In this document: one piece after another, positions 1 through 64,000 of the stretch
Layout: the number at the start of each line of letters is the position of its first letter
Position numbering within the stretch: the first letter of the stretch is position 1
Assembly (NCBI GenBank): GCA_000697665.1
Contig: KL197710.1
Location: 2,455,036 to 2,519,035, forward strand
Direction of reading: 5' to 3'
Source: Jaapia argillacea MUCL 33604
Taxonomy: Eukaryota > Basidiomycota > Agaricomycetes > Jaapiales > Jaapiaceae
DNA: 64,000 bases
The notes under the pieces: generated by a model
Told to the model about the DNA's origin: nothing
The model's database searches: none
The model's input: only the letters and a program-made list of their open reading frames with translations
Program-made: the position numbers and the translations under genes

Positions 1-2956
1 CGGGTTGGAGTGGAGAGAGAGGAGCAGGACAGCGACCAGTTGAAGCAGGAGGTGGAACAGACATTCTCTTTTCCATCGATCGATTACAAGGGCGAGGGGA
101 GTTGGGATCCAGAGTCCACTTTGAAGCCCCATGCGCGTCCTCGATCACGGACGAACACCGCAGAACTGGAAGAAGACTGGCGAGACTTTCGCTATGACCC
201 ATCATTTCGCATATCTGGTTCATCAAGTCAGACACAAGTAGAAGAAACGCCACCCCAAACGCCATTAGAGGTCAAGTCGTTCAGACATGCATTCTCCATT
301 CCCGTTGTCGTTGCCGCACCAGTTGCCGGCGTAGAGACCATGGATGCGTTGGTTGATGGAATGAACGGTGTGGGTAGTGACGACCACTTCATGGGAGTCA
401 GCGGTTTACATGGGCGGTCGAAATCTCGCAAAAATCGGCACCATCACCCTCTTTATCACCCACCCTTGCCCACGCCTCCGCCTGGCATCGTTCTGGGGCG
501 CAGTCCCAACTCCAAGGAGATCTCCCATCAACGAGACTCGGACGATGGAGATGAGGATATGCCAAGGCATCCGCCCCCTGTCAGACCCTCCCGTAGAAAG
601 CCCCGCCGTTCTTCTCAATCTCGCTCGGCTTCAGATACCACAATCATGGTCCCATCATCCTCCCCATCTTCTTCATTGCACGGTCATGCGCTAGAATCAC
701 GAACACACAGGGTCGCATTCCCGGAACAGAGGAGCAAGACGATTGTCCCCTCGATCACAGAAATCATCCGTACACATGCTCCGCCAGAACAGCAGGCACG
801 TAGTAGGCGTGTCTCGTCGCGTATGTCGAGTTACACTCGAAGTTCTTTCAGTCACGGACATAATACTGTGGAGGAGGACCAGCCTTCAGAGCCTGAGCCC
901 TTAAGTGCTGCGGAGGAATCAGAGTTTGTGACTCGATCTTCGATAGACAGCATCGCAGATGAAGTCCGTCAGACTCTGCGAAACCAAAGCTCTTCACCAG
1001 TTACTACCCCTCGGCATATTCAACATGCACGCTCATTCCCTAATAACCGCCAATCGATGATCTCGGATGGTGGGTTTAGCACCCGGTCACCGATGTCCGA
1101 GGGGACGCGCCCTGGCTCGTTCTACTCCACCTCTGCTTTTTCGAATCCTCGTGTACCATCTCCCATAGAGTCGATCGATTTGGACGTTGAACTGAGCGCC
1201 GCTCTCCGGCCTACCCGCTCCCAAGCTATCGCTCAATATCTTAACTCATCTCGACTCACGACACTGCTTAGGCTAACCCATCCACCACATGCCTCATCTG
1301 AACACCCTCTCACTGTCAGTTTTTCTGATCTCGGCAGTCCAACAGGGTTCCCTCTGGTGGTGTTCTTGGGGTTAGGCTGTGTCCGTCACATTATGGGTTT
1401 ATATGATGAGATGGCTGAATGTCTCGGCATTAGACTCATTACCATCGATCGGTAAGTGGCCATAATACAGTTCTATCTTCATAAATTCACACGTTCTCTC
1501 CGCAGGTGGGGACTTGGTCGAACCGGCACACCAAAATCGAAGGCTGCACGAGGCATCCCTGAGTGGGGTTCAGTTGTGGAAGAAGTTCTTGATCGGCTTC
1601 ATATCAACCAATGTAGTGTGATGGCTCACTCAGCCGGTGCCCCTTATGCCCTCTCCTTTGCCAACCGAGCGCCGGAGAGGATTCGCGGTGATATCTGCCT
1701 CCTGGCGCCTTGGGTTGGTGGTGGTGAAGTTGGTATGTGTTGTGTTTTTGCTTACATTCCAGTGCTGTAGCTGATCACTATCTCGTCACCCAGCTGGGTA
1801 CAGATGGCTGAAATATGTTCCCAACGGGATCCTCAAGACCGCTCAGGCCGCAGAATGGAAAGTCCAAGGATGGATGTTGGGAAAGCCGCCGAAGGCACAT
1901 TACGAAGGCATTGGGTTTAATGCGCATTCACCCATAGCCTCACCCTCTGGCGGAGCACAATCTACTCAGCCTTCTAAACGGCCGGAGATGAACCGCAAGC
2001 GAAGTTCTGTGTACCCATCTGCCGAGGATAAGCGACGCCCTAGTGCTGGTTCAAGTTCGTTCAGCGAATATGATGACTTAGCAGACTTCGACGGACGCTT
2101 CGAGAGTCGAAGCACGTTAGGCGCACGTCAAGGCCCTCCACCTAATCGCGCCTCCGCCGACGGACAGGCCGCCAAGCGCAAAGTCTCAAAAGGCTTTCTC
2201 GGCCGACTTAAAGGCGAATCATCCCCCGCTCAGCCTCAGACTCCTCGAGAAAAGCGTTCTACCTCTGGCTCCGGGAGACGGTTGAAGGCGCTGAGATCGA
2301 TGGGATCATTGAAAGGCAAGTCTCACTCCACACCCAGTCCTATGGGCAAGTCTTCGCTACCAGAAAGCCCTATACTCCCTAAATCCCTGAACCTTGAAAC
2401 GGGTCTGGGATTCGATGAGTTTGATTGGGCAAAAGCATCGACACAGAAGTGCGGAATCGATGGTCCACCCTCCCCCCTCACACCCATGAACCGATTTGAT
2501 ATCAATCCAAGAGCAAATGGGCGCCGGTCCATATCTTTCACTGGCCCGAGGTCGTCGCCACCATCCATGATATCATCCCCGGCCGCAAGTTCCTATGGAG
2601 CTCCCTTGGTCGATTCGACTGAGATGTCGTATCAGGTCGCCTTGGGCAATGCTCTGATCGCAGCTTCTCATGCCGAATCGTCCAAAGGCACCCACACTGA
2701 TCTGTTACAAATCTTGAACCATGATCATCAGCCATGGGGTTTCTCATACTCGGCCTATCCGCACAATGTTCGTGTGTGGTACGGAGAGAAGGATGAGCGG
2801 ATTGCCGAAAACGCGGTGCGTTGGATGGAGCGAGCGATGGGAGAGGACAAGTGTCAAGTCACAGTCGTCAAAGGCGCGGATCATGGGTTGATGTTCAAGA
2901 GTGCGGTTGTCGTGGAACTGTTTGAGCGCGTGCGAGAGTATTGGGATAACGATTGA
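1..2956 (+). CDS. alpha/beta-hydrolase fold protein with long disordered segments (5' partial)
   Basis: The frame is open to the first base of the window, so the 5' end lies upstream. Two introns are clear: 1452-1505 and 1733-1793, the latter giving the join EVAGYRWLKY. The first ~400 residues are Ser/Pro/Arg-rich and look disordered. The hydrolase core starts near LGLGCVRHIMGLYDEM, continues to the nucleophile elbow VMAHSAGAP, and is then interrupted by about 250 low-complexity residues. It resumes with the acid segment WYGEKDERI and the catalytic-His segment KGADHGLMF just before the TGA. A core split by a large insert is seen in some fungal family members. Substrate and location are unknown. 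The Ser-Asp-His set looks intact, so hydrolase activity is plausible but inferred. Confidence 0.8.
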
Positions 2957-3537
2957 CCTCAGGGTTTGGCCATATCGTTCGCCATCCCGATACTTCTTAG
3001 AGGATTTTTGTTGCACTGTGCAACACCCGATGTTTTGGCCCAATGTTTCTCCTTACTCGGGCATCGCTCCTTTCACGTTCGCATACCACCTTTCGCTATC
3101 TTTCAGGTTTATACCCTTCATTATTTGCCATGGTTTACCTTGTACTCTGTTCTCCTTTATGTTTATTTTTTGTCCTCTTTGGCCGGAATCAACTTTACAG
3201 AATGTAGCACTTATTCCTACTTGCCCCCATCATCGTTTACCTACCTCATTTTCCATATATTTGCACAGCACTCTTCCGATCCAACTAATCGCTTTCATTC
3301 TGTACAAATTCGATACTCTAGCGACTTAATCGAGCTGGTTTGCGCTGAATGCAGGATGACCAACATCATCCGAGGAGGAACAGATGACATGTCTACTGAG
3401 CCTGAATGGAGGCCACCGTTTGTACCGCAAATGTGGGAGTACGAAGGGGAGGGGGGACCCACGTAGCAGCGCTTGCAACCCTTGATACATTCATCCCCCG
3501 GCCCCTCCTCCCTCTTTGCTGCGGGTGCCGTGGCTAC
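2957..3537. other. intergenic, convergent 3' ends
   Basis: This gap lies between the tail-to-tail hydrolase and erythromycin-esterase-family genes. It is T- and pyrimidine-rich, as expected of two 3' UTRs. Open frames of up to 166 codons occur but show no protein-like composition and no splice logic, so I call no gene. Confidence 0.6.
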
Positions 3538-5487
3538 TCACTGCCCAAAAGGAAAAGTCTCATCTAAATCTCCCGCACTCTTCCACCCCTCCTCAGGTTC
3601 AAGTGGCTCAATGCCTGTCGACCATTTGAGGTACGCAACGGCATCGTACTGTTTCGCCAGACTGCATCTTGAGTAGTGTGATGGTATTTCGGTGGTGGGT
3701 CGGTAAATGACTCCGATGAAACGCTGATAGCGAGTTTCGTTCAAGAACCTAAGAAGCGGCGTGATCATATGAGAACACGGTATATCAACGACAATAAAGG
3801 AGCCCACGTACTCATTGAGACGGCTCGAAACAGCTACCTTCGTATTCTCCCCCTTCTCATCCTTTTCAATTCGATGCATGACCAAATAAAAGTCCTCCTC
3901 AGTGCTGTGATCGAATACTCTCTCGATTGACCTCTCGAACGGCGGGTTCATCTCGTAGAGTCTGGGCGGTTCGTCCCAGTTTCTGGCAGCAGTCACTTCG
4001 ATCACGACACAGCCGCTCAGCTCAATTCCAGAAGAGGTCCTCACAACGTATAAATGGGATGCTCACCAGTCCCGCGGCCACCCAAGAAGCCAAGTGAAAA
4101 AACGTTCTCCTCACCAAAAATCTCTCTACACCTCTGCCCAAGGTTGATCTCCCCCCTTCGCCAACCCATGTCGGTATGCCGGGCGTCGCCAATGTGAGAA
4201 TTATGAGCCCACACAACGATTTTAGCTGGCTCCCTAGTTTTAGTTTTGGAGTCTGAGGAGGAAGGTCCGAGATGGTGGTGGATCTTCTGTAGAGTGTGGG
4301 CGAAATGGTTATCCCTAAGCCCATCCAACATTGTATTTCGATCATAAGCATTTGGAAGTAGAACTAACCGTAAATTCCAAGTGGCGACGTATTCGCTCAT
4401 CATGCGCCTATAATACTCTTCCGCATTTTTCACAACGAGAGCGTTCATCTCAGCCACGAATTGTTCTTCTTCTGGGTGAGAAAGGCGCTTATGCTCTGGG
4501 GAAGCGAGTTGGGAGGATATGTAGGACTGTCCATTGGCGAGGAGGGATTGGAGGACGGTGAGGATATGGGATGCGCAGGACTGGTAGTGGTGGATCGGCA
4601 AGCCGAGAATCAATACACGCAATTGGAAATCGGATAGAATGACAGATACCTGATTGAGATCGAACTGATTGGCGAACGCATAACTCGACTTGTCCTCTCC
4701 GAACCTCTCAAAGCAATTATACCTACAACCCCGACGATCAACATCCTTTCCACCGCCAAAGCCAAAGCCAAACTCACCTAATCCTAGCCTCCCTCGCAGC
4801 CAGCGGATCCACAATCTCCAAATATTCAACCACAGCCCTCGCACTTCTATGCAACGAATATAAATCCATGCCATAAAAGCTAACACTCCTACTAGGATCA
4901 CCCCCACTTTCTTCAAACACTTTTGCATTGTGAGACTTCAGAAAGTCGATAAAGGATGGCATGACTTGGTTTTTCCACATCCATTTTGGGAAACGTTGGA
5001 ATTCCTGGAGGGAGGAGAGGGCTGTGGGGAGGTGGCCGTCTGAGGGGAGTTTGATGTTGTGAATGTACCTGTATGAATTAGATGAACGAGAGATGCGACG
5101 TGGAGAAAACGAAGACAAACCTGTTGATTCTGAAAGCGTCCGGCCAATCCGCTTCGACTGCGACTACGTTGAACCCTTTCTCTTCAATTAGGCGCTTGGT
5201 GAGGTTGGCGCGGTGAGCGTAGAATTCGTATGTCCCATGCGAACCATCTCCGATCAGGACAACCTGAACATCACCTACCCAAAGACTTGCTTTCATTCTG
5301 ACAAAGGTAGGGTGATGACTTGAGAGTCGGCTCACCGATGGAGTTGATGAGACCGTTATATGAATCATGGTTGAAAGTCAACCTTTGCATATGAGGCGAG
5401 AGGAGGGCCTTGACATCTGCCGCAGGCATGTTGGTCACTGCAGGTAAGACAGGCATACGGTTGATGAGACGAGCAAAAGGCGGCATG
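3538..5487 (-). CDS. erythromycin esterase-family hydrolase
   Basis: The protein belongs to the erythromycin esterase / succinoglycan-biosynthesis-type family (Pfam PF05139). It begins [12 protein letters not shown] at 5487. A first intron (5275-5335) joins INSIG to [18 protein letters not shown], the first conserved catalytic block (GDGSHGT, with a downstream E). Later blocks are [59 protein letters not shown] and [13 protein letters not shown], followed by [11 protein letters not shown] near the C terminus. About seven short introns separate these blocks. In bacteria the family opens macrolide lactones, but fungal members are widespread and their substrate is unknown. Resistance should not be assumed. 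No signal peptide is evident. Confidence 0.85.
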
Positions 5488-5768
5488 AACGTCGCCGTTT
5501 GTGAGGTTAAGCACGAGTTCAAGTTGATGTCATGAGCTCCGATGTCGAAGTGATCAGTGGCTGTGCACAATGATTGCATTTCCAAAACGTGGACACTACC
5601 CACTCCCGGTCCTTACGACCAACATCAAATCCATTCATTGGCGCGCTCCACATCTCCGCAGCCACCGTTTCCAATGTGTCGTCAGGACACAGACGCGATC
5701 TCCCCAGCGAAGAAGCCTCAATCGCTAACCATAACTCCAACCAAGAGATCCCCTTGAAATCTCGACAC

Positions 5769-7040
5769 CTAGTACTCCAGCTGCAAGAAGGTCACACCCG
5801 TCTGCGCAGAGGTCGAGCTACCCTCCGACCGATTACGACCAAGAAGCAGGTCAGGTGGATCATCACGTCGTGTAAACGTAAACACTGCAGGAGGACCATT
5901 GAACAGGGCATCCACGTCGGGAATATCTCGACTGGCTTGACTGGAGCGAACTTCCCAGGTCTCTTCCTGAGGCCATGGAGGTGGCCCTGATGGCGAAAGG
6001 AGGCCCGAAGTGGGAGGACTGACAACAACCGTCGTACCATCTATAGAAGGCTCGAGCTCGCCCGACGGTCCCTGCAAAGGACGATCCACATCGAAGGGAA
6101 CGTCGTATACGGTCAGATGCTTGTTTTCCCTCTTTCCAAAGAAACTGGTCGCCCAACGGGAATAACGAGCTTTCGAGTGTGTTGATTTGGAACTTGCGCC
6201 TCCAAAGGAAGCGCTTTTCTTGTGGGTAGACGGTCGACCGAGGTTTGAAGAGGGTTTACTATTGAGGGTACGCATGTCGCCTGTGGAGATGGAGGCTGCT
6301 GAGTTTGCGTTTGGGGTGAGTCCGTTGAGGGCTGATCTTCCTTGTTCGGCCTGGGCCTAATATTATGTTCGTCGATATGAGCATTGACAGAGTAAATGGA
6401 CACCCTGGGGAAATACGTACCGCGGCCTCTTTGGAAAAGTTCAGGACGCTTCCTAGCTGAATGTTCATCCAGTCCCTCACGACGGCTCTCCGTAACCCAA
6501 TCAAATTTGCTTTCTCCGATACAATCTTCTCGTTCACCTCTCGAACGCTTTTTGATAACCTATCCACTTCCTCTCTTCGTCTTGTAGGCTCCGCAAGCAG
6601 ATCCCTCGCGTTTTTGGCGTCGGCAGAGAGGGAGGACCTCTGATATCGGAGGGTATCTAGGGATGCTGTTGAGGATGGGAGGGATCCGAGTTGCTGGGTA
6701 GTGGGTTCGAGATCTGTGACGAGTTGAACGATGGAGGTGGAGAAACTGGATAGGAAGGATATAAATGGGTTGATGTCGTTCTGAAAACCCTGGGTAAGGA
6801 GGTTGTGTGAACACGAAAAGGGATTGGATCCTACCGAAAGCTCTCCACCCTCGTCCAAGCCCCACTCTACTAACGCGATGGACATTTTGTAATACCCATC
6901 TCCAAGACTTTTAAGACTAAAGCAAGACCGGGATTGGTCATGAACGATTCAAACGCAAGGGTCTAGTGGCGGACGTACGAGTCTAGGATGCTTGCATGGG
7001 CTTCCAGAACATAGTTCAATGAAAACGATTCGTGGCCCAT
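5769..7040 (-). CDS. helical I-BAR-like protein, IVY1-type
   Basis: Exon 1 starts MGHESFSLNYVLEAHAS at 7040. Splicing across about 6898-6976 gives the uninterrupted helix ILDSLKSLGDGYYKMSIALV. Two further introns give ELS-GFQND and KEAA-AQAEQG. Residues ~1-230 are heptad-rich helices with a conserved-looking RRAVVRDWMNIQLGSVLNF segment. The rest (~200 residues) is basic/serine-rich and disordered, ending LQLEY. The helical part resembles fungal Ivy1-type inverted-BAR proteins, which in yeast bind phospholipids and the Rab7 homolog Ypt7 on vacuoles. This assignment rests on pattern memory only; another BAR-family protein is possible. It is divergent from IES1 with 423 bases between the start codons. 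Confidence 0.6.
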
Positions 7041-7463
7041 GATGATTACTTAGGGTAGAGTTTGGACGGGGGCGGGTAGTCTTGTGTTCGTTTGGTAGAG
7101 AAATGAGTAAGGCGCACTTCACTGCATATGTAGGAGTTTCTCAGCAGTGCATGGCACAGCCTGAGTGACAACAGTGGGAAGACCACGGACAGCCCAAGGG
7201 TTTGACGCCATTAGGTGCCGGGCTTATACGTGGGCCTAAGCTCCACTGGGATAATGGCAGTTTGTGCAGTTGCCCTCGAGGCAATTTATAGGATTGACAT
7301 GGAACATTAGAGTTTTTGTGATTGATGATGATGGGGAGAGACAAGAGGGGAAGTACGTAAATTCATTATGGACTGATCGGACCGGATGCCAATATCCGAC
7401 GATGCTCTCATGGTGCAGCTCTCGTCTTCTGCCAAACCGTGGTCGTCACGCACCACAAAACAA
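7041..7463. promoter_or_regulatory. divergent promoter region, IVY1-like / IES1
   Basis: A 423-base gap separates two head-to-head start codons, so it should hold both promoters. I see no strong TATA box or long repeat. The open frames crossing it are short and not gene-like. Confidence 0.5.
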
Positions 7464-9753
7464 ATGCCCAACCCGCCGTATGTCCTCATCCTCCCTTTTC
7501 CTCATCCCAGCTAATTATTCCATCAAGTCCACACCCGCCGGTTTTTCGCAAGAATCTGGCCATAAAACACATCGACGGCGATCCTCTCACTCGCCAGGAC
7601 ATCCAATTCGACCTCCTTCATGAAATATTCACAAACCCGTTACCAGCATTCACAGATCCAAACTCTACCACTCTCACCGGTGACCCCTCGCGCTCCAAAG
7701 TCACTTTCAGGGACTTGTACATCAATGTTCTCGTTAACAGTCCAAGATGCTCCAAGGGCCTGAGAGACAAAATCGTGCAGAATGAGGTCTTTGGAGACGC
7801 CTTCGCAAAGGTGGCTTTGCTTGCTAACGTTGGGAGGATCAACACCACCATGGCTTGTAAGTCATCCTCTACTTCAGTGGCACTTGCACACCCATACTCA
7901 TCACTGTTCGTTGTTTGTGCTCCTTTTAGTCTTCCCAGAACTGCGGACCTCTCTTCGAACCTACCACCCCGTCCCATCCCTCCAACAATCCTCTGAAGGC
8001 AATCTCAACTTACAGGACGCGCCCCGCATCAAAAACATCTTGAAATCCTGTTTCTTGGAAGGAGAGTCGGCCACCAATGGCCCCTCGACTCCACTTGACG
8101 TTCTGGCCAGAGCTGTAAGTTCCTCCTCTCATCAACATAGTGTAAACGAATCCTTGACCAAGTTACTTCACTTGTGGCGTGGCAGAGGTCAGGTCAGCTC
8201 CCACCAACTTCACTAATAAACCTAATATTCGTGCTCTCCAATCACTCCCTGGCAAGTCCATTTCTTCTCTTCTTCCCACATACCACGGCTTACCACCTCC
8301 ACCATAGACCATTGGCCGCACCCACCTTCCCCCAGGCCCCCCCTCCGAGGAATCCGAGCCCGAAAGAGACTTCCACACGCTCTTCCTCCCCTCCTCCCTC
8401 TCCTCCCACTCTCGCGCCCGCTCCTTCCTCTGGCTCTGCCATCACTACTATGAATCAACCACTCCCAACCCCTTCGCAGACGACTACTCCAACGACCATC
8501 CTGACAAGTCGCCTTTACTTCTAGACGTCGTCGACAGCGATGAGAATGTCGACCCCCCGGAAGAGGTGGAATGGGGAAGGAAGATGACAGAGTTTCGAAG
8601 GGAATTTCTGAGGAAGATAGTGGCTGGAGAAACGGACGTGAACGCTGAAGGTTCAACACAACAAGGAGAGGGCGAGTCGCAACCTAAAAAACGGAAGAGG
8701 GTTAGGAAACCCAAACCAAAAAAGGGGGATGCTAAAGTAGTGGCCCTCAGTGTCATTGGTAGTGGGGATGTTGGAGGGATGTTGGTACCCGAAACGGAGG
8801 GTGATGGAGATGGGGATGTAGACATGAAAGCCGATTCAGAGAGCATCGCAGATGAACTCCACGCCAAAACAGAAGAGGATGCCGGTTTCATTCCATACGC
8901 TTATCCATCCTATTCGATGGAACGTACAACCCTGCCATCCCTCCCCACCCCCTCTATCCCCACTTCCACTCCCATTCCCACTCCCACTCCCACTCCCGTT
9001 CCTCAATCTCACCCACCAACACCCTCGTCTCGCCCCCGTTCATCAGTCCACTCCCGCTTGATATCACCTCAACCAGCTCGAATCAGTCCTCTAACTCGTC
9101 GACCCCTCTATCGTCACAACCAAACCGATCCATACCCCTCGCGTCCTCACCCATACCGTCGTCCGTCCATCTCGGACTCTCACCCGAATACAAATGGGTA
9201 TCTAGGCGATGGTGCAAGGGTTAATGGGTCGTTACCCCCACCCACAGGTCGTCATCGTCAGAGTTCGAGAAGTTCTGCTCCCCCGCCTATTGTGTTGTAT
9301 AACAAGACAATGTTACAACGTGAGTCACACCCCTACCCTTTATGCCTGTCGTTCATGGGTCTAATGTGAGTTTTGTTTCTATTCACTTGTAGACACTTGG
9401 CACACGATTAGCACCATGGACGCATATGACTCTGATGAGGAGAAACCATACCCTGACGAGTCTCTTCGAGTTGATTATCGTGCGTTCTCCACCATCTCTT
9501 CCATCCATTTGGCCATACATACTGACAGACGACTGATAATATAGTTCGTCGCCTTCGCGTTCTGAATCGCCTCCGAGGCAAGGAACCAACGCCTGAACCA
9601 GCAGACCCTCCTTTGCCCAACAATCGTCAAACTCCAAATCACTCCAACCATTCCACTCACTCTCATACCCCCACTCACAACCTGACGCCCATCAACACTC
9701 ACGCCGCGCCTATGCCGATCGACGCTGATAGCGTTCATCGCCGATGGCGTTGA
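7464..9753 (+). CDS. IES1: Ino eighty subunit 1 (INO80 chromatin-remodelling complex)
   Basis: Start chosen at 7464: a 14-base first exon (MPNPP) splices over 7478-7527, which has a CTAAT branch site, to PHPPVFRKNLAIKHIDGD. The Ies1 signature blocks follow: DGDPLTRQDIQFDLLHEIF, KVTFRDLYINVLVNSPRCSK, VGRINTTMAFFPELRTSLRT, YHPVPSLQ and DAPRIKNILKSC. A later block SRARSFLWLCHHYYES is characteristic of the family. The intron at 8252-8307 has a GC donor (GCAAGT); the GT alternatives nearby break the frame. The C-terminal half is basic (QPKKRKRVRKPKPKK), then Pro/Ser/Thr-rich, ending in MPIDADSVHRRWR after two more introns. Nuclear; the complex slides nucleosomes at promoters and damaged forks. Confidence 0.9.
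8930..9010 (+). repeat. Pro/Thr-coding short tandem repeat inside IES1
   Basis: Imperfect repeats of CCCACT/CCCATT encode alternating Pro-Thr/Ser (PTPTPTP) in the disordered tail of IES1. This is likely a slippage-prone length polymorphism. Confidence 0.7.
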
Positions 9754-10507
9754 GACCGTCCTTTGCTTTATGACCTTTCACGTCGCTCGTTCGTTGGGTA
9801 TTATCCCACACGAGTCGACGGCAAGGTCGTTCCGTATGTACCAATTCCCACTTGATCGTTGCTTTATCTTTGTCACTCCTCTCATAAAGACACTAATATC
9901 AACCATTCTCCCTTCTTCTCCATGTATTCTTGCAACTTCTCCTAAGTTATGTTGTAACTTCTATCGGTATCTTTATTGTTCATTATCCATCGCTTTGTTC
10001 CCTCCGCTCTGTTTTCACACTCCTGTAGATGCTTTATGCCCTTGTGTCCCACCATTCTGATTCCCGTATTCAAGAGAACTAGTATTGCAGATATGTACTA
10101 CTACTACTACCTCGAGCAAACCACTTCACCCACGTATCCGTGAGGTAGCCATGTATACTACTAACCTACAATGTAATATGACACCGCCTTACCCAGCTTG
10201 CGATGATAAAAAATTGATGTTGACGCTAATGTGCATATGCAGAGAGAGAGAAAAGTGAACAGAGGAAAGGCCGAAAGGTGGTGAGAAGATTTGACGGACA
10301 TGAGTGACACTATCAGGGTAAGGTGGTTTGGGCAGATGGGAAAAGAGATCCTGGACAGAACAAACAAAAATTGGGTGGCGGGAGAGACAATCTAAATCCT
10401 CGAAGTATAAAAAAAAGATACAGCGGAGCCAAGTGTCACGGATGACAGACAACACGAGCACTAAAGATGACACCCAGAGAGAAGCAAATCAGCAAGCAGG
10501 CCCTAGG
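9754..10507. other. intergenic, convergent 3' ends
   Basis: This gap lies between IES1 and the MIT-domain gene, which converge. It is T-rich on its left side and A-rich on its right, consistent with two 3' UTRs. No RNA gene or splice-consistent reading frame was seen. Confidence 0.55.
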
Positions 10508-13500
10508 TTATTCGGCGAGCCACTTTTCGCATTTCTTGGCATACTTGTCCAGCAGTAGTGATAAATCTCGGACAACGAATGTCAACACCACACGCGCAAA
10601 GAATTCGGAGGAGTGTCGTAGTTTGATATCGAGCGCCATCCGGATGTCCATCGGAAGAGCAGCGTATGTCGGTGCCATCGGCGTACACAAAGCCGCCTTG
10701 GTATGCTCGTCAAGCAGTTGCGCGTACGTGAAAAGTCTGTTTAAGCCTTGCACATAGGTCGTCGGGGAGTCCAGACTGTCAGGGCGAAAGCCATGTGAGT
10801 CAGGAACAAACCTTGGAAAGAAGGAAAAATAGACGTACTTCTTGCCATTGGTGAACTTATCGAACTGCCGGGTCAGTTTACCACCCCATGATGTTACCTA
10901 ATCGATGATCCTGGTCAAGCTCAATTCCACTCGAGAAAGTTAGATCACTCACTCCGGATGTTTTCTTTAGCACAAAACCTTCACCAACACCAAGCTTCTT
11001 CCCGAAGTTGGCCACAACATGATCACATATGCCAGAGAACTCTTCCAATTTGGCGGCCCATGCCTCTCCTTCTTTCCTGCCAACACTGCCGATTCCTAAT
11101 CCCTGCCCTGTGCTCACATTCCCCGCTCCAAAGAACTCTGCACTACACTTCTCAACGTCCTCTAACGCTGAACACAAAACCTCTACAACTCTAATCTTTT
11201 CGGGGATATTGTTGAGCTTAACCCCTCCTTGTGACCACACTTCTTGAGGTACATGCAACCGCCGGGTGATGTAACCACCCGACTTGGATGACATTGTGTG
11301 TCGAAGCATATTCATCAGATGATACGGTTTTCGCATTGGGTCGTTTGGAGGAGCTGGTGGAAGGGGGGATGTGGGAGTTGTAGGGAGGTTTCCCGGTAGC
11401 ATAGGCGGAGGGGGGACAAGTGAAAGCGTAGAGGATAAGGGTGGCGATAGAAGAGCAGTGTTGATGGATAGCTGTAGTGGTCCAGTCATCGGGTTTAGCT
11501 TGGAAGGTATTGAAGGCTTGCGCGGTGCGCCAGCGGGCAGACCCCCGTTTGCCATTGGTAATGGAGGGCGTCCATTATGATCTGCTGGTGCTGGTTGGCC
11601 CACCAAAGAAGGTCTACGACCTGGTTGTGACGATGATCGTGACCTCCCGATGCCTAGACTCGCCACGGTACTGGAAGGCAAGGTAGGTGTTAATCTGACC
11701 AATGGTGGCGGAGCATTCGTTCCCAAGATGTGGTCGGGTGGCGTTGGGGAACCTGACATTGAAGGTGGTGCAGACGTCTTTGATCGTCTCTGTGAGATCG
11801 TACCCATGTTTGTGGAAGCATTGATGAGAGGAACAGGACTCGGTGCAGAGTCTGCTCTTGTCGAAAATGCTGAACTACCATTGGTTCGAGGGGTGATAAA
11901 GGTAGATGAATCTGGTGAGCGAGGTTCACCTTCCGGCGGAGATACTCGAGGTGTGATAAGAGATTCTTGACGCCGAGGAGAAGGCAAAGGTGGTAACGGG
12001 TGGGAGTCCCGATTGATCGATGTAGGAGCACTGCTTCCTCGGGCTCGCCGTAACTCTTCTTCGCCTTCTTGAGGTTGGGGTGATTGCGAAGAGCGATCAT
12101 CAGTCCTGTCCCCCTCTTCTCTCAGCGCAGCCAACCGACTTCCTGAACTTGTACGTTTGTGAGCAGTGGTGGAATTGCCTCGAGGCCGAAGTCCCACATC
12201 CAGATGCCTGTTGTGGGGGCCAGCGGTGGCTTGCTCTGGAGGAGTATCAAGTGATGCAGGGAGTGGCGCGGGGGGAGGAGAAATTAGCGGAGGAGGAGGG
12301 GGTGGTGGTAGTGTTGAAGAGGCGCGAGGGCGCATACCTAGTGGAGGAGGAGGTAACGGTGCGGAGGGTAAAGGTGCAGATGGGGCAGGTCGAGCCGGGG
12401 GGATAGTGGACAACCGACCGTGCGCAGACAAGGAACTTGTTGGGGCGAAAGCATCTGGTGCTTGCGGCGATGCGGCGGCATATGGATGCGCAGGAACGAC
12501 GGTAGCAACCTTCGTTGGAGACAGAGGGCCCGGGGTTGTATGAGCCGACGTGTCAAAGGTGAACAAGGCCGTCCCAATCATGTCCTCTCCTTCATCGTCA
12601 CTCCCTTCTCCGTTTGCGCGGAGCGCACCGTCAGGTGACTGACGGAAGTCATTGTAAACATCTCCAGTGGCCGAGGGTGTATGAGGCGTTGGATCTGATG
12701 TATCGGAGGAGGGTGAGACTGACACGGGAGAGGAGGGCTGTGTTGATGTAGTGGACGTGGAGGTGTAAGAGGGCGCATAACTCGAGCTGGGTAAATCCGT
12801 GGGTGGTGGGATGCTGTATATTAGGCTGAGAATATTCATACGATCCGCATACGTGTCGTGCTGATCAAACGGGAGAGACAATCAGAATCATTGGCATCGA
12901 GACTTCCCATCTCATGACGGGCGGCGAGGTATCGAATACCAAAACTCACAATTGATTTCAGTCTCCTTACTTCCTCTTCTTGAGCAACGACACTTCTCCT
13001 CCGACCGTTTCGTCTCCGATGCGATTCTGTGCTATCCTCGCCTCTCATTACCCGCTCCATTACTTCATTCAATAGGGCTACACTTTTGCCATAGGCGATA
13101 ATCGCGCCGTGTGGGTCATCATTCGTCGAGTCCAGCTTAACCGCTTCTCGAGCCAACTCCAAAGCCCTGGTGAGTGCACGCCGGGACGATGGTCGAGGTG
13201 CAGTCGTTGGCTTGGGTTCGGGAGGAGGTGGGAGCAAAAGTCGATCCGTCGCAGTGTCATGGTGTTTAGGATATGATGGGCTAGGTCGTAACATTGATCG
13301 AGGGGGTGAGTCGTTTAACACATCTGCGGTAGATGTAGAGGCATAAGGTTGAGAGGGAATATAATTCCGGGCTTGGGAGAAGGCTGCTACGGCTGCGAGG
13401 TTGGCAGATGCATGTGGTCGGGCGTATAGACTTGAACTGGTGGCACCGTTGTTATCTAGATCGACGTCGTACTCGTCGTAATAATTTGAGTGAAGCACTG

Positions 13501-13672
13501 GAACGCTTGGGATGGGTTGTGTCGGTGGGGGAAGCGCAGGTGGTGCGTGAACTATCGATGAACGCCGGCGTTGGCCAAGTGAGGTGGATGGATACGAGGG
13601 GTTGCTGTTTGCGGAGGGCCACTGTGACTGGTGCACCATAGATACAGGTCTGCTGTCCCATTCGAGTTCCAT
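10508..13672 (-). CDS. MIT-domain protein with large disordered middle
   Basis: Starts MELEWDSRPVSMVHQ at 13672. After a low-complexity N terminus, the block SRRALTRALELAREAV..DPHGAIIAYGKSVALLNEVMERV matches a MIT three-helix domain. It is completed across an intron by RRLKSIHDTYADRMNILSL. About 450 Pro/Ser-rich residues follow. A conserved C-terminal region then begins NMLRHTMSSKSGGYITRRLH and continues VPQEVWSQGGVKL, VVEVLCSALEDVEK and, after two introns, WGGKLTRQFDKFTNGKN and LNRLFTYAQLLDEH. MIT domains typically bind ESCRT-III tails, so an endosomal role is likely but inferred. Fungal proteins of this layout exist; I do not recall a standard name. The C-terminal block is probably the diagnostic domain. 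Confidence 0.8.
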
Positions 13673-14842
13673 GGCCCTCGTGAAGTATATCAGACAGCCC
13701 GAGAGGAGATTGACAAGTCGTTAAGTGGAAATATGTCGAACCCAGTAGAGGATCCGAATAGGTATTCCCCTTGTCGGGTAGATGTGTTTTCTTGGACCAA
13801 ACTGTGCCTTTTCGAGAGACGACCTGCTAACACCTCTACGCCAAACCACCGACAGCAGCGAAAGGAGGGCTGGAGGGGTGTAGGACCAGAAAAGACACAG
13901 GAAAAGGTGTTGCAAGGAAAGCAGCCCGGATGTTGAATTGGACGGCCTAATTTGGCAATCAACGGGTCAAAGCAAAAGTGGCAAGTGGGTTGATGGCTCA
14001 CGTTGCTCAAACGGAGCGGATAATTCCAGGAAAATGTGGGGATGGAAGGGGCAACTGCTACGTCGTGTTGGAGGCCAATATGAGTGTTGGGAAATTGTGG
14101 GAGCACCAAAAAACGAGGCCAAAATCCGCCACGAAGGCCAGTGTTAGTCGAGACTTCTTCTCTGCGAACACTCCCAATATGTATCGTGGGTAACGAGCGG
14201 TAAGCGGGACCACCGCCGGCCTTGTAACAAAAAGAGCCACCTGGGAATCTGAGACAGCGTCCAACGATCGTCAAGCAACAAAATACCCCACTTGACAGAG
14301 GAATGGAGTCCAAAGATTGCAATGCACAGGCCCTGCAGACGGAGGCGCTCAAGCTCGGAGATTCAGAATCCGGTGAACAAGCTCAGGTGGTTCGATAGGC
14401 GCCCACTTTCATAAATTGATAAGCCACTGCTCTGTCCATCTTTTCTTCGCGCAGCGCTGTTGACCCTGTGAACGACTTCTGTTGATACAATCTACCGAGA
14501 GCAACAGGACGCTAAAGTTCATCAAGCGGCAGATTCTGGAAGACGGGGTTCTTCGGGTACGAAGAGTCAAAAAGATTGTTCGCACTAAACAACGGAACCT
14601 AGGATAATATTCTCCATATTACGACGTAAAGGAATGGACAGCTTCGAAAATCCGTAGCGCAGTAAGAACCGTTTGTCAAGTTGGGATATCGAAAGACAAG
14701 AGAAAGGAAGAACACGGTATGATATGAAACGCGACGCAAAGGTGACCAGGGCGATTTGATCGGAGTACTCTTGTATGAAAATTTTGACAGGGTGGGTATA
14801 TACCGGGTGGACTCCCCAGGTGGAGTGGGGCCATGGAGTACA
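13673..14842. other. long intergenic region upstream of the MIT-domain gene
   Basis: These 1.17 kb separate the 3' end of CDC11 from the start of the MIT gene, both on the minus strand. It contains a 220-codon minus-strand open frame (13690-14352) whose composition (Cys, Phe and Pro scattered, no repeats or domain) does not look coding. It is probably promoter and UTR. Confidence 0.5.
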
Positions 14843-16509
14843 TTAATCCCTGTAATCGCCCGAAGAGCCCTGGGCAGCAAGTCGGCTCTCGAGATTTCTA
14901 GGAAGCAATGTCAGCGGTAAGTAAAGAAGGGACATCGTCTGTGCCTACCGGAGCGACTCCTCCTTGGCCAAAAGTTCCTGCCTCTTCTCCTGGATCTCTC
15001 GCTGAACTTTGAGTTCGATTTCCCGTAACTACAACAACTTGAGTTAGATTTGAGGATACGAGGATATTCAACACAAACCTTCTCCTCCTCCCGACGAAGT
15101 TGTTCCTCCTTGAGGCGTACACTCTGCGTTGCCAACTCTTCGGGGAGGATGGATTGATCACTAAAGAACAGTCAGACTCGGGTAAGTCAAAGCCACCGAG
15201 GACACGTACTGGCCGTCGGAATGAACAGTCCGGGAAAGTTTCTCGGTACGGTACGTCTCGTACAGGACGTCATGAGTTAAGGACTTCAAGTCAGTCAGAT
15301 GCGTGCTGTGGTGGTAAAGCGTGAATAGATATAATAGAAGCTAGTGCACCAGACACGAACCTAAGTAACGCGCGCCTCAGGGTGCTAAAGTCGGAATGCT
15401 TGGGGTTATCAACCTCAACAATACCCCAAGGGTATATCCTCGCACGGACGGCTTGCCCGTCAATCTCAACCTCCTCCTCGGACCCGATGATAGCGAATGG
15501 AAGCAATCCCTGTGACGTGAAAATAAGATGACGGCCTAATGGTAAGGCAAAGGTTACTCACCCGGAGTTCGCTGTTATCCTGGATGGTGTCCTCGTCGTC
15601 TTCCTCAACGTCATAAGGGAAATTATAGATGGGGATATCATAGTGTTCGATGTCTTCCATGATCTGCGCAAAATGTTAGTGAGCCGACGGGGCATCCTGG
15701 CTGTAACTTACCCTCTTCTTGAAGCCGCGAAGCTCGCTAGGAGTCAATGAATCGGCTTTGCCGATGACGGGTATGACGTTAACGCGAGGGGACAGGCGAC
15801 GCATGAGCTCAATGTCCATTTCCCTCAATCTGCTTGGGCAAGTCAGCGCTACTCAGACTTCATGCATTAAGAAGACGACGGACGAGTGGCCAGTAGGAGG
15901 GATGAAGTAGAGCAGGGCATGGATCCTGTTGTCTCTGAAGCGAGGGTTACGCTTGATACGGGACTCTTCAGCCAAGATATCGTCATATTGGCGCTCCAAG
16001 TATCCGACGATCTCTTGGAAGCTACGCGAGAACCATAAGTAAGAACACGTGGACTTTTGAGGGTGAGACCTTACGCGAACTCATTGTCGATGTTGTCTCC
16101 AAACCCAGGAGTGTCAACGATAGTGAGCGCAATCCTGACACCGTCCTCCTCGAGTTCTATGTATAGCCTGAGGAAAAGGCCACCTTGTGCGTCAACGAAT
16201 CACGCACCAACGTTGGCAGGTTTGATCCTCACTCCCTCCTCGACATGAGCCCTTTCCGGGTCATCGGAAATCTTGTGCGCGAGCACCTCCGACTCGCAAA
16301 GAGTATTGACGAAGGTCGTACGTCCAGTTCCAGATGCACCTACATACGACGGTGAACCCAGTTTGTTGACGAGACAACGCGTCGTTGCAATGCTAGTTGA
16401 GTATGGGTCTCCGCTGGCAAGAGGTAAAATGAGACTGACCAACTACCATGAGGGTGAACTGGACACCCTTCTTGACCTTGTTGCCTCTGCGTCTTCCGGC
16501 GAACGACAT
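14843..16509 (-). CDS. CDC11: septin, Cdc11 group
   Basis: Start [20 protein letters not shown] at 16509. A phase-1 intron right after LMVVG leads into the P-loop [15 protein letters not shown]. Further blocks are the switch region [34 protein letters not shown]-type G4, [31 protein letters not shown] and the septin-unique element [15 protein letters not shown]. It ends in a coiled coil ([29 protein letters not shown]) and, after the last intron, [17 protein letters not shown]. The motif [15 protein letters not shown] and the C-terminal coil point to the Cdc11 branch rather than Cdc3, 10 or 12. About nine introns. Forms septin hetero-oligomers at the bud neck or septum. Head-to-head with MSH1, 179 bases apart. 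Confidence 0.88.
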
Positions 16510-16688
16510 TTTAGCAGTGCGGGCTGTGTGTTACGTGGTACGGCGAGTTTGTCGTCCTGCTGAGCAACGGAGAAGGAAATCCAATGAACTTTGGACCTTT
16601 TGGGTCTTGAAACTCCGCTCGTTTCCTCGTGGCGCGCGTCGAGAAGCCAAACTTGGGACGAAGTCAAGTCCCCGACTCAGTCCAACTT

Positions 16689-19600
16689 ATGCTCTCGAGG
16701 ATCCCAAGAAAGGTCGCGCCTACTGTAAATATTGGATCTTTATCCTACCTTTTGCGTCGCTTTGGTTCCTCTCGCTCAGCCCAGTCGCCACAAATTCAAG
16801 ACCCTGAGCACGTCTCGGGAACAAAAGTCAGAAAGACCCGGAAGAAATTCTCTGAGCTGCCCAAGACATTCATAAATTCTGATGGCACATCGTCTACCCC
16901 TCTTGGGGACTGGATCGGTGGCCTAGAGGAACTGGGAGGAAAGAGAAAGGGTACCACGGCCCCTGAGCTGATATGTGCGGTGCTTCGGTGACCCTCCTGC
17001 TCATATTATTGACGGGACCCTTTCTGCAACATCGACAGTTAAGGCTCACGAAGATAATGTGACCTCCGACAGTACTCTCGGGAGTGCCACATCGTCACGT
17101 TGCTCAACGGGTACTTCGAAAGATTCTGACAGAAACATCGTCAGCGAGGATGTCAAGACGTCCTTAGGTGAGGTTGCCAAAACACTTAGAAAGCCCCGGA
17201 AGCGCAAAACCGTGCCGAAATCTTCGGGCTTGACAGGTGAGCAAGAGGTTCCTTGAGTATGCGTATCTAATCACGTTTTCAGACGGAACCAGCCTGGAAG
17301 AGCCGACCTCAGAATTACCCAAACCCACGCGAAAGCGGAAATCGAGAAAAACCCCGCTTCCACAGTCAGGTGAGAATATTGACATTATCCCCCCTACCTG
17401 TGATCAACTTGGCAACAGAAACAGATGCTTTACCTCCACCTTCGACTCCCTTGGCAGTGGAAATTCTCGATAATCTAGCCAGATTTCCGCATTGTATCTT
17501 GCTTACGAGAGTGGGGCAATTCTACGAGGTAGCTGTTTCATTTGCATCCCTATTCTTCATAATTCTAAAAAAGATAAAGTCTTACTTTGAGCCAGCAGTG
17601 GACGTTGCGAGGCTATTGAATATCAAACTTACCTCAAGGAAATGGGCTGGTCGCAAAATTCCCATGTGTGGATTCCCCATCATGCACCTCGACAAACACC
17701 TGAAGACCCTCGTTCAGCAAAACCAGCGATTTGTGGCAATGTGCGAGGAATTCTTGGTTTCCCCTACTCTTGGTCCCAAAGGTGGTTTTACGCGACGTGT
17801 TGCCCGTGTTATTACCCCTGGGACTTTGATTGACGAGCTGTTCCTCAACCCTTACGAAAACAATTATTTATTGGCTGTCGGTTTGGGAGAACCTGACCTT
17901 CCCTCTTCGACGGCAACACAATCATGGGCTCCGGCTCCTCCGATGCCAGTGGGTTTGGCCTGGATAGACGTGTCAACTGGCGAGTTCTTTACAAACACGA
18001 CGTCGCACGAAGGCCTTCGAGACGAGCTTGCTCGAATCGGACCTCGCGAAGTTGTTCTTGACAACTCCTTGGACCCAAGCCACCCCCTGTATCAGGTCGT
18101 CGCCGAAGAAGGTCACCTTATTTCTCGTATCACTCCCTCAGCAGAGGAAACTGTCGCCTCTCCCGTCCCTGCCAATGACCTTGCGAGCGCCAACGACGTC
18201 ACCTCCGCGGAAACACTTCCCGTGTTGGCTGCTATCTCCTTCAGTCCACATGAAGCCAATGCTATCAACTTACTTACTAGCTTCTTACATGGGCATCTCT
18301 TGGACCATATGCCTCAGCTCTCTCCTCCGAACAGGGAAGCTATTGCGGAACGTATGCATATCGACGCTCATACCATCAAAGCTCTCGAGATCCGTGAAGG
18401 CATGAGGGAAGGTGGTACTACTGGTAGCCTGCTCAGCGTTATCAAAAGGACGGTTACCAGTAGCGGCACGCGCCTGCTAGCGAGGTGGCTCTGTAAGCTT
18501 GTTCTAGTTGTTAATTTTTGACCTCACTAGAATTTTTTGTTTTAGGCTCTCCGAGTACGTCTTTGGTTGAGATCAACACACGACAATCCCTGGTGGCATT
18601 CTTCCATAGTCGTCCAGGTTTACGAGAAGATTTAGCGGAGATCCTAACAAGTCTTGAAGATGCCACTCGCATAGTGCAGCGATTCCTCCTTGGTCGTGGT
18701 GACATTGCCGATCTGTCTACTATCCCCGCGACGATCTCATCCTGGTCATCCATCAAAAGTCGAATCCAACAAGAAAAAGCTATGGAATTGCAAGAACGGG
18801 GACGCATACAGCCAGATGAATGGGAGAGCATCGACGCCCTCATGGGAAGATTGACCTCCCTTGCTGATTTATCCCAAAGGATTGCAACGTCTCTGAAGAG
18901 CGACCACGGAATATCTCTATCGTCTCTGAGTGCTGGCGACTCGGCGGAAGGAGAGAATCCCAGTGAAGACGGCGTCACTCCTAAATATACCGATTTGGGG
19001 ATCGGTAATGGGATCAAATGGAACATTGATTCAGGGTCAGAATACCAAGACGCCTTTCTTTCCGCCTTCTGATATACAACACAGGTTTTCCGAACATCTC
19101 CAAAAGCTCCACAATAATCTCGATACCCTAGTACAACGCCGTGCACGTCTAGAGCGAGACTTACAGCGCGAATATGGTATTGTTCAGTTCTGCTGCGTTA
19201 TATGGCACTCACCGGATGGTTGTCAGATGCCCCGTCGTTAACTCTTCGTTCCTCTCCCGGTCAGGGAATGTTTGTCCATATCGCCCGTGCTAAGCGTGAC
19301 CTTGGAAAAATCAAGGATGCTCCGCAGTTCATCAGTATTTCAGCAAGCGGAACAACCAAGAGCTTCTTCCTCAAGGTTTGTCTACCTCCAACTGTATTCT
19401 CTCTCCCTTGACACGTCTGTCTACTAGGACTGGGCGAAGCTAGGGTCTCAAATACTGGATACCACGATGTCCATCGATGCTGCCCAAAGGGAAGCCTTTG
19501 AAACTCTACGTGGCGAGGTATATCGCACATCAGTCTTCACCTCGATCCCAATCTAACCTGTACTAGGTGAATGCGTCTTCCGGGCTGATACGCCGGAACG

Positions 19601-20653
19601 CCCGCATTGTCGACGAACTGGACGTCACTCTTGGTTTCGCTGCACTTGCGACTGAACTAAATTTTGTCAGGCCAACCGTAAGGGATGAGTGAGTAGATGA
19701 TCAGCTGCTCTGCCTTTCCTGTGATACTAATTTTATTAGTATGTCGTACCATGTTGTCAATGGTCGGCATCCTACAGTTGAACTTGGGTTGCTCTCGTCA
19801 GGTCGGATGTTCACACCAAATACCTTGTCCTTTGACTCTGAGTCGAGGCTCCACATCATCACTGGACCCAACATGGCGGGCAAGTCAACGTTACTGCGCC
19901 AGACTGCTCTTATAGCTATCCTTGCCCAAACGGGATCTTACGTGCCTGCCGATGCTGCGACGACAGGCATCGTGGACAGACTGTTTTCGCGAGTAGGGGC
20001 CAAAGACGATCTTTTCAGAGATAGGAGTACTTTCATGGTCGAGATGCTTGAAACTGCTGAAATCCTTCGTCGCGCTACCCCTCGCAGCCTGGTGAGTGTC
20101 GGGTAATGACAGGCTCGGTCAATCACTAATTACGAATTGATCAAAGGTCATCATGGATGAAGTGGGAAGAGGAACAACCATGAAAGATGGCTTGGCTATC
20201 GCCTTCGGCACAGTGCATCATCTACATTCAATCAATCGATGCAGAGGTCTTTTCGCAACTCACTTCCACGAACTTGCTGACCTCCTTGGTTATTCGGACG
20301 ACCACAAGGGAAAGGGAACTTTCAGTGGCGTCAGCTTTTTCTGCACCGATGTAGATGAGACAGCGGTTGGTCTTCCTGGTTCATCGTACGATCATTATTC
20401 ATACCACATCCGCCAGGATGGGTTATTCGCGTATTCTCACAGACTAAGACCTGGACTTAACAGGGATAGTCATGGTTTGAAGGTCGCCCAATTGGCAGGT
20501 ATGCCAGCGCCTGCAGTCGCAGTTGCCCAGGATGCTCTTCGTTGGCTCAAAACTCGAGACAATGGTCTGGACGACATCGCACTGCGAAAATTTGGACAGA
20601 CTCTGTCGTCAAGCACGTACGGAGCATCCAAGGATATTTCTGGTATATCTTAA
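16689..20653 (+). CDS. MSH1: mitochondrial DNA mismatch repair protein Msh1 (MutS family)
   Basis: Starts [13 protein letters not shown] at 16689; the Arg/Ser-rich N terminus without acidic residues fits a mitochondrial presequence. A basic linker ([22 protein letters not shown]) spans small exons. The MutS mismatch-binding domain follows: [23 protein letters not shown], with the FYE motif at a splice joint, then [13 protein letters not shown]. The connector has [13 protein letters not shown], and the core and clamp carry [15 protein letters not shown]. The ATPase has Walker [15 protein letters not shown], Walker [10 protein letters not shown] after an intron, and the signature [12 protein letters not shown]. 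About twelve introns; all joins keep frame. The order fits Msh1 and the presequence excludes Msh2, 3 and 6. It should guard mtDNA integrity. Confidence 0.93.
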
Positions 20654-20726
20654 GCACATAATTTTCAGTACAACAACATTTATCGTAATCGGTGGGTGGC
20701 CATAACTGACAATGGCGCCCGCGCTC

Positions 20727-23700
20727 TCATCTAGAGGCCATCTGAGAACGGATGTAGTTGAGCGCTGATCCCGTCTTGAGCCACATCAACTGATCTGGCG
20801 ACATAGTATGCATCGTAGCGACCTCGAACACGTCTCCGTTACCTTTTGTCACCCGAACTCTGACTTGGGCATCTGGGACACCGCTCAACAGATCTGCCAG
20901 GCCAAATGTCTCGAGGCGATCACCAGCTGCGATCTTGGAGTAGTCAGATTTATCCAAAAACCAGAGCGGGAGGACTCCTTGTTTCTGTGCCGCGTGACGG
21001 GAGTTAAGGAATGTGCATGTGGGAAATACCAGACACTCACCTTCAAATTGGTCTCGTGGATGCGGGCGAAGGACCTTGCGAGGATCATGGCACAGCCTGG
21101 GAGAATGAGTGAGATTGGGGCGTGGCGATAATGAGAGAGAAAATACCGTAGAATCTTGGTTGGAGGGCTGCATGTTCACGGGCGCTGCCTTCTCCGTAAT
21201 TTTCGTCGACAACTAGAGCCCAAGGTTGAGACCGGGATTTGAATCGTTTGGCGACGTTGGGGATGGTATCAGATTCGCTCTGGGAAGGCTCGTGTGCGGG
21301 GTCAAAGGCAACGTTGACATCTCCACCCTCGTCGTTGACAGCCTACAGAAGAATCAGTCACCCACGACTACGCAAATAAAAAAGCACATACGGTGATAAC
21401 TAGATGAGAACTAGTCAGAAGAGTGATGAATCGGAGTAGTGATACAACGCACGTAAGTTTTCAGAGATGTTGGTGAGATGACCTTTGTACTTCAACCACG
21501 GGCCCTAAACCAGAACCCGTTGTCGTGAGGGGAGATTGAGGAGTTTTACGACACCCAGATACTCACCGCAGCAGATATATGATCAGTAGTACATTTCCCT
21601 CGGACCCTCATAAGCACCGTCAATGCAGGTAACTCCAGACCCCGTTCATTTCTTTCGAAATGGCTGGGGAAGGGCTCCAGTAGCTCCAATCTTTGTGAGT
21701 CCTCTTTGATCACCACCTGTGTTTCAGGGTTTGGCTCAGGCATGGGAGAAGGATAATAAGAGGTTTCACCGGCGGTAAAGCCGGATGCTGGAAGGTCTTG
21801 GCCCAAAGGAGGGGTGAATCTGAAAGATTCACCGGAGGGAAGGGGAATCGAGTCCGTCATGGGATTGAAAGATAGTTTTCCTGAGAATGCCATCGCAGTA
21901 ACTATCGTTGGAGAGGCGAGGAAATTCATAGTGAGTCGATTCCCATCGTTCCTTGACTTAAAGTTGCTGAAGATGACGTTGAGATAGGTATCGAGCGACA
22001 CAGAAACCAACGTACCGATTGAATGATGTCAAGATAGCTATTCAGAGGCCGTCAGCTCAGGCGGTCGAATTGTACATGAAACTACTAACCGTTTTCTTCA
22101 TTCTTATGATCGTCCCGTTTCCACTACAAGAAGTTCGCAGTGAGCTTGAGCACGAGAAATGATTGCAGATCACAACATACTTGTCCAATGCACGGCCCGC
22201 AGGCATTCGCCAAGACAGTGGCACCAACGTCTTGTAAAACATTCGTGACTTGATCCCGTTCCATCGTAGCGCGAATTTGCTCCGAACCGGGAGTACAAAG
22301 GAACGGAACCTGATTCGAAGGTCAAATAAGCGTCTTGGCGTTGAAAACACGACGTACTTTGGCGGTTAGTCCAGCTTGTTTTGCCTGTCTAGCCAAGTCT
22401 GCCACGCTTGTCTATTGGCCAAAGTTCAGTTTTTGGATTGGTGGGGAAAATGCACTGTATACCATATCTTCATACGAGCTGTTGGTGCATGATCCTATTA
22501 AGCTGGCCGATAGTTCATCCTTCCACCCTTGTTCATTGACAAATTGCCCAAACTTAGAGAGAGGAGTGGCTAGATCAGGGGTGAATGGTCCATTAATCGT
22601 GGGCTCAAGTTCTGAGAGGTTCTGGGAGATGCTGAGCAAGAAAATCAAGGAGAACGATGGCTAAACGCACGATCTCGATGACTTCGTCATACTCTGCGCC
22701 TTCGTCAGCCGCGAGGAAACCTTCGGCGAGGGCCTTGTCTGCGGCACGAGCGACAGGGCCGCGACCTGTCGCCTTGAGGTATGCACGCATACTGGGGGTA
22801 TATGGGAACGTTGAGGTTGTAGCGCCGACCTCGGCACCCATATTTGCGACGGTTGCCAGACCTTGTGGATGGCGACTGTAAATATTTGTCCTGACCAGGG
22901 AGTAAAACTACACACCAGTGCAAGATTGGTTGAATACGCCGGGGCCAAAGTACTCCAAGATGCGACCAGTTCCACCCTAGTCAAGTCAGACACCAATGAT
23001 CGCAATGCCAGAGAAGGAGACGTGCCTTCACAGTTAACTTTCCAGCCAAGTGGAGAATCAAGTCTTTTGGAGTTGCCCACCCAGTCAGCTTACCAGTCAG
23101 GTGCACTCCTACTTATGGATGAAGGTTTGGACTAAACAAGCAGGAGTATAGAACGAACCGACGACTTGAGGTGCCTTCAACTCCCAAGGTGTGCCGGTCA
23201 TTGCGTCGACAGCATCTGCACCGCCCACACCGATAGCAAGCATACCAAGCCCTCCTGCATTGGGAGTATGGGAGTCTGCGTGGAGATTTATAACCAAGCG
23301 AACTCTGGGATGATTTTCATGAACGTACCCGTTCCCAACCTGCCAGTGGGGAGGGTTGACTTTACGTGTCAACACCTGAACATAGAAAACTCACATGAGC
23401 ATTCCTGGGGCGGCATAATTCTCGAGGACGATCTGGTGAATAATCCCAGACCCTGGCTTCCAGAACTCAATCCCATATTTTCTGGCGGCGCTCTCCAAGA
23501 AATCGAAAACCTCCTTATTAGATTCGATAGATCGCTGCAAAATGGGTAGATGCATGACAGGATGTACAAATCCATGGTGATAGTGCAAATACCTCTAAAT
23601 CGTCTTTCGCACCTTGAGAAGCCTGAATGAGATGATCGCAATGGATACTCGTCGGCACTGCACATCTCGGAAGTCCAGCACTCATAAATTGCAGTCTAGC

Positions 23701-24146
23701 AAGTCCAAGTCCAGGTGAATCAGTATAGTGACAATGCGAATGCGGTTCAACAAAACATCTCACAGGGCCATCCTAGGTGGGCGAAGAGTCAGTGTGGTCC
23801 CGATTCCAGTATATTGATACACTCACTGAGCAGAAGCGTCTTGCATTGCAACCCTTTCTGGGCTGAGCTGCAGGTAGGTCTCCCCTCGCACCAGCTTTTT
23901 GCCATTGCTCAGACTCTGTGCTGGGTTGCAAAGATGACTGTACAAGATCTTTTCTGCAAGGGTCAAAGGGCGGTTGTCTAGCACTTCCCGGACAAAAGCA
24001 AGTTTCTCGAGTAGGGCCGCGTAAGGAGGTGTGATCGAGGAACAATCTTTCTCGGCCAAAGGGGCATGGGTAGCCAGCCTTCTACTAAAACTCTTTGGGA
24101 GAGCATGGGCTCGTCTCCTCAACGCCGCAGCTGAGCCTGCAGACAT
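20727..24146 (-). CDS. ACO2: mitochondrial aconitate hydratase, Aco2-like
   Basis: Starts [19 protein letters not shown] at 24146; the Arg-rich N terminus suggests mitochondrial import. Aconitase blocks follow in order: [115 protein letters not shown], the Fe-S segment [18 protein letters not shown] and, near the end, the active-site block before [15 protein letters not shown]. The form resembles yeast Aco2 (able to act on homocitrate in lysine synthesis) more than Aco1, but I could not align it. Cubane cysteines appear present. About twenty introns, one pair flanking an 11-base exon at 23329-23339. Both lysine and TCA roles are possible. Confidence 0.85.
23329..23339 (-). other. 11-base micro-exon of the aconitase gene
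   Basis: The sequence GTTGGGAACGG is flanked by AG on its 5' side and GT on its 3' side. It joins LMAPGM..L-AT to AC-TCC-CAT so that MLMLGTDSHTPN reads through; LGTDSHTPN is invariant in aconitases. Flanking introns are 55 and 53 bases. Confidence 0.85.
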
Positions 24147-24437
24147 AGCGGGAATGTAGACGCAGATTCAAGATGGCCACGGGCTTCAGGCTCGGTTGGC
24201 AAATTCAGTGAGATTTTTGGAAGTACGTCACGCGACCACGACCCTCGGCCGAAATACCGGTTCGCTGGACCCCCTCTCAGGCGCTCAGGTTCGCTTGGGA
24301 TTGGAACTACTCCTTCGCAGGATGGTGGACAACAATCCATTCGTACATTATATACAGCCATACACCGAGCCAGTACCTGTGACTATATCACGATGCCTGA
24401 TTCCGACTTGCCACGTACCATTTGCCCAAAACGAATC
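24147..24437. promoter_or_regulatory. promoter region of the aconitase gene / 3' end of the beta-glucosidase gene
   Basis: This gap holds the aconitase promoter and the beta-glucosidase terminator. It contains ACGTCACG (a CRE-like half site) near 24229 and a TATATA at about 24350. Nothing coding is seen. Confidence 0.4.
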
Positions 24438-27400
24438 TTATAACACCATACTTCCCACTAAACGCCGATCTCTGCTACTGGCCCCTACGCCCACGCCTGT
24501 AGTCCCCTTTGGTATCTCCCATCTTTGGGTGACTACATTCCAGATCGATAGACTGTAACGACTCAGGGTGAAGCTCACGATCCGCGATTCGCCTGGTACG
24601 AGAAAGACGCTGTCAAACCCTTTGAGGATATATGGAGGAGAGTTGGCGGCCAAAGGCGGGGAAAGGTACAGCTGAGGAGTCTGTTGCAAGGGAATTCAGT
24701 AATGCTAGCGCCACCAACGCCTACCATCCGTAGAGCTTACTTCGTGGCCTCCACTGGTACCGTTATTCCTCAGCGTAAAGTTGACAGAGATAACTTCCTC
24801 GTGTAAGCTGATAGGCTAGGCGTTAGGATAGCCGCAGATACTTCGAGAACAATGCCCTGACCAAGGATCCAATGATGAGCCCGGACCAGGAGTATAGGGG
24901 CAATCAACCAAAGGAAGGCCGGATATATTCAAGGCGGAGTAGTCGAATGTGGTATAGGACAATCCGAATCCAAACTCGAATCTTGGGAGGATACCTTCCT
25001 GTACGCGACCATGGAATCAGTGTGATCCGATGTCAGAAGCAATCAAGAATGGACACCAACTGCGTCAAAATGACGATAGTCAATGAAAAGGCCTTCGGAA
25101 TAGGGGATTTCGACCGTCGCCACCAACAGAGTATAGTCGACCTGCGCGGCATAGTCACTTATTTTCTTGCCGATGGTATAAGGAAGACGACCACTGGACT
25201 CGATAAATCATGTCAATATGTGCCTTGAAGGAGAGGAAATGAGCCACGAACCTTGGGTTATAATCGCCATACAGAACGTCAACGAGAGCATTCCCTAGTG
25301 TATGTCAGTCATACCATATGAAATAATAGAGTACATCTGGAACTTGCCAGCTTCTTGCCCAGGCAAACCACTCCAAACCTGGGGGGCGTCCGTCAGATAT
25401 AATACGGCCACCACTTGCTTGTTACATACCAAACCAGTAACTGAAAAGGACCCGAACTGTTCATTTTCATCCTCCAAAGAGTCGAAGTTAAAACATACCG
25501 TTCGGATTATTCACCCAACTTTCCACTATTACCGGGCCAACGGCATTGACTACGACGACAGTGTTGTTGTTGACACGTGCTACACTTTCCACAAGCGCAT
25601 CCTGATGATACAATCGACCAGTTCATGAGATCTCAAGTAGCTGGCGTGAGGGGTCGTCTCACTCCGTTGTGCCACGCCTGTAGGTCGTTTCGGTCACCCC
25701 AATTGCCTTCGACGTCGTACGATTGCTCGCCACTATCAGCAGTGATGAAGACGAACGCGATGCTGGCTCCTTTGGCAGCTTTGGCAGCGGCATTCAAGTC
25801 CGAGTCGCTGAGGGATGATGACACGGAACTTCCATCTACTTTAGCACGTGCTTGGATGGCGTCGAGAGGCTACAAGTCTCCAAGGTGAGATGAAAACATC
25901 AGGGTGCCCTTGACTTTGACTCACCGTGACCAAGTACGGATAATTGGCGGTGCTAAATATGTGTTGAGAACTAACCTAGGCATCGATGAGCGGTAAAGGA
26001 AACTGACCCACTTCCCCATCCCATCCCAAGAGTTCCCACATCGCAAGAGCGGTCGACGCATCTGGGTAGAGATGGAAATGCAAAAGCGACACTCTAAATC
26101 CAGACGGCTCACCCCTCAGGGAGGAGAGAACACTCACGCATTAGGACCAGAGGGGTTCGGACCCGCTCCGCTGCCTATACGAATGCGATGAGCGACGGTG
26201 CTTGGAGGAAGCGAAGGATGATCAAACCGATGACAGCAATAGACTGCGGTGCACTAAGCGGGAGTGTATGGTTGTGATTCTTGAGTAAAACTGTCGAGGC
26301 GGCACCAATGGTCCTAATCAGGCTAGAGAATTGAATCGCAAGTCGGGGAACTATCAGTGAAAGGTTGGAGGAAGGAAATATTGAGTACCTAGCGTGATCC
26401 CCCTGCACATCAGGACCGGTAGGACCAAGAGATACTTCAGGGTAGTTTAAGTCTTGTCCCAGCAGGTACCTAAATTGTACGAATGTAAGTATATGTGATA
26501 CTGACGGACGGTTCGTTAGTTACCACCCAGCGAGGATAAGCGTTGCCATGTCCTATGGCCTATATGAGACATGTTATGACGAAGAGAGGGGAGAATGACG
26601 AACGTCAACAACAGACTCCGGAATGTCGCCCGAAGTAACTGCATGGACGAGACTCGCACCGAAATAACTGCGTGACATGGCGTTTGATAAGAAACTCGGA
26701 AAAAAAATACAGCAGCTCACCTCACAATAGATCCAGGAAAGACATCTCCGGGCATTGTCATCTAGCACAAATGAAGCGAGATCAGGTGGGAGGTTGGGGT
26801 AAGATAATCGACCTACATCTAACCCAGCACTAGCTGAACCAGTGGAATGTGTAGCAACCCAATCTGGCCACAGGGATCAGGTCTTACAGGTAAGCGCATA
26901 TGAAATATTTGACGCGAATACCTGACATTACATCTGGGAGCAACCCAGTCAGCACATCGAACGTGTAGGGCGAATGCTTAGGTACGTGCATCCGCGGAAT
27001 CCCATCTCATCCTTCAAGTAACCACGGAGAGTACCGTTGTTCTCACAGGCATAGGTACCATTGACTACGAAAGTGTCAGCGAGGGAACGGTAACTCAAAT
27101 ATCTAAGCCACTGACCTTCGTCTAGAAAATTTGTCGAGTTGATGAAATGAAAGTGAAGTACACCGAGGATTGTGGGACTGACTATAGCTGCACATGACGG
27201 CGGCGACATTGGCTTGAACACTTCGAAGAAACTGAGTCCAATTAAAGCCTGGGGCATCACCGTGAGAGGCACTTCAGGCACTCACTGGATGAAGATAAAT
27301 CTCATGTTGCTAGGGGGAATAAATGATAAATGTTCAATGTCAATCTAGGTTTGGAAAGAAAAACAACACACTGTGCTATGTTAAACAATAAGAGGTAAGC

Positions 27401-28629
27401 TTTGCTAGTTGAATCAAATTCTAGCTTACCGGTCATCAACATTGGAAGAGCTCCACATTCGCGAATGTTCTTGCTCGCTGAAGAATGAATAAAGTCATCG
27501 AAGGGCAATGAACATCAGATGATTGATACTAACTTATTCAAAAAATGCTTTGCGACGGCCTGGACACCTTGAGACTGGATGCCGAGGATTGTCTCATAAG
27601 CAGACTCCCCCGACAAATACGGATCCCCGCCGAACCTACAAGACAAGCGCTGAGGCTGCGCAAGCTCGCCAGATCAACGACAAAACTCACCCTTCCCAGG
27701 CACGGCCAGCGGCAGGAGCTCGCATCATATTCCTGGTGCAAGGTTGGCAAAGTGTGGCAGTCTGTGATCGGTTGGTGAAGAGCAAAACGTTAAAACACAC
27801 ATGTCGGGTCCCAATTGAACATGGACACCCTTTCCCCGGAATTCCTGGCCCATAGCCACCCCGCGTTGACGCATTAGAGTCCTATTGAAGCTATTGACGA
27901 TAGTTCAGATTCACAGTCTCCCCATCCTCATGATACATACGTTGCTGCTACATTGATACCCCTACTTGGATGGTGAACTGTTGATCGTCGAAAATCTAGA
28001 GCAGAACTCACGCAGGAAAGGCAGAGTTTCCTTGAGTGTTTCTGACTCCCAAGGCGCTATCTATCGCGAAAAAAGTCAGCCAGAACCAGAAACATTCAAT
28101 TTCCATCCTTTTACCTTGTAGACAAAGACCTGGAAAGTGGATCGAGCTGATCGCCACGGTGTTGCCTATGCAAGGAGCTAAAATGTGCGATAATGATGGG
28201 CTATAAGAACAGTGAACAAGATAACCCACTGGAGAAATATCCGAGGCCTTCGAAGACATGAAAGAATGATAATCAGATAGTCAAGTGTAGTCAAATTTGG
28301 AGGCGCTCACCCGTAGCAAGTTGCACTTTCTCCTCCAACGTGAGCTTTGCCAGAGCAGCCTCAGCCTGAACGCAACATATCGGTGGGATACGCCCACGCA
28401 TTTTCCAAGAAAAATACGCACCTTGGTATACGCTTGATCCCATTCCGGCGAGAGCACTGTTGGAGAAGGCTCAGCACAAAGACCGCTTTGGAATGAAAAT
28501 TCGCTCTTGGTGGAAGATCAGCGTCGCGCAGATGACAACACAAGTGAAGTATGTACCACATTGATTCGCCACAAAAGGGCAGAACATGAGCAGTATCGTG
28601 AAGAAAAGATATAAGAGATAGACACTCAT
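24438..28629 (-). CDS. secreted GH3 beta-glucosidase with about 35 exons
   Basis: A signal peptide (MSVYLLYLFFTILLMFCPFV) is encoded at 28629. Classical GH3 blocks follow: WDQAYTKAEAALAKLTLEEK, PCIGNTVAISSIHFPGLCLQ, GVHVQLGPDMN, APAAGRAWEGFGGDPYLSG, QAVAKHFLNNEQEHSRMWSS, SNVDDRTQHEIYLHPF, NVAAVMCSYNEVNGTYAC, MGFRGYVMSDWVATHST, SAGLDMTMPGD, LLKNHNHTLPL, GMGWGSG, LVWSGLPGQEAGNALVDVLYGD and FGFGLSYTTFDY, then a fibronectin-like tail (VFLVPGESRIVSFTLSR). The nucleophile Asp lies in VMSDW, its codon split by an intron. By eye I count about 34 introns, including exons of 4, 6, 11 and 12 bases and two GC-AG introns. The role is extracellular hydrolysis of cellobiose and beta-glucans, releasing glucose. 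Confidence 0.93.
25295..25347 (-). other. GC-AG intron in the beta-glucosidase gene
   Basis: The donor is GCAAGT and the acceptor TAG. The join gives QEAG-NALVDVLYG, a conserved GH3 stretch. Using the GT two codons on would break the frame. Confidence 0.8.
25430..25440 (-). other. 11-base micro-exon of the beta-glucosidase gene
   Basis: The sequence TTACTGGTTTG encodes the junction VTGL between NNPN and VWSGLPGQE. Flanking introns are 58 and 51 bases with GT..AG ends. Confidence 0.85.
26922..26933 (-). other. 12-base micro-exon next to the catalytic Asp of the beta-glucosidase
   Basis: The sequence ATGTAATGTCAG encodes most of YVMS and the first base of the nucleophile Asp codon. The upstream intron (26934-26989) appears to use a GC donor (GCACGT); no GT nearby keeps frame. 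Confidence 0.8.
27116..27121 (-). other. 6-base micro-exon of the beta-glucosidase gene
   Basis: ACGAAG lies between introns 27122-27182 and 27065-27115. It completes Tyr-Asn-Glu-Val in CSYNEVNGTYAC, a conserved GH3 motif. Confidence 0.85.
27372..27375 (-). other. 4-base micro-exon of the beta-glucosidase gene
   Basis: CACA lies between introns 27376-27429 (54 bases) and 27310-27371 (62 bases). It supplies the last base of Arg and the whole Thr codon of SNVDDRTQHEIYLHP. Skipping it destroys the frame. Confidence 0.8.
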
Positions 28630-29063
28630 GGCGGGAGAATGAACGCTGAACACCGCGGATGGCTTGATTGAGCAAGATATGAAACGATGTTCAACCCCTA
28701 TCGAACACAAGTACCGCTCTTCAACCGAAATTGCCATCATGGTGTACCGACCACGGGACTACAGGGATAGGACAAGGTTCAACCCCTGAGTACCATACCA
28801 GGCCATACCCTTCTTCCGCATAAACGCGTGACGTCACGCGTTTAAGGTGACTCTCCATTGCTAGCAGGAGCGCTAGTAGGCCTCTCATAAGATTGCTATT
28901 GAGTGTTTCGAGAACAGCCAGAAGATAATCATCTGCAAAGGAGACTCAGCCAAGCATCTTAATTTCCAGAAGCAAATAGATACCTATATTACGCCGCTGT
29001 ATTGCAGCGTTTCGCGATAATGTAAAGAAGATGGCACTGAGTGTCCATTAGATGTCCATCAGA
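28630..29063. other. intergenic region upstream of the beta-glucosidase
   Basis: 434 bases hold the beta-glucosidase promoter and the OSH3-type 3' end. The notable content is the palindrome at 28821-28844. No coding signal. Confidence 0.6.
28821..28844. promoter_or_regulatory. perfect 24-bp palindrome with CRE core and two ACGCGT boxes
   Basis: Each half reads TAAACGCGTGAC to the centre, so the middle 16 bases are CGCGTGACGTCACGCG. It contains TGACGTCA (consensus CRE/ATF site) and two ACGCGT (MCB-like) boxes. It lies 192 bases upstream of the beta-glucosidase start codon. Binding factors are inferred. Confidence 0.7.
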
Positions 29064-31863
29064 TCACCAGAGTGCCTCGATGGTCTTCCAACCTCGCGCT
29101 CTTTCTTCCCAGTAACCACCCACATACACCCACTCTTCTCCAATCTGCCTAAACCACCTTGGCTGCCGCTCCACACCCTGTCTGCGCCTCTCCCTCTGGA
29201 CCTCCTCAACGCGCAGCTTCTCCTCCTCTGCGAGATCAATATCCCCTTCCTCCAATGCTCGAACATCGGGCCGAAGTCGCGAGTCCGTGGGAGGAAGCCT
29301 TCCTTGTAAATCGGGAGTGATTTCGTTCAAGGTTATCCCATAGGAAGTGAACCCATAATATTCTGGGGCATTCTTTGGGAAAGGCGACACGCGCCATAAT
29401 ACGCGTAGGTGGGAGGAGTCGAGTTTCTGTGCGAAATGGTCGTCCCACTTACCCTCCAATTGGCACTGCACTTCTCCGGAATGTGATAGAATGGTGCCCG
29501 ATACCAGGTTGGAGGAAGCCCAATACCCACTCTCTTTGAAGTCAAGGACACACCGTGCGCCATCTCGTGTGTTCTCGATCACCATTTTACCACAGTGTTC
29601 AAGATACTTGGTCCCCATCATGATATTTCGCATGAACGACGACGGTTTCTTCCTAAAAAGTGCAACTCGTTCAAAACGTCCTCAGAGCAGGATGATCAAC
29701 GTCTATCAGGATTCTCACCATTCATAGTGATCGTTCCCAATCTGCAAGCGAGTAACACCCAATGGTATAATTTCAAGACTTTTACCTGAGACCGAGAAGA
29801 ATCGGTTATATCTCGGCGACGCAGATTTGGAGTTGCCCACGCACCCCAGAACTTCGTTTTCCCAGACGATGTAGCGTGCAACTCCCAATCATCGCCTTCG
29901 GCATGATATGCCATGACGACCGGTTGGTGGCTGACCTTCTCAGCTACGAACTTCGTTCGGACGTCCTCAAAGGTTTCCGCGAGCAACGGATTGCTACAGA
30001 AATAGATGAGGGCTGCCCAAAATAGCATTCAATATGTGAAGCCACTCACAAGCCCTTCCTTCCGGAACGATGGCGGGTGTCTAACGGCAACGGATCAGTA
30101 GCAAATTGAAAGGATGAGGATTTAGCTCACGTGAGTATGAGGAAACCGCGAAAGCGGCAACAAAGGAGAGCCTTTCAACAGGATCGGTGGCTTGGGCGGC
30201 TTGGTTGAGAAGGTCATAATATTCGACTTCTTCGGCGGCTCGTTGTAACAACGTCAAGGGCTCGTTGAATGAAACAGGAAGGGCGACACTGGACAGGTCC
30301 TGAATACTCGATATGAGCGTCAACAGTAAGGCTTTCAAGCACCAAGGATACTCACCTTCCCAACGTTCTTCTTGAGTACGGCAAACAAACTCCCCTCATC
30401 ACCCACAGGTCTCGATGGTAACTGCGCCCTCCTTTGAACTTCCGCGTGATCCAATACGTTCATACTTGAATTTTCACTCGACTTCTCTAGCTCCAGCTCC
30501 ACTTCATCCTCCGAATCAGTATCCCCTGAAAACTCCGTATCTTGATCCGCGCTTCTCTGGCTCTCCGAAGTGGACAGCTTGCTTCCTTGACCTCCCTCGT
30601 CATACGGAGTGGCATCGTTATCGAGGATGAACTCTTCGGCTCCATCCATTTCAGGTTCTTGGGCATCAAACCATATGCTTCCAGTCCCGTCGCTCATAGT
30701 TTCGGCAATAGAAGTTCGTTTGACATGACCCCAAGGTAACGATGACGGATGATGTGTCCTAGTAGGTGTGACATATTCGTCTTGATCTTGGTCTTCTTCC
30801 GCTGTACTGGGGAGAGGCGAGCTTCGGACTGTTGAAGTACCACCGGGATCTGAAAATGGTATGGCTGATAAAGATTTGAGGAGCGCAGATTGGTGTGACT
30901 TCAGGGTTTCGATGGCGGCTTGAACACGCTGCTGTGGGGAAGAGGCAGATTGTGATGAGGTATCGGAAGTTCGACCATCCTCTGAAATGGGTCCTTGGTG
31001 GTTATGATTATGATTACTCGCAGCTGAGCAGCCATCAATAATTGGACAAAGGTTTTGGATGCGATCACCTACACTTCTTGAAGATCCCGAAGACGCTTCC
31101 TGCTTCCTTGCTTTCCTTGTGGTTTCGCTCCTTCTCTGGCTTGAACTTGGGTGAGACAGGCGTCCTTCTCTTCCAGTCATCTTGAGCCCACAGCTGAACT
31201 GCGTCTTCCAGCTCAGATAGTGTCTAATGTGATTGACTTGTGAGTTTATCCAAAACGTGATAGCAAAAGCACTGACAGAGCCTATTTCATCTGCTATATG
31301 CCCCGCCTTATTCAAGTAGTGGATTATAGGAAGCCCACGACCTAACGAGGATCTTCTGCCGACTGTTCTATCGTCTGGGGCAATGAATTTTCTGAGGGTG
31401 GCCATAGTATCAGACAACACCAAGCAGAGATCAAGCTCAATGCCCCACCTAAATGCAGTCATCCATTTATTAAAGTCCTCTGTGGTCAGACATTTGATGT
31501 GAAAAGTAGCGGTATTGGAATCGATGTGGATGTCCTTCCGTCCTGGTGCAGTGGATATGGCAGCAGAATGGAGGTTGATCTGATCGCGAGCGGGATGTCC
31601 GGGTTCGAATGAATAAGAGAGTAGACCAGATTGGTGCAAGTGAAAGTATCGCCTTGCAAACCCTGCATCGAAACCCCCTGTGAAGGCAACACTCATACGA
31701 GTTCAAACGTTTACTGACCTTGCATCCGCTTTCGCCTCTTCTTCAGAACCCATCCTTCCCGGATAGTAATGGGCTGAGTAGCAAGGTGTAGACTTTGGGG
31801 AGGGTCTGTAAATGACAGAGGTGTAACGATCGCTGACCGGTTCAGGGGTTGGGGTGGTGGCAT
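29064..31863 (-). CDS. OSH3: oxysterol-binding protein, Osh3-like, with PH domain
   Basis: Start chosen at the first in-frame ATG, 31863 (MPPPQPLNRSAIVTPL). The PH domain runs from REGWVLKKRRKRMQG through an intron to FARRYFHLHQSGLLSYSFEPG, KDIHIDSNTATFHIKCLT and EDFNKWMTAFR. A disordered Ser/Asp/Glu-rich linker of about 300 residues follows. The sterol/PI4P-binding domain begins LPVSFNEPLTLLQRAAEEVEY and includes RLSFVAAFAVSSY, FVAEKVSHQPVVMAYHAEG, GKMVIENTRDGARCVLDFKE, SGEVQCQLEGKWDDHF and LPPTDSRLRPDVRALEEGD. The usual EQVSHHPP signature reads EKVSHQPV here. Likely exchanges sterol and PI4P at ER contact sites. Yeast Osh3 also has a GOLD domain, which I do not see at this N terminus. Confidence 0.85.
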
Positions 31864-32822
31864 TCTTAGTTGATTCCTAGGACGCGACGATGCCTGCGAA
31901 AGGTTCACAATAAGGATCCGGCAAATATGCTGCGCAATATTCTGGTACCTAGATCAGGTCAGAAGAATCTTGACGCGTGTTTCGACCTCGCCAAAGTCGT
32001 GTCACGAAAAAATATGGCGTCGTCTGACAGAGCCCAGAATGCAGATTTACAGGACGGTGCGAGGTAAGGCTATCAAAGAGTTCACGCCAGCACAAGAAAT
32101 ACGAGAACAATTGGGGATTTAAATGATTGTTGGGAGATGGAAAGCGCTCAGGCTGAGTGGCCACTCGGTGCCGTCAGCTCCTGATCTGGGGACCGCGTCA
32201 ATTAGCGAGGAGGGACTTCCATTTTTGGACAGCCATCCAAGTTGCTCCCGACAATTGCATTGGGTACGATTTCGATCAGCTGCCCCACTGGACTCGGACC
32301 TGGAGCCATGGCAGCCATCCCCTCATGGGTTACACGATGCACTTTTGCTCAAATTCGTCTCGAAGAAACCCCCATGGATTTGACTTCCACCATCAAGGTT
32401 GATCAATGGGACCTTTCGCGGGTGATTCTCGCGAACCTGCGAACCTTGGGGTGGGTATCAGAGGCGAAGGGGACAATCGTGTGTACTGGTCGCTACCAAT
32501 GGCGGAATGCTTAGTCTTCGTTTGGGAGATTGAGGTGAAGCTGGGTAAAACCTTCTCAGAAAAAGCACGTTGTTGGAAAGATGAGTGATTCGCTGGGAGA
32601 TACGACTGCAATAGGCCAGGTGGTATCGCAGTGATATGGGTGTGTTCTCACGGTTACCGTCCGGTCCGATAGGTGCGTGTAATTTACCTTACCTTATTTC
32701 TCAGCAATCACATCGAGATCAGCATGAATCACCAGTACATCACCCCAAGCTCAGTTGCATAACTATCGCCCTTTCTTTCCTCCACCATCGCACTAACTCG
32801 CCTCTCATCCATCCTACGCACA
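31864..32822. promoter_or_regulatory. divergent promoter region, OSH3-like / 6PGD
   Basis: 959 bases separate two head-to-head genes. A CCAAT box sits at 32496-32500. Open frames of 60-90 codons occur on the plus strand but have no protein-like or splice-consistent pattern. No RNA gene was recognised. Confidence 0.45.
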
Positions 32823-34840
32823 ATGTCGGCCCCTACGTTAGTTGTCCTCATTTTCTCTCCCCGCGCCGTCGCTGACCATGCTGCATCTAGTGGTGATATC
32901 GGTCTGATCGGTTTGGCCGTCATGGTATGTCCCATGGTATACGACTTGCGATCGTTATGAACACACCGCTTGCTCGCAGGGTCAAAACTTGATCCTCAAT
33001 ATGAACGACAAAGGCTTCAACGTTGTTTGCTACAACCGAACGACAAGCAAGGTCGATGCCTTCCTCGCAAATGAAGCCAAGGGTAAGTCCGATCTGTGAC
33101 GTCGGACTATCGGAATAACCCACAGTTTACCCTCCAGGTACCAAGGTCCAGGGTTCTCACTCCATCCAGGAACTCTGCTCCAAGCTCAAGACCCCCCGCA
33201 AGATCATCCTCCTCGTCAAGGCTGGTCCCGCCGTCGATGATTTCATCAAGCAACTCGAACCCTACCTCGAGAAGGGTGACATCGTTATTGACGGTGGTAA
33301 CTCTCATTACCCCGATTCCATCCGCCGAACCCACGAGCTCGAGGCCAAGGGCTTGCTCTTCGTCGGCTCTGGTGTGTCCGGTGGTGAGGAGGGTGCTCGT
33401 CACGGCCCCTCACTGATGCCCGGTGGTTCTCCCGCTGCTTGGCCATCAATCAAGGAGATTTTCCAAAAGACCGCTGCCCAAGTTAACGGCGAGCCTTGCT
33501 GTGACTGGGTCGGTGAGACTGGTGCGGGACACTACGTCAAGATGGTCCACAATGGTTCGTACCTTTTCCTTGTGCACCCATGGCGAAGGCTAAATGCGTG
33601 ATTCAGGTATTGAGTACGGTGACATGCAGTTGATCGCCGAGGCATATGACATCCTCCACCGCGGTCTTGGACTTCCCGAAGACGAGATTGCAGACATCTT
33701 CTACAAGTGGAACACTGGTGTCCTCGACTCCTTCTTGATTGATATTACCGCCAACATCCTCAAATTCAAGGACGACGACGGTGAACCTCTCGTCTCTAAA
33801 ATCCTTGACCAGGCTGGTCAGAAGGGTACTGGTAAATGGACCGCCATCAACGCCCTCGACGCCGGCATGCCCGGTGAGTATCTGTGTCGGCCATAGGATT
33901 TCCGAGAGACTGACATGATGCACAGTCACTCTCATCGGCGAGGCTGTCTTCGCACGTTGCCTGTCTGCCATCAAGGCCGAACGTACACGCGCAAGCAAAG
34001 TTATCTCAGGACCTCAGAAGGAGGCCTTCCGTGGCGACAAGCAACAATTCATCGACGATCTCGAGCAGGCCCTCTACGCCTCCAAGATTATCTCTTACAC
34101 TCAAGGCTTCATGCTAATGAGGGAAACTGCCAAGGAGGTTCGTGAAGATTTCAAATCACATCTCCCGTAGGTATTGACATGGTTCTATCTCGTAGCTCAA
34201 GTGGAACTTGAACTATGCTGGCATTGCCCAGATGTGGCGTGGTGGATGCATCATCAAGGTAAACTTGTCGGCCTCTTGTCATAATGATCGGTTTCTCATA
34301 CCTCCCTATAGTCCGTCTTCCTTGGTGATATTACAGCAGCTTACCAAAAGAATGGCCAACTTGAGTCCCTTCTCTTTGATGACTTCTTCAACAAGGGTGG
34401 GATTGCCTCTTCTTTGTTGCTCATATAGATCTCTAATTCCAATGTCTATAGCTGTACACAAGGCACAACCCGGATGGAGACGTATCATCGCTCAGGCCGT
34501 CCTATGGGGTATCCCCACACCGGCCTTCAGCACCGCTCTTGCCTTCTTCGATGGTTACCGAAGCGAGATTGTCCCCGCCAACATCCTGCAGGCGCAGGTG
34601 CGTTCGGTCTTCCATCCCTGTATCATCAATATTGACTATTTGGCTTGCAGCGTGATTACTTCGGTGCTCACACCTTCAAGGTCCTCCCTGGCAAGGAAAA
34701 CCCCAGGCTCAAGGCTGGCGAGGATATTCGTGAGTCATCTACTGATACACCTTCCGTTGTTTCACACCCTAACTACTTTATCAGACGTCAACTGGACCGG
34801 TCGTGGTGGCAATGTCTCTGCAAGCTCTTACAGTGCTTAA
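32823..34840 (+). CDS. GND1: 6-phosphogluconate dehydrogenase, decarboxylating
   Basis: Catalyses 6-phosphogluconate + NADP+ to ribulose 5-phosphate + CO2 + NADPH in the cytosol. Start MSAPT at 32823, then an intron to [19 protein letters not shown] (Rossmann GLAVMG). Hallmarks: [46 protein letters not shown], the catalytic segment [21 protein letters not shown] (Lys and Asn of KMVHN), [34 protein letters not shown]-like and the C-terminal swap arm [28 protein letters not shown]. About nine introns; length is normal for the family (about 490 residues). Its upstream partner 6-phosphogluconolactonase lies 11 kb away. Confidence 0.96.
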
Positions 34841-35029
34841 GGGCATCTTAGATGTACGTTTATCACAATTGCAGGTCGTCGTGGTGTACGGTTATTGCCG
34901 GGGAGGTGTTGTAGAAAATCGCAAGAAACGCAGAGTTGTTCCAGTAGACTTTTTATTTCTGTATCCAACTGTGTTCTGTGGTACGAGTAACGCCAAGAAG
35001 TAAAATATCTATGTGCCACCATCGATGTT

Positions 35030-37484
35030 TCAGGAGACGAGCAAGTCCCCTCTGCGTTCGCTGTCCCCACCCTCCATTCGAGCGGAATGACTCCCGAACT
35101 GCATTGCCTTCTTCTTCCTCTCACTTGCCTCGATTAACCCTAGCTTCCTTGCTGCAAGTCTCAACAGCATCTTGTCCCCGATGCCTGGTTCTAATCTTGA
35201 ATCTACTTTGTGGTGGACGGGTAGTTGGGCCACGAAGTTCACGACGGAAAGCGATAGGAAGGGGTGACGAGTCTCTTTGCCGTGGGATGAAATTACTCGA
35301 TCGTCCCTCCCCAAATTTCGGGTCGGAATGCGATCAAGTTCAAGCTGAAGCTGATGAGGATACATGCGTCAGTGCAGACCGATGGAGACATGATAATACA
35401 GACCTCATCAATGACCGCCTGCCATCCTCCAGTGTAGTACGCGGTGCGATGCCTTCCGTAGCCGCCGAAGAGTTCATCAGATCCGAGGCCATTGAGTAAA
35501 ACTCGTGCGAAGCTTGTGTAGGGCGCTGGAGCTGAACCGAGTTGATCACGGACTGTGCCAACTCCTCGTGAGGCAAAGTACAGAGCCATTGCGAGGCTCT
35601 AGTTGAGCCGTCAACGCTATGATACGAGCAATTCGGGACGCGCGTACCAGGTCCATGACAGTCCGCCCAGGGAACATTAGTGCTTCGACGGACGGACGGG
35701 CTTCTTGGTATTCCTACATGATCGTGACTTCAAGAGAAAACGTCACCGAGGAAGGAGCACGTACCTGATATGGAACATCTACCTCAACCTTAGTCGCCGA
35801 AGTCAACGACGTTGTCATGGGGTAGTCTCGACTGTACGTACAAAATTCCATGTTCTTCCAGGGCAGAGACACCTCAATTCCTGGACCTCTTTCAGCCCCG
35901 TAACTCTGTCGGGGACAAGGTATGAGACATCAACAGTCGTTTGAGGACCACTACCGCTTTGACCATTCCGTCTTTGCTGCTTCTTCTTGACACCGTTATT
36001 GGTGCCCTCCGCTTGGCCTTGTATCTTTCGAGGGTTTTCAAACGCTACATTCAATAGGTCAATGGGTTCTTCTAAAGGAAGATGCCTGCCGGAATCAACT
36101 AAAGGATATGATGAGAAGGAATGTCACACTCACTGGTGGGCAAAGAAGGCGAGGATGGTAGAGTCTATTCCTCCGCTGAACAGCACTGCTACACGAGGCG
36201 AGCCCTTGGTGCCTCTATTTCCATCTCTTAGCAGTAGCACCGGAGATGAAGAATACAACGTGCCCAATACGAGGTATATCTCGGACGCGCAGGTCGACGC
36301 TCCTGCTCAGACATGCTATTAAATCATCGACTGTAGAACCCAAAAATTTAGGGATACAATCTAGAGACTCCACCCTGGGCGGGTCTTCGGGAACGGTGCG
36401 ATTGACTGGTGAGCATTGTGCCTAAGGAGTGACATATATGCCAGTTCAACGAGATTACGGAAGAATCACCAACGAATGCGCGAGTAGATAGGTCTGAGGA
36501 GTATCTGGGAAGTCTTGTCAAGGAGCCCTCGAGCTAGGGTGATAATGGGTGTGAGATATACCGGAACACAGCTCGACAAACCAATGTACATACTGCTGCC
36601 CGATATCCACGGTTGGTGCCATCAAGTTCTAGGCAAAAAATGGAGTCGGTGGGCAACTCTTGGAGCTCATAGGAAGGGTGGTTGCCGACTGAAGCTGACA
36701 TTAAGAGGAAATACGGCCGAGTCTCCGTCGGCTTATGGACGAGGAGGGAGCGCCTCCCAAGTGGGTCACGGGCGAATAGGATTCGCTGGGCAGCGTGCTG
36801 GAACGGGGTGGAAATTAATCCCGATGTTATGGCTATTCTGATCGAGCCGTTACCTGATAGAACACAAAAGCGTAGCTGGATAAGAAGGAACATTAACGCC
36901 ATATTCACAGTGGGGCTGGCCGCGACTCACGGTCCTTCGATCCCACCCAGTACATCGCATACCTCTTCGGTGGTCCGGGTCTGTTGCAAACTCGAAAGTA
37001 ACTTTACACCGTCATTCTCCTGTGCTGATATCTGCAGAAACCCCCACTGGTTTAATACTCTTGATGGGAGGCTTCGAAGGCGTGACGAACATCGAGTCCT
37101 TCAAATATCTTCGGAATACGGTTGCAATGAGTTCATATTCCATGTAGTGGCTAAGTCAATCAGCCTACAGACTTCCCCATTCCAACATAACACATCTCCC
37201 TCCGGTGTCACTGTATGCGGTTGGACGATGGGCTTGTCGCCCCTCAACCGCAATTCGGATGCAAAAAATACTAAATGAGCTTCGCGTGAAGGGGTCTGCA
37301 TGGTTATCGTCCTCTGAGCATCAGGACCTGTGGGAGCGATGGGTATAGTTCATCGCCGACGATACGCCCAAACCAACGAACCACGAGATGCATTTGCGAC
37401 CTGGAGCTGGACAAGGAGACTCTCGAATTCAAAATCTTCCTGCTCGGTTTCAGGAAACCTAGCAGCAAAAAGGATTCCACACAT
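35030..37484 (-). CDS. asparagine synthetase domain-containing protein (ASNSD1-like)
   Basis: The N terminus MCGILFAARFPETEQEDF at 37484 is a class II glutamine-amidotransferase start: the Cys after Met is the nucleophile. Later blocks: SREAHLVFFASELRLRG, VLCWNGE, ILFARDPLGRRSLL, then the synthetase part with VAVLFSGG-type PP-loop, LNGLGSDELFGGYGRHRTAYYTGG, IPTRNLGRDDRVISSHGKETR and the C-terminal signature ASERKKKAMQFGSHSARME. This C terminus separates ASNSD1/YML096W proteins from true asparagine synthetase. Many tiny exons occur, one of 18 bases (37091-37108) and one of 22 bases. The physiological reaction is not established. Start codons of this gene and PHB1 are 166 bases apart. Confidence 0.85.
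37091..37108 (-). other. 18-base exon in the ASNSD1-like gene
   Basis: It encodes IFEGLD between introns with GT..AG ends. It restores the class II amidotransferase stretch CWNGEIFEGLDIS. The neighbouring exon YAFVFYQ is 22 bases. Confidence 0.75.
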
Positions 37485-37650
37485 CAACAGCAGTGAATGA
37501 GAGCAAAAGTCTGATCTGGAGGCAAAGGTGTGCAGTGGAAGGTTTCATCAATCTGACGACTGCCTGATTGGGAAGCCGAAGAATTACGTTCGTCAGGTGC
37601 CAGTGGACTCCTTCTGTTCGTCGTCCACCGCGTCCAACTCAACCTTTACC
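37485..37650. promoter_or_regulatory. compact bidirectional promoter, ASNSD1-like / PHB1
   Basis: Only 166 bases separate the two divergent start codons, so the promoters must overlap. No TATA box was seen. Confidence 0.55.
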
Positions 37651-38863
37651 ATGGCTTTTTCACAGGCTGCATCGCGTTTAATTGGTACGCCCGGTGCTGG
37701 AAATTTCAGTTCTCGCCGTCTGATGTATTTCCGCAGTGCCCGTTGCTATTGGGGCGGCTTTGGTGCAAGCCAGCATCTACGATGTTCCGGGCGGGTACCG
37801 TGCAGTTATGTTCGACAGATTCCAGGGTGTTATGGACAAGGTGAAGCTCAATATATGCATCCACTGGAACCTTTCCATGACACGTCTCCCGTTCTCTCTG
37901 GTTACAGGCAAAAAACGAAGGGACACATTTTTTGGTACCTTGGCTTCAACGTGCTATCCTGTACGACTGTCGTATCAAGCCTCGAGTAAGCACACGCTTT
38001 CCACCAATTCACGTTGTCCTCACGCTGCTCTCTAGAACATTTCGACAACAACTGGATCAAAAGACTTGCAGATGGTCTCCATTACGCTCCGAGTCCTTTC
38101 TCGACCCGACATTGAACACCTCTCCAAGATTTACCAGGGCCTCGGCATGGATTATGACGAGAGGGTTCTTCCCTCTATCGGGAATGAAGTGTTGAAGAGC
38201 ATCGTTGCTCAATTTGACGCTGCCGAGCTCATCACTCAACGAGAAGTAGTGTCGTCGAGAATCAGAGCCGATTTGCTGCAGCGGGCTGGCGAGTTTAACA
38301 TCAAATTGGAAGATGTGTCTATCACCCATCTGACTTTCGGGAAAGTGAGTTGGACGAGTCCTTTGTACAGCGCATGTATTGACGGATCACCATAGGAATT
38401 CACACAGGTTTGCCCTTTGATCGCAATGCTGGATAGTTGAAACTGAAATCGTTTGAAACTTAGGCCGTAGAAGCAAAACAAATTGCTCAGCAGGGTTCGT
38501 GTGGTGTCTGGTTCTATTCATCTTAGGCGCTCACGCGGTCTCCGTCTTTAGATGCGGAACGTGCAAAATTCATAGTTGAGAAGGTAGGGGCTACGTCTGC
38601 TCTATCTTGGACCTTTTGTGACATTCTTTCATTCTCGATAGGCGGAGCAAGAACGGCAAGCTGCGGTCATCCGAGCTGAAGGTGAGGCAGAAGCTGCCGC
38701 CACCATCCAAAAGGCTTTGGACAAGGCTGGCGAGGCGTTCGTAGCCTTCAGGAAAATTGAGGCGAGCAAGGCCATTGTGCAATCCTTGTCCAGCAATCGG
38801 AATGTCACCTACATTCCAAGTGGTGGAGGGAATATCCTGTTGAACGTTCCTACAAACAACTAG
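37651..38863 (+). CDS. PHB1: prohibitin-1
   Basis: Forms with Phb2 a ring in the mitochondrial inner membrane that scaffolds assembly and the m-AAA protease. Start [11 protein letters not shown] at 37651, then an intron to [19 protein letters not shown] (membrane anchor). SPFH/PHB blocks: [123 protein letters not shown] and a coiled tail [31 protein letters not shown]. About 271 residues, a normal length. A 12-base exon encodes EFTQ. Seven introns. Confidence 0.95.
38396..38407 (+). other. 12-base phase-0 micro-exon of PHB1
   Basis: The sequence GAATTCACACAG encodes EFTQ between introns 38345-38395 (51 bases) and 38408-38463 (56 bases). The family motif FGKEFTQAVEAKQ requires it. Both boundaries are phase 0, so skipping would keep frame and delete four residues. 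Confidence 0.9.
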
Positions 38864-39397
38864 TTTCGGGCTGGACATGTCGTTGTTACTCTCTGAATAT
38901 GTCACCTTCCCTCACCACTACCTGGCTTCTACTGTCAGATACCTATAGTGTGAGCTTAAGAGCCCTGCAGCAACTTGGAGCCGAATTGTCGAAGAGCGTT
39001 AGACTCCTGTTCCGAAAGAGCGCCAAGTCGTTGAGTGACACGTGTGCCGGATTGCCGCAAGCATCGGCGATTGCCGGTGTAGTTGACAAGATGAGAGTCG
39101 CAGCTGCGAAAGTTGTAACTTGACTGAATCGTTGAGAGGACTGTGCTGGGTGACTTTTCTCTGTCTCTCTGTTTTCCTCTTTTTCTCCGTTTCTCTCTCC
39201 TCTGTCTCTATCTCATTTTCCTCGTCCTCGTATATCTCTATCCTCTCTCGGACTCGTCTCGTTTTTTCGCCTTCTCTACGTTGCTCCGCAGATAGCCCTT
39301 TCCTGTTGTAATTGTGTTTGAATCCTCTCATCATCCGTTCAATCAAGCTCACTTTCATTTTGAAGGTCTAACGTTTTCATTCATCTCTATCTAAGTC
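38864..39397. other. intergenic region with pyrimidine-rich promoter tract
   Basis: This gap holds the PHB1 3' UTR and then the promoter of the RRM gene. From about 39150 to 39290 the plus strand is almost continuous C/T (CTCTCTG, CCTCTTTTTCTCC), typical of highly expressed fungal genes. A 74-codon frame at 38899 is not convincing. Confidence 0.55.
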
Positions 39398-40915
39398 ATG
39401 AATCCAATGGGAATGTCAATGGCTGAGGCCCCTGTGAGTGTCAGTTATTCCCAATTTTTTGTTGGCGGATGATTTAATAATTTACTCTCTCATGATCTCC
39501 CCATTCTATCACTTGGACATGGCAGAGGAGAGCTCATCTCTACGTCGGCAACCTCAGCCCCCGAGTGACTGAGTATATGCTCACCGAAATCTTCGCGGTG
39601 GCCGGCCCCGTCCAACACGTTAAAATCATTCCGGATCGTAATTATCAGCACGGTGGTCTCAATTACGGCTTCGTCGAATATATGGATATGCGTGCAGCTG
39701 AGACTGCCCTTCAGACTCTTAACGGTCGTAAGATCTTCGACACCGAGATCCGAGTCAATTGGGCATATCAAGGCAACCAAAACAAGGAGGACACCTCCAA
39801 TCATTATCACGTCTTCGTCGGCGACCTCTCCCCCGAAGTTAATGATGAGGTACTTGGCAAGGCTTTCGCCGCCTTCGGTACCCTCTCCGACGCTCGTGTC
39901 ATGTGGGACATGAACTCGGGCAAGTCGCGTGGTTATGGTTTCCTCGCCTTCCGCGACAAGACCGACGCTGAGCAGGCCATCGCCACGATGAACGGTGAAT
40001 GGCTCGGGTCTCGTGCCATCAGGGTCAACTGGGCAAACCAGAAGACTCAAGGTGCTCCCGCTCCATCATCTGCCGCTCCCGCTCGCCCGACCGGAATGGG
40101 AACTGCACCTGCTCCGATCAACTTCCAAGGAGGCCCCATCAACTACGAAACCGTGGTAACGCAGACCCCTCAGTATAACTCCACCGTCTATGTCGGCAAT
40201 CTCGTCCCCTACACCACCCAAGCCGACCTCATCCCCTTGTTCCAGTCCATTGGCTACCTCCAGGAAATCCGGATGCAAGCCGATCGCGGTTTCGCTTTCG
40301 TGAAACTCGACACCCACGAGCACGCGGCGGCTGCGATCGTGCAGTTACAGGGACAGATGGTACATGGTCGCCCCATTAAATGCAGTTGGGGCAAGGATAG
40401 AGCCGACGGTGGAACTGCTGCGCCCATCAGCCCTGTTGCAAACGCTAGTCCCCCTTACGGAACCATGGTTCGTCGTCTGCTTTCCCCCTTTTTTTGCAAT
40501 CGGCCCATTAATCCCGACTGTACAGCCCATGTATGGAATGCCTCAAGCTAACACGTATGGACAATATAGCTATGGTAGGTTACTTGTTTGCATGATCAGA
40601 CAGCAGCCGGAACTAAATACCCATCCCTAGGTATGCCTCAAGGTCAGCCCGGGGCCGCCGGTGCTGCGATGGGAATGGGAGGTGGTTCTCAACCCGGAGC
40701 GCCAGACGCATCTAGCGCCGCTGCCCAAGCAGCTCAAGCGCAATGGCCTGGAGGCGACATGAGCTCATACTATTCTAACTATTGGGGAGGTGGGATGCTT
40801 CGTCATCTAATATTCTACCACCCGTTTACTGAAGCCCATTACAGGATATTACGGACAGCAGGCTGCACCGGGTCAGCCAGGCGCCGGCGGACAACAGGCA
40901 CCAGGATCTGGGTGA
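39398..40915 (+). CDS. PUB1: three-RRM RNA-binding protein, Pub1/TIA-1 type
   Basis: Starts MNPMGMSMAEAP at 39398; an intron joins it to RRAHLYVGNLSPRVTE. RRM1 has RNP2 LYVGNL and RNP1 LNYGFVEY, RRM2 has HVFVGDL and SRGYGFLAF, and RRM3 has TVYVGNL and DRGFAFVKL ending IKCSWGKD. Three RRMs with NW-A tails (VNWAYQ, VNWANQ) match Pub1/TIA-1 proteins that bind U-rich mRNA, stabilise transcripts and enter stress granules. The C terminus is Gln/Gly/Met-rich and prion-like (NTYGQYSYG, YYSNYWGG, YYGQQAAPGQPG), spread over four small exons, ending at 40915. Five introns lie outside the RRM core, all of which sits in one exon. Confidence 0.9.
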
Positions 40916-41315
40916 AACTGTTCTTGTTAAGATATTCCTTGTCTCTCCATCGAATGTAGCCTCATGTGTAGTTTCCCAGCTGCATCTGATTCCCTCGACC
41001 GGATTCAGACGTCTCCTGCAGCCTTTGTGACGTTCAGCTTTTTTCAAAGCCTACTGTTATGATATTTTTTTCTTGCGATCATTCCATTCCTGCCACTTGT
41101 TCCTTCAGTTACGACGAAATAAGTTTCGACTGTATCTCATTTACCGATGACGTCTGGTGCATTGGCCCTTTTTTTTTCGCAAACCTCTCGCCACTCTCGC
41201 CCTTCGTCAGAGAAGATTGCACGTTTATAACAATCATAAATAAAATAAATATTCGAATGATGCTTTAAGGATTGTGGGTATCATAGGCTGTGCCACCGTG
41301 GGTCAAAATGTGTCT
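40916..41315. other. intergenic, convergent 3' ends
   Basis: A T-rich gap between the RRM gene and the glycine-rich protein gene. AATAAA-like motifs occur near 41240 (ATAAATAAAATAAATA). Nothing coding. Confidence 0.55.
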
Positions 41316-42587
41316 TCAATGACGCCCCTTTGTCCCCTTGCCACTACCAGCCGAGCCACTGCCACTTTGGCCTCCCTGACCGGCGTTATCTGCGAGAGAA
41401 TATATTAGTACAGGAGGTTGAAGGGTAGAAGAAAGGAGCTGACTGGACATGATATTAACCAACCCACCAGGATTGTTGACGGAACCGCCAGGCGCCATTC
41501 CCCCAGCTCCGGAAATGGCTTTGGGAACCACTGTCTCATCAGAGAAGGATTTGTTCATCGTCGAGTGATCGCCCGAACCACCCTTCGCATCCCCCGATTT
41601 AGCAGTACCTCCGCCGCCAGCGTTGTCTATGGTGAGGATTGTAAAAAACCAAAATGAAAGAATGTCGGTTTAGTACGGCTTACTGGAAAATAGATTGACC
41701 AGTCCTAGTCCTTCCACACCGTTGACAGCACCTCCCGCGGCGTTTCCTCCTTGAAGAGTCTGAGAAGCACCCTGGAGATCAGGCTTCTGGGCGGAGAAAC
41801 TATGGGAACCGAAGGGTTAAACAAATGTATTTCAAAAATAAGAAAGAAGAAGCTGACTGGTCCAATGAACGTCTGGTCTGACTACCGTTTGCGGTTCCTG
41901 AGCTTGCTTGTCCACCGTCGCCAGCTTTATCTGAGAGGGGTGTTAGCACGTTGGAGGATATCATGTGTAGAAGATATCTAAACTGACTTCCGAAGAGGCC
42001 GATCAGGCCAGCCGGACCATTCACAGATCCTCCAGAAGCATTTCCTCCTGGTCCGCTGGATGCAGCTTTTGATGGCGGTGCCGCCCCTTGTTGAGTACCT
42101 CCCATAGCTGGGAGCGGGTTAGGGGGGGCGGCGACAGCTGCGGCGGGTGGTGGAGAGGTTGGCTTCTGGTTTGGAGGAGGTTTCGTCGCGGCTTTGTTGG
42201 AAGGCTTAGTCGATGACTTGTTCGAAGAATTTTGAGTTGGAAGGCTAGGTGGGAATGATTAATTCATCAGCAGTGAAGGAAGTGAATACGAGGTGCGACT
42301 TACGAGGGAACGGACGGGGGAGACGTGCCACCTGAGCCACCGAAGGCATCGCCAGAGTCAGCCACACCACCCTTGCCAGCATTATTGCTGAACATGTTGA
42401 TGCCTAGACCGCTGAGGCCTCCAAGACCCCCAGCACTGTTAGCAGGTCCGTTGACAGAACCTCCCTCAGCCTGACCTCCTGGACCAGTTGCGGCAGTGCC
42501 AGAGTTGGAGGAAGGGAACGGTGCCGCAGCAATAAGACTTGGACTGAGACAAGCGACGAATGAGAGGGCGAGTGCAGTGGAGCGCAT
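41316..42587 (-). CDS. secreted modular glycine-rich protein, four repeats
   Basis: A signal peptide MRSTALALSFVACLSPSLIA starts at 42587. The mature part has four copies of one module: a first half GPGGxAxGGSVNGPxxL..L.NLFS and a second half NNAGxGGxAxSGxAxGG. Copy 1 is unbroken (GINMFSNNAGKGG). Copies 2, 3 and 4 are each split by an intron at the same codon (41931-41986, 41627-41683, 41390-41443, all phase 1, A|AT or A|AC). A Ser/Lys/Pro-rich linker lies between copies 1 and 2. It ends SGKGTKGRH. Composition suits a cell-wall or matrix protein; similar Gly/Asn-rich repeat proteins occur in basidiomycetes, but I know no function. The join between copies 2 and 3 (intron 41750-41885) is uncertain. 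Confidence 0.75.
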
Positions 42588-43163
42588 CTTGACTTGTCGT
42601 AACGGGAAAGATAGGCTGTGGAGACCTCGGTGGTGGGAGAATGTGGAAGAGCGAGGTTAGGGAAGTTGAACTTGCGCTCTGGGTTTATATAGCGTCGAGG
42701 GGGATTCGAGTTTGTTCGCGTTTGACGCCGATCTGAGCGCGTTTGGATCACGTGAAATGACTTCCCTTGAGGATGAGAGCCAGGAAAGGGCATCAAGTTT
42801 CCAATTATGGGAATTCTGCGAAAGACGAGTGAAGCAAGAGCCCGGGCCTGGAACTGTTGGTTGACGACTGCGTCATGGATCTGCAAGGACGGGGAGCCCT
42901 CAGAGTCCACGCAGACTGGCCGTTGAGATGTCGAGACAGCACTTTAACTTGAGAAGACTGTGTCCAAGGGCATGGAGAGAGGTGGCGATTGGAAGTCGTC
43001 GCAACGTAGCAGAAGGGTGTTGGATCAGCAAGGCTGAGAAGAAGCCCATCAGAACCAAAACTGAATTAGGGGTCTAAGCAACAGGTATATATAACTGGGT
43101 ATGCAAAGCATTGAAACCGTAAACAGCAAGTTACAAAAATCAAAAGACACTACTCATCGACCA
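42588..43163. promoter_or_regulatory. promoter region of the glycine-rich protein gene
   Basis: On the minus strand TATATAAA lies at about 42684-42691, some 95 bases before the start codon. A CACGTG-like ATCACGTGAA sits near 42750. A strong TATA box fits an inducible secreted-protein gene. The rest is the ATG16 3' flank. Confidence 0.6.
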
Positions 43164-44180
43164 TCAACCATTCGGCGTCCGATTCAGGCCCTGCTCCGGT
43201 AGAGACCGTATCCCATCCCTCGTCACAGCTGAGATCCCGTCCTCCACCACATCCCCGTTTCCCGACACCGAGCCTTGAGACACCGATCGGACATCAGCAT
43301 TTTCCCCAGCTTGTGAACCCTCCCGCCAGTTGAGCACCGCTTGATGGCGGGATCGCATGTCTTCATAGAACTCGTTTGCCTCGTTCATCTTGTTCGCCTC
43401 GCTCTGCTTTGCGTCCAGCCATCTTTGCAAAAGCTTCGCGTTGTCTCTCGTCAGCGTCGCATTTCGCTCCTCTATCTGGCCCAGTTCCAGCTGGAGAGTA
43501 TTGATTTCGTCGTGGAGAATCTATGAAAGGATGAGTCCGAATCTGAGTGAAGATGTTCTTGTGCTTACCTGTGCTGTACGATCCTTCTCCGCCATCAACT
43601 CTGCATGCTGCTCTACTTTGCGTCGCAAACTGGCTACCTCTTCCCTCGCCTTTCGCAGGTTCTCAGATTCTAATCGTGATAACTCTTCCTTCTCCCGTAA
43701 TGTTTCCGTCATAGCCAATAGTCGTTGTGCATTCTGTCCTTGCGTCTTGTAGACAGTTGCAAGTTCGTCTCGGAGGGAAGATATCTGAGACTCTAGAGAT
43801 GTAATATACGCAGCCTTCACAGGGTTGCTAGAACATACATCAACATCCAGTCCAACTAGGCGAAACAGGTCTTGACTCACTCGTCTCCGGATCCAGGCAC
43901 GTAAACATTCGAGCTGCTCGGGTTCGTCTGAACGGTCTTTACAGCACGCAGCAGGGAAGCATTACGCTCCTTCAACAGTTTGGTTTGCTGTGCCAATCTC
44001 CGATCTTCTCAGACAGTCGCCCAAGATTACCATATTTCACAGATCAGCTTTGCAGGCCAAAATCAAAACACGTGCGGGTCTTGACATACATTGCTCGATT
44101 ATCGGCGCAAAAGCCGACTCGTTCGCATTCCTTTCGACAAGTCGAGTTCGCAAGAGTTCTTGCCATGGAGCCTCCGCCAT
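43164..44180 (-). CDS. ATG16: autophagy protein Atg16
   Basis: Start MAEAPWQELLRTRLVERNAN at 44180: the N-terminal helix that binds Atg5 (W, L, RL, RN pattern). A phase-1 intron then gives YRRLAQQTKLLKERNASLL. A long coiled coil follows (ESQISSLRDELATVYK, SLRRKVEQHAELMAEK). The Atg16 family block ILHDEINTLQLELGQIEERN then leads to KLLQRWLDAKQSEANKMNEAN. The tail is short and polar, with no WD40 repeats, as in fungi. With Atg12-Atg5 it forms the E3-like complex that lipidates Atg8 on the phagophore. Three or four introns. Head-to-head with YPT7, 239 bases apart. Confidence 0.9.
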
Positions 44181-44419
44181 TACACAAGAGGTGAAGCACA
44201 AGAAATACCAGAATGTCCCCAAGTCGTTGATGAGGATGGTAGTCCAGAACAATTTCAAACGGAGATCCAAAAGTGATTGGGCGCGGGAAGGACTTCGCGC
44301 AGTGCTCCCATCCTGACTAGTCTTGTCGTCCGACTGAACGATTGCCACAATTCCGCTTAGCTTTTCTCCTTCCTCGGCCCCGCGTATATCTTGCCCCCTA
44401 CATCTCTGTTGCATACACC
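44181..44419. promoter_or_regulatory. bidirectional promoter, ATG16 / YPT7
   Basis: 239 bases separate the two divergent start codons. Both products act in autophagy, so shared control is plausible. No TATA box was seen. Confidence 0.55.
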
Positions 44420-45476
<1,057 letters not shown>

Positions 45477-46039
45477 TTTGTCGTGTCCGCCCACATACCC
45501 AACCCCGATCGGTCCATGTCATTCCTTTTGGCCTTGCACAGCGTTCCGCCGCCGTGGACGTTCATTTGTGACCCACCACTATATTACCTTCTGTTGTTGG
45601 CTCGACTTCTTGTACGCGCACTTTTGCAACGATATTATTATGAGCATTGTTTACATTTCTTCTGGGATTCGATCTGCAAACTCGAAGGGTCCGACCCCGA
45701 TTACAAGGTGTTTTTGAATTTGTTCTGCGGTACACGATGGTCATTCGCCCGTCATTTGCATCAAGATTCGACAGGCAGTGTTGTGGAGCAAACACTGTAG
45801 ATTCCATATCCCTTGCTCCTCCGTCTCCTTGTCCTTCCTCCGTGTCCCACAAACAAGGTCACCAGCTAGCGCGGCTGGTTGTCGCTCCAGCTGCTGCCGA
45901 GTGCAAGCCAGATCAGCAACGATAAGATTGATGACATCATCTTTGTCTTATTCACCAGAGCCATTCTGCCTGAGAGTGAACACTCTAAAGGTGACCAACG
46001 TTCTGCGCTGCGCCGTGCCCACACCCACGATCTACCACC
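45477..46039. other. intergenic region between YPT7 and the 6PGL gene
   Basis: YPT7 3' UTR followed by the 6-phosphogluconolactonase promoter. Several overlapping short frames occur without coding character. No RNA gene was recognised. Confidence 0.5.
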
Positions 46040-46865
46040 ATGGTTGCCGCTGCCCCCGTCGTTTGCTCGTTCCCCTCCAGCAAAGAACTGAGCGATGCCT
46101 TGGCTGATTTCGTCGTCAAGGCTCAGAAAGAGGCGATAGAAAAGAAGGGAAGGTTTACGATAGCGTTGTCAGGAGGATCCTTGCCGAAGCAGTTGAGCGC
46201 ACTTGCCCACAAGACCGGTGTGAAGTGGAACAAATGGTGCGCGACTTCCATCGATCCGTAATAATCAGATTCTGACGCCAAGCTTGACTACCAGGCATGT
46301 CTTCTACGCCGACGAGCGTGCCGTGCCTTTGGACGATCCCGATTCCAATCACTTGCTATGCACAAACGAGTTTTACTCGAAAGTTCCCATCCCTAAGGAA
46401 CACATCCACACCATCGACACATCGCTCCTTGACGACATGGAAGAACTTTCCGATGCATACGAGAAGGAGCTCATCCAAGAGTTTGCGAACAGGAACACTG
46501 CGCGGTTCCCGATGTTCGACCTGATCCTCCTCGGCACCGGTCCCGATGGTCACACCGCATCATTGTTCCCAGGCCACGAGCTCCTGACAGAGGAGGATCG
46601 ATGGGTCGCACCCATAGAGGATTCTCCAAAGCCACCACCAAAGCGTATTACTCTCACCCTCCCGGTTCTCAACCACGCTGTGAGAGTCGCTTTCGTCGCT
46701 GCGGGAGAGGGAAAGGCGGATATCATCAAGACGATTCTGGACAAGCCCGAGGAGGGTCTGCCTGCGTCGCGTGTTCGCCCAGTGGCGCCTGGTCAGCTGT
46801 ACTGGTTTTTGGATGACGGTGCTGCGTCGAAGTTGGAGTACCCGAAGACCCCTTTCAAATTGTAG
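46040..46865 (+). CDS. SOL3: 6-phosphogluconolactonase
   Basis: Hydrolyses 6-phosphogluconolactone to 6-phosphogluconate, step two of the oxidative pentose phosphate pathway. Start [14 protein letters not shown] at 46040. Motifs: [33 protein letters not shown] (joined by the single intron), [31 protein letters not shown] and [11 protein letters not shown], ending [22 protein letters not shown]. About 258 residues, a typical length. The Sol1-4 paralogues cannot be told apart by eye; Sol3-type is assumed from catalytic completeness. 6PGD, the next enzyme, lies at 32.8-34.8 kb. Confidence 0.93.
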
Positions 46866-47109
46866 TTTGTGGATGGCAATAACGCCAGTGTTGTCGGCGC
46901 TGGGTTTGATAACCTGAAGAAGGTGATAAGTAGATTGTACTCATATCGATATCGTTATATGGCTTTATCCTTTTGTTGTTTCTAGCTCAGTATGTGTTAT
47001 GTCTTGATAGCTAGCCCTAGGTCGTATTGGTACTTGCCGGAAGATGGTTACGATTCACAATAACTTGGATAAGACCTGGTAGAAGAGATGTGTGAAGAAT
47101 ACAAGGTTC
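46866..47109. other. intergenic, convergent 3' ends
   Basis: A short T-rich gap between the lactonase and PXA-protein genes, without coding signal. Confidence 0.5.
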
Positions 47110-49036
47110 TTATGACGACGTTGAGCCTGGAGGAGTGATGGACACCGTCCTACTCATAGTTCCAGGCGCTACAAGGTATCCCTCGACATCAAAGGCAACC
47201 GTCGCACCATTATTCGCGTCAGGAGCAGTCCCCCCAACACCTAGCTCGGGAAATAGTGTGATGATGATGGCGTCGAGAATGAATAGGAACAGATGAGCGT
47301 TGGCGGCCGCAGATGATAGAGGATCGAGAAGAGTCTTGATGGTTTCAGATCGAGCTACTGGCGTCGGTCCCAGGAGGACTGAAGATAGTAAAGCTGACCA
47401 GATACTTGAGTAGGAAGAATAGCAGGAAGCAGGGAGAGAGACTCACAAGGGAATTTTTCCAGCAATTTGGCTTCCAGTTGTGCTCGGATTATAGCTTGCT
47501 CCTCAACAGATGGATCGACTGGAGGGGGAGCCGGATAACCATTCGGAAAAAGTGTTCTCTTGCCTATCCGAACGACGTTGGTAATTTGCGCCGATGACAA
47601 AATGTGTGTATAGAGCATGTACGGAAGTAGTCTACGAAGAACATCGTAAGAGAGCGGCAGCAGCAACAGTCGGGTGGGACATACTTGTCAAGGAATGGAC
47701 TAGCAAATGCGATGACCATCTCGATGTTCGACATTATTGTAGATGACGTAAATCGGTCATGCATCGTGAAGAGCTCTGAGATCATGGTGACAGGGGCGGC
47801 AGCAAAAGCCATCGGTGAGGGGGATGCAAGATTGGGCGCTGAGGGATCCTGAGAAATAGGTTGGGGTGGTAGTGGCGGCAGTGAGGCTGAGGGAGAGATT
47901 GGTGATGTGTTGGTATTTGACAGGGAAAGTTCTGGAGGCGTTGTTTCAATCGCGTGTGGAGGAAATCGGGGAGGAGATTGATTGACCACCCGAATGGTTT
48001 GAACCGCTTGTTTGTAGGTCTGAATGAGGGCTATGCCGAAACCTGAGAGTATCTGAATGGCCGAAAGGAAAAAGACGGCGATAACATGGAGCGAAAGGGG
48101 TTGGGAAGGCTGTCGAGTCTTCGCATCTGGGGACTGAAAGTGATAAAATTACAAGCCATGTCAGAGGATCCAGGACAAGGGTGAGGGGAGAAGGAGAACA
48201 TGGATGGTGCAAGCAGCAGAAGAGGGGATTAGAGTAAAAACGGAATTCCACTGATGCGCCTCCAACCACTTTCGAACACGCGGGGTAGGAGGATGGGGTA
48301 AACGCACCTCTGTTCGCTTCCCTCCCTCTGCAGTGGGGCTCAGCAGGTCGAGAATTAATTTGTGGATGAACCAGGGTTGAGTCAGTCTCGGAATGACACT
48401 TCCCAAGATGACCTTGAGGATGATTTCGCGGATGATGTACCGCTCGGTTTCGGGATCGTAATCCTCGGGGGGAAGACAGGTCTTCAGGATGTGGTCGGCC
48501 ACTTGGCGAACATAGTCCTCGTGAATGGTGCCTTCTGGCGAGATGGCCATATGGGGCTGCGACTGGTGAAACAGTTGGGAAAAGGATGCCGCTCCTCCAC
48601 TGGAGTAAGAGGTGGATAGTTTTGCGCTGGCATTTCGAAAGTCGCGATAATGCTGGGTAATTAGCGTCGGGAGATCTCGAAAGACGAGGGGGGACAGGTC
48701 TGTGTTTAACAGACGAGCTTCAAGCGACCGCACTACGATTGTTAGGACTCTATTAACTTCAGCGACGAACTCCTTATCGTATCGAGTGATCTTTGTCCAC
48801 CACGGATTAACGAATGCGCGCAATGATAATGCGACAAAATCGTATAGTTCGGCGTTGAGCTCGGAAGGCGCAAAGTCCGAAATAGGCGGCAAGTCAATGT
48901 CAAGGGGAAGATTGGGGAAAAGGAGGCGTCTGGGCAGTGGGATGGGCTGAGATACCTTGACTGGACTCGATGAGAGGACCGAGGACGAGGGAATCGACCG
49001 CGTTCCAGGACGACGACGAGATTGGGCGGCGGCCAT
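47110..49036 (-). CDS. PXA-domain membrane protein
   Basis: Start chosen at MAAAQSRRRPGTRSIP (49036), since the upstream in-frame stretch lacks an ATG. The PXA (PX-associated) domain covers about residues 45-260: LYDFVALSLRAFVNPWWTKIT, FVAEVNRVLTIVVRSLEARL, RDLPTLITQHYRDFR, FSQLFHQSQPHMAI, YVRQVADHILKTCLPPEDY and REIILKVILGSVIPRL. An intron (48134-48307, 174 bases) joins this to SLHVIAVFFLSAIQILSGFGI, a likely membrane helix. A second conserved half follows (ISELFTMHDRFTSSTI, IGKRTLFPNGYPAPPPVDP, FLFILDAIIITLFPELG). No PX or RGS domain is present, so this is one of the fungal PXA-only proteins, probably ER or endosomal by analogy with Mdm1/SNX13. Confidence 0.8.
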
Positions 49037-49515
49037 CGTCGCGCAGGTGTCGGCATCGCCAGCAACGACGAACTCGGATCCCCGGACGAGCACCCAAATA
49101 CAGTTTGCCGTGGCAGCTCGGCAATCAACAATATGGCCAATACCATCCGAGAACCCCCACAAAGGCAATTTAGTGGATTATTACACCCGTAACAACCACG
49201 ACAGATCGCAGCTGAGTTTCATCCTTCAAGATGGAGAGCTAGACCCTTTGACCAACGTTTCATATTTCTGTCAGTCTGTCATCGGTCTGAACTGTCCGCC
49301 AGCCAGGCGCTGGATCGTTGCTCTTTGTAGTTTTTACACTACCGACTTCGGACGGACACTGTTAGTTCTTCCCTAGTTGACCGCCCTGCATCGCGCTGAC
49401 GTTTTTCGTTCGCAATGCAGAACCACCATTAGGTTGCTAGGTCCACAGCCTTGATGCACTGCAATTCCCTCGTTTAAATCCAGTCGCTCTTTCAACTCCA
49501 CCACTCGTTTTTCTA
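49037..49515. promoter_or_regulatory. divergent promoter region, PXA protein / single-pass membrane protein
   Basis: 479 bases lie between head-to-head start codons. No TATA box or conserved repeat seen; frames crossing it look random. Confidence 0.45.
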
Positions 49516-50963
49516 ATGACCGCCCACCGCCCACCGACGCGGTTTTATAATGGAGATATCCCGTCTCAACATCGCCACATCTACCCAAGAGACGATCCGC
49601 CATTTGGATCGCAAACCACGTTCATAATCGTGATCGTCCTTGCCTGCATCGGCGGAATTCTGTTCGTCCTAATTCTGTGGCGCCTCATCGCCCGCGGACG
49701 TAGTAGGAAGAGATCAGCACCGCTGCCCCCAGCTCAGCCTCTGGCGCACCATCGCGAACAGCATCTGCAAGCATTCGAGGCGTTGACCGAGAGAAGCCAC
49801 AGTCGCCCCGCTACTTGGTATGATGGGGAACAGCGTATGCTGTTAAAGAATGGCAGTGATGTGTCCCTCGGGGTTTCCCCTTCCCGTTATCCCAGCTCCC
49901 GTACCTATGGATCAGAGTATTCCGACGCATCGCCCGTGCAATTTTCCGATGAGCTGGATACGATGGCGCTGCCCCCTCCGAACCCTCCGTTTCAACGCGA
50001 TGCTACGCCCAGCCCTTTGGGGACTAGTGCATCCACCAGCTCCCTTGGGTCTTACGACCCGGAGCCGAAGCCATTTCCCATCTCATCCTCCGCCGCCCCT
50101 TCCACCACCTCATTGGCTCGGGAAGGATCAGATGATACTCCTGCTCCAGATGGCCTGCCTCGATCACGTTCACTTCCTGCGAGCCGGCCTCATCCTCGTC
50201 CCCGCCCGTTGTCCATGGCTTCCGTTAGCACGACATTCACAACGCGGACGAGAGTTAGTACAATTCGCGGTGCTCCTCATCGACCTCATAGTCGCGTTGA
50301 CATCATCTTGCCCACACCGCTCGCCCCGTCTGTATACCCTTACATGGTGGGTCATCGGGGCAGTGATGCTCATCTGGGGATTTCTCGCGAAGAGCGTGCC
50401 CTTAAAACGAGGAGCGTGTCTGACACTTGGGTTCCCACGGGATTGGTAACTGGAAGTCAAGAGGATCTCGCAAAATATGGTTAGTGGCCCCCAGGTTGTT
50501 ATCGTTAACAACTCACAAATTTGCTTTGATAGACAAACGCACAACGTCGGGCACGCTTGGGTCACTTCCCAGACCACCTTCATACCACTCTCGACCTTCG
50601 AGGTCCGAGAGTCCGTTGTCGTCCTCATTCTCGGCCTCCTCGAATGCCCATCGAGACCGTTCGCCGCATTCAACAAACCCACCAGTCCCTCCACTCCCCT
50701 CCGCATATAACTTGCGTCGTCAATCATTGCCTCCCTCCTCAGCTTCGGACACAGATTATCATCACTACCCTCCTTCTGAGAATCATTCCGATACCTCACG
50801 ACCCCCAACTAGATCTACAGATACCCACGAAGGTCGCCCTCTTCCACATACCCCTCGGAAGCACACACCTCCCTCAAAGGAATATTTGCGAGGAGACGAT
50901 GGAATTACAAAAGGGTCTATTCAGCAAGAAGTTCATGAAGTTGTAAATTCGGCGGAATCATAG
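49516..50963 (+). CDS. single-pass membrane protein with disordered cytoplasmic tail
   Basis: Start MTAHRPPTRFYNGDIPS at 49516. One hydrophobic segment TTFIIVIVLACIGGILFVLI is followed by a basic stop-transfer RGRSRKRS. The remaining ~400 residues are Ser/Pro/Arg-rich with many SRP-type motifs (RSRSLPASRPHPRP, TRTRVSTIRG). One intron near 50480 joins DLAKY to DKRTTSGTLG. No signal peptide precedes the helix, so it is probably type III with a short outside N terminus. No known domain; such proteins are common in basidiomycetes. Function unknown. Confidence 0.75.
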
Positions 50964-51331
50964 CTCCTCCAGACAGTATGCACTTTAAGCACTGGGGGTT
51001 GTGAATATTTATCAGGGTTGCACATTTTGTACGCACACCAGATGCACATTGGACTATCGCATTAGTTATGAATATATATAATAGTGGCATGTCCTTCCCT
51101 CCAGGCCTCTTCTCGCAAGAAGCGTCGAGCGAGCAAGTATACATGAGCGTGAACATACTGTCGTGGCGTAGCTACAGCTAGCTCAGCGGCCGAAGCTGGC
51201 CCGAATGCCGTTACGCGCAACAACCTCCCAAGGTGGCCGGATCATGTTGACCTCTTGACTCGACCCCTGCCAACTTGTTTCAGTCGTGAAGTCGTGTGGG
51301 TTCCCACTGAACTCAACACTTTCTCCTGACC
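50964..51331. promoter_or_regulatory. intergenic, promoter of the branched-chain aminotransferase
   Basis: Contains TGACTC at 51256-51261, 71 bases before the start codon, preceded by another TTGACC. TGACTC is the core bound by Gcn4/Cpc1-type bZIP factors of amino-acid control, fitting the gene. An AT-rich TATATATAATA lies near 51073. Confidence 0.45.
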
Positions 51332-53103
51332 ATGCCACTGACACTTAAATCTCTCCGGACTGGCGCACTTCGTCAAAGACTGACAACTGCTGGACGTTAT
51401 GATAAGTCGACCTGGGTTCGATTCGTTTCTGCCGCCACAGGAGAGTCATCCTCCTTGCCAGATATCCAGGTATATCCATTTTGGCGAATTGCGAGGATGT
51501 TATTGAGAGAGTGTCGTTGTGCCCTATCGTTCCATAGGCTTCTCGTCTTCAACTGAGCCCAACTGGATCACCAAAGTCATTGCCCCAAGCCTCGGGTCTT
51601 GTGTTTGGGCACACATTTGTGAGTGACCTACGAAACATAACTGTTCTTGCTGTCATGTTGAACCACGAAAACAGACCGATCATATGCTAACTATTCCATG
51701 GTCAGCTGCATCTGGGTGGGGTGCACCGGAGATTGGTCCATGTATGCGCTCGCTACTCTTTCATCAGGTTCATCAACTGAAACGTTTCCTCCTCCAGATG
51801 GTCACCTCACTATCGCCCCAAGCGCAACCGTCCTCCACTATGCGCAAACTGTCTTTGAGGGCATGAAGGCTTATCGGGACGAGCGGGGGAAGGTCACCCT
51901 CTTTCGCCCCGACATGAACATGAAGCGCATGAATAATAGTGCCAGGCGTGTCGCCCTCCCAGTGAGCACTGCTAAGATCATAGTTGTGGCGCTCCTCGGG
52001 CATTAACATGAATGAAAAAGGGTTTCGATGGCGACCAGCTGTTAGAATGCATCAAGGAGCTCATCAGGGTGGACAAGCACTGGATTCCCTCTCAACCTGG
52101 TTACAGTCTGTACGTGCGCCCGACGCTCAGTAAGAGACTCAATCTCCATCGTAATTGCGAAGGCTTATGGTTATTTTTCAATTGCAGTCGGTACCGAAGC
52201 GGCGATTGGCATTCACCCTCCACAGGATGCTTTGCTTTTTGTCATTTGCAGTCCTGTCGGACCCTATTATCCCAGGGGTTTCAAACCTGTTGGTCTTTTT
52301 GGTACGACTGAGTACATTCGTGCTGCTCCGGGAGGTTCGTTAGTTGATGTTGTTGAGTATTCTCTGTTTCCTAAGTGCTCCTATTCAAGGTACTGGCGCA
52401 TTTAAACTCGGAGCCAACTATGCCCCCGGTGTTGTTGCACAGAAGGATGCGGCTCATCTGGGATATGAGCAAAACCTTTGGTTGCATGGCCCGGACCATC
52501 ATCTGACGGAGGTACGTGCGCCGTCCACCCCGTCAAAACACACCGAATAACACGACTGTCTGGAATCATAGGTCGGCACCATGAACTTGTTCGTCGTTTT
52601 CAAACGGGACAACGGAGGTCAGTTCGTCAACTCCCTAACAAAGTCTAGCGTAGTTGACACCCCAGATTAGCCCTCGAACTCGTCACCCCCCCTCTGGATG
52701 GCATGATATTACCAGGAGTTACTCGAGATTCTGTTCTCGAGCTTGCCAAAGGTCATGCTTCTAAGAAATATGAAGTACCTGGTTTGACCGACTCGCTCGT
52801 CGTTTCGGAGCGGCCCGTGACGATGAAGGAAATCAAGGATGCCTCGGAAGCAGGAACGCTTGTAGAATTCTTTGGAACAGGTGTGCATAAATGTTCCCTG
52901 TTGATAGATGTCCTATTGACAGCTTTTCAGGCACTGCTGCTGTTATCAGTCCGGTAGATAGGATAGGGTACATGGGATCGGACGTTCACATACCCACAGG
53001 TCCCGATGGTATGGGCCCTGTGTCGAAACCGATCTGGAAGGAGCTTGTTGGCAGGCAGACTGGTACCATCCCCAGTGACTGGAGCGTTGTGGTATGCGAG
53101 TAG
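51332..53103 (+). CDS. BAT1: branched-chain amino acid aminotransferase, mitochondrial
   Basis: Transfers the amino group between Leu/Ile/Val and 2-oxoglutarate (fold type IV, PLP). Start [17 protein letters not shown] at 51332 is Arg-rich and lacks acids for 20 residues: a mitochondrial presequence. Blocks: [90 protein letters not shown] (PLP Lys in FKLGANYAP), [18 protein letters not shown] and [13 protein letters not shown], ending DWSVVVCE. About ten introns; the join before TVLHY uses a distant acceptor at about 51799. Full length. Confidence 0.93.
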
Positions 53104-53235
53104 AGTTGGGCACATTTTCTAGACATGGGTCACGCCTGCTTACAATTACATTATTCCTTCCACCTGTCTCACGTGCCAATTCTTGTTACCCATGATGCTA
53201 GCACATGAATGGTGCGCTGAATCTCTTGGTCCGAA

Positions 53236-54462
53236 ATGTTGCGAGCATGTCGCAAGACCTCCAAATATCTGGCACTACGAACATATGCCACAGTAGAATC
53301 ACCGGTTATCGTTGCCAAACCTCCACCGGCCCCGTCGGCCAGTCCCCGGGCTGCACTCGATGACAGTCTACTGTCCGAGCTCTCCAAGACCTCATCCACC
53401 ACAACCACGTTACCCAGTCTGATTCAACAGTACCTCCAGCGCTCGAGCCATGTATTGGAGACACCACTGCCCTACGAGTCTCGACCAGAAGCAGGTCGGA
53501 GAATCACCTTTGACTCTGACCTCAACGATGCTGCGGTCATGATTGCACATTGCGTTCAACACGAGAGTACCCACAATATTACACTGTGCTCAGGGTTTGC
53601 TCTCGAGGTTTCGGGAGATCTTGAAAGGCAATCGGTTGTCCTCGGTTGCGCTCATACTTTAGAAGAGGTATGTATATTTGCTGTGTTCGGGCGTTCTTGA
53701 GTCTTGACGACTACGCTTAGATTCGAAGGTCACCTCTGCTGATATCCGATCATCTCTCAGCATCGCTTAACCCATCGTCATCGGTCCCCTTGAAGTCGGG
53801 GAGCTTCATCGTGTCCCATTTACCCAGTCCTGGAAAGTTGGCAACATTCCATCCGGTGTCGGCAGTGTTATCTTCTCTTCACCGCTCAGACCTTGTGCTA
53901 TTCTCAACACAGAAGGACGTCCGCTTGAAGACCCTACCAGTCTCTCCATATCCTGCCCATCCTGACACACCTGTTCGGGCTCACTTTATCGCCGATACTC
54001 CTCCAGATGAGGATGGTTGGACACCATGGGTAGGTGGAACTTGGAGCAAGTGGGTGAAAGGAACTGTTCTAGGCTATCGAGATTTCGCTGGTCGAGAGGC
54101 AAAGGTCGGTGATATATACTTTGCGCAAGTGACTGATCCTGATCATCTACACGATTTCTCGGTGACTTTTGTAGCCAGGGACCTACGACGCCTTGTCTCA
54201 CATGCTATTCAAGCCTCCCCCGACCGCTGGATCCAGTGGGGGACCGATAGTCGACGAAGAGAGCGGGGCAGTTGTTGGGGTCATGTTGGGTACCAGGATG
54301 GACAATCAGATCGAGGGCGTAAGAGGTTGGGGTGTCCCGTCTGAAGCCATCTTTGAGGTCAGTCCGCCCGGTGTTGAGGTTCTTAATGTAGGAAGAGTGA
54401 GGATTTACCTGTTTATTGTTTCGCAGATGTTCAAGCTTCCGGGATTGGATCTTGTCATGTAA
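53236..54462 (+). CDS. trypsin-like serine protease, possibly mitochondrial
   Basis: Start MLRACRKTSKYLALRTYATV at 53236, an Arg/Lys-rich possible presequence. Triad candidates: His in LGCAHTLEE, Asp in HRSDLVLFS, Ser in GSSGGPIVD. The exons join over an intron at about 54106-54180 (REAKVG to TYDALSHMLF), which restores the frame before the Ser motif. The C terminus is GWGVPSEAIFE, then an intron to MFKLPGLDLVM. No PDZ domain follows, so this is not a classical HtrA. Substrate unknown. Tandem with the aminotransferase, 132 bases apart. Confidence 0.72.
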
Positions 54463-56125
54463 ACCAGAGTACTAGATGAACTCCGAGTTCAGTCAGCAGG
54501 CAAGCAGCTTAACGGGGTACAAACAAGACACCGGTAAGTCGGCCTTTGCCAGCCAATAGCATAATTGCGGAGAGCAGAAAGGGCTCACGTGTGCATATAA
54601 AGTCCCACACCACCGCAACTTTGTTTGCGTCCAGGCGAGCGCCTGCTGTTGCCTTCTCCCCTCTGCTGCCACAATCTTTCCATAGAGGTCCTAGCTGCTA
54701 CTGCTTCGACCGCACCGCACCGCTCTGCTTGTACCTTTTCCAGCCTCAGGAGGCTCCCCACACATGTGCATGCGTATCGTAACGTGCAACACCTGATGTG
54801 CTTTATCTCAACTCAGTGCCCCATTATGCAGAAAGGATTCGGTATGTTTCCGTCGCTGTACGAGCTAATCATCTATCGATGACCCCGGGCCGTATGATTG
54901 TACCCCCAATGGTCATCCTCGTGCGTGACTCGACCTAATACCTTACCCCTTGTGAGGTATCCCTAACTAGGAGTAATGGGTCGAAGGTAATCATATCGTT
55001 CCCTCCATCAGGCACTGTTGCACTCGTCGCCCCTTACTGTCCTCATGTCGTCGCGCTCCTCGCTCACTGGATCCCCTGGACTCGATCATCGTCATTGTCT
55101 CCACGACATGCCTCAGTTGCGCTCGATGAGGTTCATCGCCACTCCTACTCGGTCATCTCCCCCCCTACCTCCTAAATTACCCGTTCCCTCCAAGTCACGA
55201 TCGATCTCCCACGAGTTCCCGAGTCAACTTGTTGACTCGGGGAACGCCTGGCCGGCATTTCGATTGTCGGCAGGACTGGAGGTTATTTGATCTTTGGGTT
55301 ACCATCCTTCGACTCGGGACTTTCTAGAAGGCAAAGGGCGCCGCATGCATTGATGATCTATTAGTATATCATGGAGACACCTCCGTGGTTTCGGCTGCAA
55401 AGCGAGGAGACTTGCTGATCTAGGCTGTGGAATGGCATAGTCACGCAGTTGGCTCCGGCAAACTCTCTGGGGTCACTTCGTGTAACTTTGAGCATGACTC
55501 TTTCCGTTTGATGCCTCCACTTCGCCGACGAACAAGGGATCTTATCTTCGACTTTTCCAAACCTCGTCCTTAGCCTGTTCTGGCCTGGGAAAGGTCAAGC
55601 GGAACATGACGCCGTGCAGGTCGGTTGCGGGTCGCGCGTGTCTGAAAATTGGTGGTATGCGAGTCTTGGCAACATACTCAGTGTTGGGTCAACCCCGATG
55701 ACCCCCTCCCTATCCGAAGCATTACTTTGTTACCTACTCTTTCTTGGTGCCAGCTTGCACCCAACGTGATTATTACCTTCATGATACCGTCCTTGAATTG
55801 AGTTCTTTAGCAAGAAATATTGTTTGCCAACAATCGAACCTCCTAGGTACCACGAGTCCTGGTCGGGTGTGTGGACGGAGACCAACAGCGATCGAAAAAC
55901 ATGGATGCCCACATGTCGAAAACATTGAGATATTGACAATTGGACATGACGACAACCTTTGCTGACCGATTACACTTTTTGCGCGAAAGTGGTCGGGAAC
56001 AGCCGAATCAACCTTGCCGGATCCGCCACTGCACTCATCGTCGCCGTCGTTGACCACGGCGAGCAAGCTGTTTGCCTCACCTTGTCCCTCTCGTCGCGGA
56101 ACTACCTAAAAGCTGTCGCATTATT
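54463..56125. other. 1.66-kb gap with promoter-like and small-ORF signals
   Basis: The largest apparent gap. At its left an E-box and TATA-like element (CACGTGTGCATATAAAG, near 54586) sit before a C/T-rich stretch. An 81-codon ATG frame at 55045-55290 (MSSRSSLTGSPG...) has a Ser/Pro-rich composition and contains an 11-bp-arm inverted repeat. I see no domain or convincing splice structure. It may be a long promoter/5' UTR of the RBM26/27-like gene or an unannotated small or non-coding transcript. Confidence 0.4.
55218..55241. repeat. inverted repeat with GAGTCA/TGACTC sites
   Basis: Arms CCCGAGTCAAC and GTTGACTCGGG are separated by TT. Each arm contains the bZIP core TGACTC, and a further GACTCGGGA follows about 60 bases on. 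Confidence 0.7.
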
Positions 56126-58935
56126 ATGATTATTGACCCTTCGTCCGAATTACATCTCAAGTTATGGCTAGTCAGGACTCTCGAACCTATGTACGCTGTC
56201 CTTGCTCATTTGCTCATCCGGAGGTCAATTGATGTGCTGGTAGATGCGACGCTGAACCCGGAGCTCTTGCAAATTATGTGATTGCGCTGCTCAGGCATAC
56301 CGCTCCGGAAGCTGAAATGCGAAAGGAGCTCGGCGAGCAGTTGGAAGAGTTTTTAGAAAAGGGTGAGTCTCTTCTCAGGATGTACGCGCCCCGGCCTGAC
56401 CTCTTGCTACAGAGTCTGTTCCCTTTATCGACACTCTATTCACAGTACTGCGAACGAAATCCTACCTGCCCTACTCTGCGCCGTCACCGTCACCCCCACT
56501 TGCTCACCCTGCCTCTGGCTCACAACCCGTCGATAATGGCATCCCCATACCCCTCGATGGGTTACTATCACCCTCTATTCCAACGTCACCCGGAAGGGAT
56601 CGAAAACGAACTTTTGATTATGATGATCGAGACTCTCACCCACCGGCAAAAGGACCACGGATAAGTACTGAGGGCCAATTCTCGCGGTATGCCAACGGTC
56701 GGCCTGATAACCGGTCAACTGGGTCGTGGGGAGTTGGTGGAGGTGATCGGTACGATAGAGGGAGGGACGATGGTATGAGCATGGGCGTGAACAATGGTGC
56801 CAATGGTTCGGGATTCGCAAACGGTCGCCAGTCGCATTCTTACCGGCCACCAGATCAGAAGAGGGGTATTTGTCGTGATTACTTCCGTGAGTCTCATTGC
56901 CGCTTTCACGCGAAGGTGCCCTGATTGCCCATTGCCCCCGCAGACAAGGGGTATTGCGGTCGTGGCAACATGTGCAAGTTCAGCCATGGTGATGACGCCG
57001 TCGTTCCAGCTCAACTATTCCCAATGAATGGACAACCTGTGCAAGGAGCTCCGCTACCGTTCCTCCCCATGTACCCGACCGGTGTGGCACCTTTCGGAAT
57101 GGGCGCTGCACCAGGGGCCGCATACGACCCTCATGAAAGAATAGACATGAGACCCAAGCCTGGTAGAGCATCCAGAGCGCCAATCATGCCCCGACCCGAA
57201 GATGGAACCACCTCTGTCCCCGACGTGCCTGGAGAGCTGCCTGTGATTCAAGACCTAACACCGCGAATGCCCCTGGACGACGCAGAATCACTACGCCCTC
57301 AAAGCTATTCGAGTGCTGGATATGGGCAGACGGTCGGGTCGTCCAGTGGACCAAGCAACATATCTATGGAGGTTGATGTCCCAGCCGTGGCTGGGCCTCC
57401 TCAGCCGTTATACGGACCTCCAAGGGGAGGAATGAGAGGAGGTAGAGGTAGAGGTACCTTCTCAGCGGAGGTGCATAGTTTTCGTCCGGAACGGAAGCGA
57501 GACGATAAAACGCTCGTCGTGGAGAAGATTCCTGCTGATAAGCTGAACCTCGAATCCGTGAATTCTTGGTTCAAGCAATTTGGCACTGTCACCAATGTGG
57601 CGATCGACGCATCTAATGCGAAAGCTCTAGTCAGCTTCTCGAACCATGACGAAGCTCATGCTGCTTGGAGGTCGGAGGATGCCGTGTTTAATAACCGTTT
57701 CGTCAAGATATTTTGGCATCGACCGTTGGAAGGGCACGGTCAATTAGGCCAGCGGATGCTCGCTGCTTCTGCTTCCCGCGTGGCAAACATGACTGCCAAG
57801 GAGGAATCTCCAGGACCAACCTCGCATTTACCCATATCACCCACTTCCACTACAATCCCTTCTCGCAAGACCCCTTCGTCTACGATGTCTGCTCTCGCCG
57901 CAAAGCAGCAGCTCTTGGAACAGCAGATTGCGGAACAGAAGGATCTCATGGCCAAGCTGTCAACTGCTTCTGTCGATGATAAGAAGGAAATTTTGGCACG
58001 CTTACGGAAGCTTGGAGAAGAGATGAAGGCTCCTTCAACCAATCACGCTACAAATGGAGCGTCGTCTCCACTTCCATCAGCGTCGAGTAGTAGGAAACTG
58101 GCTACGACTCCAGTAACGGAAGACCGAGAGCAAAAAGAGCGAGAGCGCTTGGACAAAGAGCTAGACCTGCATGCCGCCGTCACCGCCACCGACGGCGAAG
58201 AGAGCAAGGAGGACTTGCAAGTGCAATTGGCCAAACTTAAGGCAGAGGTCTGAACCCAGAATCTATTCACCATGACACCTTAGCTGATTGTTGTTTTGTA
58301 GGCTGCAAGTCTTGGCATCCCAGAAACGTACGGCAGCACGTCGTCGTCATATCGCCCGTATCGCGGTCGAGGTCGAGGAGGTCGGGGTTACTATCGCGGA
58401 GCGATGCGTGGTGGACCTCCTCCTCGTGCCAGCATGAAGCTCGACAACCGCCCCAAGTCTATCCTCGTGAAAGGTGTGGATAATGACGGTGTCCAGGGTG
58501 TTCGTGATTGGTTTGAGGTTCGCTCGTTTATCGTCGAACATCTGGATACTCTCCTGATGCTTTTATTTGCAGACGACCGGCCAGGTGGAATCTGTGGACC
58601 CACTTGACAGTGGCGACTTACTTGTTTCGTTCCGAAGTCGCAGTGCAGCGGAACAAGTGAGTCCATCCAATTTCTTCTGATTCAATATGCTGACATTTTC
58701 ATAGGGGATGGCTAAAGGCAGCAACATTCCTGTCGTTGGCCAGGTACAGCTATCGTGGTACACTGGACGTCACTCAGATTCAGTAGCAAAATCTGCGAAG
58801 CTCGAGCTAGCAACCGACCCGGAGAAACATATGACGGACGGTTCACATTCAGATCTACTCCACCCCCACCTCCCGGATGAAGAGATCGTTGTCAGTGGGT
58901 GGGGTGACAGCGAAGATGGGATGGGTTTATTGTGA
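56126..58935 (+). CDS. RBM26/27-like RNA-binding protein (PWI-like, CCCH, RRM)
   Basis: Start MIIDPSSELHLKLWLVRTLE at 56126. An intron yields the PWI-like block EPICDAEPGALANYVIALLR; another gives EKESVPFIDTLFTVLR. A CCCH finger (C-x8-C-x5-C-x3-H: ICRDYF-HKGYCGRGNMCKFSH) spans an intron. RRM1 runs from DDKTLVVEKIPADKLN to VKIFWHRP. A coiled coil KQQLLEQQIAEQKDLM follows. RGG repeats (RGRGRGGRGYYRGAMRGG) precede a second RRM from KSILVKGVDNDGV to VPVVGQVQLSW. This order equals human RBM26/RBM27 and S. pombe Rmn1, linked to nuclear exosome targeting and RNA decay. Six introns. Confidence 0.85.
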
Positions 58936-59089
58936 AGCTTTCATTTTGGTTGTTTATCTTGTAATTTGACCTCCACATTTTCCTTGCGCCAATGTCATGG
59001 CCGAGGCTGCGAGATGTGCTGCATTCATCCGCACACTATTCTAATCGATGAATCTATTGAGAATTTTCTACTCTTGTGACTCGCACAAC

Positions 59090-62000
59090 TCAACCGCACA
59101 ACTCAACTGAGTTGTCCAAATAGGATACCTCTTCATCGTCAACGACGAAACTCCCAATGTCATATTCATCGGGCAAATCGTCGGAGCGTCGAGGAGAGCT
59201 GGATAGTACGACGGGCAACCTGTTCTGCCTGCCACCACCGAAACCTCCTTGCCTCACAGGTGGGTTTGCGAAAGCTGGTATTCGAATCGGCGCTTGTGAC
59301 ATCAGACTTGCTCGATACACAGCCGACTGATCATAGGATGGTGAGACCTGTGTAGCAGGGGAATCCCTGAGGAATTGCCGGTCAGATTCACTTTCCACCT
59401 CGTCAACATCTGATACCCCAGAACTCTCCTCGTCTCCTGAGTGGATAGCTTCCAAGTCCATCCATGGATTGGCTTTCCGCTGGCCCCCTGCAAGTTTGGT
59501 CCTTTTCACCTTGTGAGTATCTCGATCTAGGGATGGAGATTCTAGATGGCGAAGCCGGCGTTGAGATGGAGGTGACATGACAGGAGAAGAGTCCAAAGCC
59601 GCCAGAACAGCGGATCTCTTTTTCAATTTATTGCCTGGAGCGCGGATGGCGAAAGTCGGTTGGGGCGGCTCACGGTCTGAGATCGAGCCGGGCGTTGTCT
59701 CTACGAGCCTGTCAGGTAGGCGGGGTGGACCCATAGCAGGACGTTTCCCAAAGCGTATAGCAGGGCTTGAGTAAGGCTCATCCATTGGTGAGCCACGAAG
59801 GTTAGGCTTCGGAGGTGAAGAAGGGGGCAGCTCATCTTCGATGAACTCTATTTCGCTGTCGTCAGCAGCGGACTGGTAGCCAGACCGAGTCTGGTTGCTC
59901 GCAGGCGGGGAAGAGCCGACAATCAGGATATCGGGATCGTCGTCATCATCCAACAGCCAAGCCATACTTTGGGCTCGACACGACGGACTCTTTCCGCCTG
60001 ATGGGGAGGATGGCGACGTTCCAGAAAGAGCCCAAGCTGAGGGTGTAGTGGGTGTGACAGGTAGCTTATTAGTTGAAGAGTGCGTAGGTGACTTCAACTG
60101 TCGTCGGTGTACACGGAGAGGGGGCGAGTCAAGCAGCGAAGCTGGGCTGTGATGTCTAGCCTCCGGGGACTGAGTATCATTGGCCTGATCAGCTAGGGGG
60201 ATATCTGGAGAGGATGGGTGAGACTGGAGTGATGGACGGAAAGGAGATTGTGTTGAAGATTTGAGGGGCAATCCCGGTTTCCAAGCAGCGCCCAGCAGAC
60301 CTCGCTCAATTTCAATGTCGTCTTCGTCATCCGTCGCTTTCTGACTTAAAGATAATTTAGGTGGCGTCTTCGGCACGCCCGTCTTGGAAGCTGTCTTTTT
60401 TCGCCCTGCGTTTGGATCGGCAGTCTTGGTCCTACGTGGCTTTTTAGTTTTGACCGCGGCTTCAGCAGCTGGAACAGAGACTGTCCGACGGGGCGGCGCT
60501 GATACCCCGGCTTCAATCGCTTTATCGGTGTCGTCGCTCTCGGCAGCGCGCTCATCAAATGCGATCTTGACCTTCTTCTTTCCCTTCTTGACCGCGCCGT
60601 TCTTGACCAGCAGATCTGAAACCTTCACGAAACCCGCGGAAGCTCCGACAGGCATGTTCTTCATCGGATCCTCATCGCGTTTCCTCTTCTTTCCCTTTGC
60701 AGGGGAATCGCCACCTGCCCGCCTCGCTTTCAAGCTCTGCTTGGACTCGTACTCCACAATCTCCATCTCCTTCTCAATGCAATTCGGCTTTATGTCATCG
60801 GGGAGTAGGCGCTCGACGTCCCCGTAAAGTTCGAGTTGTTCTCCGCGAACGATCGATTGCTGGACATCTTGATACTGCTCCTTTGCTTTGGCCCAATTAG
60901 CTTCCTCGCGTGATTCTGCTACAAGCACATGGATATGACCATCGCGTTTGCGACCCGTTCTTCCGATACGTTGTAACTGGGGGGCGAAAATACGTGAGGG
61001 AACGAAAATGTGATAGTGGGAGGAGCATACCATGCGGATGGGTGTCTTCTGGGAGTCGTAGCACACCACCATATCAACTTCGCCAATATCGAGGCCTTCC
61101 TCGCCAACAGATGTGGCGACAAGGACATTGAAATGACCGTCTTTGAATTGTTGGATGATCTATTCGCAGAGAATCACCAATGGCCAAAACCAGAACTCGA
61201 GAATATTGACGTACCCGTAACTGCTCCTTCTGCCCAAACCCTTTCTGCCCCGACTTATCCGTCCCCTGTCCGACAAATTTCGTCGCCTTCACCATCGGAC
61301 TCTCTTCATTCAAAAACGTGACAATCTCATCGACACAATCTCGGTAAGTCGTAAAGACCATCACTCGCGTTTGCGGTCCTCCTTCGCCGGTTTCGTTCCC
61401 GCCAACAAAGTGCTCAAGAATGAGCATTTTCAACTTCTCCATCTTTGGGTGGACGGCGAGACCTTTACTGTGCTGAGCTTCAAGTTCGCGAATGATGGCT
61501 TGGAATGTGGGATCCTTGCGTAGACTGGACTGGGTTTTCTTGGAGGATGGTTTCTTGCCTGTATCCTGATTCGTTGCTTGGGAAGTTTCTTGCAAGCACT
61601 TGTAACAGGACTTGATACTCGTCTCCAACTATAGTACGGCGGGATAAGACGAGGATTAGTCTCGGTACCTGGAAATAAGGAAGAGCTTACAAGATAACCC
61701 ATAGCACGAGCAAGATGCGACAACGAGTGTAGAGAACCCCAAGCCCATTGGTTAGTAGGGCCCTTGAGTGAGGATGCCGTAGCGAGGAAACGGTATGGTT
61801 GGACCATGACGGGATCAAGGTTCCCGTATAATATTCCAGCTCGGGAAAGGGGTTTTATCTTATCCTAAGGTCCATCGGCGCACAACCCATGTTAGCATAA
61901 AAGCCGGCGTGACAGTAATGAACAATGCTGGAAGGTAGACACAAAACTAAGGTGAGACTCACCTCCATGATTTTCGCAAGCAAATCTCTGATTTTGATCA

Positions 62001-63806
62001 TATCCTCAGTTGGTGCGATCTTGTGTTGTTGTGTGACCTTATCATAGGTAAATGGAGAGGGAAGAGTATCGTCATCAACTCATGCAAGTCCTCGCAACTC
62101 GATCAAGCGAGGCAAGACCGACCTTCTTATGTAGATATCCTCTTAAGTCCATACTATTCTCATCTCTGATCTCAATCCGACTGATGTGCAAGGAATCCAC
62201 GATAGCTTGAACGGTTTCCGGTTTACTGCCAGGGGTGGCAGTCAAGGCTAGGACCCTGAAGTGAGGATTCTTGGCCATCATATAACGGATGACTTGCGCG
62301 TAGGCATAATCGCCGGTGCCTTTATGTGCCTCGTCTGGATTGCGGGTAAGATACATGACCATGAACTAGATATAAAGATTAGATGAACTTACCGATGACA
62401 AGTAGAATGATATTCTTCGGCTCACAGATTTCCTTCGCAAGATCGTTGATGAGCGTCTGTGGTGTCATGTAAAACACCCGCATATCCTCCCACTTGGATA
62501 TCAGGTCAAGTGTATAAGATAACGAAATGGCACAAGCTGGGAGGCTGTATGCTTACCGCCCTTGCCCGCTCAGCTTGTGGGTTCTCTCCAGTCAACTGGA
62601 TAGCATCGGTTCCAGGAATGCCACAAGTCTTATGACAGGCTTCGATTTGTTGGGCGACCAGCGGTTTCGTAGGCGCTACAAATACGACCTTTCCTTCTGG
62701 GAACCAGCGGTAGACTAACGAGGGATACGAGAGATTACACGGCACATGTGCAGGGTTTCAGCGCGAACGCGAACAAATGAGTAGCTGCGGAACCGGAATG
62801 ACCGGTGAAGGGAGGGACGTACAGTTTAACATGACCACACCGGCAATGAAGGTCTTTCCGAGGCCCGTGGGGAGGGAGACGAGAGTGTTCTCGAATAGAC
62901 AGTGTTTCACGATGTTGAACTGGTACTCGCGCTTGGGTTGGTTGAGAGGGTAAACCCAAGTTCTGGCCTCCAGGAGATCTGGTTTGAGTGTCATCGGCGG
63001 TGGCTATATAAGTCAAAGCATGGTTAGGAAGGCAGATTCAATAGAGTCACATAGGCACTGACAGGTCTACACGTCGATAAACGTCAAAGGAGAATGAGTA
63101 GATGGACGGGATCGATGGTATTAGGCTTACCCAACTACGGATGAAATTGTCAGCTATAGCAAAAGTCAAACGAATTTAAGGACTTACTTGGCACAAATGG
63201 GGCAGGAAACTGCTCGAATTCGACTTCTTCTTCTTCTTCGTCGGCGTCGTCGATACCATCATCTGGGGAAGCCTTTCCCTTCCCTTTGCCCTTTCCTTTC
63301 ACAGACTTTCCAGTACTCTTCTTCCACCCGGTCTTGGCAAACTCGGTGTGGTCCCAAACTTTGGTTTTCCGAGCATGATGCCCGAACGGATTCCTGGTGG
63401 GCACAGGCTTCGTGCGGGATTGGTTATCTGTCGTAGACTTTGATTTACTAGACGATGCCTGTGGTGGCAAAACATCTCCGAAGAGAGTCATCTGGAGTCC
63501 TTTGGAAGTTGTCCGGGAGAAAGTACGATTGGTGGGAGGAGCCTGAGCAGCATTATTCGGCCCAGTCATAGGAGGACGACGTGCAGGTGGAGAGTTCCGA
63601 TAGGCAGCCTCTTCACACCGCTGGATTTCTGCCTCGTCGATCTGGGAAAATGACATGTCAAACTCGAAAGAGTCATCGCAAGTTAGGGGTGGTGGCTTTG
63701 GTGGTGGATGTGGTGCACTCCGTGGGGCATGCTGTGTGGCTTCAATGGCGTCAACTTCGTCAAGAAATGCAGAGTCGACGTCTTCAAAATAACCGTCCGA
63801 GCTCAT
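59090..63806 (-). CDS. MPH1: ATP-dependent DNA helicase Mph1 (FANCM family)
   Basis: Start [20 protein letters not shown] at 63806. A disordered N-terminal region of ~210 residues ends in acidic [20 protein letters not shown]. The SF2 core follows over several introns: [16 protein letters not shown], motif [13 protein letters not shown], Ia [15 protein letters not shown], motif II DEAH ([14 protein letters not shown]), motif [11 protein letters not shown], motif [17 protein letters not shown], motif V-like region with [15 protein letters not shown] (minus strand near 61.1 kb) and motif [14 protein letters not shown]. The [12 protein letters not shown] and insert pattern fit Mph1/FANCM rather than Dicer or RIG-I. 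The last exon (59.1-60.97 kb) encodes a ~600-residue basic/Ser-rich tail, ending VELCG. It promotes fork reversal and D-loop disruption. Confidence 0.92.
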
Positions 63807-64000
63807 TACAATGGCAACCCAGAAACCTGGAAACAGTGCTGAGGATGGTGGTTTGGAAGCAAGTCGCGTCTGGTCGCGTCGGTGTCACATGGGCGGTCAG
63901 GCGTGACTGGGTCGATTCCCATGTGACTTACGATGTGGCGTATGTTCAGCACAACAGCCGTCATCGCTGTCCACGGCGTTCGCAACAGAATTCTCAGCCC
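63807..64000. promoter_or_regulatory. MPH1 promoter with GTCGCGTC repeat and 10-bp inverted repeat
   Basis: GTCGCGTC occurs at 63863-63870 and again at 63873-63880, exactly 10 bases apart; on the minus strand each carries ACGCGA, an MBF-like core. Arms GTCACATGGG (63884-63893) and CCCATGTGAC (63918-63927) form an inverted repeat. Sites are 57-120 bases before the start codon. Factor binding is inferred. Confidence 0.5.

Follow-up and report, generated by a model that had tools for sequence, protein, structure and literature searches.

A predicted four-nucleotide coding exon between two short introns of a GH3 beta-glucosidase gene in Jaapia argillacea

Several systems with very small exons have been described. 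Exon 2 of human MPC1 is a 4-bp microexon for which constitutive inclusion, long flanking introns, and exon definition by the proximal introns have been reported (PMC9929638). In Fusarium, CYP621A contains a single-nucleotide exon that is present in 20 orthologs and supported by reads (PMC12940212), and plants possess microexons of at most 15 nt, including 1-nt exons in APC11 and VPS55 (PMC8831610). The P450 genes of Phanerochaete chrysosporium have exons down to 6 bp together with frequent introns of 45-55 bp (PMC1184071), and the Xlr2 gene of Trichoderma virens has a 20-nt microexon with glucose-regulated inclusion (PMC11121469). In C. elegans, two PRP-40-independent microexons have been reported whose flanking introns are very short (as little as 49 nt), and intron definition has been proposed as the default for short introns (PMC8378409). 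Among the literature matches listed, we noticed no report on the gene analyzed here or on any 4-nt fungal exon.

The window, a stretch of 64,000 nt from contig KL197710.1 of Jaapia argillacea MUCL 33604 (genome of 43.7 Mb in 95 contigs), carries a GH3 beta-glucosidase gene at 24438..28629 on the minus strand. In our gene model, 35 exons separated by 34 introns code for 738 amino acids; the coding length is 2,217 nt, and all introns and codons fit without frameshift or internal stop. The introns have a median length of 55 nt, and all measure 50-76 nt except the first, which has 100 nt. Nine of the 35 exons are at most 30 nt long, and the longest has 243 nt. Neighboring open frames at 17271-20653 (+) and 39496-40551 (+), which by eye resemble a MutS-family mismatch-repair protein and an RRM RNA-binding protein, extend over more than 1 kb, compared with at most 243 nt for the GH3 exons. 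Two introns of the GH3 gene are of the GC-AG type, 26989-26934 and 25347-25295 (-), with the donors GCACGT and GCAAGT.

The 738-residue product matches the GH3 N-terminal domain (PF00933, 114.6 bits), the GH3 C-terminal domain (PF01915, 195.6 bits), and the Fn3-like domain (PF14310, 71.4 bits), all above the cut-offs, and thus has the domains of a GH3 beta-glucosidase. Residues 29-736 match a solved fungal GH3 enzyme (3zyz/4i8d, named beta-D-glucoside glucohydrolase), which in the case of 3zyz we take to be Cel3A of T. reesei. The product contains the motifs VMSDW and ADSGE, which line up with identical letters in the best PDB match apart from TDW in place of SDW; presumably, the Asp of SDW is the nucleophile and the Glu of the SGE region the acid/base. 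The codon of the MSDW Asp is broken by the intron at 26922/26863 (-), directly after a 12-nt exon. The protein departs from its relatives in three regions, at about 25700-25731, 24800-24870, and 27690-27710 (-): SGEQSYDVEGN (about 25700-25731) stands where relatives keep SGEGYITVEGN, a Cys precedes LH where the paralogs on contig C32 described below have Trp, and GRAWEGFG corresponds to GRNWEGFG in relatives.

Exon 11 of the model (27430..27477, -, 48 nt) ends with ...GTTGATGACCG in phase 2 and is followed by intron 11 (27376..27429, -, 54 nt, GTAAGC...TAG), in which CTTAC, its A followed by 20 nt, is a candidate branch site. Exon 12 is the tetranucleotide CACA (27372..27375, -), flanked by ...CATAG before and GTGTGT after, and intron 12 (27310..27371, -, 62 nt, GTGTGT...TAG) has a weaker candidate, TTGAC, the A of which is followed by 30 nt. 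Exon 13 (27286..27309, -, 24 nt) continues with QHEIYLHP. The C of CACA closes the Arg199 codon (CG/C), and ACA is the Thr200 codon, giving the joined translation SNVDDRTQHEIYLHP; the coordinates, the intron lengths, and the supply of Thr and completion of Arg all agree with the original prediction. With 4 nt between two complete GT-AG introns, CACA lies well within the size limit of 30 nt for coding microexons. The predicted junction that includes it reads GATGACCGCACACAACATGAG. When it is skipped (junction GATGACCGCAACATGAG), the frame is lost, as had been proposed, with a stop at codon 242 and 19 exon junctions still downstream, and the segment has no Pfam match. Decay of an mRNA is expected when many exon junctions follow its stop codon. 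The same gene contains three further very small exons in our model: exon 15, ACGAAG (27116..27121, -, 6 nt), exon 17, ATGTAATGTCAG (26922..26933, -, 12 nt), which follows the GC-AG intron 26989-26934, and exon 29, TTACTGGTTTG (25430..25440, -, 11 nt).

Once introns 11 and 12 are removed, the stretch has exactly the length and the motif that the family shows. The motif DDR/K-T-x-HE is present in all five PDB alignments displayed among 76 matched sequences, as DDRT in three (two of these being almost identical proteins) and as DDKT in two. Other GH3 genes exist in the same genome, and a search by DNA match for an allelic or duplicate copy of the window gene found only its own locus. On contig C32 (loci L029 and L030, about 9.4-24.8 kb), three GH3 genes lie clustered, one of them on the strand opposite to the other two, and these paralogs, C32a, C32b, and C32c, are 55-57% identical to the window protein (395/707, 399/705, and 390/708 aligned residues). 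All three have a single exon of 125 nt in the interval delimited by the introns shared at 27533 and 27182, and the corresponding exons of the window gene sum to the same length (48+4+24+49 = 125). The following two C32 exons measure 81 and 59 nt, and their counterparts in the window gene are 6+75 and 12+47 nt. Together, the length sum and the stop at codon 242 show that CACA is needed for the frame and the length of the protein.

The paralog models were obtained in two rounds. In the first, C32a had one frameshift and odd introns near the site, and C32c had extra tiny exons; in the second, with C32b as query and introns of up to 220 nt, both C32a and C32c gave the 125-nt exon without frameshift. 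Exons of 1-7 nt at the paralog ends and a 2-nt exon inside the C32c model were taken as alignment artefacts and not counted. The C32 models have 19-22 introns, end artefacts included, and thus fewer than the window gene. Ten intron positions are common to the window gene and all three C32 paralogs, and 24 of the 34 window introns are without exact counterpart in any of them; as only exact matches were counted as shared, a few of the 24 could be slipped paralog introns. The position of the GC-AG intron 26989-26934 is common to all four genes. Introns 11 and 12 both fall within the unbroken 125-nt stretch. When residues 151-280 were compared by tblastn with 12 of 30 loci, five loci gave no match; beyond C32, the site is uninterrupted in C7:36 kb, C7:1470 kb, and, by weak alignment, C8, and in C7:1479 kb the alignment is interrupted and unreadable at the site. 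The CACA site is thus unbroken in six of the seven distinct paralogs reached, and by parsimony among these paralogs, introns 11 and 12 would be gains in the line of the window gene.

For spliced alignment, we used a protein-to-DNA aligner that allowed GT/GC-AG introns of 44-130 nt, with splice matrices built from the other 32 introns of the model. With 3zyz and C32b as queries, introns 11 and 12 were returned exactly and without frameshift. These alignments recovered 33 of the 34 model introns, all except the first, which precedes the aligned region; at the 3' end, they placed one extra intron that the gene model does not contain. As the matrices derive from our own model of the same gene, we carried out a control with flat scores (GT or penalized GC, AG only). 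The CACA exon was returned in all nine flat-score runs (queries 3zyz, C32b, and C32a, each with three intron penalties), eight of which were free of frameshifts and contained 32 model introns; in the ninth, with 3zyz and the strictest penalty, only 28 model introns were recovered and the frame shifted once at another place in the gene. Barring the CACA exon cost 30 to 62 half-bit units overall: when its acceptor or donor was forbidden, the aligner fell back to a 1-nt exon and lost about 30 units, and when the acceptors of both exons were forbidden, one query produced a frameshift and the other a stop, with a loss of about 58-62.

Introns 11 and 12 are GT-AG introns of ordinary length for the gene; their donors are good, and their acceptors range from fair to good. 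The donors score 7.02 and 6.21 bits, respectively, equalled by two and three of 270 unused GTs. The acceptor of intron 12 (7.93 bits) is the best of all 34 and is not equalled by any of 201 unused AGs, and that of intron 11 is middling (4.47 bits, with 29 of the 201 AGs as good). Intron 11 has a CTNAY branch motif, which intron 12 lacks; five of the 34 introns lack a YTNAY with at most 44 nt after the A, and branch-site motifs are weak evidence here. A single intron of 120 nt in place of the pair would be an outlier, given the narrow length range of all introns but the first. To estimate how often such an arrangement occurs by chance, we dinucleotide-shuffled the 120-nt interval 20,000 times, keeping its first six and last three bases fixed. 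Any frame-restoring exon of at most 12 nt was found in 4,177 shuffles, in 88 of them with an acceptor-plus-donor score at least as high as the real one; a 4-nt Arg-Thr exon was found in 101, and in only four with splice scores also at least equal to the real ones. A search for introner-like similarity among the 34 introns of the GH3 gene gave a best pair score of 22, inside the range of 19-25 of the maxima from 20 shuffled sets; introns 11 and 12 score 11 mutually, so that these introns show no sign of being copies of one element.

An in-frame path that avoids CACA had been named in the original prediction as evidence against the exon. We enumerated all paths with at most two GT/GC-AG introns of at least 35 nt that lead from exon 11 to HEIYLHP or IYLHP and found 52 that are in frame and free of stops, so that alternatives do exist; however, 48 of them start at the donors 27462, 27456, 27451, or 27440, which score only 0.03, -2.08, -1.93, and 0.95 bits and would remove part of the conserved exon. 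NVDDR is kept in just four paths, namely those with the 4-nt exon and a 1-nt exon, and each of these with a later acceptor, by which QHE is lost. The 1-nt exon would be a T at 27370 (-) between introns 27429-27371 (..CACAG) and 27369-27310 (GTGTTG..), with the junction GATGACCGTCAACATGAG and the product VDDRQHE, which lacks Thr200. It is in frame, it is what the aligner chooses once CACA is barred, its acceptor is about equal to that of intron 11 (4.39 vs. 4.47 bits), and its Pfam score is nearly the same (62.4 vs. 63.6 bits for the CACA form). However, its donor GTGTTG scores -2.35 bits compared with 6.21 for GTGTGT, and besides its alignment cost, it shortens a stretch of fixed length by a Thr that is kept in 3/3 C32 paralogs and 5/5 displayed PDB alignments, so we consider it very unlikely. 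Even less probable is a single long intron that starts at the weak donor GTTGAT (27440) and ends at 27310 (junction TCTTCCAATCAACATGAG, product SSNQHEIY). This path would need only one GT-AG intron to stay in frame, but at 131 nt this intron would be longer than all 34 introns of the gene, its donor is below all 34 donors of the gene (the weakest being 1.25 bits), and with VDDRT lost, the segment has a Pfam score of 57.5 bits instead of 63.6. The Pfam scores by themselves do not settle the choice between the CACA, 1-nt, and 27440 forms.

CACA could also be a chance patch in a pseudogene or across an assembly indel. The two GC-AG introns and the altered residues at positions conserved in relatives would fit such a view, and the role of the enzyme could be covered by the other GH3 genes of the genome. 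This is nevertheless very hard to reconcile with a reading frame that stays open across all 34 introns and 738 codons, with the 4/20,000 chance of an equally good Arg-Thr exon, and with the three further exons of at most 12 nt that fit the model, two of them within conserved length totals. The least credible of the alternatives is a [D1,2] stwintron, in which an internal intron would split the donor of an external intron with no exon between them: removal of 27429-27371 indeed joins G to TGTGTTG and creates an external donor GTGTGT, but the product would be VDDPT followed by a stop and thus not in frame.

Taken together, recovery by spliced alignment without prompting, the length match with the paralogs, and the motif strongly support the prediction of a 4-nt coding exon. 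Judged from the sequence, CACA is with a probability of about 92% a real, constitutively needed exon of an intact GH3 beta-glucosidase gene. Each of the two short introns would be recognized singly across the intron, and both would be removed in succession, as U1 and U2AF/U2 could hardly flank 4 nt on both sides simultaneously; whichever intron were removed first would leave a normal site for the remaining one. The earlier wording that recognition must depend on intron definition is too strong, because the human 4-bp exon of MPC1 is reported to be recognized by exon definition. CACA may have arisen when two introns entered the ancestral 125-nt exon 4 nt apart, and these two insertions would be part of a dense intron gain in this gene, with its 24 positions absent from the three closest paralogs.

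To see what intron density alone would produce, we placed 34 introns randomly in 2,217 nt in 50,000 trials. In 88% of the trials, one or more internal exons measured no more than 4 nt (mean 1.98, observed 1), so the CACA exon is what intron density predicts. For exons of at most 12 nt, the mean was 5.6 and the observed number 4, and in comparison with random placement, this one gene therefore shows no sign that tiny exons are avoided. It is conceivable, and we would give the idea somewhat less than even odds, that this fungus has little or no lower limit of exon size, that introns enter near-randomly and with spacings down to 4 nt that the splicing of short introns tolerates, and that the 4-, 6-, 11-, and 12-nt exons are the unregulated tail of a dense gain. 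If this idea holds, many such exons would be missed in basidiomycete annotations. An automatic gene model that overlooked CACA would be frameshifted. How a spliceosome copes with 4 nt flanked by two short introns could be studied cleanly at this locus, for which three paralogs that have the same stretch unbroken provide an in-genome control.

Compared with the known systems, CACA resembles MPC1 exon 2 in having 4 nt and hence a length that is not a multiple of three, but it is flanked by introns of 54-62 nt and not by long introns with exon definition. It shares with Xlr2 that both are fungal microexons with lengths that are not multiples of three; the Xlr2 exon, however, has 20 nt and is regulated by glucose, and nothing points to a regulation of CACA. 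The P450 genes of P. chrysosporium are likewise genes of a white-rot basidiomycete with short introns and tiny exons, but they belong to a different family, and their smallest reported exon has 6 bp. Like the plant microexons, CACA is a very small coding exon of the kind overlooked by annotation; those are conserved across land plants and supported by RNA, whereas CACA is known from one genome. Similar in the line of argument is CYP621A of Fusarium, also a fungal case, in which the frame, a motif of the family, and an apparent intron of excessive length led to the tiny exon, and an intronless relative served as the length marker just as an unbroken relative does for CACA; it differs in its 1-nt size, its 20 orthologs, and its reads, compared with 4 nt in a single genome known from sequence. 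To call CACA close to the smallest exons known is therefore fair, yet 1-nt exons from plants and Fusarium had already been published. Such tiny exons are rare but already known, and CACA adds one more case.
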